From NCBI GenBank assembly GCA_947628665.1, contig CANRAU010000011.1, positions 1-64,000 on the forward strand: 64,000 nucleotides of DNA. The letters run 5' to 3'. A model generated the notes under the pieces. It had not been told where the DNA came from. It did not search any database and worked only from the letters and a program-made list of their open reading frames with translations. Below, one piece after another: positions 1 to 64,000 of this stretch. A program made the translations under genes and the position numbers. This DNA comes from an uncultured Clostridia bacterium (GTDB lineage: Bacteria > Bacillota > Clostridia > Oscillospirales > Acutalibacteraceae). Each line of letters begins with the position of its first letter. Within the stretch, counting starts at the first letter, position 1.

Positions 1-137
1 TACCCCGTAAAATCTTCAATTACCGCTCCTCTGACGACCTTTTCTATCCTGTCCTATTTGATATTGCAATTTAGATAAGAACGGCAGTTTTGTTCTTGGC
101 ATTTCCAAAATTTGTTACGCATTCGGAGAACATAAAA

Positions 138-177
138 AGCAACATTCGACTTAGCGGTCTGTAAGCCGAATGTTGCT
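138..177 (-). terminator. Rho-independent terminator of the ABC cassette
   Basis: Two 16-base arms (138-153 and 162-177) pair with one mismatch around an 8-base loop, and on the minus strand the hairpin is followed by a GCTTTTTATG run. It lies just downstream of the last gene of the bacteriocin-type ABC cassette. The remaining DNA from 1 to 250 shows no convincing gene. Confidence 0.8.
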
Positions 178-250
178 GAGAAAAGATGCTTCAGTCTATG
201 CTTTTCGTATCGTAAAGGTTTTTCGATGCGGGAAATCTTTTGCGGTATCG

Positions 251-856
251 CTATTGGTTTCTGATTTTTTGGATTTGGTCGATCAGCAGTTGCTTTTTGC
301 AAATTTGGCTCGCCGGACTGTCATCCCCCGCATAAGCTGCCAAAGCCATATTGTTGTCGATATAATAAAAGCTCCTGTCATAAAGCAGGTATTTGCCTGC
401 ATGCACGCCCGAAGCCGGTTCTACTGCACACACAATATCCATGCCGGCCTCCATACGGGGATAGGAATCGGCAAACGGCTTTGCAAATACGATTTCAAAC
501 GTGCCGTCGTCTGCGGTAAAATTCGTCTGCGCAACATCGGACAGCAGTTTGACCTGAAACCGACAGAATTCCACTTCCTGAGCGAGATCGACCACCGGAT
601 CTTCAACGGATACTGTATAATTCGGCAATTGTCCGATAACTTCGATTTCAACAATATGGGGTGCATTGGCAACCCTTTTCTCAAAGCCTAATCCCGCATC
701 ATCTATGCGGTATTCCGTTTCTTGAATCATCGGATATTTGCTTCGCAAATCATTTTTCCGCTGATGCGCGGAAACCCCGATCCAAACAGAGCCTGTTACA
801 AGAAGCAGTAAAATGCATACACAAGCAATCGCTGTAAGCTTCTTTTTTCGCGGCAT
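251..856 (-). CDS. Hypothetical membrane-anchored extracytoplasmic protein
   Basis: A 201-residue protein of unknown function. It starts with a basic stretch (MPRKKK) and one hydrophobic segment at about residues 7-27, then a polar domain, so it is probably anchored by its N-terminus with the rest outside the membrane. There is no lipobox cysteine. The ATG at 856 is preferred over the upstream start at 880 because GGAG motifs sit directly before it. It is the third gene of a cassette, 26 bases after the ABC ATPase, and is followed by a strong terminator. By position it could be an accessory or immunity factor for the exporter, but that is inference; no family was recognised. Confidence 0.7.
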   Translation of the reverse strand: MPRKKKLTAIACVCILLLLVTGSVWIGVSAHQRKNDLRSKYPMIQETEYRIDDAGLGFEKRVANAPHIVEIEVIGQLPNYTVSVEDPVVDLAQEVEFCRFQVKLLSDVAQTNFTADDGTFEIVFAKPFADSYPRMEAGMDIVCAVEPASGVHAGKYLLYDRSFYYIDNNMALAAYAGDDSPASQICKKQLLIDQIQKIRNQ

Positions 857-882
857 AGTGCTCCTCTCCTTCAAACGCACTT

Positions 883-1491
883 TTATAGCTGTACGACCCT
901 CTTTCCCTTTTGTTGATAGGTCTCGTCGTGTGTCACCATGATAACCGTTTTACCGCTTTTATTGATTTGTTCCAAAATGGAAAAAACGGCATCGGCATTT
1001 TTTCGATCCAAAGACCCGGTCGGTTCATCCGCAAATACGTGATCGCACTTTTTGATCATCAATCTGGCAAGGGCGGCTCTCTGCTGTTCCCCGCCCGAAA
1101 GGCTGTAGACCTTTTGATTCTTTTTTTGCAGCAAGCCGACAGCGTCCAAAGCGCGATCCATGGAAACGCCCGATCGGCAGTTGTTTTTCACCAGCTTCAA
1201 ATTATCCTCTACGGTCATGCCTTCCACCAACGCAAAGTTTTGAAACAAAAAGCCGACCTTTTCCTGTAGATATTTTCTTTGATTTCTCTTTTGTGCAATA
1301 TCGATACCGTCTACGATAATGCGTCCCGAATCGAACTTTTCAAGTGATCCGAGCATATTCAACAACGTAGTTTTGCCGCAGCCGCTTACGCCCTCAATCA
1401 CAACGAATTCTCCATTTTCGATCTGCATCGAAAAGTTATCAAACAGCTTGAATTTGCCGAACGCCTTGCAAAGCTTTTCTACCTGTATCAT
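883..1491 (-). CDS. ABC transporter ATP-binding protein, bacteriocin-export (lactococcin 972) type
   Basis: A 202-residue ATPase of the MacB/LolD-like superfamily, cytoplasmic, expected to power the neighbouring permease. It shows Walker A GVSGCGKT (about residues 33-40), the signature LSGGEQQ, Walker B HVFADEPTG and the switch histidine in VTHDE. The short single domain and the DUF1430-like partner resemble the putative lactococcin 972-group exporters. The ATG at 1491 overlaps the stop of the permease as ATGA, so the two are translationally coupled; a longer in-frame extension to 1608 lies inside the permease gene and was rejected. The substrate is unknown. Confidence 0.85.
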   Translation of the reverse strand: MIQVEKLCKAFGKFKLFDNFSMQIENGEFVVIEGVSGCGKTTLLNMLGSLEKFDSGRIIVDGIDIAQKRNQRKYLQEKVGFLFQNFALVEGMTVEDNLKLVKNNCRSGVSMDRALDAVGLLQKKNQKVYSLSGGEQQRAALARLMIKKCDHVFADEPTGSLDRKNADAVFSILEQINKSGKTVIMVTHDETYQQKGKRVVQL

Positions 1492-3542
1492 AAGCTGTCC
1501 CCCTTCAGAATTCTTACGACTTCGCTTTTTTCTGTTCGCACGATATTGTAAACGACAATAAGAAACTCTATAACAGAAAGCACAATGCCCCCGAGCAACA
1601 GAAACCAAACTGCCGTGGTGATCCGCAAGCCTAAGCAGACCACGATCGCGCCGATAAATCCCGCGGCGATAACCAAAAGCGTAAGCAAAATGATTTTTTT
1701 ATTTTTTTCAAAAAGATTGTACCCCAAAATCTTTTTGACTGCCAATTTCTTTGCGTTTATGCTGTACTCCAATTTGACCACCGTGCCGATCAGGCAGGCT
1801 TCCATAAGAAGAAAAACCATAGACAGCACACCCGTCATCAAAGCTACCTTTTCAGCCCTTGCCACCGAGCACTGATAGTTGTCATACATATTGAGCAACG
1901 CACATTCAAAGTGGTATTCCTGTTCAAACGCCTCCAGTTCCTCCTGCGGGATACAAAAAAGCAAATCTTGCGTATACGCTGCAGGACTCAGGCCGCCATG
2001 ATTGAGCGTATAAACGGCGCCATTCTCGTATGTATGCTCTGCCGTACCGATCGGCATTTCGACTTGCAGCTTGGATTCATCCAAACAGCTCAAATAGATA
2101 ACGGGGTTTTTGTATATAGCTGTCCGCGAAGCATCATCATTTTTGGAGAAGGCAACCATGCGGACATCCTGCGCATACGGGATAACCTCGATGTCATAGT
2201 CGTGGCAAAACACATAGCCAAATTTGCCGCTTAAATCCGACTGCGCCCAGTCTACGATTTTGGCAAGGTCGTTTTCATATCCGGGATATTGTGGAACCAG
2301 CACATACATTTTTTCTTCCAAAGTTTTGCCCTGCAATTCCGGAATAAGCCCCTGCAAATACGCTGTCGAATTTTTATTGCAAACAATGCCGCAATGCTCT
2401 TGTTTATCGCTCAGCTTGCCGACGTCAAAGGAATTTGACTGCAACAGCGTGTTCGCAAAATACTTCTGCTGCAGGAAATAAAGGATCGCCGATCTCTGAT
2501 CCGTAAGATTCGGATCTTGCTCAAGCGCCATGGTGTCGATAAACGAATAATCCTTGTAATTCCGCAAAAAATCGTCTTCCTGTTTGAGTTCGACCAATCG
2601 GGAGAATTGCCCCGCGCCGACGCCTAAAACAACGATCAGCAAAACGCACGTCAACAGCTTCAGCGTATAGCTTGCCGACAATAGGGATTTAGACGCGATC
2701 CGCCCGCTGAATGCCTTTTGGATGTTTACCCTGAAGATGAGAGAATCGACCAAAATATTCAGCACTAAAAAGCCGACAAAGAACAGCACGGACAGTTTAA
2801 ACGAAAAAAGCGATTCCGTGAATCCGGAAGCCCCGAAAAATGCAATCAAAAAACACGCCGTAAAATATGCGTAATCCAAAAGGGCTTTTTGGGCAAATAA
2901 TCGGCTCTTTTTTTCGCCTAAAGAATATCGGACGGCCAATTCTTTTTGCATCAGCTTCACATCATACAGGCTGATGCCGAAAAAGATAGCATAGGTCGTC
3001 AGCCACAGCGCAAGCTGAATCGTAAACGCCATGGAGGAATAAAACCCTTCATTGGGGCTTTTTAGGGAATAAAATTCCACACGATAGCGGCTCTCCACCG
3101 CATCGATGAAGCGCTGCCCATCCTCGGGAGCGCAAAGCATGCTGAAATAAGAATTCGCGCCGACAGAATTGGGCAAGTCGTGCAAATCTCTGCTTTCAAC
3201 ATTGCCGTCGCTGAGAAAAATACTTTTGGATTTTCCGCAACGTATGCCGGAGTTTTTTTCGATCAGCGCGGGGGTTTGTTCATCCGAGCAATACAGGATC
3301 AAGTTGTTTTTTGCAAAATTTCTATCGATTTGTTGATCCGTACACCAAATGTGTACATTGTTTTCGGTAGCCGTATCGCATAAAAATGCAGCGCATGTCT
3401 GTCTTTCGGAGGCGCTTACATAGGACAGGGAAAAATAACTCGGAAAAGCGTAATCCCCGATATGGATCTGATAGAATTCCCCCATGCAAACGGCAATCGT
3501 GCAAAGCATCAGAAAGCCGATGAGATATTTGAAATATTTCAT
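1488..3542 (-). CDS. Bacteriocin-associated integral membrane protein (DUF1430/FtsX-like permease)
   Basis: A 684-residue membrane protein, the likely membrane subunit for the ATPase that follows. A first membrane segment at about 3-22 is followed by a roughly 140-residue extracytoplasmic domain, a group of hydrophobic segments at about 165-310, a second large outer domain (about 310-545) and a final group near 560-680. This symmetric layout matches the bacteriocin-associated integral membrane proteins found with lactococcin 972-type ATPases. The ATG at 3542 is chosen because GAGGGA lies six bases upstream, whereas the ATG at 3548 touches it. No obvious bacteriocin precursor lies upstream. 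Base composition looks lower in GC than the housekeeping genes, which could mean acquisition. Confidence 0.75.
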   Translation of the reverse strand: MKYFKYLIGFLMLCTIAVCMGEFYQIHIGDYAFPSYFSLSYVSASERQTCAAFLCDTATENNVHIWCTDQQIDRNFAKNNLILYCSDEQTPALIEKNSGIRCGKSKSIFLSDGNVESRDLHDLPNSVGANSYFSMLCAPEDGQRFIDAVESRYRVEFYSLKSPNEGFYSSMAFTIQLALWLTTYAIFFGISLYDVKLMQKELAVRYSLGEKKSRLFAQKALLDYAYFTACFLIAFFGASGFTESLFSFKLSVLFFVGFLVLNILVDSLIFRVNIQKAFSGRIASKSLLSASYTLKLLTCVLLIVVLGVGAGQFSRLVELKQEDDFLRNYKDYSFIDTMALEQDPNLTDQRSAILYFLQQKYFANTLLQSNSFDVGKLSDKQEHCGIVCNKNSTAYLQGLIPELQGKTLEEKMYVLVPQYPGYENDLAKIVDWAQSDLSGKFGYVFCHDYDIEVIPYAQDVRMVAFSKNDDASRTAIYKNPVIYLSCLDESKLQVEMPIGTAEHTYENGAVYTLNHGGLSPAAYTQDLLFCIPQEELEAFEQEYHFECALLNMYDNYQCSVARAEKVALMTGVLSMVFLLMEACLIGTVVKLEYSINAKKLAVKKILGYNLFEKNKKIILLTLLVIAAGFIGAIVVCLGLRITTAVWFLLLGGIVLSVIEFLIVVYNIVRTEKSEVVRILKGDSL

Positions 3543-3737
3543 AAGCATTCCCTCTTTTCCAACAAACGCCGGGCAGCGTTTCGCTTCGGATGATCATTTT
3601 GCCTATATCCGTAAACGACCGTTACGCCGATTCCATTCTTCGTGCGACCGCTTCATACATAAAGCAACACATCGTCAGAATCGAAAAAATGAAAACAGAC
3701 GTCACCGTTTTAAAAAGGGATAAAAATCACCAATTTG

Positions 3738-3766
3738 AATATATCAAAGCAGAGGATTTCTGTAAA
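3738..3766 (-). promoter_or_regulatory. Promoter of the ABC cassette
   Basis: On the minus strand a TTTACA -35 box (3761-3766) and a TATATT -10 box (3738-3743) are separated by exactly 17 bases, with a predicted start near 3731. The -35 box lies inside the palindrome at 3761-3777. The 398-base gap from 3543 to 3940 holds this promoter, a possible 27-codon frame (3622-3705) and the GH3 terminator; no normal gene is visible. Confidence 0.6.
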
Positions 3767-3777
3767 TTAAATTTACA
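3761..3777. promoter_or_regulatory. Candidate operator palindrome over the -35 box
   Basis: The sequence TGTAAATTAAATTTACA is a perfect 7+3+7 palindrome that covers the -35 hexamer of the ABC cassette promoter. Position and symmetry fit binding by a dimeric repressor. No regulator gene is adjacent, so the cognate protein is unknown. Confidence 0.45.
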
Positions 3778-3831
3778 AATTGCAAAAAAATCGTGTTAAA
3801 TTGCAAGAAAAGGCGGAAACGAACCAAAAAA

Positions 3832-3878
3832 CGCCCCGTCTGACAGACATGGCACATCTTTGTCTGACAGGCGGGGCG
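3832..3878 (-). terminator. Terminator of the GH3 gene
   Basis: Two 18-base arms (3832-3849 and 3861-3878) pair at 16 or 17 positions around an 11-base loop. On the minus strand the stem is followed directly by TTTTTT, giving a classic intrinsic terminator about 60 bases after the GH3 stop codon. The other side also carries a T-rich run. Confidence 0.85.
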
Positions 3879-3940
3879 CTCGAAAATTTTCCTTTTTTCG
3901 TCGATTGTTTGCTTTGGCTTTGTTACAAGTTTCGTATATG

Positions 3941-6403
3941 TTACGCGTTTTCGGTGGGAGCGTCGGCGGAATTTGCCTCCAAGAACCGTTTCATTGCGGA
4001 GGATTGCATGGCGAAGCGCAGGACGTTTTCGGCGCTTCGCTGCATTTCGCCCAAAGTCATGCCGTCGGGGCGGCCATAGGTTGCAAGCAGCGTGCCGTCG
4101 CTCTTTTGCCGCCGACAGACGCGCGGGCCGCCGGGCATCAGCACATCGACCTGCGCGCGCACACGATAGGCGTTGTCGCACATTGCGGGGAATTCGGGGC
4201 TGTGTTGCGAGCGCATCCACCAATCGGTCATCACGCAACCGGTATACCCCCACTCCCCGCGCAAAATCGTGGTACACAGTTCATACTGATAATGCCCGTG
4301 TACGCCGTTGATCTTGTTGTAGGAGGTCATCAGATTTTGCGGCTCGGCTTCCTTCACGCAGATTTCAAAGCCCTTGAGGTACAGTTCGCGGAGCGCACGC
4401 TCGGAAAGGCGGGAATCGTTTCGATTGCGGCGGAATTCCTGATTGTTGCAGGCGAAATGCTTCGGGCAGGCGGATACCCCCGCGCTTTGGATCCCACGTA
4501 CCGCCGCCGCAGCGATCTTCCCCGTCAAAAGCGGGTCTTCGGAATAGTATTCAAAATTACGGCCGCAAAGCGGATTGCGGTGGAGATTCAGCCCGGGCGC
4601 TAACAGCACATCCGTGCCTTTTAAACACATTTCTTTGCCGACAGCCGCGTACACTTCGGTCACCAGCGCTTCATCAAAGGTGCAGGCGAACAGCGTGCCG
4701 ATGGGGATGAGCGAACAGCAGCTATGCAGACGAATACCTGAAGGGCCGTCGGTCGTGGTGATGGGCGGCACGCCTTTTTGACGCAGGGACGGCAGCACAC
4801 CGCCGTACACCCCCGCATTCCCCGCTACGCCGAGCGGGCTGTTCATCACATACGCGCCGCGTGTGATGGCCTCCAATTCATCCAAATTCAACTGCGCTAC
4901 AAAATCCGCCATGGAGACGCTGCCCTCGGCGACTTGCGAAAGCGTATAACCTCTGTCTCCCGTCTGCTCTCTGGCGGGCGGCAGATTGTCTTGTATTTGC
5001 TTGCGCAGATCGAGCGTTTTGAGGCTGACGGGAGCTTTTTGCGCCGTGCGCACGCCGTCCTTTTCGACCGACTTTACGATGGAGAAAGGCTCGGTCGGCG
5101 CGGCCGCTTCGGTCAGCTGCTCGGTCACGACCGTCTCTTCTTGGATATATTCCCAAATCGGCTGGGCTTTGTGCGCATCGCCGCCTAAGAAAAACCGATA
5201 CGTCCCCGCTTCGCACACATAGGCAGACTTATGCCCTGTCGCGCCGCTGTCGTCATACGAGGAGAGCGCGGTTTTCGGCACGCGGACGGTCAAGGTCGTC
5301 TCGGCAGACGGCGCAAGCAAGCCCGTTTTCGCAAAGCCCGCCAATACTCTCGCGGGATTGCCAAGACTTCCGTTTGGCTTTTGGAGATAGATTTGCACGA
5401 CCTCTTTGCCGGCAAAGCGTGTCCCGATGTTTTGCACGGTGCAGGTAAATACGAACGCGTCGTCTTCCTCCGAAACACCGTCAAACCGCGTGGAAAAATC
5501 GGTATAGCTAAGGCCGTAGCCAAACGGGTACAGCACGTCATCGGGGCAAAATGTCTCGAACCAGCGGTAGCCGACGTAAATATCCTCTTCATAGCAGTTA
5601 TAGTCCGCATCCCCGAAATGCTCTGCGGACGGATAGGCGGCATATGTTTTCGCGGCCGTATCGGGCAGCTTTCCGCCGGGCGTACACTTGCCGCTAAGCA
5701 GGTCGGCGATCGCATTGCCGCTCTCCATACCGCCCTGCCACACGAGCAGCACTGCGTCGATCTTGCCGTTAAAGCCGTCGACCCAAGACAGATCCATCAT
5801 GCTGCCGACATTCAAAAGCACCACGGTTTTCTTAAAATGCCGCGTCACGAGGGAAAGCATGGCGCTTTCGTCGTCGGTCAAATAATAGCTGCCCTTTTCG
5901 AGCGCGTTTTCACGATCCTCCCCCGACGAACGGCCGATGGTCACCACCGCGCAGTCCGAAGCCTGCGCCGCCTGCCCGACCAGGGACTCTGTAAGCGGCA
6001 TATCGGGATAAAAGCGCGGCCAGTGTCCCCAGTACCCGTGATCGACGGGATTCTTTTCGTTCCACTGCTCGTATACGGCGGCGAGCGTTTCATTGACCGA
6101 TAAAGCATCGCAGGCGCGCATACCCTCTAAAAGGCTGACGGCATACGGCTTGTTGACGTCGCCGCCCGAACCGTAACCTGTGTAAAACCACTCGATCTGC
6201 CCGCGCCCGAACAGAGAAATGCGCGTCCCCGTCTCGAGCGGCAAGGCGGCATTTTCGTTCTTTAACAGCACGGCGCCCTCGGCTGCGGCGCGGCGCAGCA
6301 ATTCGGGCATTCCCTCGGTGATCGTTTTCTCCGCTTGCAAACGCGCGCCCTCTTTCTGCGCAAGCGAGGCGAATTTAGAGATGATCTTACTAAAAACGGA
6401 CAT
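3941..6403 (-). CDS. Glycoside hydrolase family 3 with inverted domain order (beta-glucosidase-like)
   Basis: An 820-residue enzyme predicted to release terminal sugars from beta-linked oligosaccharides; no signal peptide is seen, so it probably acts in the cytoplasm. The GH3 domains are in the permuted order known from Ruminococcus and Butyrivibrio enzymes. The alpha/beta sandwich comes first (about 30-290, with SGEDREN around residue 160 as the likely acid/base region), then a fibronectin-III-like domain (about 310-410), and the TIM-barrel domain last (about 500-780) with VMTDWW carrying the nucleophile Asp near 727 and the substrate loops KHFACNNQE and GRNFEYYSEDP. AAGGGAG precedes the ATG. 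Exact sugar specificity cannot be read from sequence. Confidence 0.9.
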   Translation of the reverse strand: MSVFSKIISKFASLAQKEGARLQAEKTITEGMPELLRRAAAEGAVLLKNENAALPLETGTRISLFGRGQIEWFYTGYGSGGDVNKPYAVSLLEGMRACDALSVNETLAAVYEQWNEKNPVDHGYWGHWPRFYPDMPLTESLVGQAAQASDCAVVTIGRSSGEDRENALEKGSYYLTDDESAMLSLVTRHFKKTVVLLNVGSMMDLSWVDGFNGKIDAVLLVWQGGMESGNAIADLLSGKCTPGGKLPDTAAKTYAAYPSAEHFGDADYNCYEEDIYVGYRWFETFCPDDVLYPFGYGLSYTDFSTRFDGVSEEDDAFVFTCTVQNIGTRFAGKEVVQIYLQKPNGSLGNPARVLAGFAKTGLLAPSAETTLTVRVPKTALSSYDDSGATGHKSAYVCEAGTYRFFLGGDAHKAQPIWEYIQEETVVTEQLTEAAAPTEPFSIVKSVEKDGVRTAQKAPVSLKTLDLRKQIQDNLPPAREQTGDRGYTLSQVAEGSVSMADFVAQLNLDELEAITRGAYVMNSPLGVAGNAGVYGGVLPSLRQKGVPPITTTDGPSGIRLHSCCSLIPIGTLFACTFDEALVTEVYAAVGKEMCLKGTDVLLAPGLNLHRNPLCGRNFEYYSEDPLLTGKIAAAAVRGIQSAGVSACPKHFACNNQEFRRNRNDSRLSERALRELYLKGFEICVKEAEPQNLMTSYNKINGVHGHYQYELCTTILRGEWGYTGCVMTDWWMRSQHSPEFPAMCDNAYRVRAQVDVLMPGGPRVCRRQKSDGTLLATYGRPDGMTLGEMQRSAENVLRFAMQSSAMKRFLEANSADAPTENA

Positions 6404-6453
6404 ACTGTTCTCCCTTCTTTTCCCGTCGCACGCAAGGTTTCCGATACGACAGG

Positions 6454-6478
6454 AAAGCCCCGCAAAACACGGGGCTTT
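6454..6478 (-). terminator. Terminator of the GH43-like gene
   Basis: A perfect 9-bp stem (AAAGCCCCG with CGGGGCTTT, loop of 7) lies just after the stop of the GH43-like gene and separates it from the GH3 gene. T or A runs on both sides could let it work in both directions. Confidence 0.75.
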
Positions 6479-6483
6479 TGCTT

Positions 6484-7488
6484 TTATTTCCCGTAGGCTT
6501 TCACCAGGGCGTCATACTCTTCATCGCTGATGGAAACGACAGAGCCGTGACGCGGTTGGATATTCAAATCATAATCCGAGCGTTTCAGCTTCGTAAAATG
6601 CTCAAAATCCGTCGTTTGCTGGAGGAAATAACGGCCTTTGCCGTATTCGTCCATCATCATGACCCAAGTATCCGTGCCGTTGATGTTGTACATGGAACTG
6701 CCCTCCACACCCGAAGGCGCCAGAGACACGATAACGGGTTCATCCGTATACGGGCCGTTCATATGATCGGCGGTGACATAGGCAATGGTTTGATCCTCGT
6801 CGTGCTTAAAGTAGAGATAGTATTTGCCGTTCTGTGCATTATACACAATGTCGCCGTCAATGGTCTGAATCCCCTCGCGCACATACAGCGGCTGCGGCTC
6901 GGTAAGCGTCTTGAAATCCGTGGTATATGCGTAATACATCGCGGCAATGTCCTGCTGTGCGGTAGAATGCGCCCAATAGACCATGTACTGCCCCTTTTCG
7001 GCATCATACAAAGCCTGCGGCGCCCATGCGCGCGTGGTTTGGGCAAATTCGCCGCCGAAATCGCGGATGTCGATGATGGTCTCATCCGTCCATGTAATGA
7101 GGTCTTTGGATTTCCATGTCACCAGCGCATGATTGGACGTCCACCCTTCCATAGAGCGCATATCCGTGCCGATGATATAATAAAATCCATCCTCGCCCTT
7201 TAATATGTACGGGTCACGCACCGACTTTTTGCCGAGCGTCTGCTTGATAATAGGCTCGTTGCCGTTGAGCGCTTCAAAATGGTAACCGTCCGTGCTGACC
7301 GCCAAATGGATGCGCTCCTCTTGCGGGTCGTTGCCGACAAAGTAGCAGAACAGGTATTTGCCGTTTTTGCTCTCGGCAGGCTTGGCAAATTTCAGCACGC
7401 CCACCCCGTATAACACGCCTACGGTAATGCCCGCTGCAAGCACCAAAGCACCTGCGGCGGATAAAAGAATTTTTGTGGATTTACGCAT
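6484..7488 (-). CDS. Membrane-anchored GH43-like beta-propeller glycosidase
   Basis: A 334-residue protein with a basic N-terminus (MRKSTK), one hydrophobic anchor (about 7-27) and a five-bladed-propeller-type region outside the membrane. Family-like features are VRDPYILKGEDGFYYIIGTD (about residues 88-107), the motif APQALYD, repeated YMVYWAHS and YYLYFKH strands, and EGSSMYNINGTDTWVMMMD as the likely late active-site blade. These fit GH43-like arabinosidases or related clan GH-F proteins. The ATG at 7488 begins a normal membrane anchor; the longer frame to 7572 adds nothing recognisable. It probably trims plant-type polysaccharide at the cell surface. The exact substrate and GH subfamily are unsure. 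Confidence 0.75.
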   Translation of the reverse strand: MRKSTKILLSAAGALVLAAGITVGVLYGVGVLKFAKPAESKNGKYLFCYFVGNDPQEERIHLAVSTDGYHFEALNGNEPIIKQTLGKKSVRDPYILKGEDGFYYIIGTDMRSMEGWTSNHALVTWKSKDLITWTDETIIDIRDFGGEFAQTTRAWAPQALYDAEKGQYMVYWAHSTAQQDIAAMYYAYTTDFKTLTEPQPLYVREGIQTIDGDIVYNAQNGKYYLYFKHDEDQTIAYVTADHMNGPYTDEPVIVSLAPSGVEGSSMYNINGTDTWVMMMDEYGKGRYFLQQTTDFEHFTKLKRSDYDLNIQPRHGSVVSISDEEYDALVKAYGK

Positions 7489-7613
7489 GGATTTTCGCTC
7501 CCTTCTTTTCCAAGTATATCGGAAATCTTTGGAAAAGTCACCGCGCAACTTTGACAAATCCAAGCCCGTCAATTTGGCAAATTTGAATAAAAACCTACCC
7601 CTTGCCCGCGTAA

Positions 7614-9596
7614 TCAGTCGGTATACATTTGTTGGTATGCAGGTTCTAAAACGCCGTTTTCCAAAAGCTGCGGCAAAACGCGGTCAGAGGCATACAGATA
7701 ATAGGTGAAATCCCAGCCCTCGAAATAAAGCGAACTCTGCGCCACGCACGAATAGCCCGCCGCCTGTAAGGGTGTACTGCGCGTGACGATGAAATCCGTT
7801 TGCTGCGAAAGGACATCCGCATCCTGCGCGCTGTACATTTCCTCCAACGGAATGTTCAGGCGGCAAAAGAAACGATTCTGCGGCACAAGCCCCGTCGTGG
7901 TGTAAAATCCGCCGTCCAAAAAGCCGTAATTGAGCAGCGTCGGATCGTCGATGCTTAAAATGATCTCCCGAAATTTATATTGCGGCATATCCGCCTTTTG
8001 GATCTTCATCAAATACACATTTTGGCTAAATAAAAAGCTAACAAGACACGCGGCACACAGGGAAGCCGCCGCAAACGTCCGCCCGAGCCACGGTTTCTGA
8101 CGCGGCAGAAAACGCTCCGTCGCCTTACACAGCGCCGCCATGCCCCATACGGCGAAAACGGCCAGCACGAGGCTGTAGTACGGCAGAGCCAACTGCCCCG
8201 GGAATACGCAAATGGCCAGCAGAAGCGCGGCAAGCGGCATATGCAGGCGGCGTTCGCCGCGCACGGTCAGAGCGTACCAAACCAGGCCCGCAACGCCCGG
8301 CACGGCGTAAAGGTAATTGCTGCAAACGGCGCTGCGCATACGGAAAAACAGCGTAAGCAAAGTGTCGGTAAACGTCCCCGATTCCGTTTGCAGACCGGCA
8401 TACAAAAACAGATTGTTGTAGAAATAGGCTTCCCAAAGCGCACCGAACGCATGGTGAAGCGCAAAATAGACGAATACGGGTATACTTGCTATACCCACAC
8501 CCGCCAAAACGCCGAGCGCCGCCTTGCAAAGCGCCGCAAAGCCGCCCTTTCTAAGGCTTTGATACAACGGAATAAGCGCCCAGCCGACAAAAAAGCCCAA
8601 TATATTGAATTTGATCCACAGCACGATCCCCGCCGCGATGCCGACGCACATCCAGTGCCGCCAAGGGAGCAATTCCCCGCGCCGGAACGCGCGTTCGCCG
8701 AGGTATACCGTAAGCATGAGCAGCGGCAGGCACAGTTCTTCCGCGCTGTCGCCGTGACAAAAGCTGCGCGAAGTAAAAACAGCGGCAGCAAACAGCGGCA
8801 GCCAAACATATATGCCGCGCGTTGTATAGAGAAATACCGTCTTAGCGGCAAAAAACAAAAATGCCGCCGCCGCGAGAAGCTCCAGCAAATACACGCCGAA
8901 AAAGCTCTCACGCGAAAGAAGATAGCAAAGCCCGTGCAGGAAATACAGGATCGGCCCTTTTTGCTCGTAAATGTCGGCATACAGCACCTTGCCGTTCATC
9001 AAAGCCTTGCCCACCGTGAAAAAGCAGTTGGAATCCACCCAATCGTTGAGCGGATAGAGGAAAGACGACTTGGTGCAGACCGTCAGCACGACAAACGCCG
9101 TGACAAGGCAAAAAGCAGCCGTCCGAATATCTCTGCCGCGTGCAAGGGAAATCCCCTTTTTGCCGACATTTTCCAAAGAAAGGCTTGCCGGAATATGCGC
9201 AAACAGGCCGCTGAGCAGTACCGTCCACACAAGCGTCGTGACAGCGGCAAAGAGCGATAAACAGAGTATTTCTGCGTTCGGGCGATCTGCGAAAAGGGAC
9301 GTCCAGCGTGCATTTTGGGGAAGTGCGAAATACAGATCCAGCCCGCAAAGAAGCCCGCACACCCCTGCCGTGCCGTTTTGAAACAGGGCTTGTCGGCGCG
9401 ACGAAGTGCGCGCACGCAGCAGCTTCGGTATGGCCGCCGCAGCCGCAAGCAGTCCCAAAGCGGGGAATATCCACAGCCATTTCGGCAAGGTCGAAAGTCC
9501 GCCAAGCGTCAGCAAATACAGACAAAACGCCGCAAACACCAAAAAAAGGCTGTTGCTTTTGAGATTCCGCAATACGTTTTTCGGCATGTGCAGCAC
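7614..9596 (-). CDS. Polytopic glycosyltransferase family 39-like membrane protein
   Basis: A 660-residue protein with around a dozen hydrophobic segments and a soluble C-terminal part (about 550-660). The segment NDWVDSNCFFTVGKALMNGK followed by LYADIYEQKGPILYFLHGL has the acidic residues and Q-K-G-P pattern of the first outer loop of ArnT/PMT-type glycosyltransferases, which take sugars from a polyprenyl-phosphate carrier. It may decorate a cell-wall glycopolymer or lipid. GTG at 9596 follows AAGGAG at eight bases; an ATG at 9587 is possible. It is followed after 125 bases by the GH43-like gene on the same strand. Acceptor and donor are unknown. Confidence 0.7.
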   Translation of the reverse strand: MLHMPKNVLRNLKSNSLFLVFAAFCLYLLTLGGLSTLPKWLWIFPALGLLAAAAAIPKLLRARTSSRRQALFQNGTAGVCGLLCGLDLYFALPQNARWTSLFADRPNAEILCLSLFAAVTTLVWTVLLSGLFAHIPASLSLENVGKKGISLARGRDIRTAAFCLVTAFVVLTVCTKSSFLYPLNDWVDSNCFFTVGKALMNGKVLYADIYEQKGPILYFLHGLCYLLSRESFFGVYLLELLAAAAFLFFAAKTVFLYTTRGIYVWLPLFAAAVFTSRSFCHGDSAEELCLPLLMLTVYLGERAFRRGELLPWRHWMCVGIAAGIVLWIKFNILGFFVGWALIPLYQSLRKGGFAALCKAALGVLAGVGIASIPVFVYFALHHAFGALWEAYFYNNLFLYAGLQTESGTFTDTLLTLFFRMRSAVCSNYLYAVPGVAGLVWYALTVRGERRLHMPLAALLLAICVFPGQLALPYYSLVLAVFAVWGMAALCKATERFLPRQKPWLGRTFAAASLCAACLVSFLFSQNVYLMKIQKADMPQYKFREIILSIDDPTLLNYGFLDGGFYTTTGLVPQNRFFCRLNIPLEEMYSAQDADVLSQQTDFIVTRSTPLQAAGYSCVAQSSLYFEGWDFTYYLYASDRVLPQLLENGVLEPAYQQMYTD

Positions 9597-9745
9597 TTCC
9601 CTATCTCCTTACGATTCTGCCGCTATCATACCGCACTTTTCGGCCTCGGTCAAGGCTTTGTCGTCGTTTTGTTCCTGCCGTAGCCACCCCTTTGCGCGAA
9701 AGAGATCGTAGCGTGTCGAACGCCAAAGCAAAGGGGTTGTCCGTT

Positions 9746-10726
9746 TTAATGCAGCGACTGCAAGGCCATTTGCAACAATGTTTTTGCAAGTATGCTGTTT
9801 GCACGGTATTTGATTTGCGTCTTGCGGTAACGGTAAAATCGCTCGGTGTATACGATCAGACCCAAATAGCCGAGCAGTACGGCATAGCGCAGCTTTTCTT
9901 CCTCTGTGGGCAGGATCGGCTGTTCGGCAAGGCGGTTGTAGCCTGCGAGCAGACTGCGCTTGTCCTGCAAAGGCTTCAAAAGCTCCAACGAACAAAAATC
10001 ACCGATCCCGTCGCCCCAAAAGCTGCGTTCGGGATCGATCAGCGTTAGCCCCGCCGCCCTGTTTGACGGGTCATAAAACAAATTGCCCTCCCAAACATCA
10101 AAATGTGTATACACACAAGGCACGGTTTCCAAAAGCGCGCGGTTTTGCTCAATGAGCAGCAAAACCTGTTCGCCCGCCTTACAGCGTTTCCCGATTTTTT
10201 CGCAATCGGCAAGTACGTTTTCGGTCATACTGCGCACGGCAAGATACCAATTCGGGTACAGACCGTTCTGCGCATACCCGTACTGTTCGCCCCTGATCGT
10301 ATGCAGCTTCGCGAGGAGTTCCCCGATTTGTTCGTGCATCGCCGTCCGTTCCGCGCCCGAAAGCCGACACGCAGTCAGCGGCTGTCCTTGGAGCTTTTCC
10401 ATGATAAAAAACGCCGATGGGAGCAGTGAACACGAAAAATCGCTGTAGAAGATCTGTGGTACACGCACGTCGGTTTTCGCACGGATCTGCTGATAAAAGA
10501 AAACCTCCTGCCGCATTAGATCGGTCTCATAGGTAAGCGTATGCGCGCTGTCTTTTTGCGGCGCGACCTTTAACACATACTGCGCGGCGTCCGCCGTTAC
10601 ACAATAGGCACTGTTGAATTCCCCTGCCGTCAGCGGCGCAATATCGGATACCGTATGAAAGCCCGCCGCCGAGAAAGCCTTGCGCACATCGGCAGGACTG
10701 ATGTATAGCTTGGTCTTGCTTTTCAT
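9746..10726 (-). CDS. Phosphotransferase of the APH/CotS-like kinase fold
   Basis: A 326-residue protein with the aminoglycoside/choline-kinase fold. An N-lobe with a lysine (YVLKVAPQ) and a hinge (FIMEKLQGQPL) is followed by the catalytic loop YTHFDVWEGN and the metal motif LIDPERSFWGDGIGDF. These are the Brenner-type kinase signatures, so it should phosphorylate a small molecule from ATP, but the substrate is not readable. CotS-like spore proteins share this fold and the next gene upstream is the sporulation gene yunB, so a sporulation role is possible but unproven. ATG at 10726 follows GAGAGGT; the longer frame to 10834 is rejected. Confidence 0.75.
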   Translation of the reverse strand: MKSKTKLYISPADVRKAFSAAGFHTVSDIAPLTAGEFNSAYCVTADAAQYVLKVAPQKDSAHTLTYETDLMRQEVFFYQQIRAKTDVRVPQIFYSDFSCSLLPSAFFIMEKLQGQPLTACRLSGAERTAMHEQIGELLAKLHTIRGEQYGYAQNGLYPNWYLAVRSMTENVLADCEKIGKRCKAGEQVLLLIEQNRALLETVPCVYTHFDVWEGNLFYDPSNRAAGLTLIDPERSFWGDGIGDFCSLELLKPLQDKRSLLAGYNRLAEQPILPTEEEKLRYAVLLGYLGLIVYTERFYRYRKTQIKYRANSILAKTLLQMALQSLH

Positions 10727-10852
10727 GGAAACGACCTCTCCCCTTGTGATTTCAGCCGCATTATACGGCAAAATGCCTTGAAAAGATACCAAAATGCCGA
10801 ACAAAATAATAAAATTTCGATATGTTTCCGGCAAAACTGCACGACGCGCCGT

Positions 10853-11533
10853 TTATTCCCCTGCCTGTGCGCCGTAGTCGTTGATAATGCCCGCCGCGTC
10901 GCTTCCGGGGCTTTCGATCACCTCGGTGAACGCATCGGGAGTCGCGCCTACGATCACGGTCTCCGCGACCAGGGCGGAGGTCTCCACGGTAAAGGTATCC
11001 GAAGCGCCCGCCATAACAAGACGGCCTGTGATCGTCATATGTAACAGCACGCGGTGAATGACCTGATTCAATCCCGCCTCTTTAAATTCATATTGAAAAT
11101 CCACCGCGCAGGTCGAGGTCAGCTGCATGGTAAACGGGATTTTCGGCCCGCGACCCGCCGTATACTCGCTGCCCAGAAACGTACCGATGGGGATGGACGT
11201 GTGGTACTCCGCATTTTCGGACACAAGCTCGGAAACCCCCATGGATATTTTGCTTTTGAGTATGTTGATATTCAGCGCGTCCACCTGCAGGCTGGTCACG
11301 CGGCCTTCGCTGTCGGTGGAGAGCCGCACAACGTCCGCATAGGATACGTTCCCGTCGCGAAGCACACTGACAACGGCCTCGTCGGCAGCCGTCAGCAAAA
11401 TGCGCTCCGCCGCCGCTTGGGAGTTTTGCAGAATGACAGGGCGCATTTTGAGGATCACGCTCAACGACAGAATACAGAAAATCAACAGAATGCTGACCAA
11501 TATAAGCAGCTTCCGTTTTTTCTTGCGGCGCAT
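10853..11533 (-). CDS. yunB: Sporulation protein YunB
   Basis: A 226-residue protein with a very basic start (MRRKKKRK), one transmembrane segment (about 9-29) and an extracytoplasmic domain with the YunB patterns PVILQNSQAAAERI, ISMGVSELV, SIPIGTFLGSEYTAGRGPKI and FKEAGLNQVIHRV. In Bacillus yunB is a mother-cell sporulation gene needed for normal spore formation; its molecular activity is not established. AGAGGTG precedes the ATG. It is the clearest evidence in the window that the host makes endospores. The next gene downstream on the strand is the APH-like kinase. Confidence 0.88.
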   Translation of the reverse strand: MRRKKKRKLLILVSILLIFCILSLSVILKMRPVILQNSQAAAERILLTAADEAVVSVLRDGNVSYADVVRLSTDSEGRVTSLQVDALNINILKSKISMGVSELVSENAEYHTSIPIGTFLGSEYTAGRGPKIPFTMQLTSTCAVDFQYEFKEAGLNQVIHRVLLHMTITGRLVMAGASDTFTVETSALVAETVIVGATPDAFTEVIESPGSDAAGIINDYGAQAGE

Positions 11534-11598
11534 ACCGTTTCACCTCTTTTCAATGTACGCGGGAAACGGCACGGCGGTGCGGGATTTTTCGATAAAAA

Positions 11599-11628
11599 TA
11601 CCGCTCGGAAGAAATCTCCCGAGCGGTA
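11599..11628 (-). terminator. Terminator of ilvC
   Basis: A perfect 10-bp stem (TACCGCTCGG with CCGAGCGGTA, 11599-11608 and 11619-11628) lies just after the ilvC stop and is followed on the minus strand by TTTTTATC. It closes the ilvB-ilvC unit. Confidence 0.85.
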
Positions 11629-11651
11629 AAAGGGAATCAAAAGCGAAAAGG

Positions 11652-12653
<1,002 letters not shown>

Positions 12654-12700
12654 CTACTCCTTAAAATGAATTTGCATAATTTGAATAGGCAATAACCCGA

Positions 12701-14401
12701 TTATTTGCCGTCGCAGCGGTGTACGCAATTCTCGCAGGCATCCGCCACGATGATGTCGTCCACCGTTTTGCCCGCCGGGATCAGCGGCAGCACGCGTGCA
12801 TCCTTTTCAATGGTGCAATGAATCCAAACCGGCCCTTTCTGCGCCTGCGCCTGCTTGTAGGCGGCTTTGAATTCTTCCAAAGTCTCAACATGATAGCCCT
12901 TGCCGCCGAAGCCCTCGATCACCTTGACGAAATCGGTTTTGCGCTCGGGATCGGTTTGGGAATAGCGTTTGCCATAGAAGCAGGTCTGCCATTGCCGCAC
13001 CATGCCCAGCACCCGATTGTCAAAAATCACAGTGATGATAGGAAGCCCATAGCTGACGGCCGTACACGCCTCGTTAAGATTCATATGGAACGAGCCGTCG
13101 CCCGTAATATGGACGACGCGCGCCTGCGGACAGCCGAACTGCGCGCCGATGGCCGCGCCGTAGCCATAGCCCATTGTGCCAAGGCCGCCGCTGGTCAGGA
13201 AATTGCGCGCACGGGTATGCTCCAAATACTGCGCCGCCCACATCTGATGCTGACCGACGTCGGTCACATACACGGTTTCCTTGTCGGTTTCCGCACAAAT
13301 GGCGCGAACCAGCTCGTGCGGGGTAAGATGTTCTTTGGAATCCTTCGGGACATAGTCGTCTTTTTTATAGTCCTCGAGCGTGCGCACCCATGCGCTGTGG
13401 CTTTTCTCCTTAACCAGGGGCAAAAGCGCGGTAAGGACGGTTTTGACGTCACCCTCGATATACTCGTCCACCAGGACGTTTTTGCAGATCTCGCTCATAT
13501 CGATGTCGATCTGCACGACCTTGGCCCTCGATGCAAAATGGTCGGTATTCAGCGCCACACGATCCGAGAATCGCGTGCCGACCGCCAAAAGCAAATCCGC
13601 CTCGTCTATGGCTTTATTCGTCACATAACTGCCATGCATGCCGACAAGCCCGTAATTGAGCGGTTCGCTGTAGCCCAGCACCCCCGCCGCCATTAAGGTG
13701 TGGCAGGTCGGAATTCCCGTTTTCTGCACAAATGCACGGACAATATCGGAAGCCTCTGCGGAAACCACGCCGCCGCCGATCTCCAAAACGGGGCGTTTGG
13801 CGCTGTTGATGAGCTTTGCGACCGTTTTGAGCTTTTCCGCATCCAAAACGGTGGTATCGCGAATTGGATCGGGAACTTGCGGCGTGAACTCCGTCACGGC
13901 CGCCGTAACATCCTTCGGAATATCCACAAGCACAGGGCCTTTTCTGCCCGAATTGGCGATTTTAAAAGCCTCGCGAAGAATGGGCGCAAGCTCGGAAATA
14001 TTCTGCACCATGAAATTGTGCTTGGTGATGGGCATGGTGATGCCGGTTATGTAGACCTCCTGAAACGCGTCACGGCCGATGAGCGATGTGCCGACATTGC
14101 CCGTGATGGCGACCATAGGCACGGAATCCATGTATGCCGTGGCAATCCCCGTGACCAAATTCGTCGCGCCCGGGCCGCTCGTGGCAAGCACCACGCCGGT
14201 TTTCCCCGTTGCGCGGGCGTATCCGTCCGCCGCGTGGGACGCACCCTGCTCGTGGGCGGTCAAAATATGACGGATTTTGTCGCTGTATTCGTAAAGCGCG
14301 TCATATATATTCAGAACAGCGCCGCCCGGGTAGCCGAAAATTGTGTCTACCCCGTGTTCAATCAGCACCTCGGCAATGATTTGGGAACCGTTCAGTTTCA
14401 T
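12701..14401 (-). CDS. ilvB: Acetolactate synthase, large (catalytic) subunit
   Basis: A 566-residue thiamine-diphosphate enzyme of full length that condenses pyruvate with pyruvate or 2-oxobutyrate, the first common step of branched-chain amino acid synthesis. It shows the N-terminal Pyr domain with the activating glutamate in TAHEQGASHAADGYAR, a FAD-binding middle domain, and the C-terminal PP domain with the GDGSFHMN metal motif. The C-terminus ends in a cysteine pair (ENCVHRC). AGGAGAG precedes the ATG. No ilvN small regulatory subunit lies beside it, so the regulatory subunit is elsewhere, absent, or this is a stand-alone form. Confidence 0.95.
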   Translation of the reverse strand: MKLNGSQIIAEVLIEHGVDTIFGYPGGAVLNIYDALYEYSDKIRHILTAHEQGASHAADGYARATGKTGVVLATSGPGATNLVTGIATAYMDSVPMVAITGNVGTSLIGRDAFQEVYITGITMPITKHNFMVQNISELAPILREAFKIANSGRKGPVLVDIPKDVTAAVTEFTPQVPDPIRDTTVLDAEKLKTVAKLINSAKRPVLEIGGGVVSAEASDIVRAFVQKTGIPTCHTLMAAGVLGYSEPLNYGLVGMHGSYVTNKAIDEADLLLAVGTRFSDRVALNTDHFASRAKVVQIDIDMSEICKNVLVDEYIEGDVKTVLTALLPLVKEKSHSAWVRTLEDYKKDDYVPKDSKEHLTPHELVRAICAETDKETVYVTDVGQHQMWAAQYLEHTRARNFLTSGGLGTMGYGYGAAIGAQFGCPQARVVHITGDGSFHMNLNEACTAVSYGLPIITVIFDNRVLGMVRQWQTCFYGKRYSQTDPERKTDFVKVIEGFGGKGYHVETLEEFKAAYKQAQAQKGPVWIHCTIEKDARVLPLIPAGKTVDDIIVADACENCVHRCDGK

Positions 14402-14440
14402 CGTTCTCTCCTGCGTCTCAAAAAAATGATATTGGAAATT

Positions 14441-14469
14441 ATTCTAACCCCATTTTTTACAAAAGTCAA
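14441..14469 (-). promoter_or_regulatory. Promoter of ilvB-ilvC
   Basis: A minus-strand TTGACT -35 box (14464-14469) and TAGAAT -10 box (14441-14446) are spaced by 17 bases. The predicted leader is only about 35 bases, too short for a T-box or peptide attenuator, so control is expected at initiation if at all. Confidence 0.7.
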
Positions 14470-14530
14470 CACTTTAAGCTACAGGAATCCATGGATAAAT
14501 TGACAAATTTCCATAAGCCTGATCAAAACG

Positions 14531-14563
14531 AAAAGACACCGCGGATTTTCCGCCGTGTCTTTT
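14531..14563 (-). terminator. Terminator of the rnjA-ftsH operon
   Basis: Two 15-base arms (14531-14545 and 14549-14563) pair with one mismatch around a 3-base loop, starting 18 bases after the ftsH stop. The outer pairs are AAAA/TTTT, giving the U-rich tail on the minus strand. Confidence 0.85.
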
Positions 14564-14580
14564 GGGTTTATAAAGTGAAA

Positions 14581-16598
<2,018 letters not shown>

Positions 16599-16602
<4 letters not shown>

Positions 16603-17201
16603 CGGGCTGTTGCCTCCTTTTTCTGTTCCGATTCTTCCCCGCCGTAAACGCACGGCTTTAAAATGCCGATATAGGGCAGGTTTCTGTATTTTTCATCATA
16701 ATCGAGGCCGTAGCCGACCACAAATGCATCGGGAATGACCGCGCCGACGTAATCCGCCTGCAGATCCACCGTGCGGCGGGCGGGCTTGTCAAGCAACGTG
16801 CAGATCCGAATGCTCGCGGGTTTTCGCGCAAGCAGTACGGATTTCAGATAGCTCAAGGTCTTGCCGCTGTCCAATATATCCTCCACGATCAAAAGATCCG
16901 CGCCCTCTATGACGTTGGTGTCCAAATCCTTGACGATCTTGACCACACCCGATGAGGTCGTCCCCGCCCCGTAGCTGGAAACGGACATGAAATCAATGTA
17001 ACACGGCAAATCGATCACGCGCATCAAATCGCCCATAAACACGACAGAGCCTTTTAAAACGCTGACCAAAATCAGGGGATGCGCGCTGTCGCGGTAATCC
17101 TCGGTAATCTGCCGCCCGATGCGGGCGACGATGCTTTTCAGCTGCGTTTCGGACAGCAAAACACGTTCGACGTCTGCGGACATATCCGATGTTCTACTCA
17201 T
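16599..17201 (-). CDS. hpt: Hypoxanthine phosphoribosyltransferase
   Basis: A 200-residue purine-salvage enzyme that transfers ribose-5-phosphate from PRPP to hypoxanthine or guanine. The PRPP-binding signature [11 protein letters not shown] and the flexible-loop region [16 protein letters not shown] are intact, as is the base-binding stretch [19 protein letters not shown]. The ATG at 17201 overlaps the end of tilS by eight bases, with GGGGGC eight bases upstream; the ATG at 17216 has no such site. The tilS-hpt-ftsH order is widely conserved in Firmicutes. Confidence 0.95.
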
Positions 17202-18552
17202 TAGTATTGCCCCCATTGTGCCACGTTAGCAGCAGAAATTCCTTCGTCTCCCCGTCCGGCAGCATTTGCGCGCAAGCGCCGAAGCCGCCGACCCAGGCGA
17301 CCGTGCCGCCGATGCTCAAAACGGGATACCCATTCCGTTCTTCGGGCGGGATACGCTTTTCGTTGAACCATTTTTTGAGCGTTTTGGTAACCCGACGTTT
17401 TCGGTCGGTAAAGCTGTCGCCGGGTTTTCTGCTGCGCAGCACCAAATCGCCTTTTATTTTAGCACAATCCACCGCATTCGCCAATAGGTCTTTATGAAGA
17501 ATTTGTAAATCTTTTTGTTCGCATTTTTGAATCTGCACCGTGCCGACAGGCGTTTGCAGCACGGCGGGAAACGACGTTTCAAAAATCGGCAGCTCCCAAG
17601 CGTCGAACGACAGAGCTGCGGGAAATTCTATATATCCCCCGCGCACGCGCACATGCACGTTTCCGGGCAGATACGCGCTGCCGCCCGTTTCCATGAGCGC
17701 GGCTATGCGCTCGATGTGTTTTGCGGCAATATCCTTTGCGCCGTGCTTTTGCAGTTCGTCCTGCAAGAGCTGAAACGCAACGGGACGGGACAGCTTCCGC
17801 AGTTCCTTTACCGCAATGCCCCGATCCGTCACAGCGGATTTTGCCGCCGAATCGGCACAGGCATTTATAAACGCTGCGTCCTCGCGCAAATGCGCGGTCA
17901 TGCGGGAAACGGCTTCGAGCACAGCGGGATTGAGCGCTTTTAGGATCGGCATGACCTCGCTTCGCACCCGATTGCGGCTATAATCCGTACAAAAATTGGT
18001 GCTGTCCGTCACGAACTGCAACGCGTTCTCCCTGCAATAGGCTTCGATTTGTGTGCGCGTGCAAAACAGCAGCGGACGGATGATCCTGCCGCGCACGGGC
18101 GGAATGCCGCACAGGCCGCGAAGCCCCGCGCCGCGCGTCAAGTGCAGAAGCACCGTTTCGGCGTTGTCGTCGGCATTGTGCGCCGTGGCGATTTTGGCGT
18201 TCTTACCGGCAGCATGCAAAAGGGCTTCGTAGCGAAGCCGTCGGGCGCACTCTTCAGTCCCCTCTCCCGTGGCTTCACACACGTTCGGAACGTCGCAGCG
18301 CACGACCGTCAGTTTCACATTCCATTTTTCGCAAAGGCTCGCACAAAACCGTTCGTCGCGCGCCGCTTCCTCGCCGCGAATGCCGTGGTTGACGTGAACC
18401 GCCTCCACGGTAAGCTGTAATGCATCCCGCAGAGACAACAGCAAATGCAGAAGGCAAACGGAATCCGCGCCGCCCGAAAGCCCGACAACGACGCGCTCAC
18501 CGGGAGAGAGCATCGCGTAAGTCCGCACGGTGCGAAGTACGGCGTCACGCAT
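17194..18552 (-). CDS. tilS: tRNA(Ile)-lysidine synthase
   Basis: A 452-residue ATP-dependent enzyme that attaches lysine to C34 of tRNA-Ile so that it reads AUA codons. The PP-loop SGGADS (about residues 27-32) is near the N-terminus, followed by [12 protein letters not shown] and [11 protein letters not shown] of the N-type pyrophosphatase domain; the C-terminal domain ends in the family-typical [20 protein letters not shown]. The ATG at 18552 overlaps the dnaB stop, so the pair is coupled. An upstream extension to 18666 lies inside dnaB and is not used. Confidence 0.94.
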
Positions 18553-19909
18553 CACGATGCAGCTCCGGCGTGGAAAACAGCGTATAAGCGCCGTTCCAAT
18601 GCAGATCGATGTCGCCCGTGCCGCCGTGACGGTTTTTTGCCACGATGACCTGCGCTTTGTTTTCATCGGTCACGACCGTTTCATTCTTTTCCTCATCATA
18701 ATAGGATTCGCGGTACAGCATCAAAACGATGTCGGCGTCCTGCTCGATCGAGCCGGATTCGCGCAGATCGGACAGCTGCGGGCGGTGGGATTTGCCGCGT
18801 CCCTCGGTCGAACGGGAAAGCTGCGAACAGGTGATGACGGGAATTTGCAAATCCTTTGCCATCAGCTTTAAGCTGCGGGTGATCTCGGAGACCTCCTGCA
18901 CACGGCTGTCCGTGCGGCGCGTCCCCGTCATAAGCTGCAAATAGTCGATGATGACGCAGTCCACGTCCCGCATTTTGCGGATGCGTGCTTTCATTTCGGG
19001 TACGGTGATATTGGCGGTGTCGTCCAAATACAACTCCGCATGATTGAGCGCGACGGTCGCCGCCGCAATACGCTGCCAGTCGTCGTCGCTCAATTCCCCC
19101 GTGCGCAGTTTCTGGCTCTCCACGCGCGCTTCCGTAGACAGAATGCGCTGCGCCAGCTGCTCGCGGCTCATTTCCAAGGAAAAAAAGACGACCTTTTTCT
19201 TCGACTGCACCGACACATTGCGCGCGATATTCAGCGCAAAGCTGGTTTTGCCCATGGCGGGGCGCGCGCCGATGAGGATCAGATCGGATTTGTTCAATCC
19301 CGTCATATATTTATCGAGCAGCGAAAATCCCGTGGGGATGCCCCGATACTCGGCGGCTCTTTCGGGGTCGGACAGCTTTTGCAGGTTGTCGTAGACCTCG
19401 TCCATGAGAATTTGCGACAGACGCGTCGGCGCATTTTCACGCGTACCCTGACGGATGTTGTAAATTTTCTGCTCCGCCGCGTCCATGATGGTTTCGGCGG
19501 GCAGTTCCTCGTCCGCCGCGTTTCGCAGCATTTCGGCCGCGGCCTCCATCAGGGTGCGAAGCTCATATTTCTCTTTGATGAGTCTTGCGTAGGATTCGAC
19601 GTTGGCGACGCTCGGCACGGACTGGGCAAGCTGCGCCAGATAGTTTCTGCTGCCCGCTTCGTCGTATTCGCCGCTCTTTTTGAGTTCCTCGGCGACAAGC
19701 AGCGGATCGACCTTTTGGTTGAGCATACGCAAGTTGGCGATAATGCCGTAAATCGTTCGGTGCTGCGGTATGTAAAAGCATTCCGAAGAGCGGATCACAT
19801 TCGCCACGCGCTCATAACAATTCGGGTCAATCAGAATTGCGCCCAGCACCGCCTGCTCGGCTTCCGTGCTGTAAGGTTCGTTGATTTTATCAAAAAACAG
19901 ATTATCCAT
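18545..19909 (-). CDS. dnaB: Replicative DNA helicase DnaB/DnaC
   Basis: A 454-residue hexameric helicase that unwinds DNA ahead of the replisome. An N-terminal primase-interacting domain (EAEQAVLGAILIDP) is followed by a RecA-like motor with Walker A GARPAMGKTSFALN, Walker B VDCVIIDYLQLM and the arginine-finger region with KNRHGGTG. Length and motifs are canonical and no intein is present. It follows rplI by about 20 bases in the same order as in Bacillus (gdpP-rplI-dnaC). Confidence 0.97.
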   Translation of the reverse strand: MDNLFFDKINEPYSTEAEQAVLGAILIDPNCYERVANVIRSSECFYIPQHRTIYGIIANLRMLNQKVDPLLVAEELKKSGEYDEAGSRNYLAQLAQSVPSVANVESYARLIKEKYELRTLMEAAAEMLRNAADEELPAETIMDAAEQKIYNIRQGTRENAPTRLSQILMDEVYDNLQKLSDPERAAEYRGIPTGFSLLDKYMTGLNKSDLILIGARPAMGKTSFALNIARNVSVQSKKKVVFFSLEMSREQLAQRILSTEARVESQKLRTGELSDDDWQRIAAATVALNHAELYLDDTANITVPEMKARIRKMRDVDCVIIDYLQLMTGTRRTDSRVQEVSEITRSLKLMAKDLQIPVITCSQLSRSTEGRGKSHRPQLSDLRESGSIEQDADIVLMLYRESYYDEEKNETVVTDENKAQVIVAKNRHGGTGDIDLHWNGAYTLFSTPELHRDA

Positions 19910-19930
19910 GCGGTTTCATCCTTGCTTTTA

Positions 19931-20371
19931 TCATTCGCTGACTTCTACCGAAAGCGTGGCGGTAATGCCGGAATACAGCTTGACCTCGACCGAATACGTA
20001 CCGAAGTTCTTGATGTCCGCCGCCGACAGCTTGCGCTTATCGACCGATACGGACAGCTGTTCGGTGATCGCCGCAGCGATGTCTTTCGTCGTCACCGAGC
20101 CGAACAGACGGCCGTTCTGCCCCGCCTTTGCGTGCAGTTTGACGGTTTTGCCCTGAAGCTTTTGTTGCGCTTCTTTCGCGGCAGCGACCTCCATGTCGAT
20201 TTTATGCTGTTTGGATGCTTCGCTGTTTTTAAATTCGGTCAGCGTTTGCGCGTTGGCCTCTACGGCAAGTCCTTTCGGGAACAGATAGTTGCGCGCGTAA
20301 CCGTCCGACGCTTTGACCTTTTCGCCCGCCTTGCCGAGTCCTTTTACGTCTTTTTTTAAAATGACCTCCAT
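19931..20371 (-). CDS. rplI: 50S ribosomal protein L9
   Basis: A 146-residue L9 with the N-terminal rRNA-binding domain (EVILKKDVKGLGKAGEKVK, then DGYARNYLFPKGLA), a long connecting helix rich in K/E/A, and the C-terminal domain with GRLFGSVTTKDIAAAI. It lies between gdpP and dnaB. GGAGGT precedes the ATG. Length and motifs are typical. Confidence 0.97.
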   Translation of the reverse strand: MEVILKKDVKGLGKAGEKVKASDGYARNYLFPKGLAVEANAQTLTEFKNSEASKQHKIDMEVAAAKEAQQKLQGKTVKLHAKAGQNGRLFGSVTTKDIAAAITEQLSVSVDKRKLSAADIKNFGTYSVEVKLYSGITATLSVEVSE

Positions 20372-20412
20372 CGTGTGTACCTCCGTTTCACGTCGTTCTT
20401 ATGGTATATTTT

Positions 20413-22380
20413 TTATTGTTCGGAAAAATATGTATCGATTGCGGTCTTTAACCGCTCTAATGCTTCGGAGAGCGTCGTTTTGGACAGCTGCGCCGCCGCC
20501 ATCGTCTGATGCCCGCCGCCGCCGAGGCTTTCCATGACCAGCTGCACATTGACCTTGCCCATGGAGCGGGCGGATATGTTGATCGTGGAATCGGTCGGGA
20601 AAAGCACGAAAGACGCGTCCACCCCGCTGACGGTCAGTAGTTCGTCCGCCGCCTTGGCCGCGATCACGCGGATGTCCTTCGACTCCATATTCGCGGTCGA
20701 AATCGCGCAGCCGCGATAGAACTGCGCGCCCAGAACCACCTGCCCACACAGCTTTTTGCTCTCCAAAGAGCTGTTGAAAAAGCTGTTGACGCGCACGGTA
20801 TCCGCGCCGCGTGCGCGCAAGAACGCCGCCGCCTCAAAGGTGCGCACCCCCGTGCGCAGAATAAAATCCTTGGTATCGAGCATAATACCCGCAAGCAGCG
20901 CATTGGCTTCGAGCGCAGTAAGGACGGGCTTGCTGTCCATATATTCCAGCAGCTCCGTCACCATTTCACAGGCGGAGGACGCGTGCGGCTCATGGTAGAA
21001 GATCACAGCCTTGCGGATGTAATCGACCGTTTTGCGGTGGTGGTCGATCACGATGACCGACGACGCTTTTTCGCAAAGCTCGGGTGCTTCGGTAAAGTCC
21101 TGCCTATGGGTATCGACTACGATCAGCAGCGTTTTGTCCGTAAGCGCGTCTTCGGCATCCGCCGAGGAGATAAAGCAGTCCTCATCCGTTTCGGCGCGCA
21201 CATATTCGATCAACGGGAGCGCCAAACTCGTTTTCTCGGATGTAACGATTTTCGCCTTTTTTTGGAGCGTCAGCGCCGCCTTACGCATACCGACGGCCGC
21301 ACCGATCGAGTCGATGTCGGAAAATTTATGCCCCATAATGAATACCTGGTCGCAATTTCGGAGCATCTCGGCAATGGCGGAAGCGACTACGCGCGTGCGC
21401 ACCTTGGTACGTTTTTCCACGCCCTTGGAAACGCCGCCGAAAAAGCGGTAAACGTCGTCCCTGCCCTTTAGCGCGGTTTGGTCGCCGCCGCGCCCGAGCG
21501 CCATATCCAGCGCCTGCCGCGCGTTGCTCTCGGCATCCGAAAGCGTATCGCCCCTGCCGACGCCGATGGACAGCGTAAGCCCCACGGGCGCGTTATGAAA
21601 TGTATAGCTGCGCACCCGCTCAAGCACATCGAATTTTGCGTCGATCATACGCTGCAATGCGTTTTCGGGCAAAACCGCCAAAAAGCGTCCGCCGCCCAGT
21701 TTCCGAAATACGCAATCGTACCCCGAAAACCATTCCTCTATGATCCGATCCAGCGCGCCCGTGATCTCGGCGTATTCGCTCTCGCGGAAGGTTCGGTAAA
21801 TTTCCTCCGCGCTGTCGGTCACGATCATGGCAACGGCGGGTTTGGAAAGCGCATACGCGTGCGCCGTCGCCTTCAGCTCCGTATCCTCTGCGAAAATCAG
21901 CGCATAGGAAGGCTTGCCCGCATTCTCGACGGGGCTGAAATAGACCGTATACGCACGCTTGCCTACGGTGGTGTTAAAGCGGGATTTCTCCCGAATTTTT
22001 TCGAGTCCCATGCCGCCCGTAAATTGGCGGATATCCTTGCTTTTCGGAGAGATTTCCGTTAAGACCTCGCTTTGAAAACGCCGATTGTACCAAAGGACGC
22101 GGTCGGCGCTGTCAAACACCGCGACAGGCAGCGGAAAGCTCTGCAAAGCGGCGTCGTCCTCCCGGTAAAGCGATGCGCTCATCGCCGTTACCGTTCTGCG
22201 GACGGCCTTAAAATCCCGACGCACGCGATAAACTGCGATGCAAATCCAAACCAACAGCACAAGAAGCTCTGCTGCGGCGACCTGCCAGGAGAAAAACGCG
22301 GTCACGGCGCAGCACATCGCAGAGAGCACGACGCCAGCAAATGTAAGCGGATAGATTTTGATAAGCTCAGCCGATTTCAC
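20413..22380 (-). CDS. gdpP: Cyclic-di-AMP phosphodiesterase GdpP
   Basis: A 655-residue membrane-bound enzyme that hydrolyses c-di-AMP, a messenger controlling potassium, osmotic balance and wall stress. Two N-terminal membrane segments (about 10-55) are followed by a PAS-like domain (about 80-170), a degenerate GGDEF domain (about 170-300) and the DHH/DHHA1 unit: GHKFSDIDSIGAA, the VVDTHR aspartate, VIDHHRK, and the late GGGGHQ motif. It starts with GTG, with GGAGG eight bases upstream, three bases after the rnjA stop. All catalytic motifs look intact. Confidence 0.95.
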   Translation of the reverse strand: MKSAELIKIYPLTFAGVVLSAMCCAVTAFFSWQVAAAELLVLLVWICIAVYRVRRDFKAVRRTVTAMSASLYREDDAALQSFPLPVAVFDSADRVLWYNRRFQSEVLTEISPKSKDIRQFTGGMGLEKIREKSRFNTTVGKRAYTVYFSPVENAGKPSYALIFAEDTELKATAHAYALSKPAVAMIVTDSAEEIYRTFRESEYAEITGALDRIIEEWFSGYDCVFRKLGGGRFLAVLPENALQRMIDAKFDVLERVRSYTFHNAPVGLTLSIGVGRGDTLSDAESNARQALDMALGRGGDQTALKGRDDVYRFFGGVSKGVEKRTKVRTRVVASAIAEMLRNCDQVFIMGHKFSDIDSIGAAVGMRKAALTLQKKAKIVTSEKTSLALPLIEYVRAETDEDCFISSADAEDALTDKTLLIVVDTHRQDFTEAPELCEKASSVIVIDHHRKTVDYIRKAVIFYHEPHASSACEMVTELLEYMDSKPVLTALEANALLAGIMLDTKDFILRTGVRTFEAAAFLRARGADTVRVNSFFNSSLESKKLCGQVVLGAQFYRGCAISTANMESKDIRVIAAKAADELLTVSGVDASFVLFPTDSTINISARSMGKVNVQLVMESLGGGGHQTMAAAQLSKTTLSEALERLKTAIDTYFSEQ

Positions 22381-22383
22381 GGC

Positions 22384-24318
22384 TTACACCTCCATAATGA
22401 TGGGCAAAACCATAGGGGAACGCTTGGTACGGTTATACATCAGACGTGAGATCTCATCGCGCAGACGGTTGCGAACCGTGGAAAAATCATACGTATGGCC
22501 ATACAGGCAATCCGCCAGCACGTCTTCGCAAAGGCGGCGGGATTCCTCCATGAGCTGTTCGGATTCGCGGACATACACAAAGCCGCGCGTGACCACGTCG
22601 GGGCCTGAAATGACCGTACCCGTCTCTTTCTCGATCGTCACGGCGATCATAATGATGCCGTCCTCAGCAAGACGTTTTCTGTCGCGCAGGACGACCGACC
22701 CCACGTCGCCGACGCCGCTGCCGTCCACAAAGACCATGCCTGCGGGGACTTCGCCCGAAATGCGGATCTTTTCGTCCGTAATCTCGACTTCCTTGCCGTT
22801 GTCGGCAATCAAAATATTGCTTTCGGGGATGCCGACGCTGCGTGCAAGCGCCGCGTGCCGTCTTAAGTGCTTTTGCTCGCCGTGTACGGGCAGGAAAAAT
22901 TTGGGATGCGCAAGGCACAGCATCAATTTCAGTTCTTCCTGACAGGCGTGACCGGAAACGTGGACGTCGTACATTTTTTCGTAAACCACTTCCGCGCCCT
23001 GCTTTAACAACTCGTCGACCACCTTGCCGACCATTTTTTCGTTGCCGGGAATGGGCGTCGCGGAAATGATGACATAATCGTTCGGACCAATCTCCACACG
23101 GCGATGCTCCGAAAACGCCATACGGTACAGCGCGGACATCGGCTCGCCCTGACTGCCCGTGGTGATAACCAGCATTTTTTCGGGCGGATAGCGGTTGATG
23201 CTGTCAATGCCGACCAAAATCCCCTCCGGCACGCGGATATAGCCGAGTTCCGCCGCGACGGACACCACGTTTTCAAGGCTTCTGCCCGAAAGCGCGACTT
23301 TTCGACCCAAGCGCTCGGCAACGTCGATGATCTGCTGCACGCGGTGGATGTTGGAGGCGAAGGTCGCCACGATCAAACGGCGGTTGCCCGCCTTGTGGAA
23401 CTGCACTTCAAAGGTTTCACCAACTTTCCGCTCGCTTTCGGTAAAGCCGGGCTTTACGGCATTGGTCGAATCGGAAAGCAGGCATAAAATGCCCTCCTCG
23501 CCGAGCCGGGAAATCCGCGCCAGGTCGATCACGCCGCCGTCAATGGGCGTTGTGTCGATTTTAAAATCGCCCGTTTGCAGCACAAGTCCCGCAGGCGTGC
23601 GGATGGCAACGGCGACCGCATCGGGAATGGAGTGGTTGACGTGAATGAATTCCGCTTCAAAGCACCCGAGCCTGACCCTGTCGCCGGGTTGAATGACATT
23701 GAGCGTGCATTTGTCTAAAATTTTGTGTTCGCGCAGTTTCCCTTCGATCAGTCCTATGGTCAGGCGGGTGGCATACACGGGGATATTCAGGTTTTCAAGC
23801 AAATACGCCAAGCCCCCGATGTGATCCTCATGCCCGTGGGTAATTAAAATGCCCTTGATTTTGTCGGCGTTTTCCTGCACATAAGTAAAATCGGGAATGA
23901 CCAAGTCCACGCCGAGCATTTCGGAATCCGGAAACGCAAGCCCGCAATCGACCAGCAGCATATCGTCCCCGCAGGAATACAGAGTCATGTTTTTGCCGAT
24001 TTCATTTAAGCCGCCGAGAAAAGCGATTTTCAAAGGCGGCGCGGGCGCTTTTTTACGCGCGCCGCTCTTATAATTTCCCGTTCTGCGGCGCGGGAGGTTG
24101 CCCGTTTCGCTCTTTACAGTGCTGTAGTACCGTTTCTGATTCAACCCCGACTCGGAATTGCTGATACCCTGCATCATATTGGCGTTTCGAGCCGGTTTTC
24201 TCGGCTCGAAAGGGATTTTCGGGACAGTCCTCCCCCTGCCCGCGCCATTTCTGTCACGTCCGCTTGCGGGCGCTTTCGGCGCGAAGCCTTTCTCAGCTTT
24301 TGAATTTTGGTTTGCCAT
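22384..24318 (-). CDS. rnjA: Ribonuclease J
   Basis: A 644-residue metallo-beta-lactamase/beta-CASP ribonuclease with 5'-exonuclease and endonuclease activity in mRNA decay and rRNA maturation. The metal motif THGHEDHIGG, the LLSDSTNA and GHACQEELK motifs and LPVHGEQKHLRRH are intact. Unlike the usual proteins of about 555 residues, it has roughly 95 extra N-terminal residues, rich in K, R, P, G and N and probably disordered, before the conserved KIAFLGGLNEIGKN. AAGGAG precedes the ATG at 24318. It is the first gene of the seven-gene operon, with its own promoter about 130 bases upstream. Confidence 0.94.
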   Translation of the reverse strand: MANQNSKAEKGFAPKAPASGRDRNGAGRGRTVPKIPFEPRKPARNANMMQGISNSESGLNQKRYYSTVKSETGNLPRRRTGNYKSGARKKAPAPPLKIAFLGGLNEIGKNMTLYSCGDDMLLVDCGLAFPDSEMLGVDLVIPDFTYVQENADKIKGILITHGHEDHIGGLAYLLENLNIPVYATRLTIGLIEGKLREHKILDKCTLNVIQPGDRVRLGCFEAEFIHVNHSIPDAVAVAIRTPAGLVLQTGDFKIDTTPIDGGVIDLARISRLGEEGILCLLSDSTNAVKPGFTESERKVGETFEVQFHKAGNRRLIVATFASNIHRVQQIIDVAERLGRKVALSGRSLENVVSVAAELGYIRVPEGILVGIDSINRYPPEKMLVITTGSQGEPMSALYRMAFSEHRRVEIGPNDYVIISATPIPGNEKMVGKVVDELLKQGAEVVYEKMYDVHVSGHACQEELKLMLCLAHPKFFLPVHGEQKHLRRHAALARSVGIPESNILIADNGKEVEITDEKIRISGEVPAGMVFVDGSGVGDVGSVVLRDRKRLAEDGIIMIAVTIEKETGTVISGPDVVTRGFVYVRESEQLMEESRRLCEDVLADCLYGHTYDFSTVRNRLRDEISRLMYNRTKRSPMVLPIIMEV

Positions 24319-24358
24319 TCAATTTCTCCTTACTCAAAAATAGAATCCGTATGTATGA

Positions 24359-24385
24359 CCTGCTTTTCTCGTCCAAAAAGCAGGT
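24359..24385. repeat. Leader hairpin before rnjA
   Basis: CCTGCTTTT and AAAAGCAGG form a 9-bp stem in the predicted 5' leader of rnjA, between its promoter and ribosome binding site. No U-run follows on the minus strand, so it is more likely an mRNA-stability or processing structure than a terminator. Confidence 0.4.
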
Positions 24386-24451
24386 AAAAGTCACAATACA
24401 GTACCGCAGGCCGTCCGCATATTTTCAAACAGCCATACGAAGCTATGATAG

Positions 24452-24480
24452 ATAATACCCTAAATTTGCCGCCGTGTCAA
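24452..24480 (-). promoter_or_regulatory. Promoter of the rnjA-gdpP-rplI-dnaB-tilS-hpt-ftsH operon
   Basis: On the minus strand TTGACA (24475-24480) and TATTAT (24452-24457) are separated by 17 bases. The -35 box overlaps the stop codon of the upstream nucleotidyltransferase gene. The leader to the rnjA start is about 125 bases and contains the hairpin at 24359-24385. Confidence 0.75.
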
Positions 24481-26777
24481 TGTTTTGTCAGCCTTTCTTC
24501 GATTTCACCGCACAGCTCGCGGGAGATCTCATAGGACTGCGCCTCGGCAAAAATTTGCAGCCTTTTTCCCGATTTCTGCGGCAAAAGGAACACCCGTCCG
24601 TTGGGCATTTGCAGCTCGACACCCTCCTTTTGCGGCGTGGCGTCGGCGCTGTCCAGCACCGTTAAAAGCTCGGTCGGCGGAAAATCGATGGGGACAGTTC
24701 GTCTGCGCACGGAAAATGCGGGAAGCTCCCGCAAAAGCTGCGGCAGGGTTTTTCCGCTTTTCTGCAAAATCCCCAAAAGACGGATGCACAGAAACAGCGC
24801 ATCGCGCACATACAACTGCCCGAGCGCAAGCTCGCGCGCGTCACGGTCGCTGTCATCCGCAGGCGTGCGGCAATAGCGCATCACATGCCGCCCCTTTGCG
24901 CTTGCGAGTATCGTAATGGCATAGGGTGCGTCCACGCCCAGCGCGACGTCGTGTCCCGCGTCAAATTCCGCGCGGCAGCAGACGGTCAGGAGCTTGTCAA
25001 AGGGAATCCATCCGCAATCGCGGTGAAACGCCGAAACAGAAGTGCCTTCCCGATTGATTTTAAAGGTCAGTTCATCCCCTGTTCTCGCGTCCAGACGGTA
25101 TAGGCAGTCCTCCATCAGCAAATTGATCTTTTCGTTGGGACAGCGAATGTTGACGGACTGATTATGGAGCGGCGTACCCGCCTCTCGAATGAGTTCGCGC
25201 AGATACATGGATTCCATGCTTTTCATATCGGAGATCTCTTTGCAGGTGTTCGGCGCAATGCGGCAGTAGTCGCTGTTTTGCAGACGGGACTCGATCTCAC
25301 GCTCCGCGCCCCTTGACAGCGGCAGGCCGCCCGCCGCCGTCAACTGCAAACGCACCCTTCCGCCACGCTCGGAAATGTAGATGCCTGTTTGTAAAGAGCA
25401 AAATGCGGTAAAGAAGTACATTTGCGCGCAGAAGCAGTCGCCGAACGCCCAAACGCTGCTGCCCTGCGCCGCCATAGAGCCGGAAAGCACCTGCGAAACG
25501 GCGCGGGCGGCATGGCTGCCGTCCGTGGCGACGCCGACTTTTTTGCCGCAGGCGCACGAGGCAATGCCACGCCCGACCGCCGCCACTGTGATCGGGTCAA
25601 GGTCTGCGCCGTGCAGACTGAAAATGCCGTCGTCGGAAAAAGCCTCGGGTTTGGCAGAGCCGTATTTGATATTGCCCGAAACGTGCATACCGCTTTCCAC
25701 CGTTTTCTTCGGCCATATGCGGACATTAGGGCCAATGCGCGTATGCGCACCGATGACACAGCCCGCGCCCACCGCGCTGTTTTCGTACACCTTTGCGCCG
25801 AATTGCAGCGTCACATTCTCGCAAAGCACTGCCGAATTGACGGTCGTGCGCTCTCTTAGGGCGACATTTTCGAGCAGGACACTGTCCTTGACCTTGGCCT
25901 GTTCCCCGATCACACAGCCGTCGCCTATAACGCTGTTCGGCCCGATGGACGCCCCATCGCCGATATGCACGTTGCGTCCGATGTAAATGGGCGGGATGAG
26001 CTGGTAATCCCCTGCGGGCAGTTCCTCCAAAGCAAAAATGCCGTCGGCGACCGAGGACAGCTTCAGGCGCACCTTACCGTGCATCATATCCGCCTGACAT
26101 CTGCGGTAAGCGGTCAAGTCCCCGATGTCGCACCAATAGCCCGTTGCAAAATGGGCGTATATCGGCATTTTCTTTTGGAGCAGGAGCGGAAACAGATCCT
26201 TGGAAAAATCATACGCTTTCCCCGTCGGAATGAGCCGCAGCGCTTCGGGTTCTAAAATGTAAATCCCCGTATTGGCCTTGTCCGTGGAGACCGCGCCCCA
26301 ATCGGGCTTTTCGCAAAAACCGACCACACGGCCGTCGGCATCCGTCTGCACAAGGCCGTATTCGCGCGGGTCGCTGACCTTTGTACAAAGCAAAGTGGCC
26401 GCCGCGCCGCTTTGCCGGTGCGCACGGATGGCTTCTGCGAGGTCAAAATCGCAAATGCAGTCCCCGCTGATGACCAAAATCGGCTCTGTACTGTCCCCGA
26501 CGGCGGCGCGCACACTTCCCGCCGTGCCGATGGGCTGTTCTTCGATCACGGTGCGCACCTGCATGGATTTGGGCGCAGAGTCTGCTAAAAATGCGGTGAT
26601 TTGCTCGGGCATATACGCGGCTGTCACCACGACCTCGTCTATCCCGTTCGCGCGCAGCAATTCCAAAATGTACGAAAGTACGGGTCTGCCGCAGAGCTTT
26701 GCCATGGGCTTAGGGCAGGTACAGGTCAAAGGCCTGAGCCTTGTGCCGAAGCCGCCCGCCAAAATAACTGCTTTCAT
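24477..26777 (-). CDS. Sugar-1-phosphate nucleotidyltransferase fused to a degenerate phosphohexomutase domain
   Basis: A 766-residue fusion. Residues 1-235 form an NTP-transferase with GGFGTRLRPLT, the KP of SPCPKP-like TCPKPMAKLCG, and SGDCICDFDL as metal site, making a nucleotide sugar from a sugar-1-phosphate. Residues 260-375 are left-handed beta-helix hexapeptide repeats (IGDGASIGPNSVIGDGCVIG). From about 410 on the protein follows the phosphomannomutase fold, but where active enzymes have TASHNP it reads GIYISERGG, and the DGDADR metal loop corresponds to FKINREG, so mutase activity is probably lost. Such fusions are often annotated mannose-1-phosphate guanylyltransferase. GGGGGAT precedes the ATG. 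Nucleotide and sugar specificity are uncertain. Confidence 0.8.
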   Translation of the reverse strand: MKAVILAGGFGTRLRPLTCTCPKPMAKLCGRPVLSYILELLRANGIDEVVVTAAYMPEQITAFLADSAPKSMQVRTVIEEQPIGTAGSVRAAVGDSTEPILVISGDCICDFDLAEAIRAHRQSGAAATLLCTKVSDPREYGLVQTDADGRVVGFCEKPDWGAVSTDKANTGIYILEPEALRLIPTGKAYDFSKDLFPLLLQKKMPIYAHFATGYWCDIGDLTAYRRCQADMMHGKVRLKLSSVADGIFALEELPAGDYQLIPPIYIGRNVHIGDGASIGPNSVIGDGCVIGEQAKVKDSVLLENVALRERTTVNSAVLCENVTLQFGAKVYENSAVGAGCVIGAHTRIGPNVRIWPKKTVESGMHVSGNIKYGSAKPEAFSDDGIFSLHGADLDPITVAAVGRGIASCACGKKVGVATDGSHAARAVSQVLSGSMAAQGSSVWAFGDCFCAQMYFFTAFCSLQTGIYISERGGRVRLQLTAAGGLPLSRGAEREIESRLQNSDYCRIAPNTCKEISDMKSMESMYLRELIREAGTPLHNQSVNIRCPNEKINLLMEDCLYRLDARTGDELTFKINREGTSVSAFHRDCGWIPFDKLLTVCCRAEFDAGHDVALGVDAPYAITILASAKGRHVMRYCRTPADDSDRDARELALGQLYVRDALFLCIRLLGILQKSGKTLPQLLRELPAFSVRRRTVPIDFPPTELLTVLDSADATPQKEGVELQMPNGRVFLLPQKSGKRLQIFAEAQSYEISRELCGEIEERLTKH

Positions 26778-26920
26778 AAACGATCCCCCAAAACTTCTTT
26801 TCGTTCACAAGCGTCAAATGACATTACGAAACCTGTGAAATCATATGTTTTAGACGATCATAGTATGGCCTGCATTACGGGGAATTAACCATAATAAAAA
26901 GGGAGGCGATACCGTTTGAT

Positions 26921-26949
26921 TTGACAAAATTCGGATGCTTTTGTATAAT
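26921..26949 (+). promoter_or_regulatory. Consensus promoter of the lipoprotein gene
   Basis: TTGACA (26921-26926) and TATAAT (26944-26949) are perfect consensus hexamers with a 17-base spacer, pointing to the gene at 27056. It is one of the best sigma-A-type promoters in the window and implies strong expression. Confidence 0.85.
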
Positions 26950-27055
26950 ATGGCAAGATTTGTCCATACTGTAAAAGATTCATCTGTTTACTTCGTCTCA
27001 GTTTGCTTGATTTTGAGACGTTTATAAAACGGTTTGGTTTTTGAGGAGAGCTTTT

Positions 27056-27535
27056 ATGCAGTTATTTTTAAAATGTGTGGCTGTCGGCGGTATGCTCGTC
27101 ATCCTTTTCACTTTTAGCGCCTGCGAAAAGGCCAGAACTTATGAAAAGATCGATACGCCTGCGGCGGCGACCGAAACACCAGCGCAAGTGCTGACCGAAG
27201 CGGACTCGACCGCGCCTGTGACCGAACCCGAAACCACGACAGAGACGCCGAGCGAAACCACAACGGCGCGCCGCCGAACAAACCGCAATCCCTCCGGGTC
27301 GAATGCCGCGCAGGGCAATACGGGGAACGGTGCGCAAACGAACGCGCCGGGAAATCCGGGTAACGCGGGCAACGGGGGCGGCAGCAATCCCCAAACGCCG
27401 CCCGTAACGGCTTCGCAACCGAGCGTGCAAACCGAGCCGCAAACCGAACCGCCGACCGCGTCCGAGCCGACGCCCGAACCGCCGACCAACACAGAAGATG
27501 AACCCAAAACGCCGCCGACAAGCGAGGATGTATAA
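27056..27535 (+). CDS. Low-complexity putative lipoprotein
   Basis: A 159-residue protein with a signal peptide and lipobox-like end (LFTFSAC, cysteine near residue 23), so it should be lipid-anchored on the outer face of the membrane. The rest has no globular pattern: a T/E/P-rich stretch, a basic patch (ARRRTNRNP), an N/G/Q-rich segment and a P/T/E-rich tail. This composition suggests an extended, disordered stalk or spacer. The ATG at 27056 follows GAGGAGAG at five bases. It has its own consensus promoter and terminator, hence is monocistronic. Function unknown. Confidence 0.75.
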   Translation: MQLFLKCVAVGGMLVILFTFSACEKARTYEKIDTPAAATETPAQVLTEADSTAPVTEPETTTETPSETTTARRRTNRNPSGSNAAQGNTGNGAQTNAPGNPGNAGNGGGSNPQTPPVTASQPSVQTEPQTEPPTASEPTPEPPTNTEDEPKTPPTSEDV

Positions 27536-27553
27536 AAAAGGCACATAGGACAA

Positions 27554-27585
27554 AACGGAGCATACCGCAGATGGTATGCTCCGTT
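27554..27585 (+). terminator. Hairpin/terminator after the lipoprotein gene (repeat copy 1)
   Basis: A perfect 13-bp stem (27554-27566 with 27573-27585, loop GCAGAT) 19 bases after the stop. The U-run is weak on the plus strand. A 32-base direct copy with two changes lies at 27908-27939, so this hairpin is also a repeat unit bounding the island between them. Confidence 0.65.
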
Positions 27586-27630
27586 CAGTCTGTCGATAAA
27601 CTGTTTTGCGATAGCAAAATAACGAAAAGT

Positions 27631-27850
27631 TTTCGCCCGCCTTTTTCAAAAGGCGGCGGGGTTGAGGGGCAGCGCCCTCATCGCAGCCCGCAGGCTGCGA
27701 AATTTTTGTTCCAAAAGAGCGCAGGAGGGGCGAAAAACAGTCCAGTGGACTGTTTTTCGGTGGGGATTCTCGCCTGTCGGCTCGGTCGGTGCTTTTGCCT
27801 TCGGCAGAGGTGTCCACAGGACACCCGCACCCCTCGCCGGGGGTTCCCCA
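27631..27850. repeat. Multi-hairpin intergenic repeat island
   Basis: About 220 bases packed with separate palindromes: 27637-27656 (9-bp arms), 27663-27680 (6 bp), 27681-27700 (8 bp), 27731-27759 (14-bp arms, one central base), 27796-27806 and 27809-27825 (7-bp arms). None fits a protein-coding gene or a known riboswitch that I can recognise. The segment 27768-27833 recurs inside tnpV at 62594-62659, which shows it belongs to a dispersed repeat family. Together with the flanking hairpins it fills the 500-base gap from 27536 to 28034. Confidence 0.75.
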
Positions 27851-27906
27851 TAGTCTTACGCCTTTTGTGCATATTGCCAAGTGACACATACTTTTTCTAA
27901 ATGCTG

Positions 27907-27940
27907 AAACGGAGCATACTGCAGATGGTATGCCCCGTTT
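27907..27940 (-). terminator. Hairpin/terminator after hisF (repeat copy 2)
   Basis: Arms 27907-27919 and 27928-27940 pair with one mismatch; the minus strand then reads toward GTTTCAGCATTTAGAAAAAG. It lies about 95 bases after the hisF stop and matches 30 of 32 bases of the hairpin at 27554-27585. Confidence 0.55.
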
Positions 27941-28034
27941 ATTCTTTGCTTTTTCAATTAAAAGGCTTGCCCGTCATTCCGCGCGGCAAACGCAGTATGA
28001 AACGCGAGCCTGCGCTGTATACCAACAAGCGCCG

Positions 28035-28808
28035 CTATGCCTCATCAAATGTCGGGCGGACGGGAATGCCCTTTTGCGCCAAATACCGCTTGAGATCGGC
28101 GATTGGAATTTCACCGAAATGAAACAGCGACGCGGCAAGCACGGCGTCTGCCTGCCCCTTGGTGAACGCATCATAAAAGTGCTCTAACGCGCCCGCGCCG
28201 CCCGAAGCAATCACGGGAATGTCCGCGCCCTCGGATACCGCGCGGGTCAGTTCGATATCGTACCCTGTTTTTTGCCCGTCGCAGTCCATACTGGTCAACA
28301 AAATCTCGCCCGCGCCGCGCCGCTCGGCCTCACGCGCCCACTGCACGGCGTCGATGCCCGCAGGCAGTCTGCCGCCGTTTAAGTAGACCTCCCAGCCGCC
28401 CTGCGGACGGCGTTTTGCGTCTATGGCGCAAACCACGCATTGGCTGCCGAATTTTTGCGCGGCGGCATTGATGAGGTCGGGGTTTCGCACGGCGGCGGAA
28501 TTGACCGAAATTTTATCCGCGCCCGCGCGCAGCAATTCTTTAAAATCGTCCAACGTGCGGATGCCCCCGCCGACGGTAAAGGGAATGAAAATTGAATTCG
28601 CCACGCGCGAAACAATGTCGAGCATCGTCCCGCGCCCCTCATGTGTCGCGGTGATGTCCAAAAGCACCAGCTCGTCCGCACCCTTTTTGTCGTATTCGAC
28701 GGCACATTCCACGGGATCGCCCGCATCCCGCAGTCCAACAAAGCTGACGCCCTTGACCACGCGCCCGTTTTTCACATCGAGACAGGGAATGATCCGTTTG
28801 GCGTACAT
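28035..28808 (-). CDS. hisF: Imidazole glycerol phosphate synthase, cyclase subunit
   Basis: A 257-residue TIM barrel that uses ammonia from HisH to convert PRFAR to imidazole glycerol phosphate and AICAR in histidine synthesis. The catalytic aspartates are in [14 protein letters not shown] (near residue 11) and CAIDAKRR (near residue 130), and both phosphate-binding loops (VGGGIRT and ASGGAG) are present. The ATG at 28808 overlaps the hisH stop as ATGA; the long extension to 29075 is hisH shadow. No other his genes are in the window. Confidence 0.97.
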
Positions 28809-29434
28809 CAGATATTCCCCCTTTGCATGGCGGCAAAATTGCGGAGGATCTGCAAGCCCACCGCCCCGCTTTTTTCGGGATGAAACTGTGTGGCAAAGAG
28901 CTTCTTTTCGGCGTCGGCGACGGACGCGTGAAACTCTATGCCGTATTCGGCTCTCGCCGCGACGTCGCGCACATGCTTGGCGGCAAGATAATAGGAATGC
29001 ACAAAATACACATACGCGCCGTTCTTGACGCCGTAATACAACGGGCAGTCGGGCGTAATTTGCAGAGAATTCCAACCGATCTGCGGTATTTTTAATCCCA
29101 TATCGCTCGGAAAGCGGCGGATCTCCCCTTCCATAACGCCCAAACCAACCGCATCGGGGCTTTCCTCGCTCTTTTCAAACAGCAATTGAAGTCCTAAGCA
29201 AATCCCCAAAAAAGGTGTATCGGACAACGCCGCCGCCCGAACGGTCTCCAAAAGTCCGGATCGGCGCAGGCTTTGCATAGCGTCGCCGAACGAGCCGACG
29301 CCCGGCAAAATAACGGCGTCCGCCGCTTCGATCTCCGCCGCGTTTTCGGTAATTCGGTTTTTTGCGCCGATGAAATCCAACGCCTTTTGCACGCTTTGCA
29401 GATTCCCCGCGCCGTAATCAACAATCGCGATCAT
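28808..29434 (-). CDS. hisH: Imidazole glycerol phosphate synthase, glutaminase subunit
   Basis: A 208-residue class I glutamine amidotransferase that supplies ammonia to HisF. The nucleophile elbow is [12 protein letters not shown] (Cys near residue 80) and the His/Glu pair is in TQFHPEKSG. The start overlaps the stop of the HAD phosphatase gene as ATGA and its own stop overlaps hisF, so the three genes are tightly coupled. Confidence 0.96.
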
Positions 29435-30231
29435 ATAAGTCCTCTATGTAAAAATTTTGCGTTGGGCGGCGCACTTTCCCTTTGCAAAAGCGCATCGACC
29501 ATTTGGGTAATATCCGCCGCCGTATATGTCGCCGCCGACCGCACCTCCTCGCGCGCGGAATCGATCGCAAACGAGGAAAATGTGCGGATCATTTCCAGAT
29601 CGTTCAAATTATCGCCCGCAACAAACAGCGATTCTTCCCTGCCGCCGAAATGCGCGAGCATTTCCCGCAGGCCGCGCACTTTCCCTGTATGCGGCGCGCA
29701 GACGTCGACATAGATGCCGTTTTGGTGCGCGGTCATCATCTCCGAGTAGTCCCGATTGACGGTATCTACAAAGCGGCGTGCTGTCTCCTCATCCGAAAAG
29801 CAAGTCCCCGCTTCGTGAAAGCCGTCCAACAGCGGCAGTTTTTCGGGCGGAAGCACCTTGACGTTTTCATAAAGCGGCGGGAAGCCCGTATCCAGCCATG
29901 TGATCTGCAAGCCCTTGGACACGCAGAAATAGCGTCCGCCCAGTTCCAAAGTCAAATCGTAGAGCGGCCGTACCGCCGTTCGGGGGGCTAAATGTTCGCA
30001 AAGGACGCGTCCCGTCCCGTCAAGCAACATAGAACCCGTACAGCAGACCAAAAAATCGTATGGGAGATGCCAATGCTCGATCTCCCTTAAAATCGTGGGC
30101 AGATACCGACCTGTAACAATGCCGAATTTGTGACCCGCCTTGCGAAACCGAATGATCGCATCCCGATCCGAATCGGTGATCTGACGGTCACGAAACAGCG
30201 TTCCGTCATAATCCGTTGCCAAAAATTGCAT
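29431..30231 (-). CDS. HAD-superfamily phosphatase, Cof type
   Basis: A 266-residue cytoplasmic phosphatase of the Cof/IIB HAD family. Motif I is ATDYDGTLF, with the nucleophile Asp near residue 7; motif III/IV is AGDNLNDLEMI, and SFAIDSAREEVRSAATYTA is the usual family tail. The substrate is probably a sugar phosphate or cofactor phosphate. Coupling to hisHF might suggest a histidinol-phosphatase role, but the sequence looks like general Cof phosphatases, so this stays inference. Confidence 0.85.
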   Translation of the reverse strand: MQFLATDYDGTLFRDRQITDSDRDAIIRFRKAGHKFGIVTGRYLPTILREIEHWHLPYDFLVCCTGSMLLDGTGRVLCEHLAPRTAVRPLYDLTLELGGRYFCVSKGLQITWLDTGFPPLYENVKVLPPEKLPLLDGFHEAGTCFSDEETARRFVDTVNRDYSEMMTAHQNGIYVDVCAPHTGKVRGLREMLAHFGGREESLFVAGDNLNDLEMIRTFSSFAIDSAREEVRSAATYTAADITQMVDALLQRESAPPNAKFLHRGLI

Positions 30232-30398
30232 ATCCCGTATCCCTTCTTACGTTCTCGGACGAACCGCAGAAAACGAAAAAATATGGTACAAATTCGTTTA
30301 AAATGTATTTTATCACATTTTTAGGAAAAAGGCTATAGAAAATTCCGCAATCTTTGCGCAAGGCGATCCGGGCAAGCGCATACGAACGACAACACGAG

Positions 30399-32000
30399 CT
30401 ATTGCAGTTCCGTAACGGCATTTGCAATATACTGAAACACGGGCGCGCAGTCCGCAGAACCGCCCTCGCCGTTTTCCTTAAGCACGGCGACGGCATAGCG
30501 CGGCGCATCATAGGGAAAATACCCGCAGAACCACGACTGCGTGACCTCCTCCCCGTTTTCCAAGAACCAGCCGCTCTGCGCTGTCCCCGTTTTTCCCGCT
30601 GCCGACACTTTGGCGGGTTTTGCATGCCTGCCGCTGCCGTTTTCGACAGAATAGTTGAGCAATGCCCCGACGCGGCGCGCGGTCTCCTCGGACATCGCCC
30701 GACGCGCGGTGGGCAAAAACGCCCGCTGCACCTCCTGCCCCGAGGCGTCAATGATCGCTTTCATTAAGCTCGGCGCGCGGTAAATACCGCCGTTGGCGAT
30801 CGCGGCGTAAACGGCCGCCATTTGCAAAGGGGAAGCGAGCAATTCCCCCTGTCCGAACGCGAGATTGGCAATGTCCTGTCCCGAAGTCAGCGAAAAAGCC
30901 GTCGGCATGATGCCGGATTTGGTATAAAAGCCGTCCGCCAATTCGATCTTTTTCCCAAGTCCGAGATTCTCTGCCATGGTGCAAAGCGCTTCCCTGCCCG
31001 TGTGCAGCGCAAGGTCGATAAAATACGGGTTACAGGAATTCGCCATGGCCTCTGAGAGATTCTGCCTGCCGTGTCCCGTGCGCACATGGCAGTTAAAAAC
31101 CGTTTCGCCCAGGGTATAAGCTCCCGTACACGTATAGGAAAACGATTCATGCAAGCCGTTTTCGATCGCGGCGGCGGCGGTGACGGCTTTGAAAACCGAA
31201 CCGACGGAGTACGGCGTGATCGCGCGGTTGAGAAACGGCGAACCGTCTGCGTCGAGACTTGCGGCGGGATCGTTCTGATCGAATGCGGGTACGCTTGCCA
31301 TGGCGCGAATTTCGGAGGTCGCCGTATCGAGTACAACTGCCGCCCCCGTGCCGATCTCGAATTTTTGCAGCGCCTCCTGCACGATTTTTTGAATGTCCCG
31401 ATCCAGCGTGAGCTTAACGCCCGCCGGAGAATTGTAGTTTTCCTGTGTGAATTCCAGCGCCGCGCCGTCCAAAAGTCTGCCCATGGCATCTACGCCGCAC
31501 CGCGCCTTCAATACGCCGCTTGCATTTTTTAAAATCGTATCGTAGTATTTTTCGATCCCGCAAACGCCGTCGCCGTCCGAGTTGATATAGCCGATCAAAT
31601 GCACGGCAAGGCCGTTCGTCTGATAGCGCTCCACGCGGTTGACGGTTTTCACATTGGCGGTTTGCAGCGGCGCAGCAGCTTCCGCCACGGCGATCTTGCC
31701 GTCGGATACAGTCTCAAACAGCGCGTCCTTATCCTCAGATTGCAGTACCGCGCCTGCCGCATTGAGCGCTTGCACGTCGGGCTGGATGGCGACTGCAAGG
31801 GTCGTTTCGCAGTTGACCAAGGGTTCGCCGTTTACATCATAGATATATCCGCGCGTTTCCCCCACTACCGCAGATAGGGTATTGCCCGACTGCGCGCCGC
31901 TGCTGACTGCCGAATCTGCGCTGATGGCAAGCATACGCATACTCAAAGAACCCATACACAGGCAGAAAAGCGTAAACAGCACGACGACCCTTTTCCCCAT
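30399..32000 (-). CDS. Penicillin-binding protein transpeptidase (class B/SpoVD-PBP2-like, short)
   Basis: A 533-residue peptidoglycan cross-linking enzyme with an N-terminal membrane anchor (about 4-22) and an extracytoplasmic catalytic domain. The active-site triad of motifs is intact: SVFK (Ser near 268), SCN in MANSCNPYF, and KTGTAQ near 468. The N-terminal part, with RGYIYDVNGEPLV, is shorter than in standard PBP2 or FtsI, so the dimerisation module is reduced. GGAGGTG lies ten bases before the ATG. Neighbours mltG and the murein-related genes upstream suggest a wall-growth or spore-cortex role; which is not decided by sequence. Confidence 0.88.
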   Translation of the reverse strand: MGKRVVVLFTLFCLCMGSLSMRMLAISADSAVSSGAQSGNTLSAVVGETRGYIYDVNGEPLVNCETTLAVAIQPDVQALNAAGAVLQSEDKDALFETVSDGKIAVAEAAAPLQTANVKTVNRVERYQTNGLAVHLIGYINSDGDGVCGIEKYYDTILKNASGVLKARCGVDAMGRLLDGAALEFTQENYNSPAGVKLTLDRDIQKIVQEALQKFEIGTGAAVVLDTATSEIRAMASVPAFDQNDPAASLDADGSPFLNRAITPYSVGSVFKAVTAAAAIENGLHESFSYTCTGAYTLGETVFNCHVRTGHGRQNLSEAMANSCNPYFIDLALHTGREALCTMAENLGLGKKIELADGFYTKSGIMPTAFSLTSGQDIANLAFGQGELLASPLQMAAVYAAIANGGIYRAPSLMKAIIDASGQEVQRAFLPTARRAMSEETARRVGALLNYSVENGSGRHAKPAKVSAAGKTGTAQSGWFLENGEEVTQSWFCGYFPYDAPRYAVAVLKENGEGGSADCAPVFQYIANAVTELQ

Positions 32001-32076
32001 AAAAAAAGCACCTCCGTTTCTTAGTATGAAACAAAGACGCCGGGGTTATCCGAAAATATGCCGCTTTTGGATACGG

Positions 32077-32946
32077 TTACTTTACAATAAAGCCATAGCC
32101 GCTGCCTGTTTTTCCGCCGTTTAACAGATATTGTTTGGCGCGTTTTTGCAGATCCGTATGTACAGGGAGCAAAGCGAGCGTTTCGCGGTCTGCCTTATGC
32201 ACGCCCCATAAGCGACGCAGCAGTTCATCGTTTTCAAAGCGGGTCTGCACCACACAGTCAAACAACGACGCAAAGCGTAAGATATTGCTGTCTGCGCGCA
32301 TAAACCGCACATTATTTGCATCCAAAAGCCAGCTGTCGCACACAAATCCCGCATAATCGTACCGAGGAAAATATTGCTGAAAAAACACACGCGCATCCTG
32401 CAAGGACTTCTGGCAAGCGGAAAAATCCAGACGCCCGCCCTCGGGGATGTGGATGTTGAGTACGGGGCGTCGGCTTTTGATCGGCACTTTGGTACGCAGG
32501 CGAAAAGGAATGCCCGAAGCGGTATGATTCGTCCTGAAGAACTGATATTGCAGGCGGCCGATACGAAACAGGTTCAAATATAAAGCATGACGAATCCACG
32601 AAAGCTCGCAAAGCCCGACAATGCCTTCTTCACGCGCACAGGTGTTGACCCAGACGGAAATGTCCTGCATCGTATCATAATAAATTGTTTCGGGAATGCC
32701 CAATTGCTTGTAAAGGACAAATGCGCGTTCCGCCTCGGCAAGCGCAAAGGCCAAGCAAAATGCCGCTCCGTCCGCACGGTTTTCCCGCAGGCGGCGGTAC
32801 GGGATCGACAGATGCGTTAAGTCCGCGTGCTTTTGTACGCGGCGAATTTCTTTTTCTTCATCAGAAAGCACCCGAAGCGCGACGTCGCGAGCCTCGGGCG
32901 GCAAATCAATTTTTGTACATAAATCGCAAATAAAGGTTCCATCCAT
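32077..32946 (-). CDS. Acyltransferase-like protein (NAT_N/GNAT-like C-terminal domains)
   Basis: A 289-residue cytoplasmic protein resembling the two-domain acyltransferase-like family common in Clostridia, with an all-alpha N-terminal part (about 1-120) and a GNAT-like C-terminal part containing LNIHIPEGGRLDF, FFQQYFP and FVCDSWLLD. The family name is from remembered patterns such as IHIPxGGxLD and CDSWLL; the enzymatic reaction is not known. It starts four bases after the U32 stop codon and lies in the mltG-PBP operon. Confidence 0.65.
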   Translation of the reverse strand: MDGTFICDLCTKIDLPPEARDVALRVLSDEEKEIRRVQKHADLTHLSIPYRRLRENRADGAAFCLAFALAEAERAFVLYKQLGIPETIYYDTMQDISVWVNTCAREEGIVGLCELSWIRHALYLNLFRIGRLQYQFFRTNHTASGIPFRLRTKVPIKSRRPVLNIHIPEGGRLDFSACQKSLQDARVFFQQYFPRYDYAGFVCDSWLLDANNVRFMRADSNILRFASLFDCVVQTRFENDELLRRLWGVHKADRETLALLPVHTDLQKRAKQYLLNGGKTGSGYGFIVK

Positions 32947-32950
32947 TGGA

Positions 32951-34183
32951 TCACGTTTGCTTTCTAAGCAGCGCGCCCGTCTCGGGACAAAGCGTGCAGC
33001 GGATGCGCAGATTCATCATCGGATGCGGTGCGTCCGTAATGGGTTTTCCGTCTTCGGTGTACATGGCTTCAACCGACAGCATTTGCGGCGCTTTGCCTTT
33101 TTCGAGCAATTCGAGCGTCTCGCCGACCGAGAATTTGTTGCGCTGTTGTACATAGAGGTATTCGCCGTCGCTCTTCGTTACGACCGCGCAAACCTCCCAC
33201 GGGCGGCGATAGCCTCCCGCAAAGCTGATATGCGCTTCTTTTAAGGGATCGTCGAAATAAAAGCCCGTGCAATAGTCCCGAAAGCTAACCTTGCGCGTCT
33301 CCTCCACGATCCAGGACTCCGGCTTCCAATCCTTTGCAGGCGCGGCGCAATAGGCGTCGACCGCGGCGCGGTAAGCATTGGTCACGACCGCCGTGTAATA
33401 GGCGGATTTCGCGCGACCCTCGATTTTAAAGCTGTCTATCCCCGCTTCCATGAGCGCGGGGATATGCTCGATCATACACATATCCCTGGAATTTAGGATA
33501 TACGTACCATTCGCATCCTCGGTGATCGGAAAATACTGCCCGTCGCGCGTTTCTTCCATGAGCGCATACGACCAGCGGCACGGCTGGGCGCACGCCCCAC
33601 GGTTCGCGTCGCGCCCCGTCAGATAATTGGATAACAGACAGCGACCCGAAAAGGAAACGCACATTGCGCCGTGTACAAAGCATTCGATCTCCAGCTCTTT
33701 GGGCGTTTTGGCGCGAATTTCGGTGATCTCGGAAAGGCGCAGCTCCCGCGCGGGGACGATCCGCTGCGCGCCCAAATCGTAAAGCATACGCGCGGCGGCG
33801 TAATTGACCACGCCCGCCTGCGTGGAGATGTGTACGGGAATCTGCGGCGCGTACCGTTTGCAAAGCGTCAAAACGCCTAAATCCGCGACGATCAGCGCAT
33901 CGACCTTACAGGCCGCCGCCTGCTCCAAAAACGCGGGAAGGCGGTCGATCTCGGCATTGCGCGGCAGCGTGTTGCAGGTCAGATACACCTTTGCGCCCGC
34001 TTTATGCGCCGTCTCCACTGCGTTGTGCATCGCGTCCAATGGAAAATTTGCGGGAGCAGCGCGCATACCGAATTCCGTCGCGCCAAGATACACAGCGTCC
34101 GCGCCGTAATACAAAGCCGCTTTCAACCGCTCCATATCCCCTGCGGGGCTTAAGATCTCGGGTTTTTTGCTTATGCGATCCAT
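32951..34183 (-). CDS. Peptidase U32 family protein, TrhP-like tRNA U34 hydroxylation factor
   Basis: A 410-residue protein with the U32 signature ECFVHGAMCVSFSGRCLLSNY-like stretch around residues 170-190, the KPEILSPAGDMERLKAALYYGADAVY N-terminus and RGACAQPCRW. The conserved cysteines suggest an iron-sulfur or metal site. Despite the name, family members YrrN/YrrO (TrhP) take part in prephenate-dependent hydroxylation of U34 in tRNA. In Bacillus yrrN and yrrO lie near mltG, as here, which favours TrhP over a collagenase. The ATG at 34183 follows AAGGTG; extension to 34282 lies in mltG. Confidence 0.82.
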   Translation of the reverse strand: MDRISKKPEILSPAGDMERLKAALYYGADAVYLGATEFGMRAAPANFPLDAMHNAVETAHKAGAKVYLTCNTLPRNAEIDRLPAFLEQAAACKVDALIVADLGVLTLCKRYAPQIPVHISTQAGVVNYAAARMLYDLGAQRIVPARELRLSEITEIRAKTPKELEIECFVHGAMCVSFSGRCLLSNYLTGRDANRGACAQPCRWSYALMEETRDGQYFPITEDANGTYILNSRDMCMIEHIPALMEAGIDSFKIEGRAKSAYYTAVVTNAYRAAVDAYCAAPAKDWKPESWIVEETRKVSFRDYCTGFYFDDPLKEAHISFAGGYRRPWEVCAVVTKSDGEYLYVQQRNKFSVGETLELLEKGKAPQMLSVEAMYTEDGKPITDAPHPMMNLRIRCTLCPETGALLRKQT

Positions 34184-34196
34184 GCGTTTTTGCACC

Positions 34197-35966
34197 TTAC
34201 TGGTTCTTCTTTTTCTGCGCCTCGGAGTTGGCGTTGAGAATGGCGATGTTGTTGGAACGGCGCTCGCTGTCGTTGCGCGCAAGGTAGAGCTTCTTCTTCA
34301 CATCGTGCGCAAAGAAATAGTATCCCGTATTCTCGGGGAACAGCGCGGCTTGAATGGCCTCGTCGCCCGGGTTGCAGATCGCGCCGACCGGAAGCCCTTC
34401 ACAGCGATACGTGCTGTACAGCGCCGTAAAGCCCGAAAGCGCGGCCGCATCCTTGACGTTCGGCTGGATATAGTCGTTGACGTACTCGGTCGTTGAGTCG
34501 CATTGCAGCGAAGGATAAAGCCCGGCGTTGTTCAGGCGGTTATGCAGCACCGACGAAATCAGCGGAGACTGATCCGCGCCGTAAGCCTCCTTCTGCACGA
34601 TGGACGCGAGCGTGATAATATCGTCCACCGACATATTCAGCTTTTTCGCCTGCTCGGCGTATTTATCCGTCCACTTGTTCTTGAAGTTGTTTAAGAATTT
34701 GCGCAACACGCTTGAGGGCGATTCGTTCAGATAAAACTCATAGGTGTCGGGATATAAATAGCCCTCCAGCAGCTGATAGCGCGCTTCCTTGTTGTCCTCT
34801 TCACGAATGAAGGAAAACTCGCTGCTGAAATCGATTTCGCGCATGGTTTGGTTCAGAAGCGCGGCGGTGCAAACCCCGGCCTCTTCCAGCCGCTTTAAGA
34901 TTTGATCGACCGTAAAGCCCTCGGGGAAGGTCAGTGTGACGGTTTCGCCCGTAACGGTCGGCTCTTTAAAGGTCGTGAGCATTTTTTCCATGCCCATGGA
35001 GGCGGTCACATAGTATACGCCCGTCAAGTAGTTATCGTCCTTAAATCTTACGAGCTTTGCGATCAGGTAGCAGAAATGGCGATGCTCGATAAGATCCTGC
35101 TCCTGTAGAATTTTGAGTACGGATTTTGTATTGGAGTCGTTCGGGATATTGACGGTGACCACAGTCTCGCTGTCGCGATGCACGGCAAAGACGTCGTTTA
35201 AGCAGCTGATGGCATAGGTGGAAAGCAGGATGGAGCACACCACGCAAACGGCAATGACGATCCATGTCTTTTTATTTTGGACAAAAAACGCCTTAACCGT
35301 TTCGCGGTTGAGCCTTTGCCGAAGAGGCAGACGCTCTTCGTCTGTCTTCGCTTCGTCAAACGCCTGCGTCACCATGGAATCGTCCTCGGTAGCATCCCGC
35401 ACGGGGCCTTGCTTTTGCCCGTTTTCCGCAAAAGTGCCGAAAGCGCGCGCTTTAGAATGCGCATTCGCCCGATTTTGCTCAGCGGTACGCGCTCTGCGCG
35501 CCGCACTGTTTGCGGCGGACGCTTTGGGCGCGGTGTTGAATTCCTCGTCTAAACCCTTGATCTCTATCTTAAACGTACCCGTCTTGTGTACAGGCTCTGC
35601 GGGAGACATGGGCATGATGGGCGCGTCGTCTATTTGGGTTTTCGGCGGCTCTTTAGCGGCCTTTGCAGGCGCGGAACGCCGGGGCGGCTGCGGTGCGGCG
35701 GAAGCCGAACGCTGCGGCTGTGCATTCGTTTGCGACGGCGTTTTCGGACGTGCGGCGGAAGCCCCCGACGCGGTACTGCGGCTTTTTGCCGCGTCACGCA
35801 GAGAGCCTTTCGGCTGCGGAATACGGCGCGTATCGGAAGAAACCTTTCCTTTCGCCGCTTCCTGTTCGGCGCGCGATTTTTTACGGTCGTCTTCTTCGGC
35901 GTATGCGTTCAACAATTCGTTATACGCATCCTCGTTGAAAAAGTTTCTTAAATCGTCGTCATGCAT
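34197..35966 (-). CDS. mltG: Endolytic murein transglycosylase MltG
   Basis: A 589-residue protein that cleaves nascent glycan strands and so sets their length. The YceG domain has the LysM-like first part and the catalytic Glu in IVQKEAYG, followed by SPLISSVLHNRL and PLQCDSTTEY; the conserved C-terminus includes NPGDEAIQAALFP. A single transmembrane helix (about 233-255) is preceded by an unusually long cytoplasmic region of about 230 residues, rich in A, P, S, Q, R and K and probably disordered. AGGAGG lies eleven bases before the ATG. It heads the murein/translation part of the run. Confidence 0.92.
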   Translation of the reverse strand: MHDDDLRNFFNEDAYNELLNAYAEEDDRKKSRAEQEAAKGKVSSDTRRIPQPKGSLRDAAKSRSTASGASAARPKTPSQTNAQPQRSASAAPQPPRRSAPAKAAKEPPKTQIDDAPIMPMSPAEPVHKTGTFKIEIKGLDEEFNTAPKASAANSAARRARTAEQNRANAHSKARAFGTFAENGQKQGPVRDATEDDSMVTQAFDEAKTDEERLPLRQRLNRETVKAFFVQNKKTWIVIAVCVVCSILLSTYAISCLNDVFAVHRDSETVVTVNIPNDSNTKSVLKILQEQDLIEHRHFCYLIAKLVRFKDDNYLTGVYYVTASMGMEKMLTTFKEPTVTGETVTLTFPEGFTVDQILKRLEEAGVCTAALLNQTMREIDFSSEFSFIREEDNKEARYQLLEGYLYPDTYEFYLNESPSSVLRKFLNNFKNKWTDKYAEQAKKLNMSVDDIITLASIVQKEAYGADQSPLISSVLHNRLNNAGLYPSLQCDSTTEYVNDYIQPNVKDAAALSGFTALYSTYRCEGLPVGAICNPGDEAIQAALFPENTGYYFFAHDVKKKLYLARNDSERRSNNIAILNANSEAQKKKNQ

Positions 35967-35993
35967 CGCGTCAAACGCCTCCTTTCGGGTTCT

Positions 35994-36578
35994 TTATCGG
36001 TTCAAAATACAGGTATGTGCTTCGGTCAAAACCGTATCCACACGGCAATCAAACACGTCGTGCGGCAAGCTCTTTCGGAAGCCGTTTTCGTAGACAAGCC
36101 CTATCGTTTGCCCCGAAAAGCGGGATAAAAAGCGGTCGTAATAGCCCTTCCCGTACCCTAAGCGATACCCGCTTTTGTCATATGCGAGCGCGGGTACGAT
36201 GCACAGACCCGTACAAAGGTCGGTAAGCTTCTCGCACCGCGCAGGGTCCGGCTCTAAAATGCCGTATGTGCCCTGTAAGAGCGCGGAGAGGTCGGGCAGA
36301 ATGTAAAACTCCATTTCCCGTGTACCCTCTATGCAGCGCGGCACGGCAACGGTTTTGCCGGCACTTAGCGCTTGGGCTAAAATCGCGCGGGTATCGACCT
36401 CGATTTCGGTCGAAACATAGCAAAGCAGCGTGTGCGCGTTTCGGTACGCCGAAAGCGCGAACAGCCTGTCGGCCACGGCTTTATCGAGCCGCGCTTTTTC
36501 TTCGGCGGACAAGCGCAGGCGTTGTGCCTTGCAAGCCGAGCGAAGCGCACGCTTGGCAGCGTTTATATCCTGCCCCAT
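35994..36578 (-). CDS. 5-formyltetrahydrofolate cyclo-ligase
   Basis: A 194-residue enzyme converting 5-formyl-THF to 5,10-methenyl-THF with ATP. The N-terminal basic helices (KRALRSACKAQRLRLS), the FYILPD strand, and the C-terminal nucleotide motif GYRLGYGKGYYDRFL are characteristic. The ATG at 36578 shares a base with the TAA of the DJ-1 gene (TAATG), which favours re-initiation; an ATG at 36587 is equally possible. A link to the nearby thyX/tmk folate-dTMP genes is plausible. Confidence 0.92.
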   Translation of the reverse strand: MGQDINAAKRALRSACKAQRLRLSAEEKARLDKAVADRLFALSAYRNAHTLLCYVSTEIEVDTRAILAQALSAGKTVAVPRCIEGTREMEFYILPDLSALLQGTYGILEPDPARCEKLTDLCTGLCIVPALAYDKSGYRLGYGKGYYDRFLSRFSGQTIGLVYENGFRKSLPHDVFDCRVDTVLTEAHTCILNR

Positions 36579-37120
36579 TATGCGCATTGAATCGACGTGC
36601 GGATCTTTTGGGCGGTTTCCTCGTTCGTCAGCGCCGCCGCAACGGCAAGGCCGAACTCGACGGCAACGCCCATACCTTTCGCGGTGATGAAGTTCCCGTC
36701 GCGGCAGACGGGCTTGTCGGAGAGCGTCGCACCCTGGAGCGCATCCTCAAAGCCGGGGAAGCAAATGGCCTGTTTGCCGTTCAAAAGCCCTTTGTGGCCA
36801 AGGATAGAGGGAGCAGCGCAAATCGCGGCGATCAGTAGTCCCCGCTGCGCGGCAAAATCCAACGCCCGCTGTACGGTCTGTGCGCCCTCCAAATGCATCG
36901 TGCCGGGCTGGCCACCGGGCAAAAGCACGGCCTGCAAGGCGTCGTCCAAACAGATTTGCGCGTCGGTCACATCGGCCTCCACCGAAATACCGTGCGCACC
37001 CGTGACCGTTTTCGCTCCGACGCCGACCGTTTGCACGGTCAGCCCCGCGCGGCGAAGAATATCTACGGGCGCAAGCGCTTCGATCTCCTCGAAACCGTCG
37101 GCTAAAAACACATAGATCAT
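36578..37120 (-). CDS. DJ-1/PfpI family protein
   Basis: A 180-residue protein of the DJ-1/ThiJ type. It has VFLADGFEEIEALAP with the conserved Glu, the nucleophile elbow AAICAAPSIL (Cys near residue 100), and LPGGQPGT. Members act as deglycases/glyoxalases or redox-sensitive chaperones; which applies is unknown. AAGGTGG lies seven bases before the ATG at 37120; the ATG at 37144 is less well placed. Confidence 0.9.
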   Translation of the reverse strand: MIYVFLADGFEEIEALAPVDILRRAGLTVQTVGVGAKTVTGAHGISVEADVTDAQICLDDALQAVLLPGGQPGTMHLEGAQTVQRALDFAAQRGLLIAAICAAPSILGHKGLLNGKQAICFPGFEDALQGATLSDKPVCRDGNFITAKGMGVAVEFGLAVAAALTNEETAQKIRTSIQCA

Positions 37121-37154
37121 ACCGTTTCCACCTTTTTCGCACAACGCCTGCGCA

Positions 37155-38012
37155 TCAGCCCAAGGTCATGCCGAGATATAGATTTTGATTTTTCCCGCAT
37201 TGCGCCTTCGCGCGCGCGGAAACCGCCTGCAGCATACCGCTCGGAAGCGTCTTTCCCCGCGTGGGGAACAATTTCACGGGCGTATCCAGCGTAAACGTCT
37301 GCGCCGTGCAGCGTTCCAAAAGTAATTTTGCCGTTTCGGGGCGCGCTTCGGGCGTACAGCAGAATTCACAGACGTGCGCCGTTTTTTCCGCCTGCTCCCA
37401 CACGGCAAAGCCGTTTCGGAAAAACACGCTGTTTGTGCCGAACGCCGTTTCCAGTTTTTCGGCAAAATCCAGTGTAGATCTGCTCCAAACGATGTGCGGT
37501 ATTCCGCGTAAAGCGCACGCACGCACGCAAAACCGCGTGTTCGGCGAATCCGGGAGCGGCAAGGCTTCTCTCGACGCGATACAGCTAAGCTCTTCGCGGG
37601 AAATCTGCGTTGCCCGCTTAAAAAAGGCGGTTTCAAAGCCCCTTTCGCCGTAATACCTGTACAAATCGGCGCTTGCGGGTACAAGATAAAGATAATCCCA
37701 GCCGCGCGTCTGCGCAGTCGTCAGCGCAAACTCCAAAAGCGCGGTCATAAGCCCCTGTCTGCGGTATTCGGGAGCGGTCGCAGCAGCGTAAATATAGGCG
37801 GCGGAAAAATCCCCGTTTTCGGTTTGCAGCGTATTTTCCAGTATATACAGCGCCGACGCGATTTTCCCGTCTATGATGGCCGTCAAGGTGTTTTCCGCAC
37901 GGTAACAGGTATCGAAAAACAGATCCACGGTTTCTTTCGTATCGCCGAACGCCGTCTGCCAAAGGGCGGTAATGGCGGCGCGATCCGTCGGGCGGCTGAA
38001 ACGTAACGTCAT
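37155..38012 (-). CDS. GNAT family N-acetyltransferase, Eis-like
   Basis: A 285-residue protein with an N-terminal GNAT domain: MTLRFSRPTDRAAITALWQTAFGD start, then the acetyl-CoA motif TAPEYRRQGLMTALLEFAL and YLYLVPASADLYRYYGERGFE. A second, weaker GNAT-like part and a sterol-carrier-like tail would match Eis-type enzymes. It may acetylate amines on small molecules or peptides; substrate unknown. It is separated from DUF2156 by four bases. Confidence 0.82.
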   Translation of the reverse strand: MTLRFSRPTDRAAITALWQTAFGDTKETVDLFFDTCYRAENTLTAIIDGKIASALYILENTLQTENGDFSAAYIYAAATAPEYRRQGLMTALLEFALTTAQTRGWDYLYLVPASADLYRYYGERGFETAFFKRATQISREELSCIASREALPLPDSPNTRFCVRACALRGIPHIVWSRSTLDFAEKLETAFGTNSVFFRNGFAVWEQAEKTAHVCEFCCTPEARPETAKLLLERCTAQTFTLDTPVKLFPTRGKTLPSGMLQAVSARAKAQCGKNQNLYLGMTLG

Positions 38013-38016
38013 GCTC

Positions 38017-38904
38017 TCACCCTTTATATACCGCTCGGTATTTCGGCAAAAGCAGCGTGGGATAATAGGATTCCTTGGCTCGTCTTAAGCCTTCGCTGCC
38101 CGTGTCCTCCTCGCGGTTGATGTATTTGTAGGCAGAGAGCGCATTGGCCGCAAATTCACGGTTGATGACCGGGTACGCGCCGCGCACGTCGGCATAGGCC
38201 TTTTCCACATGGGTGCAGAACACGGTATCGTTGAGCGCTTCGCCGAAGGTATAGGCGACCACCTTCCCGTCCGCGCGCAAAAGCCCCCCTTGAAAGCCCA
38301 GCTCAAAATAATGATCGAACCCGCGCTGAATGGCGATCAGCTCATGGCCGATCTCCTCGGGATTCTTTTCCTGATTTTTCCGCTCCCATTCGTCGTTCAT
38401 CGCAAGGCAATCCGCCATATTGTGCATATCAATCGGCTCGTAGCTCCAGGAAAAGGTGTTTTTGAAATATGTGATATGATTGCGCTTGCCGTGGTATTTA
38501 CGCCCCGCAAGGTCGATCAGATCCGTGCTGTTATAAATATAATCAAAGTATTCGCGCATGGGGATATAGGTGAATTGATCGGGCATCATAGCGTCCAATT
38601 CCCGCACATGTCGAGGCGTCAGACAATACAGCGTCAGCGGCACGCCGTCCGCGTCGGCGCAGCGCAGGAGTTCCCCAAGCGCGCCCTTTTTATCCCCCTC
38701 CCCGCAGGGAAAGAGATATGCCGGGTTTTCGCCGCCGTCGCGCGCCAAATACAGCCCCTTGTAGTTCGCAATGGTATTCTCATAAACCGACGACCACATA
38801 TACAGATTGCCGAAGCAGATTTCGCATGCAAGCTCGCCGGAAGCGCGCATGATCTCCGACACCCAGTTACGGTCGGACAGCTCCGGCTGTTTAAATTCCA
38901 ACAC
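38017..38904 (-). CDS. DUF2156 (LPG synthetase C-terminal-like) GNAT-fold protein
   Basis: A 295-residue soluble protein of the DUF2156 family, related to the catalytic half of phosphatidylglycerol lysyltransferases (MprF) but lacking their membrane half. Family-like segments are EICFGNLYMWSSVY, YHGKRNHITYFKN and the C-terminal NREEDTGSEGLRRAKESYYP. It probably transfers an amino acid or acyl group from a carrier. Start choice is open between TTG 38907 and GTG 38904; the latter is better spaced from AGGTGA. It overlaps the end of tmk by about 14 bases. Confidence 0.82.
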   Translation of the reverse strand: MLEFKQPELSDRNWVSEIMRASGELACEICFGNLYMWSSVYENTIANYKGLYLARDGGENPAYLFPCGEGDKKGALGELLRCADADGVPLTLYCLTPRHVRELDAMMPDQFTYIPMREYFDYIYNSTDLIDLAGRKYHGKRNHITYFKNTFSWSYEPIDMHNMADCLAMNDEWERKNQEKNPEEIGHELIAIQRGFDHYFELGFQGGLLRADGKVVAYTFGEALNDTVFCTHVEKAYADVRGAYPVINREFAANALSAYKYINREEDTGSEGLRRAKESYYPTLLLPKYRAVYKG

Positions 38905-39586
38905 CAAAATTCACCTGCTGTTTCAATTCCTTTGCTACTTCGAGGAAAATCTGCTCGTGGATCGTTTCCACAGGTAAGGGATTCTCCCCATCCGAGCAGG
39001 TCACGACCTGCCAGCCGAGCGCATCCGCCGCGAACAAGGCCGCTTCCCGACAGGCGTGCAGATACTTGACGTCCGCCTCATGCACATCCTTTTTGCTTTC
39101 CTCGCCGCCGTAGCGCGCGCTCATCAGTTTTTGCGAAATTTCGACAGGCATGTCCAAAAAAAGCACTTTGTCGGGGCTTGGAAGCCCTAACTTGTTGTAC
39201 TCGTAATCGGAAAGCCACCGAAGATAATCGCCCCACGCCGCTTTCGGCAGTTTGACGGCCTGATGCACGGCGTTGGAGGTCGTGTAGCGATCCGCCAAAA
39301 TCAGCGTACCCGCCTCGTAATCCGCCTTCCAGTGACGCTGAAAGCTCGCATAGCGATCCACCGCGTAAAAGGAGGAGGCGGCATAGACGTTGACGTCCTC
39401 GGGATGGTTGCCGAACGCGCCGTCCAGGTACATCCGCACAAGCGTGCTGGAGGGATCGTCGTAATCGGGCAGTTTGATTTGACGCACACGAACGCCCGCT
39501 TTTTGGAGGCGTTCCCGAAGAAGCCCAACCTGCGTGGACTTGCCGCTTCCGTCAAGCCCATCGATCACGATCAGACGACCTTGCAT
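38891..39586 (-). CDS. tmk: Thymidylate kinase
   Basis: A 231-residue P-loop kinase that phosphorylates dTMP to dTDP. It has GLDGSGKST (about residues 9-17), the DR(Y/T) motif in ILADRYTTSNAVHQ, and LPSPDKVLFLDMPVEIS. GGGAGGTG precedes the ATG. It is the first gene of a long minus-strand run and is divergent from thyX, so the enzymes making dTMP and dTDP share a regulatory region. A little longer than the usual 205-215 residues. Confidence 0.94.
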   Translation of the reverse strand: MQGRLIVIDGLDGSGKSTQVGLLRERLQKAGVRVRQIKLPDYDDPSSTLVRMYLDGAFGNHPEDVNVYAASSFYAVDRYASFQRHWKADYEAGTLILADRYTTSNAVHQAVKLPKAAWGDYLRWLSDYEYNKLGLPSPDKVLFLDMPVEISQKLMSARYGGEESKKDVHEADVKYLHACREAALFAADALGWQVVTCSDGENPLPVETIHEQIFLEVAKELKQQVNFGVGI

Positions 39587-39626
39587 ATTCGACACCTCCC
39601 ACCGCATTCTCATCCATTATAAAGAT

Positions 39627-39655
39627 AGTATAGCAAATTATTTCCTTTTTTACAA
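39627..39655 (-). promoter_or_regulatory. Promoter of tmk
   Basis: Minus-strand TTGTAA (39650-39655) and TATACT (39627-39632) with a 17-base spacer, start near 39620. The -35 box and spacer lie in the perfect inverted repeat at 39639-39672, which could be an operator. Confidence 0.65.
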
Positions 39656-39672
39656 CGGTAAAAAAGGAAATA
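39639..39672. promoter_or_regulatory. 15-bp perfect inverted repeat between tmk and thyX
   Basis: Arms 39639-39653 and 39658-39672 are perfectly complementary around the 4-base loop AACG. The repeat covers the tmk -35 box and sits about 30 bases upstream of the proposed thyX promoter. It could be an operator acting on both genes or an RNA hairpin. Confidence 0.55.
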
Positions 39673-39698
39673 TCCGTAAAGATTCTGCAACAATTTGA

Positions 39699-39727
39699 TT
39701 GCGAATCAGTAAAAACTATGGTAAACT
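39699..39727 (+). promoter_or_regulatory. Possible thyX promoter
   Basis: TTGCGA (39699-39704) and TAAACT (39722-39727) with a 17-base spacer, giving a leader of about 48 bases before the thyX start. The hexamers are only moderately close to consensus. Confidence 0.4.
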
Positions 39728-39781
39728 ATTCACAAAACAAACCCTGCATAGGCTATGGAGAAAAAGCGTAGGAGCAAACCA

Positions 39782-41167
39782 ATGGATTTTTCGGATCACA
39801 ACGCAAGCGGCGTATTTTTGGTGGGGCTTTCGGATTGCGGCGAAAAAGTAACGGCGGCGGGCGGCAGAGTGTCCACCCAGCCCGGAACGGCGCTCGGCAT
39901 TTGGGAAAAAAGTCAGGACGAGGTCAAAAATGCCGCTTTGATCGATAAGGTGACGCGTTCGGGGCATAACTCCGTCGTCGAACACACGTATTATAACCTT
40001 GTGTTTCAGAATGTCTCGGCAGTGGTCGAGCAGTTCATTATTGAATTCCGTCTGGCGTCTTTCACCGTAAAGTCGAGACGGTATGTGGACTTTTCGGACG
40101 CGGGCTTTTATGTGCCGACGTTTTCAGACAAGTCCCTGACCGAGCGGTACAAAGCGCATATGGCTTTCTTTTTTGAGCTGTATCAGGAATTTACGCAAAA
40201 AGGCGTCGCCAAAGAGGACGCGCGTTTCCTTTTGCCCTACTGCCTGTTCAGCAACTTCTTTTGCAGCGTAAACGGGCGCGAGCTTTTGCATATGCTGCGC
40301 GCCATGCTGTACGGACGCGGCAGCGCCATTCCCGAAATCCATGCGCTTGGGGTCATGCTTTTGGAGCAGACCCGCGCACGCACCCCCGGCATTTTGTACG
40401 ATTTTGAGGAGCGAAATGCTCAAAAAGCGCCCGACGAACCGAATCTCGAAAAATTCCGGCCGGCCGCCGCAAAGCAGTCCCCCAAAGCGGTGGAACTGCT
40501 CGCTTCTACCCCCGACGCCGCGCGTTTGGTCGCCAAAAATGCGCTGATCGCGTACACGGGTACGGATTCGGAGACTGCCGACGCGATTTTGCAAGATCCC
40601 AAAGCCATCAAAAGCATCCTTGCAGAAATTCTAAAAAGCGACCGTCCGCGCGCGCTGGAGAGCGTACAGTTTACCCTGCGCTTTAACGGCGTTTCCCTTT
40701 CGGGACTTACCCATTTTACGCGACACAGAATGCAGTCGATTTTGATCGCGCCCCTCACCCGCACCAACCGTGCGCGGTATCTCATTCCGCCCGCGGTACA
40801 GAACGATCCCGCGCTCTTAGCGGCGTACAGGGACGCTTTCGAGCGTATGCGAAAGGAATATGAAGCGCTTCGCGCCATGGGTGTGGCGGAAAGCGATTTG
40901 GTCTATTATCAGCTGAGCGGCAACACCGTCGATCTCGTTTCGACGATGAACGCCCGCGAGCTTTTGCTGTTTTTGCGGTTGCGCACCTGCACAAGAGCGC
41001 AGTGGGAAATTCGCGCCCATGCAATCGAGGCGCTCCGGCTTCTGCGGGAGGCGGCGCCCGAAATCTTCCGTTTCTACGGGCCGAGCTGCTTTGTGGAGGG
41101 CAAATGCCCCGAAGGGAAATTCAGCTGCGGCAGGATGCAGGAAATGCACGATACCTTTTCCGTTTGA
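39782..41167 (+). CDS. thyX: Flavin-dependent thymidylate synthase, double-domain form
   Basis: A 461-residue protein, about twice the length of typical ThyX (220-250), with two ThyX-like halves. The first half (about 60-205) has VVEHTYYNLVFQNVSAVVEQ and EFRLASFTVKSRRY, a variant of the ThyX motif lacking the RHR histidine. The second half (about 285-461) has THFTRHRMQSI with RHR near 314-316 and the family C-terminus CTRAQWEIR followed by a GPSC...GKCPEG...SCG cysteine pattern. It makes dTMP from dUMP using methylene-THF, NAD(P)H and FAD. The ATG at 39782 is preferred because AGGAG precedes it; 39755 has no such site. Confidence 0.88.
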   Translation: MDFSDHNASGVFLVGLSDCGEKVTAAGGRVSTQPGTALGIWEKSQDEVKNAALIDKVTRSGHNSVVEHTYYNLVFQNVSAVVEQFIIEFRLASFTVKSRRYVDFSDAGFYVPTFSDKSLTERYKAHMAFFFELYQEFTQKGVAKEDARFLLPYCLFSNFFCSVNGRELLHMLRAMLYGRGSAIPEIHALGVMLLEQTRARTPGILYDFEERNAQKAPDEPNLEKFRPAAAKQSPKAVELLASTPDAARLVAKNALIAYTGTDSETADAILQDPKAIKSILAEILKSDRPRALESVQFTLRFNGVSLSGLTHFTRHRMQSILIAPLTRTNRARYLIPPAVQNDPALLAAYRDAFERMRKEYEALRAMGVAESDLVYYQLSGNTVDLVSTMNARELLLFLRLRTCTRAQWEIRAHAIEALRLLREAAPEIFRFYGPSCFVEGKCPEGKFSCGRMQEMHDTFSV

Positions 41168-41180
41168 TCTACCCCCCGAT

Positions 41181-41220
41181 AAAAACGCCGTCCGAACGAC
41201 CCGGTTCGGACGGTGTTTTT
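41181..41220. terminator. Bidirectional terminator between thyX and the HEYGH gene
   Basis: Two 17-base arms (41181-41197 and 41204-41220) pair with one G-U position and begin and end in A/T runs, so the hairpin can end both convergent transcripts. Confidence 0.88.
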
Positions 41221-41238
41221 GTTTTGTTTTCACTATGT

Positions 41239-41736
41239 TTATTTCACGTCGATCATTTGCAGTTTGGAGAATTTCTGTCCCCAGGCGTTCGCCCATTTTT
41301 CGCAGTACAGCTTATAGTAGGATACATTGTTCTTTTTGCGGTAGCCCTCAAAGAAGTTGCACCAAATGGCAGAGGGCAGCGCGACGACAAGATAGTATAG
41401 CGGGCCTAACAGCAGGCACTGCCAGGTGTGACCGTACTCGTGAATGCGCGTATTGTATGTCCACTTTTTGTTTTGCGGCTGATCTTTCATAAAAATGAAC
41501 AGCCCAAGCGACAGTCCGCCCGCATTCCACGGTAGATACACGATGCGCGCATATCCGAACCGCTGCCAGCGGCGTTTTTTGATTTTCGTGCAGATCAGGA
41601 ACGCGATACCGCCTGCCAAATTGACCGGCAGACCCCACGTCCACTGCACGAGATAAAACAGGAAACGGCGAAGGCTCGTTTTCCAAGATTCGGGAGGAGC
41701 GACAGGCTCCTTTCTTAGTGTATCCGGCTGTGCCAT
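41239..41736 (-). CDS. Small membrane protein with a HEYGH motif
   Basis: A 165-residue protein of unknown function with about three hydrophobic segments (roughly 27-48, 62-82 and 108-126). Between the second and third is RIHEYGHTWQ, an HExxH-like sequence placed at the edge of a membrane helix, as in zinc-dependent membrane peptidases. A third metal ligand is not obvious. It could be a minimal membrane metallopeptidase or a metal-binding protein; both are inference. It lies 13 bases after the MelB-type symporter gene and ends at a shared terminator. Confidence 0.7.
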   Translation of the reverse strand: MAQPDTLRKEPVAPPESWKTSLRRFLFYLVQWTWGLPVNLAGGIAFLICTKIKKRRWQRFGYARIVYLPWNAGGLSLGLFIFMKDQPQNKKWTYNTRIHEYGHTWQCLLLGPLYYLVVALPSAIWCNFFEGYRKKNNVSYYKLYCEKWANAWGQKFSKLQMIDVK

Positions 41737-41748
41737 ACCATGACCTCC

Positions 41749-43464
41749 TTATGATTTTTCGGCAAGCGCTTGCGCTTGTTCAAGTTCCCGTTTTTCGCGC
41801 TCTTTTTCGAGCAGGATGCAATATTCACCCGCTTCGTTTTGCTCCAGCGGCCGCGCGTTTTCGTCTGTATTCCCCTGCCCGAGCCACGTATTTTCAAGCT
41901 TTTGCCCGGAAATCAGCTCACAGCGGCGGATCTGTTCATCGGTCAGCTTTACACCGCCATATTTATGCTTTGTGGCGATTGCCGCGCGGATCATCGTGTG
42001 ATCGTCCTTTGTCATTTGGAAACGCTTCAACAAAAACAGAGAGATGAGTGCGGCAACAATCGGGATCACCGCCACGCAGATGCGCACGCCGAGTATGGCG
42101 GAATCGGATTGCACGAACAGCGAGCCCGTGGTTTTTTCATAATTCGAGACGGTATCGCCCGTGACAAGGCCGAAGCCCTGCAGGGTAAAGCCCACCATGG
42201 CCGCCATCACGCCGCTAATGCTCTTTTTAATGAGCGTACTGAAGGTCGAGATCACGCCTTCGCGCCGCCGCCCCGTGATGAGTTCGTCCACATCGGTCAA
42301 ATCGGGGAAAATGTTGGTGGAAACAAAACCAAGTCCCGACATCCCGAACGGATACAGAATCATGCTCAGCACCATAAGCAACACCCAAACAATGGATAAC
42401 TTCCCGCCGCCCGCCTGCATAAACAGGCCGATGGCAAGCCCCGCGACCATCAAAGGCGTGACGATGTTGCCGCACTTCTTTTTGCCGTACTTCATGGTCA
42501 GCGCATAATTGAGCGGGAACGCGCCCGCCTCGGCAACGCCCGCAATCGCGTTATATATCGCGTATTTGCTGTACTGATTGGCAAGGTATTTGATATAATA
42601 CACTTTGGAATTCAGGTAAAAGCCCGTGGAAAACTGATAGGCCAGACTCATAAAGAAATACTGGCGGAATGAACGGTTTTTGAATACCAAAACATATTCC
42701 CGCAGAACGTATTTCACGTCGAGCGGCGGAAACTTTTGATCAAGAGAGCTTGGCTCGTGTGTGGTTTTGAAGGTGCAGTATACCGCAATGGAGAAAAACA
42801 CCGAAAGCACAATACCGATGGTCAAAAACGGCGCTTTGGAAGCGGAAGTCAGATCGTCGCCTGAACCGAAAAGAGCCAAAACCACCACGGCGATCCCGAA
42901 AGCGGGTACCATGCCTGCGGAATTGAACAGATACCCCATGGAATTGTACTGCGTGCGCAGGTTATATTCGGGGGCAAGCTCGGGAAGCATGGCCGTATGC
43001 GGGACGCTGATGATCGTATACGCCGTTTTATACAGCATATAGACCAGAATAAAATAGGTCATGGCGGCAGTGGAATGCTCTTTGCCGTTCATGCCGTAAG
43101 CGTTCCACAACAGCGAATACGACAAAAACAGCACGGGTATCCCCCACAAAAGATACCGCCTGTGCTTGCCGTATTTGGAGCGGGTACGGTCGGTGATGAT
43201 GCCCATGACGGGGTCGGTCACGGCGTCCCAAATGGTGGCGATCATAACGACGACGCCCGCCTGACCGAGCGACAGGTTGACCACGTCCGTCAAAAAGACC
43301 GTGAAATACATACTGATAATGTAGCCTGCGCCGCCTAAGAAAATATTGGCGTAGCTGTAACGCATCATCGGCAAAATCGCTGTTTGAAAACTACCCTGCA
43401 CACCGATGGCACGTTTGACCCTTTCGCCGAAGCTGACGTTGCCGGACGTCCCGTTCTGCGCCAT
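41749..43464 (-). CDS. GPH-family (MelB-type) glycoside:cation symporter
   Basis: A 571-residue major-facilitator protein with about twelve transmembrane segments. The MelB-like first-helix motif WDAVTDPVMGIITDRTRSKYGKHR (about residues 65-90, longest part split here: TDPVMGIITDRT) is typical of sugar:Na+ or H+ symporters. A soluble C-terminal tail of about 70 residues, rich in E, K and Q, extends it beyond the usual 450-500. The ATG at 43464 follows GGGGG at nine bases; an ATG at 43503 overlaps the promoter -10 box and is excluded. It may import oligosaccharides used by the GH3 or GH2 enzymes. Confidence 0.88.
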   Translation of the reverse strand: MAQNGTSGNVSFGERVKRAIGVQGSFQTAILPMMRYSYANIFLGGAGYIISMYFTVFLTDVVNLSLGQAGVVVMIATIWDAVTDPVMGIITDRTRSKYGKHRRYLLWGIPVLFLSYSLLWNAYGMNGKEHSTAAMTYFILVYMLYKTAYTIISVPHTAMLPELAPEYNLRTQYNSMGYLFNSAGMVPAFGIAVVVLALFGSGDDLTSASKAPFLTIGIVLSVFFSIAVYCTFKTTHEPSSLDQKFPPLDVKYVLREYVLVFKNRSFRQYFFMSLAYQFSTGFYLNSKVYYIKYLANQYSKYAIYNAIAGVAEAGAFPLNYALTMKYGKKKCGNIVTPLMVAGLAIGLFMQAGGGKLSIVWVLLMVLSMILYPFGMSGLGFVSTNIFPDLTDVDELITGRRREGVISTFSTLIKKSISGVMAAMVGFTLQGFGLVTGDTVSNYEKTTGSLFVQSDSAILGVRICVAVIPIVAALISLFLLKRFQMTKDDHTMIRAAIATKHKYGGVKLTDEQIRRCELISGQKLENTWLGQGNTDENARPLEQNEAGEYCILLEKEREKRELEQAQALAEKS

Positions 43465-43501
43465 GCCGTCATGCCCCCTATCCAAAAATTTTGTTTTTTC
43501 C

Positions 43502-43530
43502 ATTGTAGCACTTTGACAAAAAACTGTCAA
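43502..43530 (-). promoter_or_regulatory. Promoter of the symporter gene with overlapping palindrome
   Basis: Minus-strand TTGACA (43525-43530) and TACAAT (43502-43507), spacer 17. TTGACAAAAAACTGTCAA at 43513-43530 is an inverted repeat with perfect 6-bp arms whose right arm is the -35 box, so a repressor could block it. Confidence 0.7.
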
Positions 43531-43586
43531 TGGCGATATAGAACAAGGGCTAAACGCACAAAAACAGAAACCCGAAAAGGCCGCAG

Positions 43587-43616
43587 TTGTCAATCGAGGG
43601 GAATTTGTGGTACAAT
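43587..43616 (+). promoter_or_regulatory. Promoter of the CCA-adding enzyme gene
   Basis: TTGTCA (43587-43592) and TACAAT (43611-43616) with an 18-base spacer, about 80 bases before the chosen start. Confidence 0.65.
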
Positions 43617-43694
43617 GATTATATATCAAACCTTACGCGGGATGTGCCGAAGGACGATGGATTTCCCGGGAAAACTACGGAAAGGACGGTCGGT

Positions 43695-45026
43695 ATGACG
43701 GAAATACACGCACCGAAGCCTGTTTGCGATGCGCTGCGATTATTGCATCAAAACGGCTTTTCGGCGTATGCCGTGGGCGGCTGTGTGCGAGACAGTCTGC
43801 TGGGGCTGTCCCCCGAGGACTGGGATCTGACCACTTCGGCGCGCCCTGAGGAAACGGAACGCGTTTTTGCGGATTTCCGCGTGGTGGAAACAGGCTTACG
43901 GCACGGCACGGTCACGGTACTGGCCGAGGGTTTGCCGCTGGAGATCACCACATACCGCATAGACGGTGCGTATGCGGATATGCGCCGCCCCGAGCAGGTC
44001 ACGTTTTCCACGGAACTGCGCGAGGACTTGGCACGGCGGGATTTTACCGTCAACACGCTTTGCTGGAGCGAGGAAACGGGCGTCCTTGACCTGTTCGAGG
44101 GATTAAATGATCTGCGCGACGGTGTGTTGCGCACGGTCGGGAACGCGGACAAGCGATTTTCGGAGGATGCACTGCGAATCCTGCGGTGCATTCGCTTTGC
44201 CTCCACTTTGGGATTCCAAATCGAGGATGCAACGTCCGACAGTCTGCTGTTCAATCGCTTTCGTTTGCAAAGCATTTCCGCCGAACGCATCCGCGCGGAA
44301 TTCACAAAGTTGCTGTGCGGGAAACACGCATCAAAGGTGCTGGAAAAGTACCGTTCGGTCGTGGAGGTGTTCATCCCCGAGCTTTCCGCGCTTGTCGGCT
44401 GCGCGCAAAACACGCCGTACCACTGCTATGACGTACTCGGACACACGCTCTGCGCGCTCGACCATATCGAACCTACGGAAATTTTGCGGTTGTGTATGTT
44501 CTTCCACGATTTCGGCAAGCCCATTTGCCGCAGGACGGACGAAAACGGCAGAGATCACTTCAAAGGCCATGGGGCTGTGAGCGTGGGGATCGCCGAAGCT
44601 GTTCTCAAGCGGCTGCGGTATGACCACAAAACCGTGGAAGAGGTCACAACGCTCGTGCGCATACACGATACAAAAGCCCCCCGCAGTAAAGCGGAGGCCA
44701 AGCGATTGCTTGCGCAAATCGGCGTGGCGCATTACCGTGCGCTTGTCAAAATCAAACGGGCGGACACGCGTGCCAAGGCCGACCCTCACGCCCTCGACGA
44801 AAGGCTCGAACGCATGGAGGCTCTTTTGGAGGAGATCCTCCAAAACGGCGAATGCTACAGCATTTCGATGCTCGCCATAAACGGAAATGATCTGCAGGCC
44901 GCAGGCGTTCCTTACGGGCAGACGGTGCGCGCGGGCTTGGAAGGGCTTTTGGACGCCGTGATCGACGGACGCTGTCCCAACGAAAAAGACGCCCTGCTGC
45001 GGTTCTTGCAAAAAAATCTGATGTAA
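43695..45026 (+). CDS. cca: CCA tRNA nucleotidyltransferase (class II)
   Basis: A 443-residue enzyme that adds or repairs the 3'-CCA end of tRNAs. It shows AVGGCVRDSLLG followed by the metal motif EDWDLTTSA (about 25-45), the RRDFTVNTLCW motif, RILRCIRFASTLGF, and an HD-domain region (HDFGKP, HDTKAP) in the C-terminal half. ATG at 43695 follows AAAGGA; the longer frame to 43587 starts in the promoter. Whether it adds CCA or only part of it cannot be read here. Confidence 0.93.
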   Translation: MTEIHAPKPVCDALRLLHQNGFSAYAVGGCVRDSLLGLSPEDWDLTTSARPEETERVFADFRVVETGLRHGTVTVLAEGLPLEITTYRIDGAYADMRRPEQVTFSTELREDLARRDFTVNTLCWSEETGVLDLFEGLNDLRDGVLRTVGNADKRFSEDALRILRCIRFASTLGFQIEDATSDSLLFNRFRLQSISAERIRAEFTKLLCGKHASKVLEKYRSVVEVFIPELSALVGCAQNTPYHCYDVLGHTLCALDHIEPTEILRLCMFFHDFGKPICRRTDENGRDHFKGHGAVSVGIAEAVLKRLRYDHKTVEEVTTLVRIHDTKAPRSKAEAKRLLAQIGVAHYRALVKIKRADTRAKADPHALDERLERMEALLEEILQNGECYSISMLAINGNDLQAAGVPYGQTVRAGLEGLLDAVIDGRCPNEKDALLRFLQKNLM

Positions 45027-45035
45027 ATCCGAAAA

Positions 45036-45063
45036 ACCGGCTGTCGGCAAAACGACAGTCGGT
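45036..45063 (+). terminator. Terminator of the CCA-adding enzyme gene
   Basis: Arms 45036-45046 and 45053-45063 pair with one G-U position around a 6-base loop, followed by CTTTTGTTAT. It lies ten bases after the stop codon. Confidence 0.8.
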
Positions 45064-45115
45064 CTTTTGTTATAAAAGTAAAGATACGAGGGCGAGACAT
45101 GCAAAGGGTTGCTCG

Positions 45116-45532
45116 TCAAACGAACACGGCGGCGTAATCCGAAGAGACCGTCGCATTTTCCGCACAAAAAGCCGCGCGCACGGTTTTGTCTCCCCAAATA
45201 CAGCGAAAACGCAGCATGCCGAAATGCACGTCATCGGTTCTGTCCTTGCCGTTGACGGTGACGGCATACAACCGATAGCCGCCGTTTGCTTCCGACGGCT
45301 CAATCCGCACACAGACTTCGGAAAACGGCCGCACGCGCACGGTTTCGGTATATAAACTGCCGTTTCCGTCGGTTTCCAGCGTAATATCAAAGCGGATACA
45401 GGTACAAAAAATCAGCAATGCCGCAAGCAGACATACAAGTATAATGGCGGTCACCCAAAAGGGTTTTCGCTTTGGCGTCGGTATGCGTTTTTGCAGGGAT
45501 TTCGGTATGCTCTTTCGCAATATTTTTCGCAC
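45116..45532 (-). CDS. Hypothetical small membrane-anchored protein
   Basis: A 138-residue protein with a strongly basic cytoplasmic N-terminus (K/R-rich, about 1-24), one transmembrane segment (about 27-46) and an outer beta-rich domain of about 90 residues with sequences such as ITLETDGNGSLYTETV and RLYAVTVNGKDRTDDV, reminiscent of Ig-like or InlB-repeat-like folds. It probably starts with GTG at 45532, eight bases after GGGGAG. Function unknown; it stands alone between the cca and tuf genes. Confidence 0.6.
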   Translation of the reverse strand: MRKILRKSIPKSLQKRIPTPKRKPFWVTAIILVCLLAALLIFCTCIRFDITLETDGNGSLYTETVRVRPFSEVCVRIEPSEANGGYRLYAVTVNGKDRTDDVHFGMLRFRCIWGDKTVRAAFCAENATVSSDYAAVFV

Positions 45533-45665
45533 GGGCTTTCTCCCCTTCTACTCACAAAATCGCTCTCCCATTCCATTTCTATTCAGCAGGCGGCGCAAAA
45601 ATCAAAGAAAAAGAGGCGGTCGGAATCGGTGCGAAAAAAAGGAAAGAAAAAAACAACGATAAAAA

Positions 45666-45701
45666 CCGCCCCGTATGGTACTTTCATACCATGCGGGGCG
45701 G
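45666..45701 (-). terminator. Terminator of tuf
   Basis: Arms 45666-45680 and 45687-45701 form a 15-bp stem with one G-U position; the minus strand then runs into TTTTTATCG. It lies 35 bases after the tuf stop codon. Confidence 0.88.
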
Positions 45702-45735
45702 ATGCGTTTGCAATTATTTTCGGTGTGTCGGCAGT

Positions 45736-46938
45736 TTAGTCGGAAACCGCAACAACAACACCCGAACCGACTGTACGACCGCCTTCACGGATAGCGAAGC
45801 GCAAGCCTTCTTCAATCGCGATGGGGGTAATCAGTTCAACGCTCATTTCGACGTTGTCGCCGGGCATGCACATCTCAACGCCTTCGGGAAGGGTGATGAT
45901 GCCGGTAACGTCGGTCGTTCTGAAATAGAACTGCGGACGATAGTTGTTGAAGAACGGGGTGTGACGGCCGCCTTCATCCTTATTCAGGACGTAAACCTGG
46001 CCCTTGAACTTGGTGTAGGGATGAATGGTGCCGGGCTTGGAAAGAACCTGGCCGCGCTCGACTTCGGTTCTCTGCACGCCGCGAAGCAGTGCGCCGATGT
46101 TGTCGCCCGCCTCAGCATAATCCAAGGTCTTTCTGAACATTTCAATACCGGTAACAACGGTCTTTCTCTTTTCGTCGGTCAAGCCAACGATTTCAACTTC
46201 TTCACCGGTTTTGAGCTGACCGCGTTCCACACGACCCGTAACAACGGTGCCGCGGCCGGAAATGGTCATAACGTCCTCGATGGGCATCAGGAAAGGCTGA
46301 TCCGCTTTACGATCAGGCGTGGGGATATAGCTGTCAACAGCATCCATCAGTTCCCAAATGGGTTTGAGGACTTCTGCGTCCATGTCGCCGCCGTCATACT
46401 CAAGCGCTTGAAGCGCAGAGCCGACGATGATCGGGGTGTCGTCGCCCGGGAAGCCGTACTCGTTCAGCGTCTCGCGAACTTCCATTTCAACAAGCTCAAG
46501 CAGTTCGGGGTCGTCGACCTGATCCGCTTTGTTCAGGAACACGATGATATAGGGAACACCAACCTGACGGGCAAGAAGCAAGTGCTCCTTGGTCTGCGCC
46601 ATCGGGCCGTCGGTCGCCGCGATAACAAGGATCGCGCCGTCCATCTGCGCCGCGCCGGTGATCATGTTTTTGATATAGTCAGCGTGGCCGGGGCAGTCAA
46701 CGTGTGCATAGTGACGAGCGTCCGTCTCATACTCAACGTGCGCCGTGTTGATCGTGATGCCGCGCTCTCTCTCTTCGGGCGCCTTATCGATCATATCATA
46801 GGCTTCAAACTTCGCATAACCCTTCATCGCAAGCGTCTTGGTGATCGCTGCGGTCAAAGTGGTCTTGCCGTGGTCAACGTGGCCAATCGTACCAATGTTG
46901 ACATGGGGTTTGCTGCGGTTAAATTTTTCCTTTGCCAT
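45736..46938 (-). CDS. tuf: Elongation factor Tu
   Basis: A 400-residue GTPase that delivers aminoacyl-tRNA to the ribosome. All GTP-binding motifs are visible: [16 protein letters not shown], and NKADQVDD, with the switch region [17 protein letters not shown] lies about eight bases before the ATG. The gene is full length and shows the smooth codon pattern of highly expressed genes. It has its own promoter-like site in the fusA-tuf gap. Confidence 0.98.
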
Positions 46939-46992
46939 TGGAATTTCCTCCTTTTATAAGCGCAAATGATCTTTGGTATACTATGTGCTTGT

Positions 46993-47021
46993 ATTTTACC
47001 AATAAAACGGTAAAATTTCAA
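46993..47021 (-). promoter_or_regulatory. Promoter of tuf
   Basis: Minus-strand TTGAAA (47016-47021) and TAAAAT (46993-46998), spacer 17, in the 97-base fusA-tuf gap. ATTTTACC and GGTAAAAT form an 8-bp inverted repeat across spacer and -10 box that could also act as a weak fusA terminator. Confidence 0.6.
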
Positions 47022-47035
47022 GCCCTTTTATAAAA

Positions 47036-49114
47036 TTAGTCCTTCTTTGTGCGGTCAGCGATGATTTTTTCCGCAATGGACTTCGGAACCTCTTTATATC
47101 CATCGGGTTCCATGACGTACTGCCCGCGTCCCTGGCTCTTGGAGCGCAGATCGGTCGCATAGCCGAACATCTCCGACAGCGGTACGTGCGCATTGATCTG
47201 CTTCACGCCCGATCTGTCCTCAAAGCCCGAGATCTCGCCGCGGCGCGCATTCAGATCGCCGATCACGTCGCCCATATATTCCTCGGGGACGATGACGGCT
47301 ACCTTCATGATCGGCTCTAAAAGAACCGGATCGGCCTTTTTCGCGGCATCCTTGAACGCCATTGAACCGGCGATCTTAAATGCCATTTCGGAAGAGTCGA
47401 CTTCATGATAAGAACCGTCGTACAGCGTGACTCTTACGTTGACCATGGAATACCCCGCAAGTACGCCGGACTGCATTGCGCCCTGAATACCTGCGTCAAC
47501 AGGAGCGATATATTCCTTCGGGATCGCGCCGCCGACAATGTTGTTGACGAACTCGTAATCCTGCTCGGGACACGGCTCGATGTTGATCTTAACATGGCCG
47601 TACTGACCTTTACCGCCGGACTGACGGGCGTACTTCGTATCGGAGGACGCCGTCTTGCGGATAGTCTCACGGTAGGCGACCTGGGGTTTACCGACGTTCG
47701 CTTCGACCTTGAATTCACGCAGCAGTCTGTCTACGATGATCTCCAGGTGCAGCTCGCCCATACCTGCGATAATGGTTTGGCCGGTCTCTTCGTCGGTATA
47801 GCACTTAAAGGTCGGGTCTTCTTCGGCGAGCTTTTGCAGACCGATACCCATTTTTTCCTGACCGGCCTTGGTTTTGGGCTCAATTGCCACACGGATAACC
47901 GGGTCGGGGAAGTTCATGGATTCCAAAATGATCGGGTGCTTTTCGTCGCAGAGCGTGTCGCCCGTCGTGGTGTTTTTAAGCCCCACGGCCGCAGCGATGT
48001 CGCCTGCATAGCAAATGTCCAAGTCCTCGCGGTGATTGGCGTGCATTTGCAAAATGCGCCCCATTCTCTCGCGATTGTCCTTCACGGTGTTATAAACGCC
48101 CGCGCCAGCTTCGACCGTACCCGAATACACGCGGAAATAGCAGATCTTGCCGACATAGGGGTCGGTCGCGATCTTGAACGCCAAAGCCGAGAACGGCTCG
48201 TCATCGGAAGAATGACGCTCCTCGGGTTCGTCGGTATCGGGATTGATGCCCTGAATCGCCGGAACATCGGTCGGCGCGGGCATATAGTCCACGATTGCGT
48301 CCAAAAGCGGCTGTACGCCCTTGTTGCGGTAAGACGTTCCGCAGGTGATCGGCACCATGGTATTGTCAATGGTGGACTTGCGGATGGTGCGTTTGATCTC
48401 CTCGACCGTCAGTTCCTCGCCGTTAAAGTACTTCTCCATAAGCTCGTCGTCCTGCTCGGCAACGTGCTCGATAAGCTGTGTGCGGTACTTCTGCGCCAAT
48501 TCCATCATGTCTTCGGGGATCGGCTCGCGGCGTACATCCTTACCCAGGTCGTCATAATAAATCTCCGCATCCATTTCGACCAGGTCAACGATGCCCTTGA
48601 ACGTATCCTCACAGCCGATAGGCAGCTGGATCGGAACGGGGTTGCAGTGAAAACGCTCGTCGACCATGTCGAGAACGCGATAGAAATCCGCGCCCATAAT
48701 GTCCATTTTGTTGACATAAATCATGCGCGGAACATGATATTCGTCAGCCTGACGCCAAACGGTCTCAGACTGCGGCTCGACGCCGCCCTTTGCGCACAGG
48801 ACGGTCACAGAACCGTCCAAAACGCGCAAAGAACGCTGCACCTCGACCGTAAAATCCACGTGGCCGGGTGTGTCGATAATGTTGATTCGATGATCTTTCC
48901 AGAAACAAGTGGTTGCTGCGGAGGTAATGGTAATTCCTCTCTCCTGTTCCTGTGCCATCCAGTCCATGGTCGCGTCGCCGTCGTGTGTTTCACCAATTTT
49001 ATGGTTTACACCCGTGTAAAACAAAATACGCTCGGTCGTGGTTGTTTTACCGGCGTCGATGTGCGCCATGATACCAATATTTCTTGTTTTTTCAAGAGAT
49101 ACCTTTCTAGGCAT
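47036..49114 (-). CDS. fusA: Elongation factor G
   Basis: A 692-residue GTPase that drives ribosomal translocation. It has [21 protein letters not shown] and NKMDIMGAD in the G domain, then domains II to V with the typical [10 protein letters not shown] and [16 protein letters not shown] segments. The ATG at 49114 is chosen because GGAGG is then at the right distance; the ATG at 49126 overlaps that site. It follows rpsG by about 30 bases. Confidence 0.98.
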
Positions 49115-49147
49115 AACATCCTCCATTGCCGTACTGTTCGGCAGAAA

Positions 49148-49618
49148 TTACCATCTGAAATGCGCAAAGGCCTTGTTTGCTTCGGCCATTTTGTGCGTGT
49201 CCTCACGCTTCTTGAATGCAGAACCGGTCTGGTTCACGGCATCCATAATTTCATGCGCCAAACGCTCCTTCATGGTGCGCTCGGAGCGCTGACGGGCATA
49301 CAGAGTGATCCAGCGCAACCCCAAGGTCTCTCTTCTCTCGGGACGCACTTCGATCGGAACTTGATAGGTCGCGCCGCCGACACGGCGGGCTTTGACCTCG
49401 AGAACGGGCATGACATTTTCCATGGCGTTCTCAAAAACCTCCAACGGGTCTTTCCCCGTTTGCTCAGCGATGATGCTGAAGGCGTCATAGACGATTTTCT
49501 GGGCAACGCCCTTTTTCCCGTCCAGCATGACGCTGTTGATAAGTCTGGTGACAAGCTTGGAATTGTAAAGCGGATCGGGCAAAACGTCACGTTTTGCAAT
49601 CTGGCCTCTTCTTGGCAC
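49148..49618 (-). CDS. rpsG: 30S ribosomal protein S7
   Basis: A 156-residue S7 of standard size that nucleates assembly of the 30S head. It begins [19 protein letters not shown] after a GTG start at 49618, with AAGGAGG eight bases upstream; the longer frame to 49735 is spurious. The conserved [22 protein letters not shown] and the C-terminal NKAFAHFRW are present. Member of the str operon rpsL-rpsG-fusA. Confidence 0.98.
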
Positions 49619-49770
49619 GTCGCTTCCCTCCTTCATAAGGATGATATCATAGGTACTCGGTGACAAAACCCCGTGGTGCCCCTGCAAAAGGCCATAACAA
49701 TATATTATAACCCTGCATCGGGAAACCCTAAGCAAGTAGATTCTGTCTGGTTTACAAAGACAAAACCGGC

Positions 49771-50193
49771 TTATTTCTTTGCGGTTTTCGGTCTTTTGGC
49801 GCCGTACTTGGAACGCGCCTGCATTCTGCCGTTGACGCCCTGGGTGTCCAGCGTACCGCGAATGATGTGGTAACGCACACCGGGAAGGTCCTTCACACGG
49901 CCGCCGCGGATCAGCACAACGCTGTGTTCCTGCAGATTGTGACCCACGCCGGGAATATAAGCGGACACTTCGATCCCGTTCGTGAGACGCACTCTTGCAA
50001 GCTTACGAAGCGCGGAGTTCGGCTTTTTGGGTGTGTCGGTCTTAACGACGGTGCACACGCCTCTCTTCTGCGGGGAGGCATTGTCGGTCATGACATTCCT
50101 CTTCGAGTTGAGACCCTTGCCGAGAGCCGGAGCTTTCGATTTCTTTTCAAGCGTCTGTCTGCCGTTGCGAACAAGCTGATTAAAGGTTGGCAA
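49771..50193 (-). CDS. rpsL: 30S ribosomal protein S12
   Basis: A 140-residue S12 at the decoding centre. It reads [12 protein letters not shown] after a TTG start at 50193, with AGGAGG eight bases upstream. The streptomycin-region motif [17 protein letters not shown] and [26 protein letters not shown] are present. The TTG start is unusual for so highly expressed a gene, but no ATG or GTG is better placed. Confidence 0.97.
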
Positions 50194-50227
50194 ATCGTTC
50201 TCCTCCTTTTTTATGATCTTGGCATAA

Positions 50228-50283
50228 TGTGCCAGCCAAGCAAGCATTTCCTTTCCAAAAAATGCTTGTTTGGCTCGCACAAG
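50228..50283. repeat. Leader hairpin of rpsL
   Basis: In the rpsL 5' leader, GCCAAGCAAGCATTT (from about 50234) pairs with AAATGCTTGTTTGGC (to about 50276) with one mismatch, and flanking TGTGC/GCACA bases could lengthen the stem. It may be an autoregulatory or processing structure; S7 or S12 feedback sites are known in other str operons, but similarity to them was not shown. Confidence 0.45.
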
Positions 50284-50318
50284 CTAAGATTTTAGCACCT
50301 AAAACCTTAGCTTGTCAA
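50281..50318 (-). promoter_or_regulatory. Promoter of rpsL-rpsG-fusA within a large inverted repeat
   Basis: Minus-strand TTGACA (50313-50318) and TAAAAT (50289-50294), spacer 18, 20 bases after the rpoC stop. The core lies in an inverted repeat with 15-bp arms (50281-50295 and 50299-50313, one mismatch, 3-base loop), so the spacer and -10 box are palindromic. Confidence 0.65.
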
Positions 50319-50337
50319 GTATTTCGGGAAAAATTCC

Positions 50338-53925
<3,588 letters not shown>

Positions 53926-53980
53926 CTGTCAAATACCTTCTTCCTGATAAGAGCTGATCGACTGTCGGTGAAACGGAACG

Positions 53981-56900
53981 TTAAAACGTATCGTCGATCA
54001 GTTCGTCACCGTTGAACTCGGATTCCACGCTGCCGTCTACATATTCGTTATAGGCGTCCTCGCCCAGCTCGCTTTCGGCGTCCTCATCGGTCACATAGCC
54101 GTCGTCCAGCGTGATGTCGTTGACCACATCGTTGGGCATATCCTCATCGCTGATGACCGTCCCGACGTCGTTGATCTCATCCTCAAAGGTCTGGCGAAGA
54201 TCGATCTCTTCGTTGTTCTTATCCAGTACCTTGACGTCGAGCGCCAGAGACTGAAGCTCTTTGATCAGCACCTTGAAGGACTCGGGGATACCGGGCTTCG
54301 GCACGTTCAGACCCTTAACGATGGATTCGTAAGTCTTGACACGCCCGACCACGTCGTCGGACTTGATGGTCAAAATCTCCTGCAGGGTGTAAGCCGCGCC
54401 GTATGCTTCCAACGCCCAAACTTCCATTTCGCCGAAACGCTGGCCGCCGAACTGCGCTTTACCGCCCAACGGCTGCTGCGTGACGAGGGAGTACGGGCCT
54501 GTGCTTCTCGCGTGAATCTTATCATCGACCAAATGGTGCAGCTTCAAGAAGTACATGACGCCGACCGTAACGGGATTGTCGAATTTTAGACCCGTTCTGC
54601 CGTCGGTCAGGATGGATTTCCCGTCCTCGTTGTACCCCGCTTCCCTGAGCGCCTCGCGGATGTCCGCTTCGTGCGCGCCGTCAAAGACGGGGGTAGCGAT
54701 CTTCTGCCCGAGCTTTCGGTAAGCAAAGCCGAGGTGGACCTCCAAAACCTGCCCGATATTCATACGGGACGGAACGCCCAAGGGGTTGAGCACGATGTCC
54801 AGCGGCGTGCCGTCGTCCAAGAACGGCATATCCTCCTGCGGCAAAATGCGGGAAACAACGCCCTTGTTGCCGTGACGACCCGCCATTTTATCGCCGACGG
54901 AGATTTTGCGCTTCTGCGCGATATAGCAACGAACCACCTTGTTGACGCCGGGGCTTAATTCGTCGCTGTTTTCGCGGGTAAAGGTCTCGACGTCCACGAC
55001 GATGCCGTATTCCCCGTGTGGCACGCGCAGGGAGGTGTCGCGCACCTCGCGTGCTTTTTCGCCGAAGATGGCGCGCAGCAGGCGTTCTTCCGCCGTCAGC
55101 TCCGTTTCGCCCTTCGGCGTGACCTTGCCGACCAAAATATCGCCCGAATGCACTTCCGCGCCGATGCGGATAATGCCGTTTTCATCCAAATTGGCAAGCG
55201 CGTCCTCGCCGACGTTCGGAATGTCGCGGGTGATCTCCTCGGGGCCTAACTTGGTATCGCGGGATTCCAGCTCGTATTCCTCGATATGCACCGAGGTGTA
55301 CACGTCGTTGCGCACCAGCTTTTCGTTGATGAGCACCGCGTCCTCGTAGTTGTAGCCTTCCCAGGTCATAAAGCCGATGAGCGCGTTCTTACCGAGCGAA
55401 ATTTCGCCGTTCGACGTGGCCGGACCGTCGGCAATGACTTCCCGCGCTTCGACCTTCTGCCCTTCGCTGACCAGAGGACGCTGATTGATACATGTACCCT
55501 GGTTCGAGCGCATAAACTTAATCAGATCATAGTGATCGACCGTGCCGTCCTTGCACGTGATCTCCACTGTGTCGGCGCTGACCTTGGTCACCGTGCCGCC
55601 GCGCTTTGCGAGTACCACCGTGCCGGAGTCGACAGCCGCTTTGTACTCCATGCCCGTGCCGACGATCGGCGATTCGGTCTTGAGCAGGGGTACGGCCTGC
55701 CGCTGCATGTTCGAGCCCATCAACGCGCGGTTCGCGTCGTCGTTCTCCAGGAACGGGATCATCGCGGTCGCGACGGAAACCATCATGCGCGGGGACACGT
55801 CCATATAATCCGCTTCGCCGGCTTCCACTTCCATGAATTCGTCGCGATAACGGACATTGACCTTTTTGCGGAGGAACTTGCCGCTTTCGTCGAGCGGCTC
55901 GTTGGCCTGCGCGACCTTGTAATTGTCCTCCACATCGGCGGTCATATAGGTCACTTCATCCAGCACCACGCCCGTCTCCTTGTCAATGCGGCGGAAGGGC
56001 GCTTCGATGAAGCCGTATTTGTTGATTTTGGCGAACGTGGCAAGATAGGAGATCAAGCCGATGTTCGGGCCTTCGGGCGTCTCAATGGGACACATACGGC
56101 CGTAGTGGCTGTAGTGTACGTCACGCACCTCGAATCCGGCGCGGTCACGCGAAAGACCGCCGGGGCCTAACGCCGAAAGACGGCGTTTATGCGTAAGCTC
56201 CGCAAGGGGGTTCGTCTGATCCATGAACTGGGACAGCGGCGAAGAACCGAAAAATTCCTTGATCGCCGCCATAACGGGACGAATGTTGATGAGCGCCGCA
56301 GGCGTGACCTTATCGGGTTCCTGCGCTTGCAGGGTCATGCGCTCCTTGACCACGCGCTCCATGCGGGAGAAGCCGATGCGGAACTGATTCTGCAGCAGCT
56401 CGCCGACGGAACGGATACGTCTGTTGCCGAGGTGATCGATGTCGTCGGTCGTGCCGACGCCGTGCGCGATGCAGTTGAGATAATTGATCGAAGCGAAAAT
56501 ATCGTCGATGATTATGTGCTTCGGAATGAGATCGTCGCATCTTGCGGCAAGCTCCTCATAAAGCGCATCCTTATCGTCACCGCATTTCTCCAGCACCTCG
56601 CGCAGCACGTCGAAACGCACCTTTTCGTTGATGCCGATGTCCTCCAGCTCTTCCTCGGTGAACATGGGGACGTATTCGCCGATATCCACCATGCCGTTGG
56701 AGAACACCTTGACCTCGTCGCCCTCATTTTCAATGATGGCGACGTTTACGCCCTCCTGCTCGATGCGGTAAGCCATTTCCGCGGTGATCCGCTCACCCTC
56801 GTCGGCGAGGATCTCCCCCGTCAGGCGGCTGATGATCGGCTCTTTGGCGCGGAAGCCCGTAATACGCGCGGAAATGCAGAGCTTCTTATTGTATTTATAG

Positions 56901-57718
56901 CGGCCGACACGCGAAAGATCGTAACGGTGCGGGTCAAAGAACAGGCCGTCCAAATGCGTCTGCGCCGTCTCGAGAGTCGGCGGCTCGCCGGGACGCAATC
57001 TCTTATACACTTCGATCAACGCCTGCTCGGTATTGATGGTCGTATCCTTTTCAAGCGTGGCCTTAATGCGCTCGTCATAGCCGAAAAAGTCCAAAATCTC
57101 CTGATTCGTGCTCAAGCCCAAAGCGCGAATAAAGGTCGTGATATAGATCTTGCGGTTTTTGTCGATACGGACATAGAACAGATCGTTTTGATCGGTCTCA
57201 TATTCCAGCCATGCGCCGCGGTTCGGGATAACCGTAGTCGAATACAGCTCCTTACCCGTTTTGTCGTGCGTCATGCCGTAATAGACGCTCGGCGAACGCA
57301 CCAGCTGGGAAATGATGACGCGCTCCGCGCCGTTGATGACAAAGGTACCGCTGTCGGTCATGAGAGGAAAATCGCCCATATAGACTTCGTTTTCCTTGAT
57401 CTCACCCGTTTCCTTGTTTAAAAGGCGCGCGGTAACGCGAAGGGGCGCGGCATAGGTCGTGTCACGCTCTTTGCATTCCTTTACCGTGTATTTGGGGGTG
57501 TCGTCCATTCTGTACCCGACAAAGCTTAACACCAGATTTCCGGAATAATCCGTGATATCGGCGACGTCACGGAAGACTTCCTTGAGGCCCTCGTCCAAGA
57601 ACCATTGGTACGAGTTTTTCTGGATCTCAATGAGGTTGGGCATCTGCATGACCTCATTGATCTTGGAAAAGCTCATACGGGTGTTGTTGCCGAGTTTGAC
57701 AGGTTTGACATTCACCAT
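53981..57718 (-). CDS. rpoB: RNA polymerase subunit beta
   Basis: A full-length 1245-residue beta subunit. The rifampicin region reads [33 protein letters not shown] (no residues look like common resistance changes), followed by [23 protein letters not shown], and the C-terminus carries the beta-clamp region [22 protein letters not shown]. The start ATG GTG at 57718 is about 160 bases from the promoter. The gene is not preceded by rplJ-rplL as in many Firmicutes; a divergent AAA ATPase gene lies there instead. Confidence 0.98.
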
Positions 57719-57886
57719 GGGGCTTATTCACTCTCCGTTCATAGTTTGGTTTCCGTCTGTCTCAGACCTTGGAGATACGATCAGAAATCGCGATGATCGG
57801 GCTTGCTTTTCATTATAAACTGTGCTAAACTACTTATGTTTAAAAATGGGCAAGCACACATATCACCATTTTAATAGCAGTTTAGT

Positions 57887-57915
57887 ATTATATACCTGTC
57901 AACACAATCTGTCAA
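57887..57915 (-). promoter_or_regulatory. Promoter of rpoBC
   Basis: Minus-strand TTGACA (57910-57915) and TATAAT (57887-57892), both consensus, spacer 17. The leader to rpoB is about 160 bases. The 252-base gap 57719-57970 holds this promoter and no recognisable gene. Confidence 0.8.
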
Positions 57916-57970
57916 GCATTTTTCTGAAAAGATTCGGGAAAACAGGAATACATTTTTCGGAGATGAACCT

Positions 57971-59164
57971 ATGGAGGATTTTCAGAGGGTCGCCGCGCGG
58001 CTTCGGACGCTGGTTTTGTTTCGCGCCGTAACGGACGATCCCGTTGTCCGCGCGTTTCTGGCGCTCTGCGACGCGGGAAAGGAAGGCGCGAACGTGCGCG
58101 CCGAAAAAGCGGCGGAATTTATTTGCGCGCTGTTTCAATCGACCGACGATTTGAGCGAATACATCTGCAATTTGGTACTGGCGGATGAAAACGCCTACAT
58201 ACGCCGCGCGGGTTCGGACACGCTGACCGCGTGTTTTCGCGACGCGCTGCCGGAGGAGCTGCACACGCTGCAAATGCTTTGTGACATAACGCCAGACGAC
58301 GTACGGCGTTTCACGGGGAGTACCCTACCCCTGCCCGCGTGGCAATGCACCGCCCGCGATTTGGCGGCAATCTATGGGGATCGTTTGGAGCATATCCATG
58401 AAACGGGCTACGGCATGTTCGCAAGCTATCCTATGTTCGCGCTGAAGGACGGGAAGATCACGCCCGTCAAGCATCCCGACGGGCAGCGGCTTTCGGATTT
58501 TTCGGGGTATGCGCTTGAACGCAGCCGCGTGATCGCAAACACCGAAGCGCTGCTCATGGGCAATCCCTGCAACAACGTGCTGCTCTACGGCGACGCGGGT
58601 TCGGGCAAGAGCAGCACCGTAAAGGCGATCGCCAACGAATACTATCCGAAAGGGCTGCGCCTGATCGAAGTCAAAAAAAGCGAGCTGTTCTTTCTGCCCG
58701 ACATATTGGACGAGCTTGCCGCCAATCCGCTGAAATTCATTATTTTCATTGACGATCTCAGCTTTGTGCGCGGCGACAGCGATTTCAGCGCGCTCAAGGC
58801 CATTTTGGAGGGCAGCGTTTCGGGCAGAAGCCGCAATGTCGCGATCTATGCGACCTCCAACCGCCGCCATTTGGTGCAGGAGAGTATGGCCGACCGCGAG
58901 GGCGACGATCTGCACTTGCAGGATACGATAGAAGAGCTGACCAGCCTTTCGGCGCGGTTCGGACTTCAGGTGACTTTCTCCAAGCCCGACAAAGCGCTGT
59001 ATTCCCGCATTGTCTGCGATTTGGCAAAGCAATATCATGTGGAAATGCCCGAAAATCTGCTTTTGCAGAAGGCCGAGGCATACGCCCTGCGGCACGGCGG
59101 CAGAAGCCCCCGCGCGGCAAAGCAATTTATCGAATATACGGCGTATTGCGCCGAAAAAGTTTAA
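57971..59164 (+). CDS. DUF815 AAA-type ATPase
   Basis: A 397-residue protein of the DUF815 P-loop ATPase family. The N-terminal region (about 1-170) is helical and family-specific; the ATPase core has Walker A YGDAGSGKSSTV (about 208-219), Walker B FIIFIDDLSF (about 256-265) and the sensor-like YATSNRRHL (about 294-302). Its cellular role is not established. GGAG lies nine bases before the ATG. It is divergent from rpoB and 27 bases upstream of the beta-galactosidase gene, so the two may be cotranscribed. Confidence 0.85.
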   Translation: MEDFQRVAARLRTLVLFRAVTDDPVVRAFLALCDAGKEGANVRAEKAAEFICALFQSTDDLSEYICNLVLADENAYIRRAGSDTLTACFRDALPEELHTLQMLCDITPDDVRRFTGSTLPLPAWQCTARDLAAIYGDRLEHIHETGYGMFASYPMFALKDGKITPVKHPDGQRLSDFSGYALERSRVIANTEALLMGNPCNNVLLYGDAGSGKSSTVKAIANEYYPKGLRLIEVKKSELFFLPDILDELAANPLKFIIFIDDLSFVRGDSDFSALKAILEGSVSGRSRNVAIYATSNRRHLVQESMADREGDDLHLQDTIEELTSLSARFGLQVTFSKPDKALYSRIVCDLAKQYHVEMPENLLLQKAEAYALRHGGRSPRAAKQFIEYTAYCAEKV

Positions 59165-62341
<3,177 letters not shown>

Positions 62342-62382
62342 TTCCTACTGTCTGTTTTAGAAAAGTTAAAAGGGTATCGCAC

Positions 62383-62416
62383 AAGGGAGAGGCTTCGTAA
62401 GAAAGTCCTCTCCCTT
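62383..62416 (+). terminator. Terminator of lacZ
   Basis: A perfect 10-bp stem (AAGGGAGAGG at 62383-62392 with CCTCTCCCTT at 62407-62416) followed by CGGTTTTTG, about 40 bases after the stop. Confidence 0.88.
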
Positions 62417-62480
62417 CGGTTTTTGTAATCAGACGGAATGATTGGAATGTAGGGAAACAATCATATTGGAGGATTACATA

Positions 62481-62921
62481 ATGGAACAGTACATTTACAA
62501 CGAGAAAAACGGTCTTTGGTATAAACTGCATAATGATTACTATCTCCCGTGCCTCAAGCTACCAGAAGATGAACAGCGCCCTATCGGGATATGGGGGTGC
62601 GGGTGTCCGGTGGACACCTCTGCCGAAGGCAGAAGCACCGACCGAGCCGGCAGGCGAGATCGGCGACATCTGCGATATATCCGAGAACACAGGATAGCTC
62701 TTTATACCGAGCTTCTGACAAGTGGCAGGCTGAACGCATACCTTGCCGATCTGAACGAGGAAGCCGAGGCTATGCTTTTCCGGCTGGTAAAGGAACTTGC
62801 CGAAAAAGAGGGCGTGACGGAAAAGCTCAAAGCCGAGGACGGTATGAAGTGGGTGCAGGCTATGAACAATATCCGCAACCGAGCCGCAGAGGTCGTTTAC
62901 AACGACTTGATTTACAACTGA
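62481..62921 (+). CDS. tnpV: TnpV-like mobile-element protein carrying an in-frame repeat insertion
   Basis: A 146-residue protein. The start (MEQYIYNEKNGLWYKLHNDY) and the rest (HLRYIREHRIALYTELLTSG, later GVTEKLKAEDGMKWVQAMNN) match the small TnpV proteins carried by clostridial transposons, which are usually about 120 residues. Between PIGIWG and RRHLRYI lies an extra stretch, CGCPVDTSAEGRSTDRAGRR, encoded by a 66-bp copy of the intergenic repeat at 27.8 kb, kept in frame. Whether the enlarged protein works is unknown. ATG follows TTGGAGG at seven bases. Confidence 0.8.
   Translation: MEQYIYNEKNGLWYKLHNDYYLPCLKLPEDEQRPIGIWGCGCPVDTSAEGRSTDRAGRRDRRHLRYIREHRIALYTELLTSGRLNAYLADLNEEAEAMLFRLVKELAEKEGVTEKLKAEDGMKWVQAMNNIRNRAAEVVYNDLIYN
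62594..62659 (+). repeat. 66-bp dispersed repeat inside tnpV
   Basis: Matches the reverse complement of 27768-27833 at 63 of 66 bases (differences at 62609, 62632 and 62650). The hairpin arms GGTGTCC/GGACACC and TGCC/GGCA are unchanged; one difference falls in a hairpin loop. The unit stays open in the tnpV frame. Confidence 0.85.
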
Positions 62922-62941
62922 TACCCGCCACATAGGGAATT

Positions 62942-62963
62942 GCCGCTGTCAACCGATGGCGGC
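62942..62963 (+). terminator. Weak terminator after tnpV
   Basis: GCCGC (62942-62946) and GCGGC (62959-62963) form a short stem followed by TTTTCCTTTT, about 20 bases after the tnpV stop. The stem is short, so confidence is moderate. Confidence 0.5.
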
Positions 62964-63074
62964 TTTTCCTTTTCAGCAGGTGTTTAAGAAGTCATAAAGG
63001 CGACAGTACAGTCGAAGGTGGTATTTTCAGCGAGAAAATCGCTACTTGCGGTAGATTTCTTCACGATTCGGGTG

Positions 63075-63080
63075 TATAAT
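63075..63080 (+). promoter_or_regulatory. Putative -10 box of the M24-like gene
   Basis: A perfect TATAAT about 58 bases before the chosen start codon; no good -35 hexamer lies at the right distance. The rest of 62964-63137 shows no gene. Confidence 0.4.
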
Positions 63081-63137
63081 GTTTAGTGTCGAATGGGTGA
63101 CTGTTCGACAAATCGGGATTTACAGGAGTTGAATCGC

Positions 63138-63827
63138 ATGGAATATAAGGACTTACAAAGAATAGCAAAAGAAACAATTTCATATATAAAAGCGATTATT
63201 AAACCTAATATGAAGTTACTTGATGTAAGGCGGCTGTGCGAAGAAAAAATGCTATCATTAGGTGCGGATTCGTTTTGGTATTGGGATGTTGGCGCGTTTA
63301 TATTTTCAGGAGATGAAACAACAGTATCCATTTCAGGGAGAGAATACATTACTTCTGATAGAGTGATCCGCAATAATGATATTATTACAATTGACCTTAG
63401 TCCCCAAAACAATAATATTTGGGGAGATTATGCCCGCACAATTATTATCGAAAATGGTGAGGTAGTTGATCGTATAGATAAAATTCAAAACAATGAATGG
63501 CGTAATGGCTTACTTATGGAAGAACGATTACATCAAGAGATGATTGATTTTGTAACACCTCGAACTACTTTTGAAGAACTCTATCTACATATCAATGGTC
63601 TGATAATTGATGATGGTTTTATTAACCTTGATTTTATGGGTAACCTCGGGCATTCAATTGTAAAAAGTAAAGATGAACGAGTCTATATCGAAAAGGGCAA
63701 TCACTTATTGTTGTCCTCAATTGATTATTTTACATTTGAGCCGCATATTAGCAAGCTAAATTCCAAGTATGGATATAAAAAAGAGAATATATATTATTTT
63801 TCAAATGGAAAGTTAGTTGAATTATAA
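63138..63827 (+). CDS. M24-family metallopeptidase-like protein (aminopeptidase P/MAP fold)
   Basis: A 229-residue protein with the pita-bread pattern of M24 enzymes. Likely metal ligands are Asp86 in TIDLSPQ, Asp97 in WGDYART, His172 in GNLGHSIV, Glu201 in FTFEPHI and Glu216 in KKENIYY; the usual five-ligand order is therefore kept, though spacing and context are divergent. It may be a dipeptidase or a noncanonical member such as a small-molecule enzyme. It is markedly AT-rich compared with its neighbours, which suggests transfer with the adjacent mobile debris. ATG follows ACAGGAG at ten bases. Confidence 0.7.
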   Translation: MEYKDLQRIAKETISYIKAIIKPNMKLLDVRRLCEEKMLSLGADSFWYWDVGAFIFSGDETTVSISGREYITSDRVIRNNDIITIDLSPQNNNIWGDYARTIIIENGEVVDRIDKIQNNEWRNGLLMEERLHQEMIDFVTPRTTFEELYLHINGLIIDDGFINLDFMGNLGHSIVKSKDERVYIEKGNHLLLSSIDYFTFEPHISKLNSKYGYKKENIYYFSNGKLVEL

Positions 63828-63867
63828 GTTTAGACTGAATAATGTGACCGGAAATTTTGCATCATCA

Positions 63868-63891
63868 CCCGTCAGCAATTATGCTGGCGGG
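63868..63891 (+). terminator. Terminator of the M24-like gene
   Basis: CCCGTCAGCA and TGCTGGCGGG form a 10-bp stem (one G-U position, loop ATTA) followed by AAATTATTTTA. The remaining bases to 64000 show no recognisable feature. Confidence 0.7.
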
Positions 63892-64000
63892 AAATTATTT
63901 TACACTCCATTGGATAAATATGCACCCCAGCCGTGGCTCAGATACTCCGAAAACACAAAAGGGAATTGGGAGAAATTTTAAAATCATACCGCGTTCCCTC

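Follow-up and report, generated by a model that had tools for sequence, protein, structure and literature searches.

Elements of the IS200/IS605 type insert without target duplication beside a short fixed motif, and they carry hairpins. Rickettsia palindromic elements (RPEs), about 150 bp long in one paper (PMC10969869), are described in passages of two as dispersed palindromes found inside genes and in noncoding DNA (PMC10969869, PMC3733652); mobile palindromes in protein genes are known from Rickettsia, and the same passages place REPs within open reading frames (ORFs) of several species. GTAG- and CGTC-tagged REPs, some of them inside ORFs, are tied to Y1 transposases in passages of PMC3733652 and PMC2817692. 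The mobile bypassing elements of Magnusiomyces mitochondria remain untranslated, according to parts of PMC6649704. Gut metagenomes have yielded thousands of candidate structured RNAs, as stated in passages of PMC8040213, and the motif described below may be present, unnamed, among them. The titles, abstract openings and passages of the open literature that we searched held no description of this motif, and literal strings of it were unmatched there.

A 66-base repeat, which we call E, splits a tnpV gene in frame in an uncultured bacterium of the Clostridia. We analyzed one stretch of 64,000 nucleotides (the window; loci elsewhere are given by our own handles, L and a number). The gene (62481..62921, plus strand; ATG at 62481, stop at 62919-62921) has 146 codons and a stop in the ORF list and matches Pfam TnpV (PF14198) in two stretches, with 136.6 bits against a cut-off of 27. 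E lies at 62594..62659 (plus strand), where the covariance model R1 scores 96.3 bits. The first-pass annotation had matched these bases to the reverse complement of an intergenic repeat, and the match was confirmed: the second copy (27768..27833, minus strand) agrees at 63 of 66 positions. This second copy is part of a composite repeat; the neighboring stretch (27674..27767, minus strand) matches at 100% a flank of 94 bases beside a further E copy, and E-less copies of it occur elsewhere in the genome. An in-frame insertion of about 21-22 codons had been proposed. The frame is indeed kept, and the size is corrected to a net insert of exactly 63 bp or 21 codons (62598..62660, plus strand; codons 40-60, CGCPVDTSAEGRSTDRAGRRD), not 66, because the preceding G's are already present in the empty site.

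The tnpV gene in the window is open. In most of the tnpV homologues compared PIGxWG is joined directly to QRHLRY and the segment is absent, as the first-pass annotation had expected, and E itself is dispersed and lies largely outside recognizable genes. The window gene is no frameshifted remnant, and it stays open because the insert is 63 bp and free of stops. The nearest named relatives of the window gene come from uncultured Oscillospiraceae or Clostridia. A Pfam search of the same genome found three TnpV genes, all with E at the same place, and the two outside the window are broken. Outside the insert, dN was below dS in a lineage with E common to three relatives: dN/dS was 0.14/0.67 (L103 versus L109) and 0.09/0.19 (L103 versus L136), both from short sequences. 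Between the window gene and an empty relative (L101) it was 0.04/0.19 downstream of the insert; in the 30 codons upstream, dN was 0.24 and dS was saturated. AlphaFold2, run on 27 tnpV sequences, gave a best-model mean pLDDT of 78.8 (61-79 across five models) with values below 50 at residues 43-60, which is most of the insert; in the model, this low confidence fits a disordered linker of 21 residues. Two tnpV fragments (L149, L172) end inside E or at its border, a sign that rearrangements may also break at E.

E has a fold that is supported by covariation. From 90 distinct E sequences we made an alignment (A1) of 86 rows, leaving out three with odd 3' ends (L136, L173, L207) and a 55-mer (L192). 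RNAalifold, supplied with no structure, recovered four helices, in which P1 encloses P2 and P3, and P4 is a small separate hairpin with a GNNA loop. Across the alignment 98.2% of cells were paired and 13 of 20 pairs were altered on both sides. There were 103 double-changed cells versus 15.3 in shuffles, a number reached by 0 of 500 shuffles, and when the partners were slid by 1-3 columns only 34-50% of cells were paired. The common form has about 62 bases between the target bases, and copies vary in size because the length of the P3 hairpin varies, which is the main difference among variants. Folding the window copy under either RNA parameters (z -2.36) or DNA parameters (z -2.93) yields these same helices, so the data do not distinguish RNA from DNA as the working form. 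Selection on structure had been suggested from conserved hairpin arms and one difference in a loop. The two window copies differ at element positions 16, 39 and 57; two of these differences are in loops, but the one at position 39 leaves the 27768 copy with C/A where P3 otherwise has a C-G pair, so the hairpin arms of the two copies are not fully conserved. It is the covariation, rather than the single loop difference, that backs selection on structure. Inspection of A1 by eye raised the idea that the P2 loop pairs with an ACC in the linker; it was dropped since the loop is variable while the linker is nearly invariant. Rfam 15 gave no matches over the window at the gathering score, and permissive searches with two loci gave matches only far below gathering scores.

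E is a dispersed repeat family in Clostridia and in phages. The genome of the window (2.0 Mb, 35 contigs) has 33 matches to the 66-mer at an E-value of at most 0.001 (best 9.9e-29), including one other copy that is 100% identical (C10:49192-49257), which is far beyond chance. The same genome also holds 70-base variants. Head-to-tail units with 63-bp spacing run to a contig end at G000:C33:5797-6164 (L037), in an array that may be longer. We found E in at least 19 of 39 genomes of the genus, and in the family in at least 54 of 300 genomes and at least 39 of 135 genera. In a draw across the phylum there were two genomes of 398, the window's own and one with a short form (G556). E was also present in records of Oribacterium and [Clostridium] aminophilum, in two Ruminococcus phages (87.9% match), and in 25 stretches of viral contigs found by pattern scans, two of which (L192, L199) are short or partial forms. 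A search of plasmids gave no match. In G556, which belongs to another family of the class, a paired short relative of E sits in tRNA-Pro-like fragments beside an intact tRNA-Pro gene (L350-L353).

Comparison of empty and filled sites revealed clean insertions. In this subfamily the empty tnpV site has the sequence TGGGG-N-CAGCGG or a near variant. The spacing from TGGGG to the next homologous codon is one base in empty L101 and 64 bases in the window gene, L102, L103, L107, L109, L136 and L039. The composite intergenic repeat has 63 matches to its 94-base part in the same genome (the stretch at 27674-27767 and L208-L214 are examples). We read seven E-free and seven E-bearing copies of those found by the 94-base query, so that the two kinds were about equally many; from GGCGAGGG to TCCC there is one base in the seven E-free copies and there are 64 in six E-bearing ones, and this +63 arises at a noncoding site. 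Among coding sites the plainest comparison comes from a phage cytosine methyltransferase (PF00145) that is empty in L246 and filled in L245, with proteins 88% identical and a net insert of +63. Across sites, the net insert was +63 in tnpV, in a phage protein (L200) and in the composite repeat, and +63 or +66 in the methyltransferase. The 66-base form gave +63 in both the methyltransferase and the composite repeat, whereas the 70-base form gave +66 in the methyltransferase (L182, L191, L197) and +67 in a composite copy (L030, the only one measured), as a filter for frame at coding sites would predict. For these comparisons we used the best 80 of 554 methyltransferase relatives, the best 80 of 101 tnpV relatives from the contig scan and, at the L200 site, the empty homologue L190, leaving out eight of nine relatives (L325 is L200 itself). 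There was no target duplication at the empty and filled sites compared in tnpV, the composite repeat, the methyltransferase and L200, and a MITE of a DDE transposon was rejected for this reason.

The segment has turned over repeatedly at one nucleotide of tnpV. We made a protein tree of 65 tnpV rows from which poorly filled columns were dropped, so that the insert was excluded, and ten stop-containing rows were left out. On this tree the six filled genes that are intact imply three changes, all of them forced by the starred branches. Filled genes stand next to empty ones: the window gene beside L101 (its nearest relative in the tree, 82% identical excluding the insert), L107 beside L075, and L102 among L108 and L127. 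Broken filled copies entered a DNA tree only; with 80 rows, 11 of them filled, it needs eight changes, at least six of them forced. Because the filled genes stand in separate branches, E was gained or lost repeatedly at this nucleotide. The counts are compatible with gain and loss alike, and either way the segment turns over at one site. The open filled genes represent few independent lineages, as the three forced changes indicate. One could instead suppose a single old insertion into tnpV that was inherited and lost several times; L103, L109 and L136 do share one insertion, and the three changes could be one gain and two losses. We consider this quite improbable: one-change trees made up 0 of 200 bootstrap trees, the inserts are near the current repeat consensus although their flanks have diverged, and in a distant clade (L155/L156, with L155 among the filled rows of the DNA tree) the homologous TGGGG is occupied, out of frame, by a shorter element that is related to E but distinct from it. 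Repeated precise loss would, in itself, amount to mobility.

E is present in frame and in the sense orientation in five gene families, including tnpV. In four of these families (tnpV, the methyltransferase, L200 and a RAYT-like gene) the comparison took in homologues that lack E. The methyltransferase is filled at two sites, the first in L184/L245, L191, L197 and L182 and the second in L182 and L206. L182 is a fragment that scores below the Pfam cut-off (16.2 versus 22 bits), yet it aligns with the others. A glyoxalase domain (PF00903, 55.3 bits) spans the insert in Oribacterium sp. P6A1 (L168), and the same site is filled in [Clostridium] aminophilum KH1P1 (L171), where the open frame is short. 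The phage protein L200 has no Pfam match. In the RAYT-like Y1_Tnp gene L222 E is read in a different frame, and relatives lack the segment. Of 86 candidates for open frames across E, 19, together with the L168 ORF, were taken to Pfam and 67 were left out. Six of these 20 ORFs were above the curated cut-off (L103, L168, L184, L191, L206, L222), L182 was below it, and 13 were unmatched; seven antisense ORFs among the 20 had no match. Counted frame by frame over all six, 66 to 86 of the 86 aligned copies are free of stops, versus 59% in shuffles that keep base composition only. On six viral contigs (L183, L185, L190, L194, L201, L204) E lies in a leader just upstream of phage genes, and L186 has a similar leader stretch without E at that place. 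A deposited "hypothetical protein" crosses E antisense in L186 and L187 (2407-2622; PV036433.1, PV036441.1); the lack of stops in the repeat may have led to a spurious gene call here. E accounts for a recurring peptide that is able to mislead gene annotation.

The in-frame copies look like survivors of insertion that is blind to frame. The first-pass annotation had asked whether copies in coding regions always share one frame. Where the insert begins, tnpV, the methyltransferase, the glyoxalase and L200 agree in frame, but the RAYT-like gene differs, and other insertions shift the frame of their host gene. Frame-losing insertions were found in tnpV (L038, L141, L146, L155/L156) and in a second RAYT-like gene (L372). 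Judging from the open frames, the insert is probably translated and would be nearly neutral for the proteins that carry it. If E were instead removed from the RNA or skipped by the ribosome, the protein would never include it; the stable, conserved hairpins within genes, in the sense orientation in every case found, are consistent with such removal, and passages on the Magnusiomyces elements (PMC6649704) provide a precedent. However, open genes have a net insert of 63 or 66 from element forms four bases apart in length, and the frame-shifting copies are in broken genes. Since there would otherwise be no need for multiples of three in open genes, we think that removal or skipping is very unlikely. 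Misassembly of short reads at a repeat might also be suspected, because many source assemblies are metagenomic and E is repetitive, but each coding copy has both flanks from the same gene and in order, unrelated assemblies have E at the same site, and a gene site is filled in the strains P6A1 and KH1P1; the chance of an artifact seems negligible.

E is found next to G-rich sequences and often inside other repeats. At 130 distinct sites, the bases preceding TGCGGG are mostly (G/A)GGG, and the base following GCGAGA is C at 85, A at 39 and T at 6. GTAGGG or CCCTAC was nearby on either strand at 22 of 130 sites versus 3 of 706 control windows (p 5e-16, with up to six, non-independent, controls per site). 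In the two RAYT-like genes (L222, L372) E comes directly after GTAGGGG, where 12 distinct E-less relatives have an in-frame GTAGGG and a palindrome. These 12 genes (L361, L364, L366, L367, L368, L370, L371, L373-L377) encode an IVGDGVPDVP-like peptide there, and GTAG REPs thus seem to sit within the coding sequence of RAYT-like transposases themselves. Because E often travels within other repeats, its site preference could be due in part to recombination between repeats. Carried further, E would not move by itself at all: recombination and gene conversion among REPs and composite repeats would spread it, as would the transfer of entire filled tnpV genes, with G-rich microhomology as the guide. 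The many copies within one composite repeat, possibly multiplied along with it, agree with this, as do the 22 sites in GTAG palindromes and the tandem 63-bp units in C33. We regard it as unlikely, although less so than the other alternatives, since unrelated single-copy genes (the methyltransferase at two sites, the glyoxalase and L200) carry E without composite flanks, empty and filled methyltransferase sites are nearly identical (L246, L245), and several events are needed on the tnpV tree.

Based on these comparisons, we believe that E is a non-autonomous mobile palindrome of Clostridia and phages, that its insertion after GG(G) duplicates no target bases, and that proteins tolerate it as a disordered linker. 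We give this reading a probability of roughly three in four, and mobility would then be the cause of the pattern of empty and filled sites. Single-stranded E, as RNA or DNA, would fold into P1-P4 and enter just 3' of GG or GGG, leaving no target duplication, with GTAG-tagged palindromes, the composite intergenic repeat and the TGGGG of tnpV as preferred sites. In the window, the stop-free net insert of 63 bp would leave tnpV open and yield a TnpV with a disordered linker of 21 residues; insertions of the wrong length would break the host gene. Against this reading, the junctions vary by about one base, unlike those of a strictly precise transposase. A tentative first guess for the mobilizing enzyme is a HUH (Y1) transposase that uses single-stranded hairpins as its substrate. 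The search for an enzyme was negative: E flanks none of 16 Y1_Tnp loci (no R1 match at an E-value of 1 or less), and these loci yielded no autonomous relative with E-like ends. Y1_Tnp was present in 10 of 10 genomes of the genus with at least nine listed E matches versus 13 of the remaining 29 (p 0.002; the cut was set post hoc), and in 14 of 19 genomes with any E among the matches listed versus 9 of 20 (p 0.11), an association that is suggestive only. It is conceivable, if doubtful, that E belongs to a class of site-preferring, coding-neutral elements that are shaped for coding sequence and repeatedly write new peptide into proteins of Clostridia and their phages. The traits that would suit it to coding sequence are a common form that adds 63 bp or 21 codons, freedom from stops in most frames of both strands, a GG(G) that often completes a glycine codon, and returns to one tnpV nucleotide and to two methyltransferase sites.

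E is a real, structured palindrome that is apparently mobile and apparently tolerated by proteins. With clean empty and filled sites, a covarying fold and recurrent events at one nucleotide, it looks like a separate family in Clostridia and phages, through which it can be tested how tiny elements move and how often peptides are added to working proteins. Like elements of the IS200/IS605 type and their internally deleted derivatives, E combines duplication-free insertion near a short motif with hairpins. It shares with the Magnusiomyces elements the presence of palindromes inside protein genes but differs in that the frame is kept at open sites. GTAG- and CGTC-tagged REPs with their RAYT are small palindromes as well, and E often nests in GTAG palindromes. 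E is larger, however, and we rejected its assignment to the GTAG REP/RAYT system because it has no GTAG or CGTC tag of its own (GTAG is absent from its foot in the aligned copies, whose 5' ends are G-rich) and does not flank the Y1 transposase genes at those 16 loci; its presence inside two RAYT-like genes is insertion, not flanking. The first-pass annotation had likened the locus to the palindromic elements of Rickettsia, and for the way of working the analogy appears apt. RPEs and E are both dispersed palindromes, noncoding in some places and in frame within unrelated genes in others, where they add a peptide. E is in another phylum, is shorter, has its own four-helix fold and a G-rich target, and is present in phages; the likeness drawn here concerns the way of working.
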